Below, one piece after another: positions 1 through 36,924 of a stretch of 36,924 nt of DNA (position 1 is the first letter of the stretch; each line of letters begins with the position of its first letter). The DNA comes from Spirochaetaceae bacterium (GTDB lineage Bacteria > Spirochaetota > Spirochaetia > Treponematales > Rectinemataceae). The position numbers were made by a program, and so were the translations under genes. A model generated the notes under the pieces. It had not been told where the DNA came from and ran no database searches. It worked only from the letters and a program-made list of their open reading frames with translations. The stretch covers positions 1 through 36,924 of the forward strand of contig JAJFUL010000230.1 of assembly GCA_021372425.1 (NCBI GenBank), given 5' to 3'.

Positions 1-1944
1 CAGTATATCGTCGACAAGAAGCTCAAGTTCTATGTCATCGACGCTGTGAGCATCGCCGAGAAATCGGGCATGGGCAGCAGGATCAACACGATCATGCAGA
101 CCGCCTTCTTCAAGATTTCCGGTGTCCTTCCACGCGACGAGGCCATTGCTTACATCAAGAAGTACACCGAGAAGACTTACCACAGGAAAGGCGCGGACGT
201 CGTCCAGAAGAACATCGCGGCCATCGATATGGCGCTTGACGCCACGCACGAAGTCCTGGTCGGCAAAGCCGACTCGAAGAAGCACATGCTGCCGGCCGTC
301 CCCGGAACCGCTCCGAAGTTCGTAAAGGAGACCCTGGGCGAGATGATCGCCATGCGCGGAAGCGCGCTCCCTGTGTCCAAGCTGCCAGAAGACGGCACTT
401 TCCCAACGGGAACCACCAAGTACGAAAAGCGCAACATCGCCGAGAAGATCCCCGTCTGGAACCCCGAGATTTGCATCCAGTGCGGCAACTGCACCATGGT
501 CTGCCCGCACGCCGTCATCCGTCTCAAGGCCTATGAGCCCTCCTGCCTCGTTGGGGCCCCGGCCACCTTCAAGAGCACGGACGCGAAGGGCAAGGAATTC
601 GCCGGTCTCAAGGCTACCCTTCAGGTCGCCCCGGAAGACTGCACAGGCTGCGGTGCCTGCGTGAACATCTGCCCCGTCAACGACAAAGTGAACGCCGGCC
701 GCAAGGCGATCAACCTCGAGCACCAGGCTCCACTGCGAGAATCCGAAGCTGCCAACTGGGACTTCTTCATGGGCATCCCCGACACGCCAGCCAAGTACCT
801 TAACCTGGCATTCCCGAAGGGCATCGCCATGAAGCGGCCGCTCTTTGAGTTCTCCGGCGCCTGCGCAGGGTGCGGCGAAACCCCCTACCTCAAGCTGATG
901 TCCCAGCTCTTCGGCGACAGAGCGCTCTGCGCCAACGCCACGGGCTGCTCCTCCATCTATGGCGGCAACCTGCCGACCACTCCCTACACGACGCGCCCCG
1001 ACGGCCGCGGCCCGGCGTGGTCCAACAGTCTCTTCGAGGACGCCGCCGAATTCGGAATGGGAATGCGCCTGACTTCCGACAAGCAGGCCGAGTATGCCCG
1101 CGAGCTTCTCGTCGCAGCAAAAGGCAATGGCGTCGATGTCGCCCTCGCTGACCGCATCCTGACCAATCCCCTGGCTTCCGATGACGACATCGAAGTCCAG
1201 CGCGCATCCGTGGCCGAGTTGAAGAAATCGATCGCTCCGGCCAAGGCCGAGTGGGCAAAAGAACTGACCAATGTGGCCGACTTCCTCATCAAGAAATCGG
1301 TGTGGATCATCGGCGGTGATGGTTGGGCCTATGATATCGGCTTCGGCGGCCTCGACCATGTCGTGGCTTCCGGGAAGAATGTCAATATCCTCGTGCTCGA
1401 CACCGAAGTGTATTCCAATACGGGCGGTCAGGCGTCCAAGGCAACACCAGTCGGCGCCATCGCCAAGTTCGCGACCGCCGGCAAGGAGACCATGAAGAAG
1501 GACCTGGGCATGATCGCGATGAGCTATGGCTACGTCTATGTCGCCCAGATCTCCATGGGAGCCAACATGAGCCAGGTGATCAAGGCCTTCAGGGAAGCCG
1601 AGAGTTACAATGGTCCGTCGATCATCATCGCCTACTCGCACTGCATCAATCAGGGCATCGACATGCAGAAGGGCATGAACCAACAGAAAGCCGCCGTAGA
1701 ATGCGGAGTCTGGCCACTCTATCGCTATGATCCGCGCCTCAAGGCCGAGGGCAGGAATCCATTCCAGCTCGACTCCAAGGAGCCGGATTTCTCCAAGCTG
1801 GAAAGCTACATGTACGCCGAAGTGCGGTTCAAATCCCTGCGCGAAGCGAACCCCGAGCGCGCTGCCGAGCTGCTCGCCAAGCAGCGTGGGCTTATCGAAC
1901 GTCGTTACAAGGAATATCGCTACATCGCGGACAGGCCATTCTGA
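1..1944 (+). CDS. nifJ: Pyruvate:ferredoxin (flavodoxin) oxidoreductase, C-terminal part
   Basis: This enzyme decarboxylates pyruvate oxidatively to acetyl-CoA and CO2 and passes electrons to ferredoxin or flavodoxin in the cytoplasm. The reading frame is open from base 1, so the 5' half lies outside the window. The 647 residues present are a little over half of a typical ~1170-residue single-chain PFOR. A ferredoxin-like domain has two 4Fe-4S motifs (C158, C161, C164, C168 and C214, C217, C220, C224 of the fragment). The thiamine-diphosphate domain follows, with CAGCGE (C288, C291) for the proximal cluster, GGDGWAYDIG (438-447) and the SNTGGQASKATP stretch. The GTG at 46 is internal, not a start. 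The gene ends at TGA 1942 and a terminator follows at once. Family assignment is secure; the choice of ferredoxin or flavodoxin as partner cannot be read from the sequence. Confidence 0.96.
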   Translation, partial: QYIVDKKLKFYVIDAVSIAEKSGMGSRINTIMQTAFFKISGVLPRDEAIAYIKKYTEKTYHRKGADVVQKNIAAIDMALDATHEVLVGKADSKKHMLPAVPGTAPKFVKETLGEMIAMRGSALPVSKLPEDGTFPTGTTKYEKRNIAEKIPVWNPEICIQCGNCTMVCPHAVIRLKAYEPSCLVGAPATFKSTDAKGKEFAGLKATLQVAPEDCTGCGACVNICPVNDKVNAGRKAINLEHQAPLRESEAANWDFFMGIPDTPAKYLNLAFPKGIAMKRPLFEFSGACAGCGETPYLKLMSQLFGDRALCANATGCSSIYGGNLPTTPYTTRPDGRGPAWSNSLFEDAAEFGMGMRLTSDKQAEYARELLVAAKGNGVDVALADRILTNPLASDDDIEVQRASVAELKKSIAPAKAEWAKELTNVADFLIKKSVWIIGGDGWAYDIGFGGLDHVVASGKNVNILVLDTEVYSNTGGQASKATPVGAIAKFATAGKETMKKDLGMIAMSYGYVYVAQISMGANMSQVIKAFREAESYNGPSIIIAYSHCINQGIDMQKGMNQQKAAVECGVWPLYRYDPRLKAEGRNPFQLDSKEPDFSKLESYMYAEVRFKSLREANPERAAELLAKQRGLIERRYKEYRYIADRPF

Positions 1945-1966
1945 AAAAGCATAAACGCTGAAGTTT

Positions 1967-1996
1967 GCAGCGCTCCGCACGGGGCGCTGCTTTTTT
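1967..1996 (+). terminator. Rho-independent terminator after PFOR
   Basis: GCAGCGCTCC (1967-1976) pairs with GGGGCGCTGC (1981-1990), with one G-U pair, around a GCAC tetraloop. Six T follow directly. It sits 22 bases after the PFOR stop codon. Confidence 0.93.
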
Positions 1997-2004
1997 ATAA
2001 GGGA

Positions 2005-2033
2005 TTGACCTCCGGGACAGGCTCCTGTATCGT
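2005..2033 (+). promoter_or_regulatory. Probable sigma-70 promoter of the vanZ-like gene
   Basis: TTGACC (2005-2010) and TATCGT (2028-2033) are separated by exactly 17 bases. Transcription would start near 2040, leaving only about six bases before the ATG at 2046. No Shine-Dalgarno is visible there. Both boxes are partial matches to consensus, and there is no experimental support. Confidence 0.5.
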
Positions 2034-2045
2034 AGTTGCCGACAT

Positions 2046-2411
2046 ATGAAAAAAGTAAGGGACTACAAGTTCACGATTCTCTGCGCATGCCTGATACTGG
2101 TGGCATTGCTGCTGCCAAGCTCGACATTCAGGAAGGTCCCATCCTTTTTCGGACTGGACAAGATCGCCCACCTCGTCCTGTTTTTCCTTTTTGCCCTCGC
2201 CTATATGCTTGAATATGAAAAGGTGCACGGCAGGTTCCCGCAAATTTTCCTCACGCTGGCCCTCGTGCTCAGCTTTGTTATCGGGAGCGAGATGCTCCAG
2301 CTGCTGACCCCCAGCAGGCACTTTGAACTGCTTGACATGGCTTTCGACACTCTTGGTGCCGGTATCGCCTTCGCAGTCAGTCGCATTGTCCGGAAGCAGG
2401 GGAAAAGGTAA
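2046..2411 (+). CDS. VanZ-like small membrane protein
   Basis: A 121-residue integral membrane protein of the VanZ-like family. Four hydrophobic segments are visible (about residues 9-28, 39-58, 68-88 and 100-116). The family pattern is a conserved DKIAH at the start of helix 2 (D38, H42), a GSEMLQ at the end of helix 3 (E82), then R91 and LLDMAFDTLGA (D97, D101). VanZ itself raises teicoplanin resistance, but most family members have no known role, so none is assigned. The gene is monocistronic, with a terminator on each side and its own likely promoter. There is no ribosome-binding site in front of ATG 2046, so translation may be nearly leaderless. Confidence 0.85.
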   Translation: MKKVRDYKFTILCACLILVALLLPSSTFRKVPSFFGLDKIAHLVLFFLFALAYMLEYEKVHGRFPQIFLTLALVLSFVIGSEMLQLLTPSRHFELLDMAFDTLGAGIAFAVSRIVRKQGKR

Positions 2412-2441
2412 AATCGATTGAGGTGGATGTCAGATATGACG

Positions 2442-2475
2442 AGGGCGATCCCTGCAAGGATCGCCCTTCTTTTTT
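2442..2475 (+). terminator. Rho-independent terminator after the vanZ-like gene
   Basis: AGGGCGATCC (2442-2451) pairs perfectly with GGATCGCCCT (2458-2467) around a six-base loop. A TCTTTTTT tail follows. Confidence 0.93.
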
Positions 2476-2601
2476 GTGTTCATTCTTTTGTTATATTTTT
2501 GTAACTATTTTGATTGCACGATGAAAAAAATCTTCCCACCTGCAGATTCAATACTCCCAGCTTTCGGCCAAATTAACAAGCAAATAACACTCTCAGGCTT
2601 G

Positions 2602-2638
2602 TAGACAATTGTCTAATATTTGAATTTTTATATACAAT
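2602..2638 (+). promoter_or_regulatory. Perfect 14-bp palindrome overlapping a possible promoter
   Basis: TAGACAATTGTCTA (2602-2615) is a perfect palindrome. Its right half contains TTGTCT (2609-2614), which with TACAAT (2633-2638) forms a plausible -35/-10 pair at 18-base spacing. A protein bound to the palindrome would block this promoter. The possible transcript would lead into the LuxR-type gene, about 165 bases downstream. The rest of the 2476-2802 gap is A/T-rich on its left side and shows no ORF or RNA gene that I recognise. TTGACA at 2749 lacks a good -10 partner. The same palindrome recurs at 8756. Confidence 0.5.
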
Positions 2639-2802
2639 AGCCGTTGCCACAGTGAATTGCCGGGAATACAGGCCGACCTCCTCAACCCGCAAATTTCTAT
2701 TTTCCTTTCACGCCACAGAATTCCATGATATAACAAAAGGTAGATGATTTGACAGGTCTATCTGCTGACAATACACAAGTTTTTCTGTCATGAGGTTGTG
2801 TG

Positions 2803-3555
2803 ATGACATTTGTGGAAATGGAAGGTGACAATTCGACGCCTTTCAAGAAAACCGGTTTAGTTGCGGCTTTGTTTCTAGGCTTCGTTCTCATTCTTGCAGG
2901 CGCGACCTCATTAGAGGATAAAAACACAAATTCGACACTCAAGGTAGAGCCGCTTGTTCCCACTATAGTCGGCTGCGCCTGTTCGCTGCTATTTCTCCTC
3001 AGCACGCTGAAACCGCGGCTCTACTGGCTTCAGCCAATCCTGATGATGGCTCTGGTCCCCGTTCCAATGTTTTTCAATATTTCTTCGATGTTCAGCCTCT
3101 GCTGTTTTCTCTCTGCGATGATTCTGCTGGATGCACTCGCCTTCTTCCGCAACAGGGCAGTCTTCAAGGTTGTCATTCTGGTCTGCTACTATTGCGTTTG
3201 TGAAATCATAATCGGCCTCATCTCAAATTCCAATCCAGGCAGGCTCATCCTGTCCATCGTCTCTGTCATCACCATGGTTACCTCTCTTTATGGCTTCATG
3301 AAGGAAACCCGTCCACTTATCTATCAGAAAGCCTCGAAGCCAAGCCTGTCCCTGAAGAAGCTAGGGGTGACCAAGACGGAAGGCGAATACCTGCGGGCCT
3401 TGATGAAAGGCGTATCGATCAAGGAGATCGCGATCGATTCCGGCGTAAAGGAATCGACGGTCAGGAATACTCTGGCCCGGGTCTACAGGAAATTCGATGT
3501 GCATGACAAAGCCATGCTCCTGGCAAAATGCGAAAAATTCGCGATTGAAGAATAA
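2803..3555 (+). CDS. Membrane-anchored LuxR-type transcriptional regulator
   Basis: A 250-residue protein joining a multi-pass membrane part to a LuxR/GerE-type DNA-binding domain. About six hydrophobic segments cover residues 18-167. The C-terminal region (about 188-245) has the typical LuxR helix-turn-helix, with KEIAIDSGVKESTVRN around 207-222 and the trailing VYRKFDV. There is no receiver domain and no known ligand-binding domain, so the membrane part is the presumed sensor. I chose ATG 2803 because GAGG at 2792-2795 is well spaced; the in-frame GTG at 2800 is less likely. It stands alone between a terminated upstream gene and mazG. The DNA target and signal are unknown. A self-regulatory role at the palindrome 2602-2615 is possible but is only inference. 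Confidence 0.83.
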   Translation: MTFVEMEGDNSTPFKKTGLVAALFLGFVLILAGATSLEDKNTNSTLKVEPLVPTIVGCACSLLFLLSTLKPRLYWLQPILMMALVPVPMFFNISSMFSLCCFLSAMILLDALAFFRNRAVFKVVILVCYYCVCEIIIGLISNSNPGRLILSIVSVITMVTSLYGFMKETRPLIYQKASKPSLSLKKLGVTKTEGEYLRALMKGVSIKEIAIDSGVKESTVRNTLARVYRKFDVHDKAMLLAKCEKFAIEE

Positions 3556-3667
3556 ATGCAAGGCGGCGGCTGTCCGTGGCCTCTTGCCAGGTACCGGCCG
3601 CACTGCTGACCGCCCCCGCCCTTGTATCTTTTCCCGTATTTCTTTATCGTAGCGATACGAGCAAATC

Positions 3668-4522
3668 ATGAAAAACCCAGATGAAACACTGAAGGAACTA
3701 GCAGGCAAAAGCGCCGATGGAATCTTGCCCGAAGCCGAATCGGCTTCGGAGGGGTTCACGAAGCTCTATGCAATTGTGGCACGATTGAGAGCCGAGGATG
3801 GCTGCCCCTGGGACAGAGAGCAGAGCCCTTCCTCGATCCGGAACAATATCATTGAAGAAGCGTACGAACTTGTGGATGCGATCACCGAAAAGGATCCCGA
3901 CCATGTCAAGGAGGAGATTGGTGACCTCCTCATGCTTGGCACGATGACGATGTACATGTACGAACAGAATTCGTCATTCTCGGCTGCCGATGTCTTCAAC
4001 GAAGCCGTCGACAAGCTGGTTCGCCGTCATCCCCATGTTTTTGGAGACTCGGATGTCGCCACGCCTGAACAGGTCGTCCTCCAGTGGAATGAAATAAAGG
4101 AGGGGAAGGAAGGCCGTCGTAAAAAGGATTCGATCCTGGACGATGTGCCCAAGCACCTTCCTCCCCTGGAGAAAGCCTACAAGCTGCAAAAGAAAGCAGC
4201 AAAGGCCGGATTCGACTGGCCCGACAGCAAGGGAGTCTGGGATAAAGTCGACGAGGAGATCGGGGAAGTACAGGAAGCCTGCGAAAAGGATACCCGCGAG
4301 CGACTGGAAGAAGAGATGGGAGACCTGCTTTTCACGGTGGTCAATCTGTCCAGATACCATGGCATTGATCCCTCGCTCGCGCTTCAGCAGGCCAACGAAA
4401 AATTCTCGAATCGCTTTCATTATGTGGAGAAGCAGTTGAAGCAGGAAGGTTTGGTTCCCGATTCAGCCCATGTCGACAGGATGGAAATGCTCTGGAATAA
4501 AGCAAAGCAAGGAAATTCCTGA
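3668..4522 (+). CDS. mazG: Nucleoside triphosphate pyrophosphohydrolase MazG
   Basis: MazG hydrolyses nucleoside triphosphates to monophosphates and pyrophosphate. It is usually seen as a house-cleaning or stress-response enzyme. At 284 residues it has the two-domain form. The N-terminal MazG domain carries the metal-binding pattern EEAYELVDAI followed by EEIGDLLM (E63, E64, E67 with E83 and D86). The second domain has VDEEIGEVQEA and EEEMGDLLFTVV. The linker DSILDDVPKHLPPLEKAYKL is typical of the family. About 28 poorly conserved residues precede the first domain, so a later start is possible, although no later ATG has a better ribosome site. Bases 3645-3660 form a small TCGTA/TACGA inverted repeat just upstream, of unknown meaning. 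Confidence 0.94.
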   Translation: MKNPDETLKELAGKSADGILPEAESASEGFTKLYAIVARLRAEDGCPWDREQSPSSIRNNIIEEAYELVDAITEKDPDHVKEEIGDLLMLGTMTMYMYEQNSSFSAADVFNEAVDKLVRRHPHVFGDSDVATPEQVVLQWNEIKEGKEGRRKKDSILDDVPKHLPPLEKAYKLQKKAAKAGFDWPDSKGVWDKVDEEIGEVQEACEKDTRERLEEEMGDLLFTVVNLSRYHGIDPSLALQQANEKFSNRFHYVEKQLKQEGLVPDSAHVDRMEMLWNKAKQGNS

Positions 4523-4566
4523 TAGAAGAAATAGTCTGTCGAATTCCTATACCGCAAAAAGCATAG

Positions 4567-4572
4567 TATACT
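4567..4572 (+). promoter_or_regulatory. -10 box suggesting a leaderless MFS-HEAT transcript
   Basis: TATACT ends seven bases before the A of ATG 4579, so transcription would begin at or next to the start codon. No Shine-Dalgarno is present. The -35 region at 17-base spacing (TTCCTA) is weak. Confidence 0.4.
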
Positions 4573-4578
4573 GCGCCT

Positions 4579-6810
4579 ATGGCTGCACCGCTTTCCCCGG
4601 GCAGGCTTCAGAAAGCCCGGAATGATTTTTACATCTTCAATTTTCTCAATTCTTCATCTTTCGTCCTGATATCTGGGTCTTTCATCACGCTTTTTGCGCT
4701 TCGCCTCGGTGCTTCCAATGCCATAGTCGGCCTGCTCAATGCAATCGCCTATCTGACCTATTTCCTCATGCCGGTCGGCAAAAAGTTGACCAGGAAAAAA
4801 CCCATTGTCTGGGTCTTCGGATGGGCCTGGGTCGGAAGATACACGGCCCTCCTGCCTATCGTCCTGGCGCCGGCACTCGCCATGCGCGGCCATCAGGGAG
4901 CCGCGATCGGCCTTCTCCTGGCCGGCAGCGCGGGGTTCGCGATTTTCAGGGGAATAGCCCTCATAGGCAACAATCCTGTCGTGGATTACCTGGGTTCGGG
5001 AGGCGGGGAAAAACCGCGATCCGACCGGGGCGCCTTTATGATCACCGTATCGGTCATCACCTCTTTCGCGAGTATGGTGACCGGGCTTATTCTGGCACTC
5101 GTCCTTGGCGAGCAGGCGACTCCATGGACCTATGCCATAGGGATAGGGGTAGGCATTGCCATTGGCTATGTGGGGTGCATTTTCCTGCTCCGGACGCCGG
5201 AACCTGCGGATTATGCGCCCGACAAGTCGGCTTCCCTGATGAAGACAACAAAGGAAGCCCTCAAGGATACAGCTTTCCGGCGCTTCATAATCATCTTCCT
5301 GCTCGTTTCATTCGCCTCAGGCATGGGGCGGTCCTTCCTCCCTGTCTACGCAAAGGAAGCTTTCAGACAGGGCGATGACGCCGTCATGGTGTATTCGCTT
5401 TTCGCAAGCCTTGGCTCGATTGCCATGGGTCTTCTGATAAGACTTCTGGTCGACAGGCTAGGCTCCAAGCCGCTGCTTGTCATTTTCAGCAGCATAGGCC
5501 TGCTGAGTTTCGTGCTCATTGCCTTCCTGCCCGCCAATTCGCAGATTTTTGCTTCCAGTGTCGTGACCGCAGTTTTCCTCTGCTTCATACATTTTCTGTC
5601 GTCCTTTGGGTTCGCAGGCGAAGAAAATACAGCCCAAACCTACTATTTCTCGCTTGTCCCCAAGAGCAAGACACTCGACTTGTCAGTCGTCTATTATTTC
5701 GCCTACGGATTGGGGGGAGCCATAGGGTCGGGCTCAAGCGGTATGCTGCTTGATTTCTTCCAAACCCTGGGATTGAGCACGATAAATTCCTATCGGTTGC
5801 TCTATGCAATAATCTGCGCTGCGCTTGTAATTGCCATTTTCATGATGCGGAGCCTGAAACGCCTTGGCTCCGCAAGCATTTCCCAATCCCTCGAGGTCAT
5901 GTTTTCTGTAAGGGATCTCAAGGCCTTCGACCTTCTCGCCCGGCTTGACCGGAGTTCGAATCCAAAAGAGGAAATCAGGCTCATACAGGAATTGGGCCGA
6001 TCCAGATCCAGCCACACACAGGACGAACTTTTAACTTATCTCAACTCGCCACGATTTGAGGTGAGGATGGAAGCCCTGATCGCGCTGGAAGCGACGCCTC
6101 GTCTGTCGGCCAAGGCCACCAAACCACTGATGAGGGAAGTCGAAAGCCATGTTTTTTCCACTGCCTATGTCGCTGCGAGGATTCTGGGGAGGCATGGCAA
6201 GACCGAAGCTATCCCTGTCCTGCGCAAGGCGCTGGAAGTTGAAGATTACATGCTGCAGGGCGCCGCGATCATGGCGCTGGCACGGATGGGGGATGTCGAT
6301 TCCATCCCGTTGATCGAGTCGATCCTCATGCGAAGCCCCAACCCAAGGGTGAGGATCTCGGCGACATCCGCGCTGGAGATAATGGACTCGAAATCATCGT
6401 TGCCGGTGCTTGTTTCCTGCCTGCGCTACGATGATCCTCCGGCCTTTGTTTCGGACGAGATCGTGCTGGCGATGGCGAGCATCATCGGCATAATAACCGA
6501 TTTTTACCCGCTTTATTGCTCGTTCATCGAAGACCAGGAGCAGGGCATTGCATTGCTGGAATCGACGGCGAACGATGTCATTGCAGATGAAAAGACGAGG
6601 ATCGACTGGATTGGAGGAGTCAAGGACCTGTTCTCCACCCATCCGTCCAAGGAAAATCTGATTGCCTCATTCATAATCCGGACAGGGATGAACCCTCAAG
6701 CGGAAATTGTCCTGGCGGAAGCGCTCATGGACCCGCAGCTCTGTTACAGGGGCTTGAGGTATCTCGCTGCAAGCTATCCACTGTTTGTCGGTCCCGGCCG
6801 CGCACACTGA
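4579..6810 (+). CDS. Major facilitator superfamily transporter with C-terminal HEAT-like repeats
   Basis: A 743-residue protein. The first ~420 residues hold about twelve hydrophobic segments in an MFS layout, with short basic cytoplasmic loops such as GKKLTRKKP after helix 2 and a long central loop. From about residue 435 the chain becomes soluble and helical, with repeats of HEAT/PBS-lyase type. Examples are RFEVRMEALIALEATPR, DYMLQGAAIMALARMGD and PNPRVRISATSALEIM, each about 30-35 residues apart. A plain MFS protein is near 400 residues, so this is a true fusion with no frameshift between the parts. The repeats are presumably a cytoplasmic docking platform. The substrate cannot be told. 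It faces the convergent yhbY gene, and no T-tailed terminator is visible between them. Confidence 0.85.
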   Translation: MAAPLSPGRLQKARNDFYIFNFLNSSSFVLISGSFITLFALRLGASNAIVGLLNAIAYLTYFLMPVGKKLTRKKPIVWVFGWAWVGRYTALLPIVLAPALAMRGHQGAAIGLLLAGSAGFAIFRGIALIGNNPVVDYLGSGGGEKPRSDRGAFMITVSVITSFASMVTGLILALVLGEQATPWTYAIGIGVGIAIGYVGCIFLLRTPEPADYAPDKSASLMKTTKEALKDTAFRRFIIIFLLVSFASGMGRSFLPVYAKEAFRQGDDAVMVYSLFASLGSIAMGLLIRLLVDRLGSKPLLVIFSSIGLLSFVLIAFLPANSQIFASSVVTAVFLCFIHFLSSFGFAGEENTAQTYYFSLVPKSKTLDLSVVYYFAYGLGGAIGSGSSGMLLDFFQTLGLSTINSYRLLYAIICAALVIAIFMMRSLKRLGSASISQSLEVMFSVRDLKAFDLLARLDRSSNPKEEIRLIQELGRSRSSHTQDELLTYLNSPRFEVRMEALIALEATPRLSAKATKPLMREVESHVFSTAYVAARILGRHGKTEAIPVLRKALEVEDYMLQGAAIMALARMGDVDSIPLIESILMRSPNPRVRISATSALEIMDSKSSLPVLVSCLRYDDPPAFVSDEIVLAMASIIGIITDFYPLYCSFIEDQEQGIALLESTANDVIADEKTRIDWIGGVKDLFSTHPSKENLIASFIIRTGMNPQAEIVLAEALMDPQLCYRGLRYLAASYPLFVGPGRAH

Positions 6811-6873
6811 CTGAAAGCGAGGGGGCAGTCCCTCATTGATCAACGCGGCGATGTAATTGATGGCATAATTGGC

Positions 6874-7167
6874 CTACAGGAATTCCGGATGCCGTTTTTC
6901 GGGATCAGGGTTCTGGCGGAAGAAAATCGCCGTGTTGCCGATGATGCGGACAAGCTCGCTCCCCGTGGCGGCTGCCAGGTCGGAAGCTATGGTTTTTCTG
7001 TCGTCCTTGAAGTCCACAAATCTCAGCTTGACCAGTTCATGCCGGTTCAGCAGCAGCTCCAGCTGTGCAGACAAAGCCTCAGTAGGCCCATTCTTGCCGA
7101 TTTGCATGAGAGCAGGGAGTTGGGCAGCCTCTGCCGACAGGAAACTTCTTCTTTTGGAGGTAAGCAT
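6874..7167 (-). CDS. yhbY: YhbY/CRS1-type RNA-binding protein (ribosome assembly)
   Basis: A 97-residue CRM-domain protein of the YhbY family. These proteins bind pre-50S ribosomal particles and RNA. The match rests on the N-terminal LTSKRRSFLSAEAAQLPALMQIGKNG, split here as LTSKRRSFLSAEA with MQIGKNGPTEAL, plus ELVKLRF, the ASDLAAATGSELVRIIGNT block and the closing IFFRQNPDP. The GxxG-like loop of the family is the MQIGKNG segment. It lies 16 bases downstream of the YggT-like gene with its own AGGGGAGA ribosome site, so the two are cotranscribed. No terminator with a T-run is visible at its 3' end. Confidence 0.92.
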   Translation of the reverse strand: MLTSKRRSFLSAEAAQLPALMQIGKNGPTEALSAQLELLLNRHELVKLRFVDFKDDRKTIASDLAAATGSELVRIIGNTAIFFRQNPDPEKRHPEFL

Positions 7168-7183
7168 TGTTCTCTCCCCTGTT

Positions 7184-7777
7184 TCAGAATGGAAGCGATA
7201 GGAGCAGGGATGACAGCAGCCTGATCAGCGCCCCGCCGGCCGCGCGCAGGAGGATCAGCACGATGACGCCCGTTATGAGGCCTTGCGTGTAGCTGATTGC
7301 CTTGTGTCTGTAAATGTTGCGGTTGATCCTGTAAAGGATCGGATTGAGGATGGCATCCAGGATGTTCCAAAAAGGATTTAGGTTTCCAAGGTGCAAAGCA
7401 TTGCCGATGAGTCTGATTATTGCGCAGACGGCATAGAATGAAAGCATGAAAGCCACCGCAGACCATGCAGCTTGCAGCAAAAGGCTGAAAAGGAAACCGA
7501 TCGTGATTTGCCCTGTGCTCGCAAGAGTCGAAAATGCGTTGCTGGCCACCGAAAGGACAGTGAGCGCCGCAATGGGGCTGAAGTCGACGCGATCAGTATG
7601 AAACATCGAGATGCGGGAAAAAAGCCCCAGATAGGGATCGGTGGCGCGGGCGAGCCACTGGCCGCCTTTGCCTCTTCTCGTAGTGGGCATCCATGTCATA
7701 AAAACCCTGATCGCACAAAGAAGGCTGTAGACTGATGTCGCAACGCTCAGGATTCTTGCAATGATAGTGAGGGCCAT
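7184..7777 (-). CDS. YggT family membrane protein
   Basis: A 197-residue integral membrane protein with two YggT-type units. Each unit has a helix pair and a motif resembling W-x-x-x-x-P-x-L-x-x-x-R. The first has WLARATDPYLGLFSRI and the second NPFWNILDAILNPILYRINR. Hydrophobic segments occur near residues 3-25, 60-85, 90-125 and 165-195. YggT proteins are linked loosely to division, osmotic stress and membrane organisation, and the function here is unknown. A GGAGG site precedes ATG 7777. The gene diverges from the DUF72 gene and is followed closely by yhbY. Confidence 0.85.
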   Translation of the reverse strand: MALTIIARILSVATSVYSLLCAIRVFMTWMPTTRRGKGGQWLARATDPYLGLFSRISMFHTDRVDFSPIAALTVLSVASNAFSTLASTGQITIGFLFSLLLQAAWSAVAFMLSFYAVCAIIRLIGNALHLGNLNPFWNILDAILNPILYRINRNIYRHKAISYTQGLITGVIVLILLRAAGGALIRLLSSLLLSLPF

Positions 7778-7841
7778 CGGTCAGGCCTCCATTTTGATCA
7801 GGATATTTACTGCAGCGGAAGCGTACAATAGAATAAATAAC

Positions 7842-7854
7842 ACTGCTTTGCAGT
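7842..7854. repeat. Small inverted repeat between divergent genes
   Basis: ACTGC (7842-7846), TTT, GCAGT (7850-7854) lies midway in the 168-base gap between the divergent YggT-like and DUF72 genes. It could be an operator or chance. The flanks are A/T-rich and TATAAG at 7924-7929 is a possible -10 for the plus-strand gene. Confidence 0.25.
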
Positions 7855-7945
7855 ACAGTAGTAAGATATCCTTTCTTCCCGGCTTGGGCAACTATTGGAC
7901 TGGATTTGCATCCATGATGGAATTATAAGCCGAAAACGGGGGAAT

Positions 7946-8737
7946 ATGGCTCCAAATCGATTCTATGTCGGTACGAGCGGTTATTCCTGCAAGGAATGGG
8001 GGGAAGCCTTCTATCCCAAAGACCTGGACGCCAAGGACTTCCTGCGTTACTACTCGCTTGTCTTCCCTTTTGTCGAACTGGATTTTTCCTGGTACACGAT
8101 GCCGAAGGCTGCGGTGCTTCTCCACATGGCCAGGCAGACTAGTCCCGGCTTCATGTTTTCGATGAAGTTGCACAAGAGCCTCATCAGCGAGATTGCAGGA
8201 GACTGGCAAAAGCCAGCAGCAGAATTTGCCGACGCAGCAGACGCCCTTGCTTCGGAAGGCAAGTTGGGGGCCCTTCTGCTGCAGCTGCCCTATGATTTCA
8301 CTTATACTGACCAAAACAGGAAGCATCTCGGCAATCTTTGTTCTGCGTTCTCGGCATTTCCTCTTGCCGTTGAGTTCAGGAACACGGCTTGGCACCAGCC
8401 AAGTGTCTTCGAAGAGCTGTCCAGGAGATCAATCAGCTTCGTTCTGGCTGACGGGCCGGGTTTCGATTCGCTGACGCCCGACAAGGCAAGGCTGACGAGC
8501 CCGACAGCCTATTTCCGCCTTCAGGGCCATTCGGACGAGCGATGGTGGAACGGAGATGCAGATGGAAGCCAGGATTACGATTATTCCAGCGCCGAATTGA
8601 AGAAGAAGGCTTTTTGCATTGATGCGTTGTCAAGAAAAGCAGGAAGGGCGTTCATCGTTTTCAGCAACAATGCCAAAGGCAATTCAGTCAGGAATGCAAG
8701 GGAGCTCGCCGGGTTTCTCAGGGAACTTGTCGAATAG
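7946..8737 (+). CDS. DUF72 (YecE-like) family protein
   Basis: A 263-residue cytosolic protein of the DUF72/YecE family, expected to fold as a TIM barrel and of unknown reaction. Family landmarks are YVGTSGYS at the N-terminus, EWGEAFYP, FVELDFSWYTMP, FMFSMKLHKSL, LLLQLPYDF, LAVEFRNTAWH and the C-terminal TAYFRLQGH with a following YDYS. I start at ATG 7946 because GGGGGAA lies just before it and the family N-terminus begins there. An in-frame ATG at 7895 would add 17 unconserved residues. Length is normal for the family. It is single-gene, convergent with the 132-residue unknown gene. Confidence 0.9.
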   Translation: MAPNRFYVGTSGYSCKEWGEAFYPKDLDAKDFLRYYSLVFPFVELDFSWYTMPKAAVLLHMARQTSPGFMFSMKLHKSLISEIAGDWQKPAAEFADAADALASEGKLGALLLQLPYDFTYTDQNRKHLGNLCSAFSAFPLAVEFRNTAWHQPSVFEELSRRSISFVLADGPGFDSLTPDKARLTSPTAYFRLQGHSDERWWNGDADGSQDYDYSSAELKKKAFCIDALSRKAGRAFIVFSNNAKGNSVRNARELAGFLRELVE

Positions 8738-8755
8738 ACGGCTTCACAAGGCGCA

Positions 8756-8769
8756 TAGACAATTGTCTA
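8756..8769. repeat. Second copy of the 14-bp palindrome TAGACAATTGTCTA
   Basis: Identical to 2602-2615. Here it lies between the convergent 3' ends of the DUF72 gene and the unknown minus-strand gene. A separate 13-base odd-centred palindrome (AAATTG-T-CAATTT, 8775-8787) follows after five bases and overlaps the stop codon of the minus-strand gene. There is no T-tract for termination. Confidence 0.7.
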
Positions 8770-8780
8770 CTGGAAAATTG

Positions 8781-9179
8781 TCAATTTGCTGAATCAGTTG
8801 GCATATCCAGAGCCCTGTCAAATGCCTCGCGTTCAAGGAAGTCCTCACCCGCCAGTACAATGTATCCATCCTTGTCAAGAACCATCACGATTACCTTTTC
8901 CAGGCTTGCAGCATTCGTGCTGACTACATTCCAGAGGCATTCGCGGACTTTCTCCTCGTCTTTAGAGCGGATGATTACATCAAGAAAGCCTTTTTCATGA
9001 AGGACAGCCGAAAGCCAACCGGATTTCTTGACGAATTCGGCCGTGTTCCTTGCACCAGACGCTATCGATGGATGCTGCAGGAGCCAATTTTCATGAAAAC
9101 CAGGGACTACCAGTACACGCCCATCAGGCAGTACCCAGGACGCCCCATGACTCACTATGTATCGCTTCTTAGCTTCCAT
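8781..9179 (-). CDS. Uncharacterised 132-residue protein downstream of rluA
   Basis: I do not recognise this protein. It has no signal peptide or membrane helix and looks cytosolic with mixed alpha/beta character. Notable segments are GASWVLPDGRVLVVPGFHENWL near the N-terminus (glycine and aromatic rich, residues about 13-34) and a VIVMVLDKDGYIVLAG strand-turn-strand in the C-terminal third. The start is set at ATG 9179 because GAGGTAA precedes it at good spacing. An upstream in-frame ATG at 9242 lies inside rluA and is not supported. It follows the rluA stop by 13 bases, so it is the last gene of the eamA-rluA operon. Reality as a gene is well supported by the ribosome site and spacing. Confidence 0.72.
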   Translation of the reverse strand: MEAKKRYIVSHGASWVLPDGRVLVVPGFHENWLLQHPSIASGARNTAEFVKKSGWLSAVLHEKGFLDVIIRSKDEEKVRECLWNVVSTNAASLEKVIVMVLDKDGYIVLAGEDFLEREAFDRALDMPTDSAN

Positions 9180-9192
9180 TGTTACCTCGTGA

Positions 9193-9864
9193 TCATTGCA
9201 TTGTAACCTGGATTTCCGGCCAATCATCCAGGAAAAGGGCAAAATGCTGAGGGATCGAAGCCTGTACCCTTACGCCCACATCCAATTCAAGGCATCTAGC
9301 CCAGAGGAGAAGATGTTTGAGATCTTTTTTCTTCCTGAGCTGTCGGTTGAGCAGGAAGTTTCCATATTTATCATCGCCCACTATTGGAAGCCCGTGCATC
9401 GCGAGATGGCGACGGATCTGATGCATGCGGCCGCTGCCAAGTTCGAGTTCCAGCAAGGAAAAGCATTTGATGCCATTATCGGCAGGATCAGTCCCGGAGG
9501 CATGACGCGCCAGACAACGATAACTTGTCTGGGCTTTCATGATCCGGCCATTGATTTCAAGCGAATCTTCATAGCTGCCGGAATCCTGCTCCGGAGCCCC
9601 GGCACAGACAGCCCAATATAACTTCCTGATTTTTCTCGATGTCACAAGTTCCGACCATCGGGACGCCGCTTCGCTGCTTTTCGCTATGATCATGCAGCCC
9701 GAAGTCTCCTTGTCCAAACGGTGCACAGGGTATGGCTTGAAGTGAAAATCTGCCTCGATAAGCGACAGAACGGATGAGCCAACGCCTTCCCCCGGTTGTG
9801 CGGCAAGGCCTGCCGGCTTGTCTATGATGAGGATCTCTGCATCTTCGTGAAGGATGGTCAGCAT
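9193..9864 (-). CDS. RluA-family RNA pseudouridine synthase
   Basis: Isomerises uridine to pseudouridine in structured RNA, probably rRNA or tRNA. The catalytic motif HRLDKETSG is at residues 48-56 with the nucleophilic aspartate D51. Further family blocks are ILIIDKPAGL (11-20), KLYWAVCAG, GRMHQIRRHLA and GLPIVGDDKYG. At 223 residues it lacks the N-terminal S4 domain of RluC/RluD and matches the short RluA/TruC-like forms. Its target site cannot be told. It starts three bases after the stop of the EamA gene and is followed by the unknown 132-residue gene, so all three are probably one transcript. Confidence 0.92.
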   Translation of the reverse strand: MLTILHEDAEILIIDKPAGLAAQPGEGVGSSVLSLIEADFHFKPYPVHRLDKETSGCMIIAKSSEAASRWSELVTSRKIRKLYWAVCAGAPEQDSGSYEDSLEINGRIMKAQTSYRCLARHASGTDPADNGIKCFSLLELELGSGRMHQIRRHLAMHGLPIVGDDKYGNFLLNRQLRKKKDLKHLLLWARCLELDVGVRVQASIPQHFALFLDDWPEIQVTMQ

Positions 9865-9867
9865 GGC

Positions 9868-10746
9868 TCAGGATCCCTTTCTCCTGGTCGTCGTAGCCAT
9901 GTAGACACCGGCGATCGCAACGACCCCTCCAAACAGCTGGAGAGGGGCAAGCCTTTCGCCAAGCACGATGAAGGAGGCAATCACGGAAACCACTGGAATC
10001 AGGTTGATGAATACACTTGATTGGGTTGCACCCATTCTGTCCAGCATGATCACGTAGAACCAGTAGCCGAGCGCCGATCCGAAAATACCCAGGTACAGAA
10101 GGTTGAAAATCACCTTGGGAGACAGCGCGGCAAAACTCTGGCCTTCGGTCAGGGCGAAAGGGATACATCCCAGCATGCCGAAAAATATCTGCCAGAAGGT
10201 GATTGAAAGCTGCGGGTACCTCGCAGACAACGGCTTCGTCAGGAATGAATAAGCGCTCCATGACACCGCGGCACCGATCATGTAGAGATACCCAAGGGGC
10301 GAAGACTTGGCCGCCGCGGACTTGACCACCATGAGAATGACGCCAAGGAACGAAAGGACAATCCCGATGGTGACTATAGGCTTCGGCTTGCGGTGGCTCA
10401 GTATCATCTCGATCATGAGCGTCAGGAGTGGTATCGTCCCGACGATGATCGAGGATTCCGTGGCGGAAAGCCGCATGATTCCGTTGTTTTCGAAGAAGAA
10501 ATAGAGCGTGACGCCGACAAAACCACTCAGAGCAAGGAGCGGTATGTCCTTTTTCTTCAGGGCGAGCGATGTGTGTGTGACTAGGGCTATGAGCGGCAGG
10601 AGTGCTGAAGCGATGACAAACCTCAGCAGGGCAAGCGTCATCGGCTTCAGCTCGGTGACTGCCACTTTTATGGAAAGAAATGTCAGTCCCCAGAAGAAGG
10701 CGACAGCCAAGCCGTACAGCGAATCCGTATTGCGTTTTCTGCCCAT
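9868..10746 (-). CDS. EamA/DMT-superfamily transporter
   Basis: A 292-residue inner-membrane protein with about ten hydrophobic segments in two homologous EamA halves. Family signals are AVAFFWGLTFLSIKVAV in helix 1, LRFVIASALLP in helix 2, and in the second half AAVSWSAYSFLTKPL and the terminal VVAIAGVYMATTTRRKG. Such proteins export amino acids, metabolites or drugs; the substrate here is unknown. It is the first gene of a minus-strand operon with rluA. It diverges from hutH, with about 127 bases between the two start codons. Confidence 0.9.
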   Translation of the reverse strand: MGRKRNTDSLYGLAVAFFWGLTFLSIKVAVTELKPMTLALLRFVIASALLPLIALVTHTSLALKKKDIPLLALSGFVGVTLYFFFENNGIMRLSATESSIIVGTIPLLTLMIEMILSHRKPKPIVTIGIVLSFLGVILMVVKSAAAKSSPLGYLYMIGAAVSWSAYSFLTKPLSARYPQLSITFWQIFFGMLGCIPFALTEGQSFAALSPKVIFNLLYLGIFGSALGYWFYVIMLDRMGATQSSVFINLIPVVSVIASFIVLGERLAPLQLFGGVVAIAGVYMATTTRRKGS

Positions 10747-10857
10747 GCCGCAACTCTATCTACTGCTTGTCCGGCTGTCCAGCCCTGATGTACCGGCGAT
10801 CCGTACGCAACCAGGCTATGCCCCAGGGCCAATTTGACCCCCGCTTTTCGACTTTCA

Positions 10858-10866
10858 TGGTATACT
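10858..10866 (+). promoter_or_regulatory. Extended -10 promoter at the hutH start
   Basis: TGGTATACT matches an extended -10 element (TGnTATAAT). It ends seven bases before base 10873, so RNA would start within a base of ATG 10874. The nearest -35-like TTGACC (10834-10839) is 21 bases away, too far for normal spacing, which is tolerable with an extended -10. No ribosome-binding site precedes the ATG. Confidence 0.5.
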
Positions 10867-10873
10867 TGATGGT

Positions 10874-12454
10874 ATGGAAGACCTTGTGCTCGATGGCTGT
10901 TCGCTAAGCCTTGCCGATTTGGTACTGATCGCGCGACATGGTGCCCATGTCTCGCTTGACGAAGATGCCATCATTAGGATGAAAGCATCCCGCGCCGTTG
11001 TCGAGCGCTGTGTGGATGAACAGCACAAGCGTTATGGCATAACCACCGGATTCGGAAAGTTCTGCGATGTGATGATCTCGAAAGAAGACAATGCCGTGCT
11101 GCAGAAAAACCTTATCATGAGCCACGCCTGTGGCCAAGGCAAGCCCTTGTCGGTCGAAGTCGTCCGGGCAATGATGGCGCTTCGCGCCAATGCGCTTGCC
11201 GTCGGCAACTCGGGAATCCGGCCAAGCGTCGTCCAGCTTCTTCTCGACATGCTCAATACGGGAGTCATTCCGCTCGTTCCGGAAAAAGGATCGCTTGGGG
11301 CCTCAGGAGACCTCGCCCCCCTCGCCCATGTCGCGCTCGTGATGATAGGCATGGGGGAAGCCTTCTATGGCGGGGAGAAGATGTCCGGGAAACAGGCCTT
11401 GACGCTCGCCGGGCTCAAGCCCGTTTCGCTCGAGGCCAAGGAAGGGCTCGCCCTGATCAACGGCACGCAGGCAATGACGGCGATCGGGGCGCTCGCCGTG
11501 GATTCCGCTATGTCGCTCAGCAAATCCGCGACCATTACCGGGGCGATGTCGCTCCAGGCTCTGCGCGGGATAACCGACGCCTTCGACCCCCGGATCCATA
11601 CGCTGCGGCGACAGAAAGGCCAGCAGGCCTGCGCTGAAGAGATGCGCCGGCTTCTCGAGGATTCCAGGTTCACGACACGCCAGGGCGACCTGAGGGTGCA
11701 GGATGCCTATACCTTGCGCTGCATCCCGCAGGTCCACGGCGCCTGCATGGACGCCATCGCCTATGCAAAGGCTGTCGTCGAAAACGAACTCAACGCCGTC
11801 ACCGACAATCCGCTCATCTTCCCCCCTATGGAGGCCTTCCTCGAAGGAAATACGGGCAGGGAAAATGGCGGCGAGCCAGGCGATATCATCTCAGGAGGGA
11901 ATTTCCACGGAGAGCCAATCGCTCTGGCCATGGATTTTCTTGGAATTGCCTGTGCAGAATTGGCGGACATTTCGGAACGGCGGATCGAGCGACTCGTCAA
12001 CCCCAACCTTTCCGCAGGTCTGCCTGCCTTCCTCACCAGGAATGGCGGCCTCAATTCAGGCTTCATGATCGTGCAGTACTCCGCGGCTTCGCTGGTCTCG
12101 GAGAATAAAATCCTTGCCCACCCTGCCAGCGTCGACTCGATCCCATCCAGTGCAAACCAGGAAGATCATGTATCGATGGGCACCATAGCTGCACGAAAAG
12201 CCGCTTCAATCATAGAGAATTCGCAGCGAGTTGTTGCAATGGAGCTGATGGCCTCCTGTCAGGCCCTGGATATCCGCGCGGCCGAAATGGGCATTGGCCC
12301 GGTGCAGGATTGCCTCTCGCCCAGGACGGCGGCCGTGTACGAGGTAGTCCGTTCCGCGGTGAGCGGTCTCGACGGCGATCGGGTCATGTATCCCGACATC
12401 GATGCGGTTTTTTCGCTCATTGCCGATGGTACCATTGCGGATTGTGTTGAATAG
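10874..12454 (+). CDS. hutH: Histidine ammonia-lyase
   Basis: Deaminates L-histidine to urocanate, the first step of histidine degradation, in the cytosol. The GSLGASGDLAPLAH block holds the Ala-Ser-Gly triad (residues 143-145) that cyclises to the MIO electrophile. YGITTGFG (Y54) carries the catalytic tyrosine, and NPLIF, SSANQEDHVSMG and NGTQAM are further family blocks. At 526 residues it is slightly longer than the usual ~510. The start is ATG 10874, directly after a -10 box and without a ribosome site. The MIO lyase family also includes tyrosine and phenylalanine lyases, but the H-rich loop (residue 87 region SHACGQG rather than an aromatic-ligand pattern) and the nearby hutI favour histidine. 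Urocanase is not in the window. Confidence 0.95.
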   Translation: MEDLVLDGCSLSLADLVLIARHGAHVSLDEDAIIRMKASRAVVERCVDEQHKRYGITTGFGKFCDVMISKEDNAVLQKNLIMSHACGQGKPLSVEVVRAMMALRANALAVGNSGIRPSVVQLLLDMLNTGVIPLVPEKGSLGASGDLAPLAHVALVMIGMGEAFYGGEKMSGKQALTLAGLKPVSLEAKEGLALINGTQAMTAIGALAVDSAMSLSKSATITGAMSLQALRGITDAFDPRIHTLRRQKGQQACAEEMRRLLEDSRFTTRQGDLRVQDAYTLRCIPQVHGACMDAIAYAKAVVENELNAVTDNPLIFPPMEAFLEGNTGRENGGEPGDIISGGNFHGEPIALAMDFLGIACAELADISERRIERLVNPNLSAGLPAFLTRNGGLNSGFMIVQYSAASLVSENKILAHPASVDSIPSSANQEDHVSMGTIAARKAASIIENSQRVVAMELMASCQALDIRAAEMGIGPVQDCLSPRTAAVYEVVRSAVSGLDGDRVMYPDIDAVFSLIADGTIADCVE

Positions 12455-12476
12455 CCCTGCCGTATTACGTTATCCT
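12448..12476 (+). promoter_or_regulatory. Possible internal promoter before the 1152-residue gene
   Basis: TTGAAT (12448-12453, overlapping the hutH stop) and TATCCT (12471-12476) have 17-base spacing. Each matches consensus at four of six positions. It would allow the large gene and hutI to be expressed apart from hutH. Weak evidence only. Confidence 0.3.
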
Positions 12477-12508
12477 ATTCCCCTGAATAGTTGTGGGAGG
12501 GCTCCTCG

Positions 12509-15500
12509 ATGGCTGTCAAACGCGACTTTGGCTTCAGATTCAACAGGCTATCCCCGCAGGAAAGAGGGAAGCTGATATCTTATATCAATATCAAGCTTGC
12601 AAGTATGGGATTGCCGGTCTATTCCAAGGAAGGAACCGGCTTTGTCGATCTTGCTTCCGACATGCTCGAGAATTTCAGGCAGAAGGATCGCCTGCTTTCA
12701 GGTTACCTCCCCCCTGTGGACCTGAGAATCCAGTCTTTCGTGGAAGGATATCTTGAGGATCTTGACCTCGAAAAAATCCCGAGGCTGCCTTCCAACACTT
12801 TCGTGCTCGACCGTTATGGCATGGCCCGCGAACTCTCGCTGCCACCTGATGGCCACAAGCATGTTTCGCCGACGCTGACCTCCTACAGGGTACGAAATGG
12901 CGTTCTGCATAACCCACTCAATGACAAACGGACGACCGAAGGCGTCTTCCATGTAGCAGAGGGCGGGCTCCCGGTCCCGCCCGACAAAAAGGCAGTACCG
13001 AAGCTTGCCTTTGCGCGCCTTCTGGCGGCTGCGTTCAACCCTCCGCCTGAAATGCTCGAACTCCCCTTCACCGCCTGTGAAAGCGAGAAGGCCAGGACAT
13101 TCCTGTCGCTGCTGCTGCGCCCCACGGTCCGACCGGAAGTTCCTGGCTATTGCGAAGAGCGTTCGATGGAAATCAGGGTCTTCGCCCCGGGTTCGCTCGT
13201 CGCCAACCTCGATTTCATCGAGAGCATATTCGGCAATTCTGGGGATCCCTATATCCCCGATAACGATGCCGCGCTCGATCCGCTGAGGTGGACGGGCTCA
13301 TCGGGCTGCATCATCCTCGCCACGCACCTTGTCAATCTGACCAAGAAGGAACTGGGCCTTCCCGACTGGGGCCAGGCGACCGAACGCCAGAAGCGCGACG
13401 GAATGTGCTGGAAGGATCCGGCCGAAAAATACAATGACGGCAAGCCCTTCAAGCTCTGTGCCCGGGACTCGCGGGGCGTGATCGTATCGATCCTGGCCGA
13501 CAACTACTTCGGCTACTCGAAAAAAGAAGTCAAAGCCCATATTTCGTATTCGGCAAACCTGCTCGGCATGGCCGAGGAGGAGCATTCAGGCGGCGCCCTC
13601 GTCTTCCCCTCCTTTAACCTCGGCACCCGCTTTGTTCCCGACACCAACCTGCATACGCAGGGCCACACGATCCAGGAAGCTTTTGAGCTCATGAAGGGCA
13701 GGATCGAGATAAGGCCGGAAGGTTATGCCATCGATCTGACCTACCCCAACATCGTCTACCTTCCGGAAAACGCCTACATCTCGCTCGAGGACCAGATGGC
13801 TCACTGGCAATGGGAAGGCGTGGAGCGGAGCCTTCGCGTGCTGCCAAGCGAAGTCTATGTGCACCCCACAGGATACACCGTCAGAATGGAGCGTCACCCC
13901 GGATCCGGGGCCTGGCGTCTCATCGGGACGACTGCCGAAGGGCTGCTCTGCCATAAGCCCTGCACCGTTTCCGGTGGCGGGAAATCCGAAATCGCGAAGT
14001 CCATTTCAGACGCGATCACCTACTCGCCCATCACGATTGCGGATTTTACGGAAGACCTCAAGGCAGTAAACTCTATCATTGAAAAGAATTATGGTGACAG
14101 ATTCAAAAATAATGCCGAAAATCACCTCAAAGACTCAAGGCCGATCCTCTCTCCCAAGCGCTCGCTGGGCTCGGTAATCAAGCTGCTTTCGCCTTCGCCG
14201 CTCTATTCCGACGAATACAATGCCTGGCTCAAATCCGTGCCTGAGCGGATAAAAAGCTTTGTCTTCCTCGTAAAGCGCTTCTACAGCCCCGATTGGGGCG
14301 ATGACTGGATGTCGCATTTCACCGTCGATGCGGTCAATGGCACGACCGGCAACATACTCAAATTCGGGGGAAGGCCCGTGCTAGGCTCCTATCTCAGGGT
14401 CGGATGCAACCAGGACGGAATGCGCCGCACTTTCAAACTGCGCCAGGACTTCATGCCAGCCGAAAAGCGCCAATGGGAAGACGACATCACCGCTTCAGTC
14501 GTCGTCCCCGGCAAGAGCCTGAAGAATCTGCCCGAATGGGCTACGGGGCACCCCAGCCTAAAATTCTGCAGGAATGTCGAAGCAAGGTTTTTCCAGCGTC
14601 CCGATGATGCCATAATCCGGGGTTACGACAAGCAGACCGAAAAGGATTTTTCCCGCCAGGATAACTTCATCAGCAATTTCGAGCCGCTCAACCGCTCCCA
14701 CGCAAGAGAACTGATCGACAAGACCATCCAATTCTCCGAATACACCGAGCCGATGCGAAAATTCATCGTAGAGGCCGACTCGGACCCTCATTTCGAATAT
14801 TTTGTCGCCTCCGACAAACCACGCCTCGTGAACGGCGCTCCATCGAAGAATCCGCGATACCTGCAGCTGGACCCCAACTATGTGGATCCCGAAGCGAGAT
14901 ATCTTGCCGAGCTCAAGCCCAGACTTTTCCGCGGCATCAGCGCCGACAAGCCCCTCCTGCATCCGGTGGGGGCGGTCCTGCCAGGTCGCAGGAATAATCC
15001 ATCCGATCACAAGGCAGGGATCAGACCGCTTGCCGTCTACGGGCCGATCCACTACCAGGAACTGCCCGAGCTTTTCATGGATTTCGTGTGCTCGCTGACC
15101 GGCAAGAGTCCCTCGACGACAGGCGCGGGCAGCGAGGGCGCACTGACAAAAGGACCATTCAACCCGCTCGTCGCCACGACGGACCTCAACAATGCCCTGC
15201 TTTCCTTCATACTGACCGGCTACTCGGGGTTCACTACGGCAGCAGGCTATATCGGGAGTAAGTACAAGGTTGAGCACGACATAAGTCTTCTGATGCCGGA
15301 GCTCTGGGCGAGGCTCGACCCCAAGGAACGCGATCCTGAATTCCTCAAGGAGCATGGCTACCTCGAAAAGATCGAAGACTTCAACTATGAAGGGCGTTCA
15401 GTGCCTGCTTCGCGGCTGGGCTGGCGCATCACTCCGCTGTTCACCACAACCTATCTCGGCAGGCTGTTCGACACGCCTTCCACCGTGTTCCCGGAAGACA

Positions 15501-15967
15501 TGCTGCGCCCCGAGCTGCAATCCCTGCCGGAATTCGTTGATGGCGTCGAGAACATAGCCGCAGCGATGCAAAAATCGGCGAAGGCCTACTTCGATGACGG
15601 TTCGATCGCGGCTGCCATTCCTCCCCTCAAGGCCGTCCTTTCAGTCATGGCCTATGGCTCTTTTGAAGGGAAGAGCATCCATGATCCTGAAGTGCGCATC
15701 CTCTTCGAGCGGGACACTGTCGTCAAGTCGGATTGGTACAAGGAACGGCTCGAAGCCTATCGGGAACAGGAAATTTCCTATATGCAGCGTTCCATAGATT
15801 ATATCCGGACTTACCTGTCCGATCGGGCGGAACCCGGAAGCCAATCGGCGCGCAGGGCTCAGACCGAGCTACTCCATGCCAAGGAGAGGCTCGTGGCGCT
15901 GCAGGACAAGTCCTACACTGATCTGATCGACGGTTCGATCGGAAAGGATCCCCTGTACAGGCCATGA
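12509..15967 (+). CDS. 1152-residue protein, probable PPi-dependent PEP carboxykinase
   Basis: A cytosolic protein of about 130 kDa with no signal peptide or membrane helix. I tentatively place it in the pyrophosphate-type phosphoenolpyruvate carboxykinase family, which interconverts PEP + CO2 + phosphate with oxaloacetate + pyrophosphate and has members of about this size. What I can see is a glycine-rich lysine motif KPCTVSGGGKSE (K492), reminiscent of a phosphate-binding loop. There is also a TVDAVNG block (605-611) followed by GGRPVLGSYLRVGCNQDG, and a TGAGSEGAL segment in the last third. The assignment rests on length and remembered family resemblance, not on a search. ATG 12509 is chosen because GGGAGG precedes it by eight bases; an earlier in-frame start at 12491 is less likely. 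It lies 54 bases after hutH and overlaps hutI by ATGA, so it is part of the hut operon. G+C and codon use look like its neighbours. Confidence 0.55.
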   Translation: MAVKRDFGFRFNRLSPQERGKLISYINIKLASMGLPVYSKEGTGFVDLASDMLENFRQKDRLLSGYLPPVDLRIQSFVEGYLEDLDLEKIPRLPSNTFVLDRYGMARELSLPPDGHKHVSPTLTSYRVRNGVLHNPLNDKRTTEGVFHVAEGGLPVPPDKKAVPKLAFARLLAAAFNPPPEMLELPFTACESEKARTFLSLLLRPTVRPEVPGYCEERSMEIRVFAPGSLVANLDFIESIFGNSGDPYIPDNDAALDPLRWTGSSGCIILATHLVNLTKKELGLPDWGQATERQKRDGMCWKDPAEKYNDGKPFKLCARDSRGVIVSILADNYFGYSKKEVKAHISYSANLLGMAEEEHSGGALVFPSFNLGTRFVPDTNLHTQGHTIQEAFELMKGRIEIRPEGYAIDLTYPNIVYLPENAYISLEDQMAHWQWEGVERSLRVLPSEVYVHPTGYTVRMERHPGSGAWRLIGTTAEGLLCHKPCTVSGGGKSEIAKSISDAITYSPITIADFTEDLKAVNSIIEKNYGDRFKNNAENHLKDSRPILSPKRSLGSVIKLLSPSPLYSDEYNAWLKSVPERIKSFVFLVKRFYSPDWGDDWMSHFTVDAVNGTTGNILKFGGRPVLGSYLRVGCNQDGMRRTFKLRQDFMPAEKRQWEDDITASVVVPGKSLKNLPEWATGHPSLKFCRNVEARFFQRPDDAIIRGYDKQTEKDFSRQDNFISNFEPLNRSHARELIDKTIQFSEYTEPMRKFIVEADSDPHFEYFVASDKPRLVNGAPSKNPRYLQLDPNYVDPEARYLAELKPRLFRGISADKPLLHPVGAVLPGRRNNPSDHKAGIRPLAVYGPIHYQELPELFMDFVCSLTGKSPSTTGAGSEGALTKGPFNPLVATTDLNNALLSFILTGYSGFTTAAGYIGSKYKVEHDISLLMPELWARLDPKERDPEFLKEHGYLEKIEDFNYEGRSVPASRLGWRITPLFTTTYLGRLFDTPSTVFPEDMLRPELQSLPEFVDGVENIAAAMQKSAKAYFDDGSIAAAIPPLKAVLSVMAYGSFEGKSIHDPEVRILFERDTVVKSDWYKERLEAYREQEISYMQRSIDYIRTYLSDRAEPGSQSARRAQTELLHAKERLVALQDKSYTDLIDGSIGKDPLYRP

Positions 15968-17229
15968 CGGGAAACTTAATCGTCGCCAATATCGGTGAGC
16001 TCGCCACTCCTCGGGGGTTTGCCGCGAACACTGGCATCCAAATGTCTCATCTGGACCGGATCAAGGCGGCCGGAATCGCGATCGAGGACGGGCAGATCGT
16101 TTACTGTGGTACCGAGGCCGAAAGCGAATTCCAGGCCCGGCTCAAGCTCGCCAAGGTGGCCGGCACACAGGTGCTGGATGCCAAGGCTAAGGCCTGCGTG
16201 CCCGGATTCATCGACTGCCACACGCATTTCATCTATGCCGGCAGCAGGGAAGACGAATTCTTCTGGCGTGCCCGGGGCTTGCCCTACATGGAAATACATA
16301 AGCGCGGGGGCGGCATACTCCGGACTGTCGAATCGACCCGGAATGCATCATCGGATGAGCTTTTCAGCCTCGGCAAGACAAGGCTCGCCTCCATGCTAGC
16401 CCAGGGCATCACGACAGTCGAAGCCAAATCCGGTTACGGCCTCGACCTGGACACTGAAGTCAAGCAGCTCGAAACCATCGACGCCCTCCGGTTCGCCACG
16501 CCTATCGACATCGTGCCGACATACCTGGGTCCGCACGCGATCCCACCGGAATTCGCTGAGGATTCTGACCGATACATCGATTTTATTATCCAGGACGTAC
16601 TGCCCTTCATCAAGGCCAGGAAGCTCGCCGCTTTTGCGGATATTTTCTGCGAAAAAGGCATATTCGACATCGGGCAGTCACGCCACTATCTTCAAGCGGC
16701 AGAGAGGCTCGGCTTCGGCCTGAAGATTCATGCTGACGAAATCGAGCACATGGGCGGGGCGGGGCTTGCGGCTGAACTCGGTGCTATTAGCGCCGATCAC
16801 CTGCTGAAAGCCTCTCAGGAGGACCTTGCGGCTATGGGACAGGCTGGTGTCGTCGCCGTCTGCCTGCCGCTCACGGCATTTACACTGCGAGAACCCTATG
16901 CTCCGGCCCGCGCCATGATAGATTCGGGTCTTGCTGTCGCCCTTGCCTCAGATTTCAATCCCGGGTCCTGCTACAGCCAATCGATCCCGCTCATTTTTGC
17001 TCTGGCAGTGCTTTACATGGGGCTTTCACTGGAAGAAGCCCTGACGGCGCTAACGCTGAACGGCGCTGCATCCCTTGGCCTGGCAGACTCGACAGGCTCG
17101 CTCGAAAAGGGCAAAGCTGGCGACCTTCTGCTCCTCGATGCCCCTTCCTGCGATTATCTTGCCTATAATGTCGGGATGAATCTTGTATCGACCGTTGTCA
17201 AGAACGGCGTCATAGTCCGCGAGAATTAG
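15964..17229 (+). CDS. hutI: Imidazolonepropionase
   Basis: Opens the ring of imidazolonepropionate to give N-formimino-L-glutamate, the third step of histidine degradation. It is a zinc amidohydrolase. Seen here are DCHTHFIYAGSR (metal ligands H86 and H88), the family hallmark KRGGGILRTV, KSGYGLDLDTEVK, KIHADE, ADHLL and the SDFNPGS aspartate motif near the C-terminus. Its 421 residues match the family. ATG 15964 overlaps the preceding stop as ATGA, which suggests translational coupling to the large upstream gene. The final strand STVVKNGVIV closes the composite beta-domain. No T-tailed terminator is visible after TAG 17227. Confidence 0.95.
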   Translation: MTGNLIVANIGELATPRGFAANTGIQMSHLDRIKAAGIAIEDGQIVYCGTEAESEFQARLKLAKVAGTQVLDAKAKACVPGFIDCHTHFIYAGSREDEFFWRARGLPYMEIHKRGGGILRTVESTRNASSDELFSLGKTRLASMLAQGITTVEAKSGYGLDLDTEVKQLETIDALRFATPIDIVPTYLGPHAIPPEFAEDSDRYIDFIIQDVLPFIKARKLAAFADIFCEKGIFDIGQSRHYLQAAERLGFGLKIHADEIEHMGGAGLAAELGAISADHLLKASQEDLAAMGQAGVVAVCLPLTAFTLREPYAPARAMIDSGLAVALASDFNPGSCYSQSIPLIFALAVLYMGLSLEEALTALTLNGAASLGLADSTGSLEKGKAGDLLLLDAPSCDYLAYNVGMNLVSTVVKNGVIVREN

Positions 17230-17334
17230 TAAGCCGCTGCAGACGGATTTTTCAGAATCAGTTCAACTTCAGTTCTCTTTCAGTCAAATGAAAATAAAGG
17301 CATTTCGCCTGAAAGTAGCCATAGTATGGGGAAA

Positions 17335-17351
17335 ATTTCAATATTTGAAAT
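17335..17351. promoter_or_regulatory. Inverted repeat upstream of livJ, possible operator
   Basis: ATTTCAA (17335-17341), TAT, TTGAAAT (17345-17351) form a perfect 7-bp inverted repeat with a three-base centre. It lies about 70 bases upstream of the candidate livJ -35 box. A second, looser repeat CTTTCAG/CTGAAAG spans 17277-17315. The whole 17230-17514 gap is A/T-rich and I see no gene in it. Confidence 0.4.
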
Positions 17352-17421
17352 GGTCACCTTGAAAGATGAAGCGGTATTATATCACCCTTTCCAAAATCTG
17401 TCAAATTTATTTTAAATAAGA

Positions 17422-17450
17422 TTGACTTCTGACTGCTGGTAGTCTTTCAT
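17422..17450 (+). promoter_or_regulatory. Candidate livJ promoter
   Basis: TTGACT (17422-17427) and TTTCAT (17445-17450) have 17-base spacing. An A/T-rich stretch lies directly upstream, which could act as an UP element. The -10 box is only a fair match. Confidence 0.45.
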
Positions 17451-17514
17451 GCAGAAGTAAGAACTTTTTCTGCCTGAGGGCTGCCAAGGTAGTCCGTAAA
17501 TGCAAGGAGGAAGC

Positions 17515-18630
17515 ATGAAAAAATTTGCCATCGTTCTGTTGCTGGCAATTGCCGCAACCTCACTCAGTGTCGCACAGGATATCAAAATCGGAGGAATCGG
17601 CCCTGTAACGGGCGAAGCGGCCACCTTCGGCGTTTCCACGAAAAACGGAATGACTTTGGCCGTCGAGGAGTGGAATGCCAAAGGAGGCGTCTTCGGAGGA
17701 AGGAAAGTCAAACTCATCTTTGAGGATGACAAAGGTGATCCCGCGGAAAGCGCAACGGTCTATACCAAGCTCATTCAACAGGATGGTGTCGTCGCAATCG
17801 TCGGAACGGTCATGTCAAAGTGCACACTCGCGGGAGCCCCCATTTGCCAGGCGGCCGGGATTCCCATGATTACTCCTGCATCGACAAACGAAAAAGTCAC
17901 GCAGGTAGGCGATTATATCTACCGCGCCTGCTTCATTGACCCCTTCCAGGGCACGGTCGGCGCCACCTTTGCTTTCAAGAATCTCAATGTCAAATCAGCG
18001 GCAGCTATCTTCGATCTCGGCAACGATTACACCAAAGGCCTTGCGGAAAATTTCAAGCTGACTTTCGAAAAGCTCGGTGGCAAGGTCGTCGCCTATGAGG
18101 GGTATCCAACCGGTGTTACTGATTTCAAGGCCCAGCTTACCAAGATTGTTGCCGCAAAACCCGAGGTTCTTTATATTCCCGATTACTACAACGATGTCGG
18201 CCTGATCGCGAAGCAGGCCCGCGAACTGGGATTCAAGGGACCAATGGTAGGCGGCGATGGCTGGGATTCGCCGGACCTTGTGAAGATCGGTGGCAAAGCA
18301 GTCGAAAACGGCTACTTCACGAACCACTATTCCCCGGATGATACTCGGCCCGCAGTCCAGGATTTTGTCAAAAAATATACGGCAAAATTCGGTCAGAAGC
18401 CTGATGCCCTCGCGGCACAAGCATATGACGCAATGTACATCATGCTGGATGCCATCAAGCGCGCGGGTTCAACAAAGGGAACCGTCATCCGCGATGCGCT
18501 TGCCAAGACAAACATCGATGTCGTTTCCGGCAATATCAAATTTGATGCCAACCGCAACCCGATCAAGGCAGCAGTCATCATCGAGATAAAAGACGGAAAA
18601 CAGGTCTACAAAGCAACAGTAAAACCATAA
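17515..18630 (+). CDS. livJ: Branched-chain amino-acid ABC transporter, substrate-binding protein
   Basis: Periplasmic binding protein (type I periplasmic-binding-protein fold, Leu/Ile/Val-binding family) that delivers substrate to LivHMGF. A classic signal peptide covers residues 1-20 (MKKF, hydrophobic core, cleavage likely at SVA/QD). There is no lipobox cysteine, so it should be soluble rather than a lipoprotein. Mature-chain family blocks are IKIGGIGPVTGEAATFG, GDPAESATVYTKLI and ALAAQAYDAMYIMLDAI. The start is ATG 17515, with AAGGAGG at 17504-17510; the in-frame ATG at 17500 lies upstream of this site. Actual ligand (branched-chain amino acids, other amino acids or amides) is not certain. 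A strong terminator follows the stop, before livH. Confidence 0.93.
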   Translation: MKKFAIVLLLAIAATSLSVAQDIKIGGIGPVTGEAATFGVSTKNGMTLAVEEWNAKGGVFGGRKVKLIFEDDKGDPAESATVYTKLIQQDGVVAIVGTVMSKCTLAGAPICQAAGIPMITPASTNEKVTQVGDYIYRACFIDPFQGTVGATFAFKNLNVKSAAAIFDLGNDYTKGLAENFKLTFEKLGGKVVAYEGYPTGVTDFKAQLTKIVAAKPEVLYIPDYYNDVGLIAKQARELGFKGPMVGGDGWDSPDLVKIGGKAVENGYFTNHYSPDDTRPAVQDFVKKYTAKFGQKPDALAAQAYDAMYIMLDAIKRAGSTKGTVIRDALAKTNIDVVSGNIKFDANRNPIKAAVIIEIKDGKQVYKATVKP

Positions 18631-18655
18631 GCGTCCGGTTTCACCTCTCCTCCCC

Positions 18656-18707
18656 CGTCCGAAAGTCCTGCGGGAGTCCGCAGGGGGCTTTCGGACGATT
18701 TTTCTTT
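18656..18707 (+). terminator. Intercistronic terminator/attenuator between livJ and livH
   Basis: CGTCCGAAAG (18656-18665) pairs perfectly with CTTTCGGACG (18688-18697). The arms continue as CCTGCGG (18667-18673) with CCGCAGG (18678-18684) around a GAGT loop. A T-rich tail (ATTTTTCTTTT) follows. It is a complete Rho-independent terminator inside the operon and probably lowers permease expression relative to the binding protein. Confidence 0.9.
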
Positions 18708-18762
18708 TGCCGCCAGAAGGGATCGTGAAAGCCTTGCGTACGCGTGAAAGGGGAATATTCCA

Positions 18763-19674
18763 ATGGGATCAATTTTCAATGCCCAGCAGATTGTCAATGG
18801 ATTGCAGGTCGGATCAATCTATGCACTTATAGCTCTTGGCTATACAATGGTTTACGGAATTGTCCGGCTCATCAACTTCGCGCATGGCGATTTTTATATG
18901 ATAGGCGCCTATGCAGCATATGGAGCATTTTATCTTTTCAACGCATCCCTGGGCGGAAAGACAGGCATCGTCGCCTTCCTCGTTCTGGCCGCTTCAATGG
19001 CTGCAAGCGGCGCTGTGGCTCTCCTGGCCAACAAGCTGGCCTACAAGCCCCTGCGCTACAAGCCAAAACTCTCTTCGCTCATAACGGCCATCGGCGTCTC
19101 GATGTTTCTTGAGTACTTTTTCTCTGCCCTTCCGGTCATCGGCCCATCCTATCGTTCCTTTCCCGAGATCATTCCCAGAACCGACATCACCGTTGGAGGC
19201 GCAATTATCTCCAATTACGTGGTCATCGACATAGCGGTGGCAGCCATACTGATGGTAAGCCTCACTCTTCTCGTCCGAAAGTCCTCGCTGGGCAAGGCGA
19301 TGCGCGCCGTCTCCCAGGACAAGGACGCAGCGCGGCTCATGGGCATCAACGTGGAGAAGATCATCTCCTTCACTTTCCTGATCGGCGGGGCCTTTGCAGG
19401 CGCAGCAGGCCTGCTCGCAGGCATGACCTATCCCCGGATATTCCCCTACATGGGCATTCAACCCGGGCTGAAAGCCTTCATCGCAGCCGTCCTGGGCGGG
19501 ATCGGCAACATACCCGGCGCCGTGCTTGGTGCCTACATCATGGGTTTGGCGGAGACTTTCGCTTCTGCCTACAACTCCCTCATTGGCGAAGGCATTTCTT
19601 TCGCCATATTGATACTTGTCCTGCTGATCAGACCAACCGGCCTCCTCGGCGAAAAAACTGCAGACAAAATATAG
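18763..19674 (+). CDS. livH: Branched-chain amino-acid ABC transporter permease LivH
   Basis: A 303-residue inner-membrane permease with about eight or nine hydrophobic segments. The N-terminal QQIVNGLQVGSIYALIALGY and MVYGIVRLINFAHGDFYMIG are hallmark LivH sequences. The EAA-like cytoplasmic loop reads GKAMRAVSQDKDAARLMGI, and the C-terminal ILVLLIRPTGLLGEK is also typical. GGGG lies nine bases before ATG 18763. It pairs with LivM to form the membrane channel. It is separated from livJ by a terminator hairpin but is tightly packed against livM. Confidence 0.95.
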   Translation: MGSIFNAQQIVNGLQVGSIYALIALGYTMVYGIVRLINFAHGDFYMIGAYAAYGAFYLFNASLGGKTGIVAFLVLAASMAASGAVALLANKLAYKPLRYKPKLSSLITAIGVSMFLEYFFSALPVIGPSYRSFPEIIPRTDITVGGAIISNYVVIDIAVAAILMVSLTLLVRKSSLGKAMRAVSQDKDAARLMGINVEKIISFTFLIGGAFAGAAGLLAGMTYPRIFPYMGIQPGLKAFIAAVLGGIGNIPGAVLGAYIMGLAETFASAYNSLIGEGISFAILILVLLIRPTGLLGEKTADKI

Positions 19675-19682
19675 GAATGCGT

Positions 19683-20675
19683 ATGACCAGATTCAAGACA
19701 CCAAAACTGCTTATCACGGCCGCAGTCGTCTACGGCGTCATACAGGCCCTCTACTCGCTGGGCATAATCAACGGCTACATTCTTCACATAATCAACCAAT
19801 CGCTGATCTATGTCATCCTGGCGGCGAGCCTCAACCTCATCAACGGCATCACCGGTCAATTCTCCCTCGGACACATGGGATTCGCAGGAATAGGCGCCTA
19901 CGTGTCCGGCACGCTTACAACCCTGATTTTCAAACTGAATCCATCTATTCCCGGAAGCTACCTGCTTTTCATTGTGGCGATCCTGGCAGGTGGGCTGGTG
20001 GCGGCCCTTGTCGGCTTCCTGATCGGCTTTCCATCCCTACGCCTCAAAGGCGACTATCTTGCCATCGTGACCCTGGGTTTTGGTGAGATTATCAGGACGG
20101 TATTCAACAATATCGAATATGTCGGCGGCCCCAGAGGTCTTCTGGGCATACCCAAGTTTTCCAATTTCACCGTCATTTTCATCGTGACCTTCCTCAGCGT
20201 AGCCGTCATCCGGAATATCATCCAATCCCCTCATGGCAGGGCTATGCTCTCAATTCGTGAAAACGAGCTGGCCTCAGAGCTGGTTGGAATCAATACGACG
20301 CGCTACAAGGTTCTGTCCTTTGCCACTGGCGCTTTTTTTGCGGGCATCGCGGGCGGGCTTTTCGCGCATCTTCTGCAACTCGCCCACCCGACACAGTTTG
20401 GATTTTCAAAATCGGTCGAAATACTCATCATGATCTACGCCGGGGGCGTTGGTTCCCTGACTGGATCGATCGTAGCCGCCTTCGCGCTTACATTCCTTTC
20501 CGAAGGCCTGCGGCTTGGCATCAGGGCCCTCGCTGATGCGACCGGGTTGCCGATCGGCGGTGAATGGAGGATGGTCATCTACGCGCTCCTCCTGATTTTC
20601 ATCATGTTGTTTAGAAACGAAGGCCTCATGGGGACGAAGGAATCTAAAGTGATACTCATCGAGGAGGCCGACTGA
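19683..20675 (+). CDS. livM: Branched-chain amino-acid ABC transporter permease LivM
   Basis: A 330-residue inner-membrane permease and partner of LivH. The signature LNLINGITGQFSLGHMGFAG lies near residues 47-66 and the cytoplasmic loop reads SIRENELASELVGINTTRYK. The closing VILIEEAD tail is soluble. I favour ATG 19683 because the only ribosome site, AGGA at 19673-19676, is six bases before it. The in-frame ATG at 19677 touches that site and would leave no spacing; it would add two residues. The stop TGA overlaps the ATG of livG. Confidence 0.94.
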   Translation: MTRFKTPKLLITAAVVYGVIQALYSLGIINGYILHIINQSLIYVILAASLNLINGITGQFSLGHMGFAGIGAYVSGTLTTLIFKLNPSIPGSYLLFIVAILAGGLVAALVGFLIGFPSLRLKGDYLAIVTLGFGEIIRTVFNNIEYVGGPRGLLGIPKFSNFTVIFIVTFLSVAVIRNIIQSPHGRAMLSIRENELASELVGINTTRYKVLSFATGAFFAGIAGGLFAHLLQLAHPTQFGFSKSVEILIMIYAGGVGSLTGSIVAAFALTFLSEGLRLGIRALADATGLPIGGEWRMVIYALLLIFIMLFRNEGLMGTKESKVILIEEAD

Positions 20676-21445
20676 TGCCTGCTCTGATGACCATCCAGGG
20701 TATGACCCACTATTTCGGAGGGCTCCGCGCCGTTTCGAACTTCGGCTGTGCGATACAGGAAGGCTCCATCTATGGGCTGATCGGGCCCAATGGCTCCGGG
20801 AAGACGACAATTTTCAACCTGATCACCGGGATTTACAAGCCGACCGAAGGCAAAATCCTCTTCGATGAGAGGGATATCACCGCTGAGAAGCCCTACAAGA
20901 TCGTGCAGGGCGGAGTCGCACGCACCTTCCAGAATCTCCGCATTTTTTCCAACCTGACCGCACTCGACAACATAAGGATCGCGAGGCAATCCTCCGAGAA
21001 ATCTTCGCTGGCCAGTTCAATCCTCCGCACGCCGGGTTTCCTTGGGGAGGAGAAGCGGATAAGGAAGGAATCCCTCGATCTGCTCGACCTCATGCACCTC
21101 TCCGATCGGGCGGGGGAAATGGCTAAAAATCTGCCCTACGGCGAGCTCAGGCGCCTCGAAATCGCCCGGGCGCTGGCGACTAACCCCAAACTGATTCTGC
21201 TGGATGAGCCAGCTGCCGGAATGAACCCCAAGGAAGTAGAAGACCTCATGAGCTTAATCCAGCGTGTCAGGGACCAATTCAAGGTAACCGTTTTTCTCAT
21301 CGAGCACCACATGAAAGTAGTGATGGGCATCTGCGAATATATTAAGGTTATCGATTTCGGCGAGACCATCGCCGAGGGGCTCCCGACTGTTGTCGGCAAG
21401 GATCCCAAGGTTCTCGAGGCCTATCTGGGGAAAAGGGGAGCATGA
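20675..21445 (+). CDS. livG: Branched-chain amino-acid ABC transporter ATPase LivG
   Basis: A 256-residue cytoplasmic ATPase that forms a heterodimer with LivF and drives uptake through LivHM. Walker A is GPNGSGKT (37-44). The ABC signature is the LivG-type variant LPYGELRRLEIARAL, in which LSGGQ is replaced by LPYGE. Walker B is LILLDEPAAGMNP, followed by the switch histidine in IEHHMKVV. GGAGG stands before ATG 20675, which overlaps the livM stop (TGATG). It overlaps livF at its own stop, so the genes are translationally coupled. Confidence 0.95.
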   Translation: MPALMTIQGMTHYFGGLRAVSNFGCAIQEGSIYGLIGPNGSGKTTIFNLITGIYKPTEGKILFDERDITAEKPYKIVQGGVARTFQNLRIFSNLTALDNIRIARQSSEKSSLASSILRTPGFLGEEKRIRKESLDLLDLMHLSDRAGEMAKNLPYGELRRLEIARALATNPKLILLDEPAAGMNPKEVEDLMSLIQRVRDQFKVTVFLIEHHMKVVMGICEYIKVIDFGETIAEGLPTVVGKDPKVLEAYLGKRGA

Positions 21446-22149
21446 TGTTGAGCGTGAAGAATCTCAAAGTTTGCTATGGAAAGATAGAGGCGATCAAGGA
21501 TGTTTCCTTCGATGTGCCAGATGGAAAGATAGTTACGCTCATCGGAGCTAACGGAGCGGGCAAGACCACCACGCTGCGGGCTCTCTCCGGCCTCGAAAAG
21601 TGCGCAAGCGGCACGGTGACCCTCGATGGCAGAAACATCACCAACATGGAGGCTCACATGCTCGTTCCGCTTGGCATCGCCCATGTGCCTGAAGGTCGCA
21701 AGATCTTCCCCACCCTCACCGTAAAGGAAAATCTCGAGCTCGCCGGCTGGACCGTGAAAAACAAAAAAGAAGTAAAGAGACGCATGGAAGAAGTATTCAG
21801 CATCTTCCCCCGCATAAAGGAGCGTGCTTCCCAGTTGGGGGGGACGCTCTCGGGTGGCGAACAGCAAATGCTGGCTGTCGGCAGGGCGCTGGTGACGGGT
21901 GGCAAGCTTCTTCTGCTGGACGAGCCATCCATGGGGCTTGCGCCCGTGCTTGTGGACGAAATCTTCGAGCAGATTGTATCAATAAACAAAAAAGGCACTA
22001 CGATCCTGCTCGTGGAACAGAATGCCGCCGAAGCGCTGGCGATCGCGGATTTTGCCTATGTGCTCGAGGTAGGATATACGACCCTTAACGGCACGGCCAA
22101 GGAGATCGAAGCAAATCCCCGCGTCCGGGAAGCTTACCTGGGAGTGTAA
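21442..22149 (+). CDS. livF: Branched-chain amino-acid ABC transporter ATPase LivF
   Basis: A 235-residue ATPase, the second nucleotide-binding subunit of the Liv transporter. Walker A is GANGAGKT (35-42), the signature LSGGEQQ (136-142), and Walker B LLLLDEPSMGLAP, followed by EQNAAEAL. The MLVPLGIAHVPEGRKIFPTLTV stretch, here split as LGIAHVPEGRKIFP, is typical of LivF. Two consecutive ATG codons (21442 and 21445) follow GGGGAG; either could be used. It ends the operon. No T-tailed plus-strand terminator follows directly, only the block of stem-loops at 22172-22335. Confidence 0.95.
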   Translation: MMLSVKNLKVCYGKIEAIKDVSFDVPDGKIVTLIGANGAGKTTTLRALSGLEKCASGTVTLDGRNITNMEAHMLVPLGIAHVPEGRKIFPTLTVKENLELAGWTVKNKKEVKRRMEEVFSIFPRIKERASQLGGTLSGGEQQMLAVGRALVTGGKLLLLDEPSMGLAPVLVDEIFEQIVSINKKGTTILLVEQNAAEALAIADFAYVLEVGYTTLNGTAKEIEANPRVREAYLGV

Positions 22150-22171
22150 AAACCCAGCACGGCGCCTGTTC

Positions 22172-22209
22172 GTCTTGCCTCTCCGGGTTTACTGACCCGG
22201 CAACAAGAC
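22172..22209. repeat. Stem-loop 1 of the livF/ribosomal intergenic block
   Basis: CCGGGT (22183-22188) pairs with ACCCGG (22195-22200) around TTACTG. An outer stem GTCTTG (22172-22177) pairs with CAAGAC (22204-22209), leaving a small asymmetric internal loop. There is no T-run on either side. Confidence 0.6.
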
Positions 22210-22220
22210 AGCGCACACAT

Positions 22221-22260
22221 TTTGTGAGAATAGCCCGTCGTAGCGGGCTATTCTCACAAA
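22221..22260. repeat. Stem-loop 2, perfect 17-bp inverted repeat
   Basis: TTTGTGAGAATAGCCCG (22221-22237) and its exact reverse complement (22244-22260) flank a TCGTAG loop. Read on the plus strand it is followed by A-rich sequence, not a T-run. It may terminate transcription from one or both sides or be a small palindromic element. Confidence 0.85.
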
Positions 22261-22282
22261 AAACACCACTATTAAGTTGGCG

Positions 22283-22304
22283 GGTGCGCCCTACCGGGCG
22301 CACC
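22283..22304. repeat. Stem-loop 3, perfect 9-bp hairpin
   Basis: GGTGCGCCC (22283-22291), TACC loop, GGGCGCACC (22296-22304). It is very G/C-rich and has no T-tail in either direction. It immediately follows the terminator of the minus-strand ribosomal operon in that strand's direction. Confidence 0.8.
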
Positions 22305-22306
22305 AT

Positions 22307-22335
22307 AAAAAAGCCGCCCTTCAACAGGCGGCTTT
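22307..22335 (-). terminator. Terminator of the S10-spc-alpha operon
   Basis: On the minus strand AAAGCCGCC and GGCGGCTTT (complement of 22310-22318 and 22327-22335) form a 9-bp stem followed by six T (22307-22312). It lies about 50 bases after the last small gene. Its plus-strand side is followed by TTTCTCTT and may also serve livF weakly. Confidence 0.9.
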
Positions 22336-22384
22336 CTCTTGCTGCATCGACGTCTGGCTTTTACCGGCGCCTGCATCTCTTTCT

Positions 22385-22555
22385 TTATTTCTTGTTGGCG
22401 AGCGTAGCCTTACAGACTTTGCAAATCTTGGTCTTCTTGCCATCAATTTCCTGCTCGTACAGAACCTTTACATTTTCGCGCTTGCAGACAGGGCAGATTC
22501 CGCGGCCGCTGGCCGGTAATTCTCTGATGCCCTTTCCTCTATGTGCTTTGGACAT
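22385..22555 (-). CDS. 56-residue zinc-ribbon protein at the end of the ribosomal operon
   Basis: A very small basic protein with two CxxC knuckles, C21-P-V-C24 and C45-K-V-C48, spaced as in a zinc ribbon. The N-terminus is MSKAHRGKGIRELPASGRG and the C-terminus is lysine-rich (ATLANKK). I do not recognise a named family. It could be a ribosome-associated or small nucleic-acid-binding protein, given its charge and its place as the last gene after rplQ. A strong GGAGGA site precedes ATG 22555, and the gap to the rplQ stop is only 14 bases. The operon terminator follows. Composition, ribosome site and position make it a real gene; the function is unknown. Confidence 0.82.
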   Translation of the reverse strand: MSKAHRGKGIRELPASGRGICPVCKRENVKVLYEQEIDGKKTKICKVCKATLANKK

Positions 22556-22569
22556 GGTTTCCTCCGACC

Positions 22570-23214
22570 TTATTCAGCTTTGGGTTCGGCAGAACCCGTG
22601 CCTTCGGCCCCGGCCTTCTTCCCGGCTTCAGCTTTCTTGGGTGTTGCCGCCTTCTTTGCCGGCGCTGCCTTTTTCTCGACTGCAGGCTTCTTCTCTGTTG
22701 CAGCCTTTTTCGCTGCCGGCTTTTTCGGAGTCTCGGCCTTCTTTTCGGGCTCCGGCTTCTCTTCTGCTGCGGCTTTCTTTCCCGCTGCGGCTTTCTTATC
22801 AATCTTGGCTTTCTTATCGGCCTTCTTCTTGTCTTTCGCAGCCTTCTTGTCTTCGAACTTATAATCGACCAGTTCGAGCACCACCATATCGGCAGCATCG
22901 TTAGCACGATCGCCAATCCTGAGTATCCTCGTATAGCCGCCAGCCCTCTCTTTGAACCGTGGTCCAATTTCGGTGAAAAGCTTCGCGAGAACCGCTTCGT
23001 CCTGGATCTTCCTTGCGGCGATCCTCCGGTTATGAACGCTGTCCACCTTTGCCCTGGTAATCATCTTCTCGGCGGCACGGCGTGTCTCGAGCGCCTTGGC
23101 GTGGGTCGTAACTATCCTCTCGCATTTGAACAAAACAGTCATCTGATTGCGGATAAGCGCCTTTCGATGTGCCGCCATCCTGTTCAGTTGGTTAAATCCA
23201 CTTCTATGCTTCAT
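22570..23214 (-). CDS. rplQ: 50S ribosomal protein L17 with long Lys/Ala-rich C-terminal tail
   Basis: L17 is a large-subunit protein near the exit-tunnel side of the ribosome. Residues 1-120 are a normal L17 core ([46 protein letters not shown]). Residues 121-214 are a low-complexity tail of repeated KKAA, KKPA and EKKP units. The tail is highly basic and probably disordered, resembling histone H1 tails. A usual L17 is about 120-130 residues. It overlaps the rpoA stop by 11 bases (ATGAAGCATAG), so translation is coupled. The tail remains in frame with no frameshift and ends just before the zinc-ribbon gene. Confidence 0.95.
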
Positions 23215-24259
23215 CGGTCTCTTCCTTCTTCATGGTAAGTTTCAGATAACTGCGGAGCGGCGCATAATCGGTCATGCCGAGACTTAAATTCCATTCACCA
23301 AGCTTAGCCTTGATCTCAAGAAGGGACTTCTTGCCGAAGTTGCGGGTCTTCGTGATTTCCTCTTCCGTTTTTCTCGTAAGGTCGCCAATTGTCTTGATGT
23401 TTGCATTCTTCAGGCAATTGGAAGATCGAACCGACAATTCCAGCTCTTCCACCGGCGTGTTCAGGATCTGCCTGACACGATCCTCGATCTCATCATTCTG
23501 CTCGTCACCGGAAGTCTCATCCTCATCGAAATTGATGAAGATAGAGAAATGATCCTTGGCGATCTTCGCCGCTTCACCCAAGGCATTCTCGGGCTTCAGC
23601 GTGCCATCGGTCCATATTTCCAGGTTCAATTTATCATAGTCGGAGCGCTGTCCGACTCTGGTGGGCTCGATCGAGTACCGCACTTTCGTCACGGGCGAGA
23701 ATATCGAATCCATCGGAATTGTCCCGACAATCTCGACATAGCGCTCATTGACTTCGGCAGGAACATAGCCCCTGCCCAGGTCGACCTGTATCTCGAGGTC
23801 GAGATGGACATCTGAACTGAGGGATGCGATCTTGATTTCCGGATTAAGCACTTCAAGCGCCTTGTCCTGGCCGAAGAACGAACCCTTAATCTCTTCCATT
23901 CCCTTAATTTCATAAAGGAACGTCGCCTGTTCTTCATCGTTCGGCAAGCGCACCCTGAGCTGCTTCAGGTTGTTGAGAAATTCGATCGTATCCTCGACGA
24001 CTCCAGGTATGGTTTCGAACTCGCTGGTGATGATGTGCTGTGCGCCTTCCTCGTCATACTGCACGATCCGGACCGCCGTGATGGCATAGCCCTGGATCGA
24101 CGAGAGAAGAATGCGCCGCAGTGTATTGCCCACCGTGGTTCCATATCCCGGCTCAAAGGGGTAGGCGATGAATTTCCCGTAAGAAGGCCCTGACTCGCTT
24201 TGCTCGTAGGTGATTCCCTTCGGCCTCTTGAAACCTTTGAGAAGGTTCTTTCGTGCCAT
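23204..24259 (-). CDS. rpoA: DNA-directed RNA polymerase alpha subunit
   Basis: Assembles the polymerase core and contacts UP elements and activators. The N-terminal domain shows [20 protein letters not shown] and the [10 protein letters not shown] helix. The C-terminal domain has [19 protein letters not shown] and a [12 protein letters not shown] helix that binds DNA. The 351 residues are slightly long, with an acidic linker ([17 protein letters not shown]) between domains. It lies nine bases after rpsD and overlaps rplQ, as in the bacterial alpha operon. Confidence 0.97.
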
Positions 24260-24268
24260 TTCGGCTCC

Positions 24269-24904
24269 TTATTTCGAGTAAAGCTCGACTATGAGCTGCT
24301 CGCGAATATCTGCCATGTCGGTGATATCCTGGCGATGCGGATAGGCAACAAATCGCCCAACCATCTCATCAGGATTTACTTCGATCCACGGCATAGTTCC
24401 GGACTTTCCTACTTCCTGCAAGGCATTTTTGATGAAATCGAATTTCTTTGCTTCACCGATGACGGAAACCTGTTCTCCTGCCTTGACAAGGTAAGAAGCT
24501 ATATTGACTCTCTTCCCATTGATCGCAATGTGCCCATGTGTCACGAGCTGACGCGCCTGAGCCCTGGATGTGGCCAGATGAAGCCGATAAACAACATTGT
24601 CAAGCCGACGTTCCAAAAGGATAAAGAGGTTCTCGCCAGTCTTTCCAGGCATGGCAAGAGCTTTCTCGAAAGCATTGCGGAACTGGGTTTCCTGGAGTCC
24701 GTAAGCTCGCTTGAGAGTCTGTTTTTCCCTAAGCTGGGTCGCGTACTCGGATTTCTTGCCCATTCTCGACTTCGGCGCCTTTCCGGGCGGAAGTCGCTTC
24801 TTGTTCATCGGGCATTTATCGCTCTTGCAGCGATCACCTTTCAGGAACAGCTTCTTCTGCTCAGTGCGGCAAAGCCGGCATACAGGACCAATATATCGTG
24901 CCAT
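24269..24904 (-). CDS. rpsD: 30S ribosomal protein S4 (zinc-binding form)
   Basis: A primary 16S rRNA-binding assembly protein. The N-terminal cysteines C9, C12, C26 and C31 form the zinc site of C+ S4 proteins. The S4 RNA-binding domain follows, with RLDNVVYRLHLATSRAQARQ and GHIAINGKRVNIASYLVK. At 211 residues it is of normal length. Known S4 proteins can autoregulate alpha operons; no such site was identified here. GGGGGT precedes the ATG at ten bases. Confidence 0.97.
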   Translation of the reverse strand: MARYIGPVCRLCRTEQKKLFLKGDRCKSDKCPMNKKRLPPGKAPKSRMGKKSEYATQLREKQTLKRAYGLQETQFRNAFEKALAMPGKTGENLFILLERRLDNVVYRLHLATSRAQARQLVTHGHIAINGKRVNIASYLVKAGEQVSVIGEAKKFDFIKNALQEVGKSGTMPWIEVNPDEMVGRFVAYPHRQDITDMADIREQLIVELYSK

Positions 24905-24922
24905 ATTTTTTTGTACCCCCTG

Positions 24923-25306
24923 TCAGATTCGACGGGCCTTGCGGGGCCGGCAACCATTGTGGGGACTGGGTGTCACGTCGTTGATTGATTTGACCTTCAA
25001 ACCGAGGACGCCGAGCTGACGAATCGCTGATTCACGGCCAATGCCGGGTCCCTTCACGAAAACATTCACTTCGCGCAAGCCGCTGTTCATAGCTTTCTGG
25101 ACAACTGTCTCTGCAACAGTCTGAGCGGCAAAGGGGGTGGATTTTTTTGCTCCTCTGAACTGGTGCGTGCCCGAGCTGGCCCATGCAATCGTATTACCGT
25201 TCAAATCGGTAATAGTGATGATGGTGTTGTTGAAGGTTGCCTGGATATAGACATTGCCTTCATAGACATTCTTCTTCTCTTTACGCTTCTTGGTAGTAAC
25301 TGCCAC
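24923..25306 (-). CDS. rpsK: 30S ribosomal protein S11
   Basis: Platform protein of the small subunit. It has the family blocks [31 protein letters not shown] and the C-terminal [16 protein letters not shown]. The 127 residues match the family. The start codon is GTG, preceded by AAAGGGGT at good spacing. The gene lies 17 bases after rpsM. Confidence 0.97.
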
Positions 25307-25323
25307 TTTGGCACCCCTTTACT

Positions 25324-25695
25324 TTAGACGGCCTTCTTCTTATTGGCGACGGTCTTTCGTTTGCCTTTCCTCGTTCTCGCATTGGTCCGCGTTCTCTGGC
25401 CCCGAACGGGAAGGCCTCTTCTGTGCCTCAGGCCACGATAGCATCCAATATCCATAAGCCGCTTGATATTGAGTGCGATCTCGGTCCGAAGCCGTCCTTC
25501 GACCTTATAATCATTTTCTATGACTTTTCGAAGCTCGGCGAGCTCTTCGTTCGACAGCTCGTTGATCTTTTTGGCTGGATCGATGCCTGTCGTCTCGCAG
25601 ATCTTCTTCGCGCTCGCTCTTCCCAAGCCATAGATATACGTGAGAGCGATCTCTACATGTTTGTTGGGGAGGTCAACTCCCGCAATACGCGCCAT
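25324..25695 (-). CDS. rpsM: 30S ribosomal protein S13
   Basis: Head protein that contacts the 50S subunit and P-site t[35 protein letters not shown] and the basic C-terminal [19 protein letters not shown] are diagnostic. It has 123 residues. AGGAGG precedes the ATG. It follows rpmJ by 17 bases. Confidence 0.97.
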
Positions 25696-25712
25696 GGAAT
25701 TCCTCCTGCCCT

Positions 25713-25826
25713 TCAGCCTTGTCTCTGTTTATGCTTCGGATTTTCACAAACAATCCTGACAATGCCCTTCCGGCGAACTACCTTACATTTGTCACATATC
25801 TTCTTGACGCTTGTCCTGACCTTCAT
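25713..25826 (-). CDS. rpmJ: 50S ribosomal protein L36 (zinc-binding form)
   Basis: A 37-residue protein, the smallest of the large subunit. [15 protein letters not shown] and [15 protein letters not shown] contain the zinc ligands C11, C14, C27 and H32. The ribosome site AAGGGGA lies eight bases before ATG 25826. It sits between secY and rpsM; infA, map and adk, often found here in other phyla, are absent. The 52-base gap to secY contains a short GCGTG/CACGC repeat of unknown role. Confidence 0.97.
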
Positions 25827-25878
25827 AGGTTCCCCTTATGCGTGAACACGCAATTAAATACTATATTCCAAAAAAATT

Positions 25879-27201
25879 CTACAGGTTCCTGGACTTATTA
25901 TAGCCCTTTCGCATCAGACCATCATGGTGATGCATCTTCATGATGCCTTCAATCTGTGACATCGTGTCCAGATCAACACCGACGATGATGATCAGCGATG
26001 TTCCACCAAGCAGGTATGAAAGTTCGCTTGGGAAATTGAACAGTCGCTGCACCAGGCTCGGGATGAAAGCGATGATCGCCAGGTAGATGGCGCCCGGTAG
26101 AATGATCCTATTCAGGATTTTGCTCAGGTACTCTTCCATCTTGTCGCTTCTGATCCCTGGGATGGACCCGCCATTTTCGCGGATGTTCTTCGATATCTCT
26201 TGCGGGTTAAGCGTCACCTGGGTGTAGAAGTACGCGAAGAAGATGATCAGCAGGACATAGAGTAAATTGTACCAGACCCCCGCTGGATTCAGGAAGCTTG
26301 AGAAATCCCTGAGCCATTTTGCATTGACGCCGAAGCTCTGCGCTATCTGGAGCGGAAAGCTCAGGATACTCGACGCGAATATGACCGGCACGACGCCCGA
26401 TGGGTTGATCTTGAAGGGAATGTAGGTATTCTGCGCACCATACATCTTCCTGCCGACGACCCGCTTGGCATAATTCACAGGGATCTTGCGCTCTCCCTGT
26501 TGTTCGACGACGACCAGCGCCACGACGACGACGAACATAACGAGGACCACAAGCGCATAGATGGCGTTAATCTCGCCGGCCTGGATTTTCTTTATCAGCT
26601 CATAGACTGCATTGGGCAGCCTTGCAACAATGCCCGCGAAAATCAGCATGGAAATGCCGTTGCCAATTCCCTTCTTCGTTATCTGCTCGCCGATCCAGAT
26701 GAGGAACATCGTGCCCGTGGTAACCGTCAATATCGAAATGAAGGTATACAGGAAACGGTTGTCCATGACGATCGCGTTCGGAATCCTGTCTGCCCACACC
26801 GTCGTGGAATAGCCCTGGATGATGCAGATTGCGATCGTACCGATGCGCGTCCACTTTGCAATCTTCTTCCTGCCGCCATCATCCTCCGATATCGCCTTGA
26901 GCTTCGGGAAGATGATGAGCATCAGCTCCATGATGATCTGCATGCTGATATAGGGCATTACTCCCAACATGAAGAGAGAGAAGTTCTTGAATGCGCCGCC
27001 TGCAAAGAAATCAAGATAGTCGGTTATGCCATTGCCACTGCCAGACTGGCTTGCGAAATACGACTGCAACGCGCTCGCGTTGATGCCTGGCAAGGGCAGG
27101 TAGGTGCCGAGTCTGAATACGATCAGCCAGAATATCGTATAGAATATTCTCTGCCTGAGTTCTTTTATGCGAAACATGTCTGAAAGCGGGTTCCCTGCCA
27201 T
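25879..27201 (-). CDS. secY: Protein translocase subunit SecY
   Basis: Channel subunit of the SecYEG translocon in the inner membrane. About ten hydrophobic segments are spread over 440 residues. Family blocks include the N-terminal ELRQRIFYTIFWLIVFRLG, LGVMPYISMQIIMELM in helix 2, GIGNGISMLIFAGIVARLP, the cytoplasmic loop RKIPVNYAKRVVGRKMYG, and GTSLIIIVGVDLDTMSQIEG near the end. It follows rplO by 12 bases with an AGGA site. Confidence 0.97.
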   Translation of the reverse strand: MAGNPLSDMFRIKELRQRIFYTIFWLIVFRLGTYLPLPGINASALQSYFASQSGSGNGITDYLDFFAGGAFKNFSLFMLGVMPYISMQIIMELMLIIFPKLKAISEDDGGRKKIAKWTRIGTIAICIIQGYSTTVWADRIPNAIVMDNRFLYTFISILTVTTGTMFLIWIGEQITKKGIGNGISMLIFAGIVARLPNAVYELIKKIQAGEINAIYALVVLVMFVVVVALVVVEQQGERKIPVNYAKRVVGRKMYGAQNTYIPFKINPSGVVPVIFASSILSFPLQIAQSFGVNAKWLRDFSSFLNPAGVWYNLLYVLLIIFFAYFYTQVTLNPQEISKNIRENGGSIPGIRSDKMEEYLSKILNRIILPGAIYLAIIAFIPSLVQRLFNFPSELSYLLGGTSLIIIVGVDLDTMSQIEGIMKMHHHDGLMRKGYNKSRNL

Positions 27202-27213
27202 GCATTCCTGCCT

Positions 27214-27702
27214 TTACCGGAGCGTTAGGACGCGTCCTTTAGCTTTCCCCATTGCTGTGGGGGTTTCCACTTTTCCGCCGGCAGCCTCTATTTTAGCCTT
27301 GGCGCCAGCCGAGACAGCATCGACACTGATATTGAGCGCGATGGAGATACTACCATTCCCGAGGACCTTGATCGGCATTTCCGGCTTTCTGATGAGCCCT
27401 TTGAGCAGCAGCGACGCCGCATCGACAACATCGCCGGCAGCAAATCGGCCTTCAAAATCGCAGATATTGACGATCTGCCATTCCTTCTTGAACGGGTAGT
27501 TCGAGAAACCACGCATGGGCAAACGCCTATACAGAGGCATCTGTCCGCCTTCAAAACCTGGATACGTCTTCCCGCCCGAACGTGACTGCTGGCCCTTGTT
27601 CCCACGACCGGCTGTCGTGCCACGACCCGAGCCCTGTCCACGTCCGACGATTCTCTTTTTTTTGGTGGCGCCATCAGGCGCATGAAGCAGATAGTCGGAC
27701 AT
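27214..27702 (-). CDS. rplO: 50S ribosomal protein L15
   Basis: Late-assembly large-subunit protein. The glycine-rich N-terminus [20 protein letters not shown] and the following [18 protein letters not shown] are diagnostic, and the C-terminal half forms the globular domain. I choose ATG 27702, which overlaps the rpmD stop by one base (TGATG) and has AGGAGG upstream. A GTG directly upstream (27705) would add one residue. Confidence 0.97.
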
Positions 27703-27884
27703 CACTCGACCTCCTTGGTCGAAACGAGGTGCTGGACGGTATTCACCATTCCCAGAATGGCCGGAGTCGCATCCTTTACCGTAGAAGACCCGATCTTGCG
27801 CAGTCCCAGCGAGCGCACTGTCGCGCGCATCACCGGCTTCTGATGAATGAGACTCTTGACGAGGGTTATTTCAATCTTGGCCAT
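27702..27884 (-). CDS. rpmD: 50S ribosomal protein L30
   Basis: A 60-residue protein with MAKIEITLVKSLIHQK, TVRSLGLRKIGSSTV and a C-terminal MVNTVQHLVSTKE helix. An upstream in-frame ATG lies inside rpsE and is rejected; ATG 27884 has GGGG before it and sits two bases after the rpsE stop. L30 is missing in some bacteria but present here. Confidence 0.96.
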   Translation of the reverse strand: MAKIEITLVKSLIHQKPVMRATVRSLGLRKIGSSTVKDATPAILGMVNTVQHLVSTKEVE

Positions 27885-27886
27885 GC

Positions 27887-28399
27887 TCAACCCCACAGAT
27901 CCTTGAGCGCCTTGCCGCGGTTCTTGGCCACGGTTTTGGCGTCCATAAGCTGCTCCGCTCCGTTGAAGACGGCGCGGACAATATTCATGGAATTGCGCGA
28001 TCCGATGCATTTGGAAATGACATCGGTATAGCCAGCCGATTCCATGATTGCGCGTACCGGGCCTCCCGCGATGACGCCCGATCCGGAAACGGCCGGCTTG
28101 ATCATTACGGTAGTAGCCTTGTACTTTCCTACGATTTCATGGGGAAGCGTGCCATTCTTTACAGGAACATGGACCACTGCCCTCTTTGCCTTATCAACTG
28201 ATTTGCGGATTGCTTCGGTGACATCGTTCGCTTTTCCAAAGCCAAACCCAACATTGCCCTGGTGATCGCCGACCACCGTGAGCGCCGAGAATGAAAAACG
28301 GCGTCCACCTTTGACAACTTTGGCAGTCCTGTTGAGCTGTACCAGCTTTTCCGTAAAACCATCGCGAGGCTGTGTATCTTCTTTTCGATTCCTGTCCAC
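27887..28399 (-). CDS. rpsE: 30S ribosomal protein S5
   Basis: Decoding-fidelity protein of the 30S body. FTEKLVQLNRTAKVVKGGRR and FSFSALTVVGDHQGNVGFGFGK, seen here as GDHQGNVGFGFGKANDV, with PAVSGSGVIAGGPVRA, are family blocks. The 170 residues are normal. The start codon is GTG with AGGGGG about six bases before it. It follows rplR by nine bases. Confidence 0.97.
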   Translation of the reverse strand: MDRNRKEDTQPRDGFTEKLVQLNRTAKVVKGGRRFSFSALTVVGDHQGNVGFGFGKANDVTEAIRKSVDKAKRAVVHVPVKNGTLPHEIVGKYKATTVMIKPAVSGSGVIAGGPVRAIMESAGYTDVISKCIGSRNSMNIVRAVFNGAEQLMDAKTVAKNRGKALKDLWG

Positions 28400-28408
28400 G
28401 GAAGCCCC

Positions 28409-28774
28409 CTAGAATTTCAGCCCGGCTTTGCGGGCACCATCAGCGATCGCCTTGACAATGCCATGGTACTGATAACCATTTCTGTCAAAGACGATCGAAG
28501 TAATTCCTTTTTCCATAGCTCTCTTCCCGATTTCCTCGCCAAGCTTGCCGGCACCTTCGATGTTGCGGCCGAGCCCCTTGAGCGGTTTTTCGAGGGTCGA
28601 GGCACTGACGAGCGTATTTCCAACGCTGTCGTCAACGACCTGGACATAGAAATTCAGGTTTGACCTATAAACTGTCATCCGCGGCCTTTCGGCAGTTCCG
28701 GAGATCAGCCTGCGGACGGACAGCTTTCGCTTGCCGCGCTTTCTCAGCTTATCATCACGTTCTTTCACGCTCAT
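28409..28774 (-). CDS. rplR: 50S ribosomal protein L18
   Basis: 5S rRNA-binding protein of 121 residues. The basic N-terminus [37 protein letters not shown] and the ending [20 protein letters not shown] are typical. GAGGCGG precedes the ATG. It lies 10 bases after rplF. Confidence 0.97.
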
Positions 28775-28784
28775 GTCATCCGCC

Positions 28785-29327
28785 TCACTTCACGCCGGTC
28801 TTGCCGACTTTTCTGCGAATCTGCTCGTCCTCATACCTGATTCCCTTGCCTTTGTATGGCTCGGGCTCGCGGATGGATCTGATCTCGCTCGCGAATTTGC
28901 CGACAAGCGCTTTGTCTGCGCCAGTAATGACAATTTTCTGTCCATTGGCTTCCACGGCTACAGCCAGCCCCTTGGGAACGAGAGCGACAAAGTCGCTCGA
29001 GAACCCAAGGCTCATGATGAGAAGATTGCCCTGCAATTCGGCACGGTAGCCGACTCCGTTGATTATCAACGATTTCTTGAAGCCTTCGGAAACGCCTTTG
29101 ACCATGCAATTGATGAGATTGCGATAGAGACCATGGTAGGCCTTCGCCTGCTTATCGTCATTTTTCCTGGTCACATAGACGCTGCTGTCCCGGACTTCAA
29201 TTTCGACTTCAGGAATATAATCCTGCGAGAGTTTCCCTTTTGGCCCTTCAACCGAAACATTGCCAGGGGTCACCATTACCTTGACGCCCTGCGGTATTTG
29301 GACCGGCCGCATTCCGATTCTTGACAT
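28785..29327 (-). CDS. rplF: 50S ribosomal protein L6
   Basis: Large-subunit protein close to the sarcin-ricin loop. Two L6 domains are visible: [17 protein letters not shown] with [10 protein letters not shown], and the second ending in [30 protein letters not shown] is the conserved central block. The 180 residues are normal. AGGGGA precedes the ATG. Confidence 0.97.
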
Positions 29328-29342
29328 TGCATTCCCCTCGTC

Positions 29343-29741
29343 TTACCAGACCGTGCAGATGAGCTCGCCGCCCATCTGTTTTTCAACAGCCTTCTTCCCG
29401 GTGATAATCCCATCAGAGGTCGAAATTATCAGCGTGCCATAGCCATTGAACACCCGCGGAATTTCCTTGTAACCGGAATACACGCGCCTGCCCGGCTTCG
29501 ACACCTTGTCCAGACCATGGAGGACAGGGTTATTGTTTTCGTCATATTTCAGGAAGATCCTGATGATATTTACGCCGTCCGATTGGATCTTCTTGAAATT
29601 CTTGATGTATCCCTCAGTCTTGAGGATCTTGACGATTTCAAGCTTGAGCCTGGAGGCCATGATATCGACCTTCTCGTGACGGGCCGCACTTGCGTTGCGG
29701 ATTTTTGTCAACATATCCGCGATGGGATCAGAAACGCTCAT
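29343..29741 (-). CDS. rpsH: 30S ribosomal protein S8
   Basis: Primary 16S rRNA-binding protein, a known translational repressor of spc operons in E. coli. [18 protein letters not shown] and the C-terminal GGELICTVW are diagnostic, with [16 protein letters not shown] in the middle. The 132 residues are normal. GGAGG precedes the ATG. Confidence 0.97.
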
Positions 29742-29750
29742 CGCAACCTC

Positions 29751-29936
29751 CTACCAGCTCGATTTCGTCACGCCAGGCAGTTTGCCTTCGGAAGCGAGCT
29801 TCCGGAAGCAAATTCGGCACATGTCGAATTTTCTCATGTAACCCCTGGACCTGCCGCAGATATGGCAGCGGCGAACCTTCCGGGTCATGTACTTCGGCTT
29901 CTTTTCAGCCTTTAGAATCATCGCCTTTCGAGCCAT
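29751..29936 (-). CDS. rpsN: 30S ribosomal protein S14, zinc-binding type Z
   Basis: The short, 61-residue S14 with a zinc site (C24, C27, C40, C43) in [20 protein letters not shown]. The closing LPGVTKSSW is the universal S14 ending. The longer zinc-free paralogue found in some bacteria is not in the window. It follows rplE by 11 bases. Confidence 0.97.
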
Positions 29937-29947
29937 GTATGCCTTCC

Positions 29948-30508
29948 TTACTTTCTGAAGGGCATGCCCAACCTGCCAAGAAGCGTTTTCGCTTCCTTGT
30001 CATTTTTCGCGGTCGTTACGATCGCGATATTGAGCCCCATTACCTTTTCGATTTTATCGAAGTCAATTTCCGGGAAAATGATCTGCTCATTGAGGCCGAG
30101 GGAATAGTTCCCGTGCCCATCAAAAGCATTGGGATTGACTCCCCTGAAATCCTTGACACGCGGCAGCGCCACATTCATGAGTCTGTCAAGGAACTCCCAC
30201 ATGTAATCACCGCGCAAGGTTACTCTCGCACCGATTTCCTGACCCTGGCGGATCTTGAACGTTGCGATTGACTTCTTAGCCTTAGTTTTCACGGCGTGCT
30301 GACCGGTTATGATCTCCAGGTCATTTACCGCGGCATCGAGAAGCTTCTTGTTTTCTTTGGCTTCGCCGACGCCCATGGACACGCTGACCTTCACCAGGCG
30401 AGGAACCTGCATGAAGGATGTATATCCCATTTCCTTGAAAAGCTCCGGTGCCACCTTCTCTTTATACATCTTCTTGAGCCGGGGCATGTAAACTTTAGTC
30501 TCTGCCAT
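29948..30508 (-). CDS. rplE: 50S ribosomal protein L5
   Basis: 5S rRNA-binding protein of 186 residues. [40 protein letters not shown] and the closing [14 protein letters not shown] are diagnostic. I choose ATG 30508, which overlaps the rplX stop by one base (TGATG) and has GGGGAGG upstream. An in-frame start at 30535 lies inside rplX. Confidence 0.97.
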
Positions 30509-30825
30509 CAGAGAGCCTCCCCGCACTTCCGGCATACACGCTTCTTGGTGTCGCCTTCGATCTTATAGCCAATCTTCACTGGCCCGCATTTCTTGCAGAC
30601 AATCATCACATTGGAAATGCTCAAGGAAGCTTCGACCTCGGAAATTCCCCCGCGATCCTGCTGGTTCTTCTTCTTCATGGCCTTCTTGACCATGTTGATG
30701 CCAGCAACGATAACCCGGCCTTTCTCGTGATCGATCTTGAGAATCTTCCCCTGCTTTCCTTTATCCTTGCCGGCTATGACCTGGACAAGGTCTTCCTTTC
30801 GGAGCTTGTACGTTTTTGTGGCCAT
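30508..30825 (-). CDS. rplX: 50S ribosomal protein L24 with C-terminal zinc knuckles
   Basis: Assembly-initiator protein of the large subunit, 105 residues. The KOW motif is [20 protein letters not shown]. The C-terminal part has [12 protein letters not shown] and CRKCGEAL (C77, C80, C98, C101), a possible zinc site found in many bacterial L24 proteins. AAGGAGA precedes the ATG. Confidence 0.97.
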
Positions 30826-30834
30826 ATCTTCTCC

Positions 30835-31203
30835 TTAAAGGACCTCGGGCGCTAGAGAAACGATCTTCATATAATCTTTCTCACGCAGCTCGCGGGCAAC
30901 CGGTCCGAAGATTCGCTTTCCCTTCGGGTTTTTGTTCGCATCGATAATGACACACGCATTGTCATCAAAACGGATATAGGTGCCGTCGGGCCGCCTGTAC
31001 TCTTTGTGCGTCCGCACGATGACCGCCCTCTCGATAGTTCCTTTTTTGATCGAGGAATTAGGAAGAGCGGATTTCACTGCCACAACCACGATGTCGCCTA
31101 CGGAAGCGTATCTGCGGCGCGTACCGCCCAGCACCTTTATGCACTGGACCGTCTTCGCACCGGAGTTGTCAGCGACCGTGAGTATGCTTTCAACCTGGAT
31201 CAT
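30835..31203 (-). CDS. rplN: 50S ribosomal protein L14
   Basis: Interface protein of the large subunit. [39 protein letters not shown] and [21 protein letters not shown] are diagnostic. It has 122 residues, as usual. GGGAG precedes the ATG, and rplX follows after nine bases. Confidence 0.97.
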
Positions 31204-31220
31204 ACTATACTCCCGTTCGC

Positions 31221-31493
31221 CTATTTCGCCCGTTCGACGATCTGTATAAGCCGCCAGCGCTTTTCAGCGGACAACGGCCTGCACTCTTCTATGCGCACGG
31301 TGTCGCCAACATGCGCTTCATTGGATTCGTCGTGCGCCTTGACCCTTTTGGACCTAGTCACGTACTTTTTATAGAGCGGGTGAAGCTTCCTCTGGACGAT
31401 CTCCACGACGATGGTCTTGTCCATTTTATCGGAAGCGACCACGCCCTGCAGGACCAGCTTCCCTTTTTCCTTTTTCTGAACGTCGGTATCCAC
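31221..31493 (-). CDS. rpsQ: 30S ribosomal protein S17
   Basis: Primary 16S rRNA-binding OB-fold protein. [35 protein letters not shown] and [20 protein letters not shown] are diagnostic. The 90 residues include a few extra basic ones at the N-terminus. The start is GTG with GGAG upstream. Confidence 0.97.
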
Positions 31494-31511
31494 GATATTC
31501 TCCTCGAGCCC

Positions 31512-31721
31512 TTACGCCTGCTCTGCATCGCAGGCTTTCTTCTCAGCCTGGCTGATGAGAGTTTCGACCCGTGCTATCTGGCGCCTAAGATTCCGCTTTT
31601 CAACAGGATTCTCGACATGGCCAACAACCATCTGGAAGCGGAGATCGAAATACTTCTTCCGAAGCTCCTCGCGCTTGACTCTAAGCTCTTCTGGCTTCAA
31701 ATCCTTGAACGAATTTTTCAT
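31512..31721 (-). CDS. rpmC: 50S ribosomal protein L29
   Basis: Exit-tunnel protein of 69 residues, mostly two helices. FKDLKPEELRVKREELRKK and ENPVEKRNLRRQIARVETLI are diagnostic. I start at ATG 31721, which has GGAG at eight bases and lies four bases after the rplP stop; an in-frame start at 31751 lies inside rplP. Confidence 0.97.
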   Translation of the reverse strand: MKNSFKDLKPEELRVKREELRKKYFDLRFQMVVGHVENPVEKRNLRRQIARVETLISQAEKKACDAEQA

Positions 31722-31725
31722 CGTC

Positions 31726-32142
31726 TTACTCCGTTTCTTCGCGCAGGGCAAATTTGGTTTTCACTGGCAATTTGGATCCTGCAAGGCGCATTGCTTCTTC
31801 TGCAACTTTCGGCTCGACACCGGAAAGCTCGAACAGCACCATCCCCGGCTTGACGACGGCAACCCAATATTCAGGCCCCGGCTTCCCTTTGCCCATTCGG
31901 GTTTCAAGCGGTTTCTTGGAAAATGGCTTGTCAGGGAAAATCCTGATCCACAGCTTTCCACCACGCTTGATGTATCGGTTGAGTGCAACACGGGCCGCTT
32001 CGATCTGTCTGTTCGTGAGCCATTTGGGCTCAAGGCAAACCAAACCGTATTCGCCAAAGGCGATCGTATTGCCGCTCTGAGCAACGCCACGGATCGTACC
32101 ACGCTGCTGCTTTCTATATTTTACTCTTTTGGGGATAAGCAT
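31726..32142 (-). CDS. rplP: 50S ribosomal protein L16
   Basis: Protein near the peptidyl transferase centre and A-site t[37 protein letters not shown] and [17 protein letters not shown] are diagnostic. It has 138 residues. GAGGAG precedes the ATG, only three bases after the rpsC stop codon. Confidence 0.97.
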
Positions 32143-32145
32143 ATA

Positions 32146-32943
32146 TCAGCTCCTCGCTACTTCATCGGCCTTAGGAGTTTCGTGGTATTCCCTCCTGGGA
32201 CGACGTTCCACAGTATCGCGCCTATCGCCTCTCGGCTCACGGCCGCCTGGAGCACCAGGCTCATGCCGCGCCTTCTTGGCGAGCATTCCGGCATCATCCA
32301 CCCTGTCTGTGCTGTAAACCATGCCCTGATAAATCCAGACCTTCACCCCGATCTTTCCGAAGGTGGTATTGGCTTCCGCAAAACCGTAATCGATGTCCGC
32401 ACGGAGAGTATGAAGCGGAATCCGTCCATCCTTCAGCTCTTCGGTCCTGGACATGTCCGAGCCGCCGAGACGGCCGGAAACACGAACCTTGCAGCCCTGG
32501 GCTCCGCCCTTCATGGCGTTGGAAATAGCCATCTTCATGGCCTTGCGGAAAGAGCCGCGTCCCTCCAGCTGGCGAGCGATGCCTTGTGCAACGAGCTGCG
32601 CATTGGTATCGGTCTTCTTGATCTCCTTGATCTTGATCTGCAGCTTCTTGGTAGCAACCTTCTGGATCTCGAGGCCGATCTTTTCGATGTTCGCTCCCTT
32701 TACTCCGATGAGCACGCCGGGGCGAGCGGTGTGGATGATAACGGTTACCCTCTGGGGGTGGCGGATGATCTCGATATCTGCAACATCGGCGCCTTTCACC
32801 TCGGGGAGTTCGTAGATCCGCCTGCGAATTGCCAGGTCCTCATGAAGAGTCTTGGCATAATCACGCGGCTCCACATACCATCTGGAACTCCAGTCCTTAT
32901 TGATTCCAATACGAAGCCCAATCGGATTTACTTTCTGACCCAC
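32146..32943 (-). CDS. rpsC: 30S ribosomal protein S3 with charged C-terminal extension
   Basis: mRNA-entry and helicase protein of the 30S head. [14 protein letters not shown], the KH-domain block [20 protein letters not shown] and [10 protein letters not shown] are diagnostic. A usual S3 ends near 210-230 residues; this one has 265, with a tail of about 40 residues rich in Arg, Pro, Glu and Asp, probably disordered. The start is GTG with GGAGG upstream, one base after the rplV stop codon. Confidence 0.96.
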
Positions 32944-32944
32944 G

Positions 32945-33313
32945 TTACGCCTCCGACTTCTTGCCGATTTCGTCCACGACGCAGGAAATGCGGCACATTC
33001 TCTTGATCAACATGTCCGCTCTTCCACGCGCGCGGAACCAGACCCTTCGCATTTTCGGCCCTTCGTCTATTCTCAGTTCCTTGATGTAGAGCATGTCTTC
33101 ATCGAGCTTCCGATTCTGGCTCAACGCATTGGATGCCGCTGAAACCACAACTTTTTTGATGAGCCTCGCGCCCTTCTGGGGCATATTGTCCAGAATAGCG
33201 ATGGCTTCAGTATATGGCTTCTTCCTTATCAGGTCGGCAACAGGGCGAACCTTGAAGGGCGACGCAACAAGCCATTTCGCGGTGGCTCCATAACCAGTCT
33301 TATTTTCACCCAT
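32945..33313 (-). CDS. rplV: 50S ribosomal protein L22
   Basis: Exit-tunnel protein of 122 residues. [40 protein letters not shown] and the tunnel hairpin [18 protein letters not shown] are diagnostic. The beta-hairpin is where macrolide-resistance changes occur in other bacteria; I see nothing unusual. AGGGGA precedes the ATG. Confidence 0.97.
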
Positions 33314-33322
33314 GGCCGTCCC

Positions 33323-33604
33323 CTAGACTTTCTCGGCTTTCTTGTCGCTTCCTGCATGACCGCGGAAAATGCGTGTAGGTGCGAACTCGCCGAGCTTATG
33401 ACCAACCAGGTTCTCGGTCACATAGACAGGAACCCAGGTCTTGCCGTTATAGACCGAAATCGTCTGTCCGACCATTTCGGGAATGATTGTTGAAGTTCTG
33501 GAGTAGGTCTTCACCATTTTCTTGTCTCCAGACTTTTTCGCTTCAGCCACTTTCTTGTACAGGCTCTTCTCAATGAAGGGCCCATTTTTTACGGACCTTG
33601 ACAC
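33323..33604 (-). CDS. rpsS: 30S ribosomal protein S19
   Basis: Head protein that pairs with S13. [38 protein letters not shown] and [20 protein letters not shown] are diagnostic. It has 93 residues. The start codon is GTG with AGGAG before it. Confidence 0.97.
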
Positions 33605-33619
33605 GAGTTTGCTCCTATC

Positions 33620-34450
33620 TCACTTTCGGCGCTTTGTTATGAAGCGACTGGAAGGCTTGTGCGAATCACGCGTCTTATAGCCTTTCGCCGGCTGTCCCCA
33701 AGGAGACACAGGTTGTTTGTATCCCTTTCCACGACCTTCACCACCACCATGCGGGTGATCGACAGGGTTCATGACCGTACCGCGGACAGTCGGGCGGATG
33801 CCCAGCCAGCGTGTGCGTCCGGCCTTGCCGATGCGCTCATTCATGTGCTCGTCGTTGCCAACGGCGCCGATCGTGGCGATGCATTTCTTGAACACCATGC
33901 GGAGTTCCCCGGAGGGCAGCTTGAGGACAATATAATCGCCTTCAACGCCGGCAAGCAGTGCGCTCGCACCCGCCGAACGGGCAAGCTGGCCACCTCTGCC
34001 GAGTGTCAGCTCGACGTTGTGCACCGTGAAGCCAAGCGGGATGTTCTCCAAGGGAAGCGCATTGCCCACTTCCAGAGCAGCCTGCGGACCGGACATGACC
34101 TTCTGCCCAACCTTAAGACCCTTAGGGGAGATGATGTAGCGCTTCTCTCCATCCACATAGGTCAGCAAAGCAATGTTGGCGCTGCGGTTGGGATCGTATT
34201 CGATTGAAGAAACGACGGCCGGAATGCCAAACTTGTCGCGTTTGAAGTCAATTTCCCTATACAGGCGCTTGTGACCGCCGCCATGATGCCTGACGGAAAT
34301 GCGTCCATTCGAAGCACGTCCGCCCGTGCTCGCTTTACCCCTCGTAAGGGATTTTTCGGGATTGCTCTTATTCGAAGTGATTTCGTCGTTCACCACCTGA
34401 ACTCGATGGCGCAGGCCTGGCGTTATCGGCCTGAAAGTTTTAATACCCAT
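33620..34450 (-). CDS. rplB: 50S ribosomal protein L2
   Basis: Required for subunit association and peptidyl transfer. [34 protein letters not shown] and the [17 protein letters not shown] block with its conserved histidines are diagnostic. The 276 residues are normal. AGGGGA precedes the ATG. Confidence 0.97.
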
Positions 34451-34468
34451 AATTTTCCCCTACTTCCT

Positions 34469-34753
34469 TCATGCGCCTTCGAAAACGCTGATCGTCTCGC
34501 CTTTCTGCAGGCGGACAATAGCCTTTTTCCATTCAGCCGTGCGTCCGGGTTTGCCCCTCAGCCTCTTTGGCTTGGACGCGACATTGATTATCCTGCAGCT
34601 TACCGGCGTCACCTTGAAGATAGCCTTCACTGCTTCCATAATCATAATCTTGTCAGCGCGGGGATCAACCTTGAACACATACTGACCCGATTCGCGCATG
34701 AGATTGCTCTTTTCCGAGAGCACCGGTTCGATCAGGATCGATTCATATTCCAT
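34469..34753 (-). CDS. rplW: 50S ribosomal protein L23
   Basis: Exit-tunnel rim protein that docks the signal recognition particle and trigger factor. ILIEPVLSEKSNLMRESGQY, FKVDPRADKIMIMEAVKAIF and the loop SKPKRLRGKPGRTAEWKKAI are diagnostic. I choose ATG 34753 with AAGGAG upstream; an in-frame start at 34771 overlaps the end of rplD. 94 residues. Confidence 0.97.
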   Translation of the reverse strand: MEYESILIEPVLSEKSNLMRESGQYVFKVDPRADKIMIMEAVKAIFKVTPVSCRIINVASKPKRLRGKPGRTAEWKKAIVRLQKGETISVFEGA

Positions 34754-34767
34754 TTCGGCGCTCCTTC

Positions 34768-35400
34768 TCACTCAGCATAAAATTCATTGAGTTGTTTGGC
34801 CGCAGACTCGAGCACAAGGACCTTCCTTCCATAGAAAAGGTCATGGGCACGAAGCCTGTTGTAGGACAAATAACTCAGCCATGGAATGTTCCGCGCGGCG
34901 CGCTTCAACATCGGATCGTCATCCTTTAGAACAAGGACGGTCCTTTCAGGCTTCTTCGCATCGACAAAAGAAGCCAGCGCAGCGATCAGATCCTTGGTCT
35001 TCCCGCTCTCGACGGTAAAATCCTCAATGACTGTCAGAGTACCATCCTGCGCCTTCAGACTCAGGATGGTCTTGAGCGCAAGACGTTTGGCCTTGCGTGG
35101 CATCATGTAGGAAAAATCCCTCGGCTTGGGGCCAAAAGAGATACCGCCGCCGACGTAAAGGTTCGACTTGGTATCGCCATGGCGGGCGTGGCCCGTGCCT
35201 TTCTGACCATACGGTCTTTTGTTCGTTCCATGAACCTCGCCCCTGTCCTTTGTGCAGGCAGTGCCTACCCTAGCATTGGCAAGCTCATTGTTTATGGCAT
35301 ACCAGACAACATCTTCATTGATGGGAAGTCCAAAGACGGCTTCGGACAGCTCAACAGTCCTGAGCTCCTTCCCCTTTGTGGAAATTACTTTGCTTTCCAT
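34768..35400 (-). CDS. rplD: 50S ribosomal protein L4
   Basis: Exit-tunnel protein and, in E. coli, the autoregulator of the S10 operon. VGTACTKDRGEVHGTNKRPY, QKGTGHARHGDTKSNLYVGG and GISFGPKPRDFSYMMPRK are diagnostic. It has 210 residues. GGAGGG precedes the ATG. Whether it regulates this operon cannot be told; see the structured leader before rpsJ. Confidence 0.97.
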   Translation of the reverse strand: MESKVISTKGKELRTVELSEAVFGLPINEDVVWYAINNELANARVGTACTKDRGEVHGTNKRPYGQKGTGHARHGDTKSNLYVGGGISFGPKPRDFSYMMPRKAKRLALKTILSLKAQDGTLTVIEDFTVESGKTKDLIAALASFVDAKKPERTVLVLKDDDPMLKRAARNIPWLSYLSYNRLRAHDLFYGRKVLVLESAAKQLNEFYAE

Positions 35401-35414
35401 TGGGCCCTCCGCCT

Positions 35415-36038
35415 TCAGCTTTTCTTGATGGCTTTACGAACAAGCACATCACAATTTCTGGGTCCGGGAAGAGCGCCTCTCACGAGAACCACACTCTTTG
35501 CCGCATCCACGCGAACAACCTTCAGATTCTGGACCGTAACCTGCTCGCGGCCCATTCTGCCAGGAAGCTTAATATTCTTGAAACTCTTGTGAGGCCAAGT
35601 GCACTGACCGGTGGAACCAGGCTCCCTGTGGAATTTCGAACCATGCGTATTGCGTCCGCCTCCGAATCCCCAGCGTTTCTGGACGCCCTGGAAACCCTTA
35701 CCCTTTGAAGTGGCGGTCACATCGACATAGCGCACACCATCCAGAATGGAAGCATCAAGCTTGTCGCCAACATTCACTTCCTTCTCGAATCCCTTCATCT
35801 CGCGAAGGATCCGGGTAGGAGTGATCCCTTCGGCAAACTGCCCGCCATAAGGCTTGGTCACTCTGGTTTTCTTCTTGTCGAAGGCACCAAGCACGACGGC
35901 GTCGTAGCCATCCACGTCGGCAGTTTTCTTGCCAACCACTACATTGGGGACGATCTGAACGACAGTTACGGGAATCAATCTCCCTATATCGTCGAAAACT
36001 TGCGTCATCCCAATCTTTTTGCCAATTAGTCCGATCAT
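35415..36038 (-). CDS. rplC: 50S ribosomal protein L3
   Basis: Early assembly protein near the peptidyl transferase centre. MIGLIGKKIGMTQVFDD, TATSKGKGFQGVQKRWGFGG and HREPGSTGQCTWPHKSFKN are diagnostic; the GSTGQ segment holds the glutamine that is methylated in E. coli. I choose ATG 36038 with AGGAG upstream over an in-frame start at 36089. 207 residues. Confidence 0.97.
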   Translation of the reverse strand: MIGLIGKKIGMTQVFDDIGRLIPVTVVQIVPNVVVGKKTADVDGYDAVVLGAFDKKKTRVTKPYGGQFAEGITPTRILREMKGFEKEVNVGDKLDASILDGVRYVDVTATSKGKGFQGVQKRWGFGGGRNTHGSKFHREPGSTGQCTWPHKSFKNIKLPGRMGREQVTVQNLKVVRVDAAKSVVLVRGALPGPRNCDVLVRKAIKKS

Positions 36039-36106
36039 TCGGCTCTCCTGCGTTGAACGCGACCGGCACGAAGCCGGGCGTTTCTGCATATCAGCAAGCC
36101 CAAAGC

Positions 36107-36412
36107 TTACTGCTTGATCTCGACATCAACACCTGCCGGAAGTTCGAGCTTCATCAGCGCATCCATGACTTCCGGAGTCGGCTCCATGATATCGATAAGG
36201 CGCTTGTGCGTCCTCATTTCGAACTGTTCCCTGCTCTTCTTGTGAACATGCGGCGAACGGAGGACCGTGAATTTGTTGATCGTTGTAGGCAGCGGAATGG
36301 GCCCGGAAACCTTGGCACCCGCATGCTGCACCGTCTTGACGATGCTGCTTGCACTGTCGTCGACCAGTCGCACATCGAATCCTCTAAGCTTGACACGAAT
36401 CCTGTCTTTCAT
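36107..36412 (-). CDS. rpsJ: 30S ribosomal protein S10 (NusE)
   Basis: Head protein of the small subunit and, as NusE, a partner of NusB in antitermination. [40 protein letters not shown] and [18 protein letters not shown] are diagnostic. ATG 36412 is preceded by GGAGGA; the in-frame ATG at 36436 is less likely. It is the first gene of the long operon, 101 residues. Confidence 0.97.
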
Positions 36413-36456
36413 GCTTCCTCCAAAGATCGCTTGCACAGGAGCTTCCGGGCCGTACC

Positions 36457-36510
36457 CTGGCGGGCGCGCCCAACCTCATGTGCCGCAAGGCCTGAGAACC
36501 TTGCCGCCAG
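36457..36510 (-). promoter_or_regulatory. Structured leader upstream of rpsJ
   Basis: On the minus strand CTGGCGG (complement of 36504-36510) can pair with CCGCCAG (complement of 36457-36463), enclosing GCAAGG/CCTTGC (36485-36490 with 36499-36504) and the self-complementary GGGCGCGCCC (36462-36471). The shared bases mean alternative folds. The leader between the tuf terminator and rpsJ is about 160 bases. It could be an autoregulatory site. No clear -35/-10 pair was found in 36511-36573. Confidence 0.35.
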
Positions 36511-36573
36511 AATGACCTACAGCCATCCCGGCAAAACACTGACCCCAAACGGAGACAGGCAAAGCATTATCGC

Positions 36574-36621
36574 AAAAAAAACAAAGGCTGTCCAGTCCTT
36601 AAACCGGGCCAGACAGCCTTT
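36574..36621 (-). terminator. Terminator between tuf and rpsJ
   Basis: On the minus strand AAAGGCTGTC and GACAGCCTTT (complement of 36583-36592 and 36612-36621) form a 10-bp stem around a 19-base loop. After one G, eight T follow (complement of 36574-36581). It begins 10 bases after the tuf stop codon. Confidence 0.88.
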
Positions 36622-36630
36622 TCAATCAAA

Positions 36631-36924
36631 TTACTCAACGACTTCCGTCACCTGTCCGGAAGCGACCGTGCGGCCACCTTCACGGATAGCAAACTTCAGT
36701 CCCTTTTCCATGGCAATCGGGTAGATCAGCTCGGCGATGATTTCGGTATTGTCGCCAGGCATAACCATTTCCTTGCCTTCAGGCAGCGTCACCGTACCAG
36801 TGATGTCGGTCGTCCTGAAGTAGAACTGGGGACGATAGCCAGAGAAAAATGGGCTATGGCGGCCACCCTCTTCTTTGGAGAGGCAAACGATCTGGCCCCT
36901 GAACTTCGTATGCGGGTGAATGGT
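36631..36924 (-). CDS. tuf: Elongation factor Tu, C-terminal part
   Basis: EF-Tu brings aminoacyl-tRNA to the ribosome. The window holds only the last 97 residues, which are domain 3. [40 protein letters not shown] and [17 protein letters not shown] are diagnostic. The frame is open to the window edge, so the 5' part lies beyond it. It is followed by its own terminator and then by the S10 operon, an order known from other spirochaetes. Confidence 0.97.

What the first reader, a model, noticed from the sequence alone, without database searches (positions are those of the whole stretch)
22385..22555. Unrecognised 56-residue zinc-ribbon protein ends the ribosomal operon
It has four cysteines in two CxxC pairs, a basic composition, a strong GGAGGA site and a 14-base gap to rplQ, and it lies just before the operon terminator. 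Genes in this operon are almost all ribosomal, so it may be an overlooked ribosome-associated or translation factor. Its small size makes it easy to miss in annotation.
Basis: partly seen in the sequence, partly recalled or inferred. Interest (0 to 1): 0.6.

Follow-up and report, generated by a model that had tools for sequence, protein, structure and literature searches.

The report
Unrecognised zinc-finger protein beside rplQ
A 56-residue zinc-finger protein encoded at the end of a spirochaete's ribosomal operon is a real, strongly conserved gene found in most of class Spirochaetia (its syphilis-spirochaete version, TP0214, is an abundant "uncharacterized protein"), and it looks like a ribosomal protein that went unnoticed because Borrelia, the one spirochaete whose ribosome structure we found, lacks it.

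Summary
The gene is real. It lies on the minus strand at 22385-22555, 14 nt after rplQ, with a GGAGGA site and a strong terminator hairpin behind it. The 56-aa protein has two CxxC pairs and net charge +10. It is in 37 of 39 near relatives and 214 of 297 Spirochaetia genomes. It is as conserved as uL17 and RpoA, with dN/dS 0.05-0.17. It directly follows rplQ in all 131 testable Treponematales loci; in other orders it is free-standing. No Pfam, NCBIfam or PDB entry matches. AlphaFold gives a confident zinc knuckle, beta-hairpin, knuckle and helix.

It is not bL38, the extra protein of the Borrelia ribosome: the window's genome has its own bL38, and Borrelia lacks this gene. The T. pallidum orthologue is TP0214, the most abundant protein in one proteome study, unremarkable in a later one, and listed as an antimicrobial-peptide candidate.

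Two lineages replaced the zinc ligands in the pattern CxVTG...SK, as Cys-minus bL28 does; bL38 also has Cys-plus and Cys-minus forms. That is typical of zinc ribosomal proteins.

Best reading: an unrecognised ribosomal protein of most Spirochaetia, with a distant homologue in Paenibacillus. Ribosome binding is inferred, not shown.

The parts
22385..22555 (-). Gene of the 56-aa Cys4 zinc-finger protein (orthologue of T. pallidum TP0214)
   Evidence: ORF; conservation; dN/dS 0.05-0.17; AlphaFold mean pLDDT 88
22484..22495 (-). First zinc knuckle C21-P-V-C24 (CxxC)
   Evidence: CxxC...CxxC in 162 of 163 loci fetched up; Cys-minus forms in the T. pallidum genus and family f38
22412..22423 (-). Second zinc knuckle C45-K-V-C48 (CxxC) at the start of the C-terminal helix
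22499..22555 (-). Basic N-terminal tail MSKAHRGKGIREL...GRG, as conserved as the zinc site
   Evidence: the K, RG and GRG positions are also kept in the Paenibacillus homologue
22560..22565 (-). Shine-Dalgarno GGAGGA
   Evidence: GGAG-type site before nearly every orthologue
22570..23214 (-). rplQ (uL17/bL17), 14 nt upstream, with a Lys/Ala/Pro-rich C-terminal tail
23204..24259 (-). rpoA, next gene upstream in the same operon
22307..22338 (-). Intrinsic-terminator-like hairpin (13 bp, U-rich 3' arm) ending the operon after this gene
   Evidence: z -4.1

Best explanation
The gene encodes a small, basic zinc-finger ribosomal protein that has not been recognised as one. Four cysteines bind one zinc ion and hold a knuckle, beta-hairpin, knuckle and helix core. 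The conserved tail MSKAHRGKGIR...GRG is basic and glycine-rich, like the rRNA-threading tails of known ribosomal proteins. The protein probably sits on rRNA in stoichiometric amounts and stabilises a local rRNA fold; which subunit and site is unknown. In Treponematales it is made from the same transcript as uL17 and RpoA. In the T. pallidum genus and in family f38, side-chain packing has replaced zinc. SHOWN: gene, conservation, synteny, absence from Borrelia, Cys-plus/Cys-minus forms, difference from bL38. PREDICTED: the fold. INFERRED: zinc binding, rRNA contact, stoichiometry, identity with TP0214 (from gene order and mass).
For: Directly after rplQ (gap -17 to 115 nt) in all 131 testable Treponematales loci, some genomes fetched twice. 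As conserved as uL17 and RpoA: mean 74.6%, 70.6% and 70.9% over 123 loci; dN/dS 0.05-0.17. In 214 of 297 Spirochaetia genomes and kept in the 1.1-Mb T. pallidum-sized genome. Net charge +7 to +12 in the first 56 residues. Zinc-finger model at pLDDT 88. TP0214 tops the NSAF abundance table of a T. pallidum proteome above L34, S18, L17 and L28 (PMC5015957). Its transcript rises about 2.4-fold with rpsJ, rplC, rpsC and rpsS (PMC8525777). Its ligands are replaced as CPVTG...[IV]SK in two lineages, the same replacement as in Cys-minus bL28 of these spirochaetes. A proven ribosomal protein of the class, bL38, also has Cys4 and Cys-poor forms.
Against: No physical evidence of ribosome binding. Outside Treponematales the gene is not next to ribosomal genes and its neighbours vary. 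It has been lost from, or is undetectable in, Borrelia and several other families, so it is dispensable for a spirochaete ribosome. A 2023 deep T. pallidum proteome did not find TP0214 highly abundant (PMC10600179). No homology to any ribosomal protein by profile, and no significant fold match.
Confidence: 0.58

Rival explanations
1. A ribosome-associated but non-stoichiometric factor: an assembly, hibernation or stress factor, or a modulator of a translational GTPase, binding rRNA through the same zinc finger.
For: Operon position, basic charge and strong conservation fit equally well. Patchy loss suits an accessory factor. Abundance reports conflict.
Against: No enzymatic or second domain in 56 residues. 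Conservation equals that of uL17 and RpoA. Retained in a strongly reduced genome.
Confidence: 0.2
2. A transcription factor or RNA polymerase accessory subunit (zinc ribbon), co-transcribed with rpoA.
For: rpoA is two genes upstream. Zinc ribbons are common in transcription proteins; weak hits to TFIIB-type and NrdR-type ribbons.
Against: Those hits are below the curated cut-offs. Outside Treponematales the gene is not linked to rpoA. The basic RG/GRG tail and the Cys-plus/Cys-minus switching are ribosomal-protein traits.
Confidence: 0.1
3. A secreted cationic antimicrobial miniprotein, as the T. pallidum orthologue was listed in the literature.
For: PMC9200625 covers TP0214 in its T. pallidum miniprotein survey, and PMC10600179 calls it an AMP candidate.
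Against: Operon position, strong purifying selection, a Cys4 metal site conserved across the class, no secretion signal, occurrence in free-living spirochaetes. Small basic ribosomal proteins score as AMP-like in general (general knowledge).
Confidence: 0.03
4. A diverged orthologue of bL38, the extra 50S protein found in the Borrelia ribosome.
For: Similar length, beta-hairpin with a DG/NG turn, patchy cysteines.
Against: The window's genome has a separate bL38 match. In G153 and G212 the two genes lie at different places. hhalign probability is 0.3-1.3%, against 98.6% for a true remote homologue.
Confidence: 0.01

Closest known systems
T. pallidum TP0214 / TPANIC_0214 (UniProt R9UVZ6), 'uncharacterized protein', 7 kDa
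   Same: Orthologue: the gene between rplQ (TP0213) and grpE, 65 aa, 64% identical to the window protein
   Different: Has lost C24, C45 and C48 (CPVTG...VSKVG), so presumably binds no zinc
bL38 of the Borrelia burgdorferi ribosome (BB0162, PDB 8FMW chain Ai)
   Same: Small extra ribosomal protein of Spirochaetia, basic, with Cys4 and Cys-poor forms
   Different: No sequence homology; separate gene in the same genomes
bL28 (Pfam PF00830)
   Same: CxxC, then hairpin, CxxC and helix order; Cys-minus forms use the same CxVTG / VS replacements
   Different: bL28 has a 20-25-residue rRNA loop between knuckle and hairpin and no N-terminal SKAHRGKG tail; hhalign probability at most 0.8%; the genome has its own bL28
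uS14 type Z
   Same: Small Cys4 finger with the second CxxC starting a helix, encoded in the same operon
   Different: hhalign probability 1.3%, different spacing; uS14 is present separately at 29751-29936
Paenibacillus cellulosilyticus unannotated 62-aa ORF (NZ_CP054613.1)
   Same: 44% identical over the tail and the zinc finger, hhalign 98.6%
   Different: Other phylum; free-standing, far from rplQ

Membership tests
Ribosomal protein (structural, stoichiometric) | Present at about one copy per ribosome in purified subunits or a structure | not testable with these tools
   No PDB chain resembles it; the Borrelia structure cannot inform because the gene is absent there
Ribosomal protein (structural, stoichiometric) | Basic, small, conserved like other ribosomal proteins | tested here: met
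Ribosomal protein (structural, stoichiometric) | Encoded with ribosomal protein genes | tested here: inconclusive
   Met in all 131 testable Treponematales loci, not met in other orders
Ribosomal protein (structural, stoichiometric) | High cellular abundance | tested here: inconclusive
   Top NSAF in PMC5015957; not highly abundant in PMC10600179
Zinc ribosomal proteins with Cys-plus and Cys-minus forms (bL28, bL31, bL33, bL36, uS14) | Two CxxC pairs whose ligands are lost in some lineages while the protein is kept | tested here: met
bL38 | Sequence or profile homology and one-to-one replacement of bL38 | tested here: not met
bL28 | Profile match to PF00830 or significant hhalign score | tested here: not met
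uS14 type Z / bL36 | Significant profile similarity | tested here: not met
Any curated zinc-ribbon family (Pfam, NCBIfam) | Score above the curated cut-off | tested here: not met

The most novel reading that the evidence does not exclude
Most Spirochaetia, including the syphilis spirochaete, carry a bona fide ribosomal protein that is in no catalogue of ribosomal proteins. It has Cys-plus and Cys-minus forms and was missed because the only spirochaete ribosome structure we know of is from Borrelia, which lost the gene.
Probability: 0.5. Interest if true: 0.72.

Novelty: new member of a known kind. Interest (0 to 1): 0.56.

Why it matters
If right, it adds a ribosomal protein to treponemes and most other Spirochaetia. 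It would explain TP0214, an abundant T. pallidum protein now discussed as a possible specialised or antimicrobial miniprotein. It would also mean the Borrelia ribosome is not a complete model for treponemal ribosomes, which matters for ribosome-targeting antibiotics. One ribosome preparation from a culturable species that has the gene would settle it.

Tried and rejected
(1) bL38 identity: Borrelia bL38 was extracted from fetched Borrelia DNA, confirmed against PDB 8FMW, and rejected because both genes co-occur. (2) bL28 paralogy: strong visual likeness, but hhalign 0.6-0.8%, so kept only as structural analogy. (3) uS14 and bL36: rejected. (4) Foldseek against PDB: best E 0.4, not usable. (5) A diverged homologue downstream of rplQ in genomes without a hit: none seen. 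(6) A consistent neighbour outside Treponematales: none; the neighbouring ORFs looked mixed by eye (M48-like peptidase, MTA/SAH-nucleosidase-like, MurC-like, not scanned against a library). (7) rRNA changes correlated with presence or absence: not done, the LSU rRNA searches failed. (8) Presence in Bacillota beyond one Paenibacillus record: not testable, genome scans exhausted. (9) Viral contigs: only a 25-residue fragment overlapping a longer ORF on the other strand; phages: none. (10) The PDB profile hit to LUC7 (E 0.013) covers only part of the finger and was judged chance.

Full report
WHAT IS THERE. The finding is correct and lies on the minus strand. The ORF 22385-22555 encodes MSKAHRGKGIRELPASGRGICPVCKRENVKVLYEQEIDGKKTKICKVCKATLANKK. 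Fourteen bases separate it from the stop of rplQ (22570-23214; uL17, Pfam E 3e-33). GGAGGA lies 4 nt before the ATG. Behind the gene a 13-bp hairpin with a U-rich arm (22307-22338) folds far better than shuffles, z -4.1.

IS IT REAL? Yes. A match is present in 37 of 39 relatives (27 of 27 high-quality genomes) at 54-100% identity, in 214 of 297 Spirochaetia genomes, and in 226 of 392 genomes sampled from the phylum, all matches listed being in the same class. A scan of one genome per species across bacteria and archaea gave 451 relatives; the 80 best are all spirochaete or unassigned MAG records. dN/dS against seven relatives is 0.05-0.17, and mean identity over 123 loci is 74.6%, against 70.6% for uL17 and 70.9% for RpoA.

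SYNTENY. In Treponematales the gene directly follows rplQ in all 131 fetched loci where this can be seen (gap -17 to 115 nt; some genomes were fetched twice; in one locus, L125, the contig ends too soon). In the other orders it is not near rplQ and has no constant neighbour. Operon position is thus a lineage-specific clue, and conservation is independent of it. The gene is missing from Borrelia and several other families, with no diverged copy seen after rplQ.

WHAT IT LOOKS LIKE. No Pfam or NCBIfam family reaches its cut-off, and no PDB chain matches by profile. AlphaFold with 61 sequences gives pLDDT 88: knuckle C21-C24, strands 29-37 and 40-45, helix 46-55 starting at the second cysteine pair. 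I read this as a treble-clef-like finger. Foldseek finds only insignificant zinc-finger neighbours. The N-terminal tail is as conserved as the zinc site (invariant M1, S2, K3, H5, R6, G7, G9, G17, R18, G19).

NOT bL38. The obvious candidate was bL38, the unannotated 50S protein found in the Borrelia burgdorferi ribosome (BB0162; PMC10618245). I read the Borrelia gene from fetched DNA and confirmed it against PDB 8FMW chain Ai. A search with it finds bL38 in 272 of 297 Spirochaetia at E <= 0.5, including the window's own genome at E 1e-9. In G153 and G212 the bL38 gene and our gene lie at different places. Profile comparison gives 0.3-1.3% probability; the same method gives 98.6% for a true remote homologue. 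Because Borrelia lacks our gene, its ribosome structure could not have shown it.

THE T. PALLIDUM ORTHOLOGUE. In a 1,139,633-bp genome that by size and gene order is T. pallidum, the orthologue sits between rplQ and grpE. Gene order and mass identify it as TP0214 (inferred). TP0214 heads the table of most abundant T. pallidum proteins (NSAF 19.6; L34 13.1, S18 12.5, L17 9.4, L28 8.9; PMC5015957). A 2023 proteome did not find it highly abundant, remarked on this, and calls it an antimicrobial-peptide candidate (PMC10600179; see also PMC9200625). Its transcript rises about 2.4-fold in rabbits, as do rpsJ, rplC, rpsC and rpsS (PMC8525777).

CYS-PLUS AND CYS-MINUS FORMS. Of the first 163 loci all but T. 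pallidum keep CxxC...CxxC. The T. pallidum genus, and one genome of the distant family f38, carry CPVTG...[IV]SK instead. Spirochaete bL28 shows the same exchange: CDICGKG...ICTRC in the Cys-plus form, CxITGK...[LV]S[AT]RA in the Cys-minus form. T. pallidum bL28 keeps its cysteines, so this is not a genome-wide loss of zinc sites. bL38 itself has Cys4 forms in other spirochaetes and a form with a single cysteine in Borrelia. Swapping zinc ligands while keeping the protein is well known for bL28, bL31, bL33, bL36 and uS14 (general knowledge). It is the best sequence-level hint of class membership, but not proof.

WIDER RANGE. A full-length homologue (44% identity, same tail and cysteines) is an unannotated 62-aa ORF in Paenibacillus cellulosilyticus, free-standing and 1.2 Mb from rplQ. 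The family is therefore not confined to spirochaetes; I could not survey Bacillota further.

MECHANISM. Most likely (0.58) it is a structural ribosomal protein: a zinc finger docked on rRNA with a basic tail threaded into it, subunit unknown. A non-stoichiometric ribosome factor is the main rival (0.2), then an RNA polymerase or transcription factor (0.1). The antimicrobial idea is poorly supported (0.03). Ribosome binding was not and could not be tested here.

Noticed in passing
L261:144-311, L262:157-324, L263:113-277, L264:107-271, L265, L266, L267 (other Spirochaetia genomes); own genome hit: bL38 (BB0162), reported as unfindable by homology to the Flavobacterium protein, is nearly universal in Spirochaetia, and many members have a four-cysteine zinc-ribbon form (CxCGGEI...CxxC); the Borrelia protein with a single cysteine is a Cys-minus form.
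   Followed up: partly
L258:4001-4189: Unannotated 62-aa homologue of the window protein in Paenibacillus cellulosilyticus (Bacillota), on a 2.7-Mb replicon labelled a plasmid that also carries rplQ.
   Followed up: partly
window 22570-22866: rplQ carries a Lys/Ala/Pro/Glu-rich C-terminal tail of about 100 residues after the L17 domain; NCBIfam's 'sunset domain' L17 variant matches only below its cut-off.
   Followed up: no
L032, L046, L072, L089, L096, L115 (C-termini): Several Treponema orthologues of the window protein carry long Ala/Glu/Pro-rich C-terminal tails, up to more than 100 residues.
   Followed up: no
L218:1501-1701 and L208-L211, L213, L214: Cys-minus forms in two distant lineages use the same replacement (CPVTG...SK), as in Cys-minus bL28: possible convergent solution to losing zinc. 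Independence of the two losses was not tested on a tree.
   Followed up: partly
window 22224-22262: Long inverted repeat GTGAGAATAGCCCG...CGGGCTATTCTCAC followed by A's, probably the terminator of the convergent plus-strand ABC-transporter operon.
   Followed up: no
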